From Geoglobus sp. (GTDB lineage Archaea > Halobacteriota > Archaeoglobi > Archaeoglobales > Archaeoglobaceae), in assembly GCA_027016965.1 (NCBI GenBank), contig JALURI010000208.1:1-8837 (forward strand): 8,837 nucleotides of DNA, written 5' to 3'. Positions 1 to 8,837 of this stretch are shown in pieces. Under the pieces are notes generated by a model. It did not search any database. It had not been told where the DNA came from and saw only the letters and a program-made list of their open reading frames with translations. Numbering within the stretch: position 1 is the first letter of the stretch; every line of letters starts with the position of its first letter. Position numbers and translations under genes: made by a program.

Positions 1-1
1 T

Positions 2-61
2 ATAGCAGTGTGGGACAAGATAATGAATCTTGACAGATTTGATTTAAAATACAAATTCTGA
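2..61 (+). CDS. Possible C-terminal end of an unrecognised protein (partial)
   Basis: From base 2 this frame is open for 19 codons, reading IAVWDKIMNLDRFDLKYKF, and stops at TGA (59-61). The composition is protein-like, with mixed charged and hydrophobic residues and a basic-aromatic tail. The other two plus-strand frames close within about 33 bases. The beginning lies outside the window and I do not recognise the family. A T-rich stretch at 91-105 could serve as a transcription stop. The fragment is too short to exclude a chance open frame. Confidence 0.3.
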   Translation: MAVWDKIMNLDRFDLKYKF

Positions 62-333
62 GCAGTTGAACAACCCCCTACAATGTGAAATTTATTCATA
101 TTTTTCTGCCTGCAATCCACCATAGCCCGGCAGATAACATTCAATAAGAATCATATATGTAGTTCAGATCCCTAAAAATCACATGAGTGGGGAACATGGT
201 ATTCGCTGATATCTGTGCTTTAATTGCACTGAGTAACAGAAATGATAGAAATCACTCAAAGTCCACGGATTTGAAATTATGCCCTGAACTCCCTTATTTT
301 TGCCATATTCTTGGCGATCTGTAATCAGCATAT

Positions 334-388
334 CTTTTAATTCCACAACAATTAAATCCTTCAAAACAGATTCTCTTAAAATTAAAAG
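334..388. repeat. 9-bp inverted repeat around the likely operon promoter
   Basis: CTTTTAATT at 334-342 is the exact reverse complement of AATTAAAAG at 380-388, with a 37-nt spacer. The pair brackets the region where the promoter of the acyl-CoA dehydrogenase operon should lie. It could be a split operator for a repressor. The arms are pure AT except for one base, so chance is a real alternative. Confidence 0.25.
345..357 (+). promoter_or_regulatory. Candidate archaeal BRE/TATA element for the beta-oxidation operon
   Basis: The sequence ACAACAATTAAAT has a purine/A-rich BRE-like half followed by an AT-rich box. It lies about 50 nt before the ATG at 407, which would place transcription start near 380 and give a short leader. 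Another AT-rich stretch at 374-388 is too close to the start codon for a leader carrying a ribosome binding site. The assignment rests on spacing and composition only. Confidence 0.25.
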
Positions 389-393
389 CTCTG

Positions 394-401
394 AAAGGTG
401 A
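394..401 (+). promoter_or_regulatory. Ribosome binding site that fixes the acyl-CoA dehydrogenase start
   Basis: AAAGGTGA lies five bases before ATG 407 and complements the archaeal 16S rRNA tail. The in-frame GTG at 398 falls inside this site and therefore cannot use it, which favours 407 as the start. Confidence 0.7.
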
Positions 402-406
402 ATTTT

Positions 407-1564
407 ATGGACTTCAAACTCACAAAGGAGCAGGAGGAAATAAAAAAAGCAGCAAGAGAATTTGCTGAAAGGGAATTCACCCCGGAGCTTATTCAGAAGT
501 ATGATGGGGGAGAAGAATACCCAAGGGATGTCGTGAAAATGGCAAGAGATTTGGGGTTTTCAACAATAAAAATCCCTGAGGAGTATGGTGGAATGGGTCT
601 GAGCCTTTTTGAGGAGGTTCTTGTCACCGAGGAATTTTACAGCGTAAATCCAGGCATGGCAAACGCATGCCTGAGCTCAACATTTGGAACAGAGCTCATA
701 ACTTTGTTTGGCAATGAGGAGCAGAAGGAGAAATACCTCAGATGGATCACGGAAAGGCATGGAATCAGTGCCATGGCAAATACAGAGCCTGAAGCGGGAA
801 GCGATGCAGCTGGAATCAAAACGAAGATAGTCAGGGAAGGGGATGAGTGGGCCATAAACGGAACAAAAACTCTGATCACCAACGGAAGTGTGTGCGACTT
901 CGTTCTTGTGACGGGGAGGAGCTATCAGGGGAAGAAGAGGCACCATGGCATAACCTTTGCAATAGTTGAAAGCAAAATGAAGGGATTCAAGGCTAAAAAG
1001 ATAAGAAACAAGCTGGGAATGAGGGCAAGCGATACAGCAGAGATCTATTTTAAGGATGTCAGAGTTCCTGAAGAGAATATTCTCGGAGACCCCGGAAAGG
1101 GGTTTTACTATCTTATGGAGTTCTTCAACCACACGAGACCGAGAGTTGCAGCTCAGGCTGTTGGAATTGCAAGGGGAGCATTTGAGCTCACTTTGAAGTA
1201 TGTTAAGGAAAGAAAACAGTTTGGAATGCCCATAGCTAATTTCCAGCATACCCAGTTTAAAATTGCTGAGATGGCAACAAGGATACACGCTGCCAGACTT
1301 CTCGCCTACAATGCAGCATGGCAGTGCAGCATTGGAGAGAGGAGAATAGAACTCTCATCAATGGCAAAGTGGTATGCTGGGGAGACTGCTGTTTATGTTG
1401 CGGACTGGGCACTGCAGCTGCATGGAGGTTACGGTTACATAGGAGACTATCCTGCAGAGAGATTTTACAGGGATGCAAAGCTGATGGAGATATACGAGGG
1501 CACGAAGGAGATTCAGAAGCTGATTATAGCTAAGCATTATTTGAAAGGCTCTTTGAAAAGATAA
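407..1564 (+). CDS. Acyl-CoA dehydrogenase (FAD-dependent, short/medium-chain type)
   Basis: This cytoplasmic flavoprotein of 385 residues would catalyse alpha,beta-dehydrogenation of an acyl-CoA to the trans-2-enoyl-CoA, passing electrons to an electron-transfer flavoprotein. The length matches the family. The N-terminal helical domain covers about 1-115. The FAD/substrate signature TEPEAGSD is at 126-133 and the middle beta domain follows to about 225. The C-terminal helical domain carries the second signature at 337-358 (QLHGGYGY, then PAERFYRDAK). The catalytic base is Glu364 in IYEGT, the position used by short- and medium-chain enzymes, so the protein should be active. Chain-length preference cannot be read from sequence; a glutaryl- or branched-acyl-CoA substrate is possible. 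ATG 407 is preferred over GTG 398 because the ribosome binding site overlaps the latter. It is the first gene of a three-gene beta-oxidation operon. Confidence 0.95.
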   Translation: MDFKLTKEQEEIKKAAREFAEREFTPELIQKYDGGEEYPRDVVKMARDLGFSTIKIPEEYGGMGLSLFEEVLVTEEFYSVNPGMANACLSSTFGTELITLFGNEEQKEKYLRWITERHGISAMANTEPEAGSDAAGIKTKIVREGDEWAINGTKTLITNGSVCDFVLVTGRSYQGKKRHHGITFAIVESKMKGFKAKKIRNKLGMRASDTAEIYFKDVRVPEENILGDPGKGFYYLMEFFNHTRPRVAAQAVGIARGAFELTLKYVKERKQFGMPIANFQHTQFKIAEMATRIHAARLLAYNAAWQCSIGERRIELSSMAKWYAGETAVYVADWALQLHGGYGYIGDYPAERFYRDAKLMEIYEGTKEIQKLIIAKHYLKGSLKR

Positions 1565-1568
1565 TCAT

Positions 1569-1577
1569 GGAGGGGGA
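1569..1577 (+). promoter_or_regulatory. Ribosome binding site that decides the 3-hydroxyacyl-CoA dehydrogenase start
   Basis: GGAGGGGGA precedes ATGs at 1579 and 1582. The GGAGG core is eight bases from 1582, the same spacing as AGG to ATG in the gene before. The earlier in-frame ATG at 1567 has no ribosome binding site upstream and overlaps this one. Confidence 0.6.
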
Positions 1578-1581
1578 GATG

Positions 1582-2502
1582 ATGGAGATTGAAATGATCG
1601 GTGTTGTTGGATTTGGAGTCATGGGAACCCAGATAGCCCAGTTCTTTGCCCAGAAGGGCTTTGAGGTGATTGCCATTGATGTTGATGAGAGAAAACTTGA
1701 GATTGGGTTGAAGAGCATAGCAGAAGGAAGATTTGGACTGAAAAATCTGGTTGAGAGAGGTAAAATCAGTCAGGATGAGATGGAAGAAATTCTGAGCAGA
1801 ATAAAAACACACAGAAATTTTGAAGAGCTGAAAGACTGTGATCTTGTAATTGAGGCTGTATTTGAGGACTTGAACCTCAAACTGGATGTTTTGAACAGAG
1901 TTGACAGCATTGTAAGCGATGCGGTAATTGGTTCCAATACCTCCACAATAAGCATAACAAAACTGTCGAGGGCTGTTAGAAATCCAGAGAACTTTCTGGG
2001 AATTCACTTCTTCAATCCTGCCCACATTCAAAAACTGGTTGAGCTTGTCAGGGGATTGCTGACAGACGATGAACTTCTCCAGTCGATGAGGGAGCTATTC
2101 ATCAACCTCGAAAAGGTTCCGATTCTTGTAAACGACTCTCCTGGGTTTGCGACAAGCAGACTTGGACTGGTTCTCGGGAGGGAGGCAATTCTGATGGTTC
2201 AGGAAGGTGTTGCAACACCACAGGACATAGACATTGGAATGATGCTTGGATATGGTTATGCTATGGGCCCTCTTGAGACTGGAGATCTGGTTGGACTTGA
2301 CACAAGATTGAATGCATTGAAAGCCATGCATGAGGCAACTGGCGAGGAAAGATGGGCACCTCCAAAACTGCTTGTTCAGCTTGTTGATGCAGGCTATCTT
2401 GGAGATCCAGAGATAAAACCTGAAAGCAAAGGAGGAATTTACGAGTTCTTCGGGCAGGAAAAAGCCAGCCATGTCTTGAGAAAAATGGACATTAGGAGGT
2501 GA
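1582..2502 (+). CDS. 3-hydroxyacyl-CoA dehydrogenase (NAD-binding, HBD type)
   Basis: A single-function enzyme of 306 residues that would oxidise L-3-hydroxyacyl-CoA to 3-ketoacyl-CoA with NAD+. The Rossmann fold begins with GFGVMG at 10-15, and Asp33 ends the second strand, as expected for NAD preference. SNTSTISI at 118-125 and HFFNPA at 142-147 provide the conserved Ser and catalytic His142; Glu154 is the probable dyad partner. The C-terminal helical domain starts at NDSPGFATSR (184-193). Where the human enzyme has Asn208 this one has Ser192; my recollection is that this variant is common in one prokaryotic subfamily. The C-terminal GYLG..SKGGIYEF segment is longer than the usual GRKSGRGFY form. 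ATG 1582 is chosen by ribosome-binding-site spacing, with 1567, 1579 and 1594 as alternatives. The gap to the previous stop is 17 nt, and its own TGA lies inside the next gene's ribosome binding site. Confidence 0.93.
   Translation: MEIEMIGVVGFGVMGTQIAQFFAQKGFEVIAIDVDERKLEIGLKSIAEGRFGLKNLVERGKISQDEMEEILSRIKTHRNFEELKDCDLVIEAVFEDLNLKLDVLNRVDSIVSDAVIGSNTSTISITKLSRAVRNPENFLGIHFFNPAHIQKLVELVRGLLTDDELLQSMRELFINLEKVPILVNDSPGFATSRLGLVLGREAILMVQEGVATPQDIDIGMMLGYGYAMGPLETGDLVGLDTRLNALKAMHEATGEERWAPPKLLVQLVDAGYLGDPEIKPESKGGIYEFFGQEKASHVLRKMDIRR
2494..2502 (+). promoter_or_regulatory. Ribosome binding site overlapping a stop codon
   Basis: AGGAGGTGA is a near-perfect match to the archaeal anti-Shine-Dalgarno sequence. 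Its last three bases are the TGA of the upstream dehydrogenase. It supports the GTG start at 2507, four bases on, and suggests translational coupling. Confidence 0.8.
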
Positions 2503-2506
2503 AATT

Positions 2507-3277
2507 GTGGAGAGAATTGTGCTTGAATATCCTGAGAGGGATATTGCTCTGATCGCATTGAACCGTCCTGACAAACTCAACGCCCTTGACACGAAAACAA
2601 GGATGGAGATAAGCGATGCCATTGATGAAATTGAGGAGAGAGCGAGAGTTCTGATAATAACGGGAAAGGGAAAGGCTTTTGCAGCAGGGGCAGATATAAA
2701 CGAACTATCCAGAAGGACGCCATTTGAGTACATAAAGCTTTCAAAGTATGGAACATGGCTGAACAACAGAATAGAAAACCTTGAAATTCCTGTTATCGCT
2801 GGAATAAATGGATACGCTCTGGGCGGAGGTTGCGAGCTTGTGATGGCTTGTGACATAAGGATAGCAAGTGAAAAGGCGAGATTTGGACAGCCTGAGCTCA
2901 ATCTCGGCATAATGCCAGGTGTTGGAGCAACTCAGAGGCTTCCAAGACTTGTTGGTCTTGGAATGGCAAAGAAACTCATCTTTACGGGAGAGATAATAGA
3001 TGCTCAGGAGGCTTTGAGAATAGGACTCGTTGAGGAGGTTGTGGAGCATGAAAGGCTGATGGAGAGGTGCTTTGAAATTGCGAGAAAGATTGCAGAGAAG
3101 CCACCTCTTGCCATAAAAATGGTGAAGAGAGCCTTAAATGCCACAAGAACCATGGGTCTTGAGGATGGATTGAGGTATGAGGTTGCTCTGGCAAGCCTTC
3201 TCTTCTCAACCGAGGATGCAAAAGAGGGTCTGAGAGCGTTTCTGGAGAAGAGGGAGCCTGAGTTCAAGGGAAAATAG
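2507..3277 (+). CDS. Enoyl-CoA hydratase (crotonase family)
   Basis: A 256-residue cytoplasmic enzyme that would add water to trans-2-enoyl-CoA to give 3-hydroxyacyl-CoA, the step between the two dehydrogenases encoded upstream. The length fits the crotonase family. The oxyanion-hole and CoA-binding segment KAFAAGADI is at 56-64. The active-site loop GYALGGGCEL is at 102-111 and GQPELNLGIMPGVGATQRL at 127-145. Both catalytic acids of true hydratases are present, Glu110 and Glu130. This argues for a hydratase rather than an isomerase or other crotonase relative, although a related dehydratase role (for example on 3-hydroxypropionyl-CoA) cannot be excluded. The C-terminal helical region ends in a lysine-rich tail. 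The GTG start has a very strong ribosome binding site. It is the last gene of the operon; its TAG stop lies within the terminator hairpin. Confidence 0.94.
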   Translation: MERIVLEYPERDIALIALNRPDKLNALDTKTRMEISDAIDEIEERARVLIITGKGKAFAAGADINELSRRTPFEYIKLSKYGTWLNNRIENLEIPVIAGINGYALGGGCELVMACDIRIASEKARFGQPELNLGIMPGVGATQRLPRLVGLGMAKKLIFTGEIIDAQEALRIGLVEEVVEHERLMERCFEIARKIAEKPPLAIKMVKRALNATRTMGLEDGLRYEVALASLLFSTEDAKEGLRAFLEKREPEFKGK

Positions 3278-3294
3278 TATCTCCACTATTTTTT
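3271..3294. terminator. Bidirectional terminator-like hairpin between convergent operons
   Basis: AAAATAGT (3271-3278) and ACTATTTT (3285-3292) form a perfect 8-bp inverted repeat with a 6-nt loop. On the plus strand the second arm runs into T6 at 3289-3294. The TAG stop of the plus-strand hydratase (3275-3277) and the TAG stop of the minus-strand lipoprotein (3288-3286) each fall within one arm. The stem is AT-rich and weak; archaeal termination relies mainly on T-runs, so the oligo-T may matter more than the hairpin. Confidence 0.55.
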
Positions 3295-4323
3295 GCTGTA
3301 GTCATGGATTATTTCTGAAAGCTCCTCAAGTGCATAGACAAGCCTGTATGATGGCCTTGAAATTATGTCTGAATCAATCATGTAAACCCTGCCCTCTTTG
3401 ACTGCCTTAACATCTTTGAGCTCGCTGATTGCCCACCTGTAGAGTATATCATCCTCACCACCCATCCCTGTACCGCTGTTAACCACAATTATGTCAGGAT
3501 TTCTTGCAAGAAAATCCTCTATGCTGACTATTTTCCAGCCTTCCAGGTCTTCAAAGGCATTCTCACCACCAGCAATTTCTATCAGCTCATCAATGAATGT
3601 ATCTTTTCCGCTCACCCACACTGGATCGTGCCAGAGGACATGGACAATCTTGGGCTTTGAGCTGATGTTTGAGGCTTTTCTTTTCGCCTCCTCTATCTTG
3701 ACCTCCATCATCTCGACAAGCTTTGTGGCATTCTCCTCCTTTCCGGTTATTCTTCCAAGCAGCATTATGTTATCCATAACATCGCTGAGATTTTTCGGAT
3801 TGAGTGCCACAACCTTAATGCCGTATTCTCTGAGAATCTCAATTGTTTCCTTCCCGTTTCCGTAGGCAGCAACAACCAGATCCGGATTAAGGGCAAGAAC
3901 TCTCTCTATGTTTACGGTGGAATATCCTCCAATCTTGGTTTTCCTTATCGCCTCTTCTGGATAGTTACAATAATCTGTAACGCCAACAACTCTGTTTCCA
4001 AGTCCCAGCGCAAAGAGAATTTCGGTGTTGCTTGGAGCCAGAGAAACTATTCTTTTTGGGGTTTCATTGAAAACAACCTCATATCCAAAATCATCAACAA
4101 TTTTGATTTTCTGGGTACTGTTCTCACTTTCTCTATTGGGTTTGGCTGGGCTTTCATTTAACCTCTCATGCCATTTTTCAGGAGATGAGTAGGAAGTGGT
4201 TTTGCCCTCACCTGAGGGTATTGATTGATTCCCAGACTTATGCTGTTCATTCAAGGTATTTACACATCCCAGTGCAATTGCAGAAACCAGAAAAATTGAA
4301 ATAAGAAAGAATTCCTTTTTCAT
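3286..4323 (-). CDS. BtuF-like periplasmic-binding lipoprotein of an ABC transporter (probable corrinoid binding)
   Basis: A 345-residue membrane-anchored solute receptor that would deliver a ligand to an ABC importer. The N-terminus MKKEFFLISI continues into a hydrophobic segment and a lipobox ending IALGC, with Cys20 the lipidated residue. Residues 21-72 form a Ser/Asn/Lys/Glu-rich linker. From about 73 to 345 there is a Fe/B12 periplasmic-binding fold (Peripla_BP_2): RIVSLAPSNTEILFALG at 91-107 and the following GVTDYCNYPEEA are close in pattern to BtuF. VLALNPDLVV at 142-151 and FLARNPDIIVV at 271-281 end each lobe's core. A siderophore or heme receptor is the main alternative. ATG 4323 follows a GGAGG core by five bases and overlaps the previous TGA (TGATG); GTG 4335 would extend it by four residues. 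No permease or ATPase gene follows, because the next gene is convergent. Confidence 0.88.
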   Translation of the reverse strand: MKKEFFLISIFLVSAIALGCVNTLNEQHKSGNQSIPSGEGKTTSYSSPEKWHERLNESPAKPNRESENSTQKIKIVDDFGYEVVFNETPKRIVSLAPSNTEILFALGLGNRVVGVTDYCNYPEEAIRKTKIGGYSTVNIERVLALNPDLVVAAYGNGKETIEILREYGIKVVALNPKNLSDVMDNIMLLGRITGKEENATKLVEMMEVKIEEAKRKASNISSKPKIVHVLWHDPVWVSGKDTFIDELIEIAGGENAFEDLEGWKIVSIEDFLARNPDIIVVNSGTGMGGEDDILYRWAISELKDVKAVKEGRVYMIDSDIISRPSYRLVYALEELSEIIHDYSKK

Positions 4324-4333
4324 CATCTCCTCC
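4323..4333 (-). promoter_or_regulatory. TGATG stop-start overlap and ribosome binding site before the BtuF-like gene
   Basis: On the minus strand a GGAGG core (4333-4329) precedes ATGATG. The TGA of the upstream gene (4325-4323) shares its A with ATG 4323. Ribosomes ending the surface protein could restart directly on the lipoprotein. Confidence 0.6.
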
Positions 4334-6584
4334 ACCGGAATGCAAGTATAAGTGCCAGCATCGCTCCAAGAATTTCAAATCCCGGAATTCCTGACGGCTT
4401 TTCAGAAGGGGCTCTGGTCTCAGGCTTCTCATCTGTTCTTGCTTCCTCAGTCACCACAGCTTTGGGCGTCTTTGTGAGTTCTGGAGTTGGTGTTGGCAGT
4501 TGTGTCTTTGATGGAGCTGGCTTTTCGGTTAAATCGGTCAGATTCACCTCTCCGTAAATGTACTCTGGCTTTACTGGATTTGGCTTTCCGAGCAGAGCCA
4601 TTATTGCAGAGACAGTCATGTATCCCGGATTGGATGTCTGAACAGATGTGTACCTGAAGTACCCCTCCTCAGCCTGGAGACTGAGCAGATGATCGACGAC
4701 GCTTATGTTGTTTTTCTTCCACTCCCTTGGATTTTCTCCTGCAGCAACTAATGCCTGAATTGCCCATGCATCGCTGGCAGCGTTTGATGAAGAATTGCCA
4801 AAATACCTGAACCCTCCATCTTCGTTCTGTCCAGTTTTCAGATAATCCAAGGCTCTTTGTATAACCTCAGAGTCCTTTGACTCTCCTGCATAGATCAAAG
4901 CCTGTATTGCTGCTGCAGTATCATCGTAATCGCTCTTCTCTCCAGCAGCCCAGGCAAATCCACCATCCTCGTTCTGCTGAGCCTTAAGCCATTCAGCAGA
5001 TTTGGTCACATTCTCTCCAGATGCCTTTAATGCCATGATTCCCCATATCGTTGTGTATATGAAGTCCCCTATCTGTCCATCCTCCTTGACCTTACCCTTC
5101 AGCATTGAAACCAAATCAATTCCACTGAAGTTCCTTGGATTTTCATCTGCTGCAGTTATAGCAAGAATCGTTCTTGCAATGTCTGCAGTGCCCATCTTTC
5201 CGAGAGATGAGTTCAGGTTGTTTCTGAGGTAGTCAACCGGAGAGTTACCATTCCTGATCCATCTATGGGGATCTTGCTTTGATGCGGCGAGAGCCATTAT
5301 TGCCCATGATGTTTTGGAGATGCTGCTCTCCTCACCCGGATTTGCAAATCCACCATCATCATTCTGAATTGTTTTCAGCCACTGCAGGGCTTTGATTATC
5401 GGCTCATCTGTGACATTAAGCGGGAAATCACTCCACTTTGAAACTATGGCAAAGGTGCTGGAGCTCGAAACTTCAGCAGAGAAGTGGTAGTAACCCCTGT
5501 CCTCCCACAAATACTCTGTTGGAAGTTCCACCCATTTACCTGTGAATTTCATCAGCACAACACTATCTCTATTCACACTTTTATCGGTTCTGAAGACTAT
5601 TTCAAAATATTCTGCACCTCTAACCTCAAGATTGAATGTGCTCAGGATCTTTCCGTAGATTGCTCCGATTTCATCTTCCTCTCCCACCTCTATTTGCAGG
5701 GTATCATTTTCTGCTCTGGCTTTTAGCGAAATCAGTGAAAACATAGCTGAAATGTTCTCTGGGAAATACACAACCACCTCCTCTCCAATCTCTGCAGACA
5801 CATTCTTAACAAATATATGTTTGCTGATCTCACCTGTTAGATCAGTTTGATTGTCTTCAGCTCCCATGGCTCCACCTGCCGGTATCTGCTTTTCAGCGAA
5901 CTTCACGTACACTCTCAAAATCATGGGAGATGTTTCAGGTGTTTCATCCATGCTTCTTGAGAAGTACCAAACAACCTCATCGCCCTCATTCACGATGTAC
6001 TCATGAGCTCCAACCATCGGTGTGTTTCCGTTCACCTGGTACATCCAGCCTGACATTTCCCCATCACTTTTCTCGCACTTGCTAGCTATGCATGACACAA
6101 ATGGTCCCCAGTCTGTTTCCTTTACGGTAAAGCTGAAACCACTCTGCTGAGATGCTGCTTTAAGAGCGCCCATTGCAGTTCTCCACTCAACTGTGTAGGT
6201 TTTGCCAGAGGAGGCTATTACGGTGAATGAACCTTCAGGCAGGTACACCGTTCCTGAATAGTAGACGCTGAATCTTTCACCACCAGTCTCTTCAGTTTCC
6301 CTTTCTGTTATCTGGATGCTCCTCTTCACGATTCCCTCATCTGTTCTTACTTCAATGTTCAGATTTCCGGTAATGTGAGGTATAAACCTGACCTCCTTTC
6401 CGTATGTGAAAACGGGTGTTCCGTTGTTCATCCTGAATATCACGTATGAATCTCTGTCCAAGGTAACCGTGACAGGCTCATTCACATAACCACCGCTGAC
6501 ATCCACAACTATGCCAAGGGATGGGACTGGTGCAAGGAGGAAAAGGATAATGGAAAACAGAAGAAAAGCAGCAGGCTTTTTCAT
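4323..6584 (-). CDS. Surface-anchored DUF4430 / prenyltransferase-like repeat protein with PGF-CTERM signal
   Basis: A 753-residue exported protein. The signal peptide covers about 1-24. A small beta region is followed by a DUF4430 (transcobalamin C-terminal-like) domain at about 120-210, with the hallmark SGWMYQVNG at 178-186 and NEGDEVVWYFS at 199-209. C165 and C170 could form a disulfide. Residues 255-382 match the PGF-pre-PGF pattern (GKWVELPTEY, then STFAIV). Residues 395-668 hold six alpha-hairpin repeats of the squalene-cyclase/prenyltransferase type, several with QNxDGGF (407-413, 537-543, 586-592), enough for one alpha6/alpha6 barrel. A Pro/Thr/Glu linker leads to GIPGFE at 732-737, a hydrophobic stretch and RWRR: a PGF-CTERM signal for archaeosortase. 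There are twelve N-X-S/T sequons. No terpene-cyclase DXDD motif is seen, so enzymatic activity is unlikely. A ligand-capture role, possibly for corrinoids, is inferred from resemblance to intrinsic factor and the BtuF-like neighbour. Confidence 0.9.
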   Translation of the reverse strand: MKKPAAFLLFSIILFLLAPVPSLGIVVDVSGGYVNEPVTVTLDRDSYVIFRMNNGTPVFTYGKEVRFIPHITGNLNIEVRTDEGIVKRSIQITERETEETGGERFSVYYSGTVYLPEGSFTVIASSGKTYTVEWRTAMGALKAASQQSGFSFTVKETDWGPFVSCIASKCEKSDGEMSGWMYQVNGNTPMVGAHEYIVNEGDEVVWYFSRSMDETPETSPMILRVYVKFAEKQIPAGGAMGAEDNQTDLTGEISKHIFVKNVSAEIGEEVVVYFPENISAMFSLISLKARAENDTLQIEVGEEDEIGAIYGKILSTFNLEVRGAEYFEIVFRTDKSVNRDSVVLMKFTGKWVELPTEYLWEDRGYYHFSAEVSSSSTFAIVSKWSDFPLNVTDEPIIKALQWLKTIQNDDGGFANPGEESSISKTSWAIMALAASKQDPHRWIRNGNSPVDYLRNNLNSSLGKMGTADIARTILAITAADENPRNFSGIDLVSMLKGKVKEDGQIGDFIYTTIWGIMALKASGENVTKSAEWLKAQQNEDGGFAWAAGEKSDYDDTAAAIQALIYAGESKDSEVIQRALDYLKTGQNEDGGFRYFGNSSSNAASDAWAIQALVAAGENPREWKKNNISVVDHLLSLQAEEGYFRYTSVQTSNPGYMTVSAIMALLGKPNPVKPEYIYGEVNLTDLTEKPAPSKTQLPTPTPELTKTPKAVVTEEARTDEKPETRAPSEKPSGIPGFEILGAMLALILAFRWRR

Positions 6585-6595
6585 CACCTCACCTC
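6584..6595 (-). promoter_or_regulatory. TGATG stop-start overlap and ribosome binding site before the surface-protein gene
   Basis: The minus strand reads GAGGTGA (6595-6589) four bases before ATG 6584. The TGA of the propeller gene (6586-6584) overlaps that ATG by one base. The in-frame GTG at 6587 lies too close to the ribosome binding site to be the preferred start. Confidence 0.65.
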
Positions 6596-8434
6596 ACAGA
6601 TGACACTTCCATATATGTCAATTACCCTTTCGGGGTAGTCTTCGAGTCTGTAAATTCCTGCATACAGGCTGTAGCTCCCTGTCTGAGTCTGCTGGGGGAC
6701 GGGTATGAGCACGGGTATCCTTGCATCTTCACCTGCTGCAAGTCTTACCACCGACACTCCTGCAATGCTATCCCCGTTCTCGTTAGTTCCGCTGACAACA
6801 ACAGCATACCATCCATCAATCATTGCCTGAACATCAACGTAACCTGTTGCATGTGAACCTCTGCTTCCATTGCTGATGTTAAGTTCTGCAATCCTTGCCT
6901 CTCCTGCTGTCCTCACGTGAATTTTTATGATGTATTGTGATTCTTCTGGGCTGCTTGGCTCCCATGTTGTGCTGTTGTAATATCCGAAATAGAAAATAAG
7001 CTCGTCACCATCTTTAAGTATGTAATCCCCTGCTCCTACTGAGGGGGATGGCTCATCAGGGTAATTAACCCAGTACATCCAGCCACTCAATCCCTCAGGT
7101 TTTATGCCTGCTATGCTATCAACGTAAAGTCCCCAAGAAGTGTTAACAATTTCAACGGTAAAGTTTCCGGCCATAGCGGCTTTCCAGAGGGCTGCAAGGG
7201 CTGAGAATCCGTCAACTTCTGCAGTACCCCCATCTTTCAGTGTTATTTCAATCTTTTCTCTGCTCAGCTCCACACTGCCTTTCCAGAGTGCCTGTTTTTT
7301 GCCAAAGGCGTAGAGATTTCCATCATCTGCTCCAATGTAAAGATTCCCATTGTAAATGAACGGAGAGGACATGATGTTATAGTATGCTCCTTCCGGAGGA
7401 TTGAGGGAGTGAGTCCAGAGAAGAGAACCATTCATGGCATCTACAGCATAAACAGTACCGTTTGGCACGTTTGTGGCAAAGTAAACAGCTCCATCAGCAA
7501 CTGCAGGAGAGTTGTAAATCCTTCCGTTGGCACTGAATTCCCATAATTTTTCCCCTGTAGAGGCATTGAAACAGTAAAGCTTTCCGTCTGCTGATCCAAT
7601 GTAAACCCTACCATAAGCTAATGCAGGCGAGGAAATTGTTCCGTTGAAAGGCACACTCCATGTCTCGTTTCCATCAAGACTTAGTCCGTACAGCCTTTTT
7701 TCGGTTGCAAAAAATATCATCTCATTTCCGACTGTAGGTGTGTTCATTATTTTGCTGTCAGCTGGAAATGTCCAGATCACATTTCCACCTTCGTCAACAG
7801 CATACAGCATGTTTGAGGATGAATTTCCAGCAAAGAATATCATCCCACTGTGGGCTGATGGAGAGGAATACTGGCTTATTCTCTTTCCCGTTGTTATGTT
7901 CCAGAGCTCATTTCCGTTCAGATCAAGGGCATGCAGCTTTCCATCTGAGAACGTTGTGATGTAGAGTGTTCCATTGTAAACGAGAGGTGAAGAAGTTATT
8001 CCCCACCACTCAGGATTCATTTCAAGCTGTTTTTCCCAGATAATCTGTCCTGTGGTTGCGTTGACAGCATATAGCTTTCCGGCAAGACTTCCAATGAAAA
8101 CCGTTCCACCGTAAACTGCAGGTGTTGATGCACCTGTGATGTTCCCATTAACCCACACAATCTCTCCTGTTTCTGCATCAATGCTGTAAAGCCCTGGATT
8201 CCAGCTTCCCCAGCCATACCAGTTGGAAACATAGATCTTTCCGCCCCACACAACAGGTGAACCATCTACAAGTGCCGTCAGATTTGCTTTCCATAGAAGA
8301 TCGCTCCTGTAAGGACCGATGTCTGTGAAATTTCCTGTTCTCTCTGCATCAAACTGAAAGGTAGACGCAGATGAAGCCTGGATCAGTGCAATCAGAGATA
8401 CAATCACCACAACCATTCTGGATTTTGTCAACAT
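6584..8434 (-). CDS. Secreted PQQ-type beta-propeller protein with C-terminal DUF4430 domain
   Basis: A 616-residue exported protein. The Sec signal peptide spans about 1-24 (hydrophobic core MVVVIVSLIALI, small residues ASSAS before cleavage). Residues 25-384 contain eight PQQ-like blades with the pattern SPxVxxGxxYxG..GxLYAxxxxTGxxxW, starting near 59, 104, 149, 191, 232, 269, 309 and 357. The N-terminal strand (W48) probably closes the ring with the last blade. A DUF4430 domain follows at about 390-485, with SGWMYWVN at 450-457 and KDGDELIFYFG at 474-484. A C-terminal beta-rich domain covers about 500-616. Seventeen N-X-S/T sequons suggest heavy surface glycosylation. There is no membrane anchor or PGF-CTERM. 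The proteins I compare it with are structural or binding propellers of the BamB type; nothing seen proves PQQ enzyme activity. It is first in the operon, and its TGA overlaps the next ATG by one base. ATG 8434 and GTG 8437 are both plausible starts; TTG 8479 would put charged residues before the signal peptide. Confidence 0.88.
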   Translation of the reverse strand: MLTKSRMVVVIVSLIALIQASSASTFQFDAERTGNFTDIGPYRSDLLWKANLTALVDGSPVVWGGKIYVSNWYGWGSWNPGLYSIDAETGEIVWVNGNITGASTPAVYGGTVFIGSLAGKLYAVNATTGQIIWEKQLEMNPEWWGITSSPLVYNGTLYITTFSDGKLHALDLNGNELWNITTGKRISQYSSPSAHSGMIFFAGNSSSNMLYAVDEGGNVIWTFPADSKIMNTPTVGNEMIFFATEKRLYGLSLDGNETWSVPFNGTISSPALAYGRVYIGSADGKLYCFNASTGEKLWEFSANGRIYNSPAVADGAVYFATNVPNGTVYAVDAMNGSLLWTHSLNPPEGAYYNIMSSPFIYNGNLYIGADDGNLYAFGKKQALWKGSVELSREKIEITLKDGGTAEVDGFSALAALWKAAMAGNFTVEIVNTSWGLYVDSIAGIKPEGLSGWMYWVNYPDEPSPSVGAGDYILKDGDELIFYFGYYNSTTWEPSSPEESQYIIKIHVRTAGEARIAELNISNGSRGSHATGYVDVQAMIDGWYAVVVSGTNENGDSIAGVSVVRLAAGEDARIPVLIPVPQQTQTGSYSLYAGIYRLEDYPERVIDIYGSVICEVR

Positions 8435-8441
8435 CACTTGA

Positions 8442-8450
8442 CACCCTCCC
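8442..8450 (-). promoter_or_regulatory. Ribosome binding site deciding the propeller-protein start
   Basis: GGGAGGGTG on the minus strand lies seven bases before ATG 8434 and four before the adjacent GTG 8437. It falls inside the longer TTG-started frame, so the short start is preferred, giving a normal signal peptide at the N-terminus. Confidence 0.6.
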
Positions 8451-8479
8451 AAACTTTCTTGATATTTCTTGACAGGCAA

Positions 8480-8495
8480 TTAATAAAACTTATCC
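8480..8495 (-). promoter_or_regulatory. Candidate BRE/TATA promoter of the surface-protein operon
   Basis: The minus strand reads GGATAAGTTTTATTAA: a purine/A-rich BRE-like part followed by a TATA-like box. It would place transcription start near 8457 and a leader of about 23 nt carrying the ribosome binding site. A second candidate is the box TTTAAATA at 8524-8531, nearly symmetric, which would give a leader of roughly 70 nt. The choice rests on spacing and composition only. Confidence 0.4.
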
Positions 8496-8620
8496 ATTTT
8501 TTTTGATTTACTGGCAAGGAAACTTTAAATATGAAACAGGGTTGTTTGATCTTAACCTCAACAAGGCCATTCTCCTTTTGATCGAAAATTTGAACAAAAA
8601 TAAGGATAATAAAACTGAAT

Positions 8621-8837
8621 TATAGTGTTCGACATAACCAACTTAACCAAAACTCAAAAACTTTCTAATCCACTTCTCAACAAAACTCCTCTTCCGAGTT
8701 AACTGGTAAAAGCTATCCGAAATTACTTCCTTTAGCTCTTCCAATGTTTTAATGAGAAGAGGAGACAGCACCCTCTTTATACCTCTCCAGATCTGCTCAA
8801 TAGGGTTCAAGTCAGGAGAATAGGGAGGCAGATAAAC
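8621..8837. mobile_element. IS630-family insertion sequence, one end (partial)
   Basis: The transposase stop is followed within about 20 bases by TATAGTGTTCGACATAACC (plus strand, 8621-8639), which has the position and form expected of an IS630 terminal inverted repeat next to a duplicated TA target. The boundary near 8621-8625 is a guess, because the matching end lies outside the window. The element end is about 190 bases upstream of the propeller-gene start. Confidence 0.6.
8643..8837 (-). CDS. IS630/Tc1-mariner-family transposase, C-terminal part (cut by the window edge)
   Basis: The last 64 codons of a gene that enters from the right edge and ends at TAA (8645-8643). The fragment opens with VYLPPYSPDLNPIEQIWRG, the hallmark of DDE transposases of the IS630 family; the Glu in NPIE is the third acidic residue of the catalytic triad that cuts and joins DNA. 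The tail is basic and helical (KRSFVEKWIRKFLSF), as is usual after this motif. No frameshift or stop is visible in this part, but whether the whole gene is intact cannot be judged here. It is transcribed towards the surface-protein operon. Confidence 0.9.
   Translation of the reverse strand, partial: VYLPPYSPDLNPIEQIWRGIKRVLSPLLIKTLEELKEVISDSFYQLTRKRSFVEKWIRKFLSFG

Follow-up and report, generated by a model that had tools for sequence, protein, structure and literature searches.

What does an archaeon do with a surface operon that carries both folds of intrinsic factor and transcobalamin next to a BtuF-like lipoprotein? The question arose from a stretch of 8,837 nucleotides from Geoglobus sp. 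(the window), in which three adjoining genes had been predicted to form a corrinoid capture and hand-off system. We consider it probable, at roughly 0.8, that the operon is such a system, constituting the outer half of a corrinoid importer. Open reading frames and Pfam matches agreed with the gene limits and domains of the original prediction (Table 1).

Stop and start codons overlap at both gene junctions (TGATG and ATGATG) and GGAGG precedes gene 3, so the sequence makes it likely that the three genes are translationally coupled. The nearest named relatives of the window are Geoglobus and Archaeoglobus, and its toroid shares 88% identity with the one in a draft genome of Geoglobus. Because 22 of the 27 loci from Archaeoglobi, the window among them, keep the order propeller, DUF4430–toroid, lipoprotein, the operon is conserved and real, not a product of chance. 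As for the other five, L019, L044 and L051 end at a contig edge, L016 begins within gene 1 and has no lipoprotein match in the gene following its toroid, and L041 has an extra gene between toroid and lipoprotein.

Table 1. Features of the operon, with positions in the window; the last row refers to locus L081 of the Geoglobus genome G004.
Feature	Position	Strand	Description or evidence
Gene 1	6584..8434	-	Secreted PQQ/BamB-type beta-propeller, DUF4430 and C-terminal beta domain; ATG at 8434, longest frame opens at 8479 (ORF map)
Gene 1 beta-propeller	7256..8332 (approximate, from model)	-	PQQ_2, 5.4e-47 (Pfam)
Gene 1 DUF4430, transcobalamin-like SLBB domain	6986..7204	-	PF14478, 36.9 bits, cut-off 23.8, E 5.0e-9
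Gene 1 C-terminal beta domain	6590..6931	-	Model; unassigned to any family
Gene 2	4323..6584	-	753 aa; ATG at 6584; DUF4430, PGF-pre-PGF-like domain, alpha6/alpha6 toroid and PGF-CTERM-like tail
Gene 2 DUF4430	5958..6179	-	PF14478, 3.7e-16, over cut-off
Gene 2 PGF-pre-PGF-like beta domain, between DUF4430 and toroid	5436..5819 (model limits)	-	TIGR04213, 35.9 bits, cut-off 28 (NCBIfam); HMM match 5442-5585
Gene 2 alpha6/alpha6 toroid	4572..5405	-	12 helices (model); profile matches
DYDDT (DxDDT motif), gene 2 residues 552-556	4917..4931	-	Invariant columns D552, D554, D555 and T556 in A1 and A2
Gene 2 PGF-CTERM-like anchor	4326..4394	-	PGF, hydrophobic stretch and RR in sequence; PGF_CTERM 12.4 bits, below cut-off 24.5
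Gene 3	3286..4326	-	Peripla_BP_2 lipoprotein, BtuF-like; ATG at 4326
L081 (G004)	FecCD 2196-3179; ATPase ending 3924; CbiZ 3921-4475		Binding protein not found beside them

Gene 2 had been read as holding both intrinsic-factor folds, with six alpha-hairpins sufficient for the barrel, in an order reversed relative to the animal proteins and with a PGF-pre-PGF-like domain in between. This reading was borne out by Pfam, NCBIfam and an AlphaFold2 model based on an 80-row alignment (mean pLDDT 88.3, pTM 0.63). The model placed 12 helices, or six hairpins, within residues 394–664, and had a helix at 137–148 and strands at 152–157 and 160–166, then 179–184. A profile of 41 DUF4430 domains (A4) matched Transcobalamin-1 at 3.9e-5 and Transcobalamin-2 at 4.0e-5.

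The toroid itself matched SQHop_cyclase_C (7.4e-18) and Prenyltrans (1e-13) in Pfam. Cobalamin_bind (PF01122) scored 19.1 bits on the window toroid alone, under its cut-off of 25, and matched 5 of 40 toroids at E up to 0.1. As weak evidence, transcobalamin and intrinsic factor were not among the best 60 of 68 matches (E up to 10) of the toroid profile, nor among the 46 matches listed for a profile of the bacterial toroid–DUF4430 proteins. The closest toroid structures among the matches listed were class II terpene cyclases (squalene-hopene cyclase, drimenyl diphosphate synthase and MstE). Gene 2 scored far under the curated NCBIfam cyclase cut-offs (TIGR01787, 60.4 versus 322.7 bits; TIGR01507, 45.5 versus 431.1 bits). 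The archaeal barrel has the fold of intrinsic factor, yet is nearer to class II terpene cyclases in sequence and structure and keeps the DxDDT motif.

The string D-x-D-D-T/S was kept in 72 of 73 toroids of the gene 2 class, a count that left out locus L078 and the bacterial toroid–DUF4430 proteins of cluster C6, and SDxDDT was present in 119 of 120 homologues among the matches listed. HMMER aligned the motif with the DxDD of drimenyl diphosphate synthase, for which D303 variants have been deposited. Most C6 proteins, whose domains are ordered as in the animal proteins, lack the motif: such a string occurs anywhere in 3 of the 19 with toroid matches. The archaeal DxDDT toroids formed one group against the bacterial ones (98/89), a grouping with which a single transfer may be compatible. 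DxDDT toroids were also found in chains without DUF4430, in methanogen fusions and in bacterial loci, so that toroid–DUF4430 pairing, if there is any, could join separate proteins.

The acid motif is the one unexplained feature of the operon, and may serve to hold side chains of the corrinoid or to carry out chemistry. We think it unlikely that the toroid works outside the cell as an enzyme derived from class II terpene cyclases, with DxDDT as a general acid that acts on the captured corrinoid before hand-off, for example in lower-ligand release or to reach the base-off state. The chain is secreted and has corrinoid genes around it, next to the toroid no isoprenoid gene was noted, the motif is missing from the L064 toroid and from the three of L078 in similar clusters, and binding of amide side chains could by itself account for the aspartates. 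To our knowledge, no such acid reaction on a corrinoid has been described. A broader evolutionary scenario strikes us as distinctly unlikely: that the toroid, secreted and repurposed from a class II terpene cyclase, uses its intact acid motif to condition the corrinoid chemically (e.g., by protonating the lower ligand to give the base-off form) before hand-off to the binding protein, and that animal intrinsic factor and transcobalamin descend from, or parallel, such an enzyme-derived B12 handler after loss of the motif.

For gene 1, a second DUF4430 had been named; Pfam supported it, but the domain does not stand alone, as the protein also contains a PQQ/BamB-type propeller and a C-terminal beta domain. 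A Foldseek search with the propeller (50 matches listed) returned the designed propellers 6tji, 6tjh and 6tjg at the top, then BamB and YxaL, and also tetrathionate hydrolase. An identification of this propeller as BtuG was dropped, since the fold search gave BamB/PQQ-type propellers among the matches listed.

Gene 3 matched Peripla_BP_2 (PF01497) at 4.2e-42 and 144.6 bits, against a cut-off of 27.5, and has the lipobox ALGC, with the Cys codon at 4264–4266. Its best PDB match was 4m7o, labelled "Iron-binding protein", followed by the vitamin B12-binding 5ysc, 5m34 and others; the family match and these B12-binding proteins sustain the predicted BtuF-like lipoprotein. The protein scored 132.3 bits with the BtuF equivalog NF002894, under the cut-off of 234, which, like the rank of 4m7o, is a point against a corrinoid reading. 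Another such point is that BtuC, BtuD and CbiZ were absent from the window in a Pfam scan. BtuC and BtuD lie beside the gene 3 orthologue in eight btuC-btuD-cbiZ loci and are unlinked to it in the Geoglobus genome G004, where permease, ATPase (recognized from reading its translation) and CbiZ are separate from the surface operon. Of the two Peripla_BP_2 genes in G004, one is adjacent to a different FecCD gene and the other belongs to the surface operon; G001, G003 and G017 have a single one each, the operon's own (six draft genomes searched). By elimination, therefore, the lipoprotein of the operon is likely the BtuF of Geoglobus.

Linkage to corrinoid genes was measured in relatives of the window, using loci from one genome scan (the best 80 of 122 relatives) and neighbour cluster representatives identified via Pfam and NCBIfam. 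Among the 50 archaeal toroid loci in this set, window included, a FecCD-cluster permease lay within six ORFs in 25, an ABC ATPase of the same cluster in 18 and CbiZ in 8; these counts come from mechanical longest-ORF maps, which hid two plus-strand genes in L061 and may miss neighbours. Eight Archaeoglobi loci have the order permease-ATPase-CbiZ-propeller-toroid-lipoprotein. For the L003 ATPase, models of F420-0 and heme ABC ATPases scored above the corrinoid model, a ranking that speaks against a corrinoid ligand. In 16 of the same 50 loci, toroid and Peripla_BP_2 are fused in one chain, and these natural fusions suggest that the two are contact partners. Archaeal surface proteins commonly contain propellers, PGF-pre-PGF domains or beta domains, and genes 1 and 2 might thus encode ordinary surface or adhesion proteins that are only neighbours of btuF; with the fusions, the gene order kept in 22 of 27 Archaeoglobi loci and the riboswitches of bacterial relatives (below), we regard this as extremely improbable.

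The association of DUF4430 with corrinoid genes, whose absence the original prediction had named as grounds for rejecting it, was found in a survey of 59 Archaeoglobi genomes as well as in the CbiZ, BtuC-like and BtuD-like neighbours of the relatives. DUF4430 was present in 37 genomes (36 over the family cut-off) and CbiZ in 43; both occurred in 32, DUF4430 alone in 5, CbiZ alone in 11 and neither in 11 (the drafts are incomplete). The co-occurrence had a Fisher p of 0.005 with kinship ignored; given the non-independence of close relatives, more weight belongs to the effect size than to the p-value. The 5 genomes with DUF4430 and no CbiZ, and the 11 with the converse, count against the corrinoid reading. 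Of the 32 genomes with both, 14 have CbiZ no more than 6 kb from DUF4430, against an expectation of about 0.2 at a genome size of 1.8 Mb; one of the 14, G047, has a DUF4430 below the cut-off, and, because related genomes are not independent, the figure overstates the number of independent events. As a control, CbiD, a further corrinoid gene, was on the contig of DUF4430 in none of the 16 genomes with both, and CbiZ was near in 8 of 21 (25 Archaeoglobi genomes searched for CbiD). CbiD was present in 20 of 32 genomes searched (25 of the 59 Archaeoglobi among them); many of these archaea thus seem able to make corrinoids and have no obvious need to scavenge them, an objection to the corrinoid reading.

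The operons of the bacterial relatives, clostridial for the most part, comprise toroid–DUF4430 and DUF4430 genes, CbiQ and CbiO, another toroid and an ECF S component. A cobalamin riboswitch was found upstream in 17 of 26 bacterial loci tested (7/7, 7/7 and 3/12), a count that leaves out L059, L076, L078, L079 and L080. Fourteen of the 17 have it immediately ahead of the operon's first gene; L045 has CbiZ in between, L073 one ORF and L067, where the riboswitch match is incomplete (cut), several. The separation in L067 and L073, like the cut match of L067, is a point against the corrinoid reading. That every bacterial operon carries a riboswitch was ruled out, as none was found in L049, L050, L052, L055, L058, L061, L064, L069 and L071. 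All nine start within the operon or at its margin. Seven begin inside a toroid–DUF4430 gene or a later one, or less than about 240 bases from CbiQ; L071 opens with a fragment just ahead of its DUF4430 gene, and the upstream genes gave a tblastn match in L061 that extends to base 393 of the contig. No cobalamin riboswitch was found in the window and seven archaeal loci (0/8), a further point against corrinoids.

Lipoproteins and transporters of these families also serve heme and iron, and many archaea with these domains make B12 (CbiD, and section 7 of PMC1796856), so the operon might import another ligand: heme, siderophore-iron, nickel or another tetrapyrrole. The CbiZ linkage, the riboswitches on the bacterial relatives and the match of DUF4430 to transcobalamin make this very unlikely. 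As for the predicted capture and hand-off, it is corrinoid uptake that gains support, from the CbiZ, BtuC-like and BtuD-like neighbours in relatives, the fusions with the lipoprotein and the bacterial riboswitches; we infer what the ligand is, where it binds (perhaps in one pocket between barrel and DUF4430, as cobalamin does in the animal proteins), which way it is passed on and that the window and its relatives have a common role. In a corrinoid importer of this kind, the two DUF4430 proteins, one with a propeller and the other anchored and with a toroid, would sit on the cell surface and trap corrinoids, whether cobamides or cobinamide, and the toroid protein would presumably hand them to the adjoining BtuF-like lipoprotein. 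The lipoprotein would feed a BtuC-BtuD transporter, encoded elsewhere in Geoglobus-type genomes, after which CbiZ would cleave non-native or incomplete corrinoids for rebuilding.

The outline of the corrinoid-scavenging idea is already published. The 2007 paper of Burroughs et al. (PMC1796856) describes DUF4430 (there SLBB) with alpha/alpha toroids in either order and fused to a beta-propeller, paralogous SLBB genes paired in one operon and operons with CbiO/CbiQ, names an Archaeoglobus protein and proposes B12 scavenging. It also remarks that many archaea with these domains are B12 makers and that another metabolite might be what they scavenge. PMC1796856 aside, we found no treatment of these DUF4430 proteins in the open-access literature searched. 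That corrinoid makers still salvage fits with cobinamide salvage by CbiZ in archaea, the subject, by its title, of a 2004 paper cited in PMC8305020.

Genome context addresses the doubt raised in 2007 about the archaeal ligand, and the data favour corrinoids in archaea too: the archaeal transcobalamin-like proteins appear, on this basis, to handle corrinoids even in organisms that make them. The result is a testable three-protein route of capture, hand-off and import. The conserved DxDDT in B12-linked toroids ties B12 carriers to terpene cyclases, and the proteins of these archaea, being probably heat-stable, are suited to structural work on the origins of B12 carriers.

Compared to transcobalamin and intrinsic factor, gene 2 has the same alpha6/alpha6 barrel and a transcobalamin-type beta domain (PF14478). 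The animal proteins have the toroid first and the beta domain last, whereas gene 2 has the reverse order and an extra beta domain between; unlike the human proteins, its toroid falls under the PF01122 cut-off and carries DxDDT. The class II terpene cyclases have DxDD at the position aligned with the gene 2 motif (by sequence alignment alone), but the gene 2 protein is secreted, has a single toroid and stands in a corrinoid gene neighbourhood. BtuG and BtuH are Bacteroides surface lipoproteins that capture B12, and BtuG is also a propeller; the surface B12 capture proposed here and the propeller are the points of likeness. The gene 1 propeller appears, among the fold matches listed, to be of BamB/PQQ type, in which it would differ from BtuG, and it carries DUF4430, and the DUF4465 of BtuH is a separate family. 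Halobacterium has BtuCDF, and archaeal corrinoid salvage through CbiZ and BtuCDF has the BtuF-like lipoprotein, the BtuC and BtuD relatives and CbiZ in common with the present system, which adds two DUF4430 surface proteins and, in Geoglobus G004, splits the binding protein from btuCD-cbiZ. Compared with PMC1796856, where the operon partners are CbiO/CbiQ, the present analysis points out the DxDDT motif and links the operons of archaea to CbiZ, BtuCD-like genes and a lipoprotein resembling BtuF.

Among relatives, some of the propeller, DUF4430, toroid (α6/α6 barrel) and lipoprotein modules encoded by the three genes of the operon are also found joined in single chains. P0095, a homologue of 1001 residues, carries a propeller, two DUF4430-like stretches and a toroid, as if genes 1 and 2 had been fused, and matches to three modules share one frame in locus L029 (see table).

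Coordinates of features in the window and in loci of relatives (L-numbers).
Feature	Location	Strand	Basis
Triple fusion: toroid, Peripla_BP_2 and propeller matches	L029:11767-15222		Single frame, 1151 residues
BtuD-like ATPase	L010:6307-7530		NCBIfam/Pfam scan
Transposase gene with DDE_3 domain, 3′ end only	8643-8837	-	Pfam match
Acyl-CoA dehydrogenase, 3-hydroxyacyl-CoA dehydrogenase, enoyl-CoA hydratase, consecutive	398-3277	+	Pfam match

The truncated transposase gene lies immediately upstream of gene 1 and continues past the window edge. On the other side, the row of three plus-strand genes is convergent with the operon, and three Geoglobus loci, L001, L002 and L004, contain relatives of its enoyl-CoA hydratase.

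Propeller, DUF4430, toroid and lipoprotein genes were all found in L043, on a contig filed under Candidatus Nitrosotalea, a case of either misbinning or transfer. Toroid-DUF4430 proteins were found in drafts named Falkowbacteria and Parcubacteria (L079 and L080). The cobalamin riboswitch was doubled ahead of the operon in L048, L053, L068 and L077 (two each).

Several archaeal BtuD-like ATPases of 405–443 aa, including that of L010, for which the corrinoid ATPase PRK09536 was the top NCBIfam model, have a C-terminal extension of ≈150 residues that falls outside every Pfam match listed. In the methanogen loci L029, L031 and L032, the toroid is fused to the lipoprotein, and the opposite strand nearby encodes a CbiQ-like protein together with a long ABC ATPase, suggesting that BtuFCD-type and ECF-type genes may stand side by side there.
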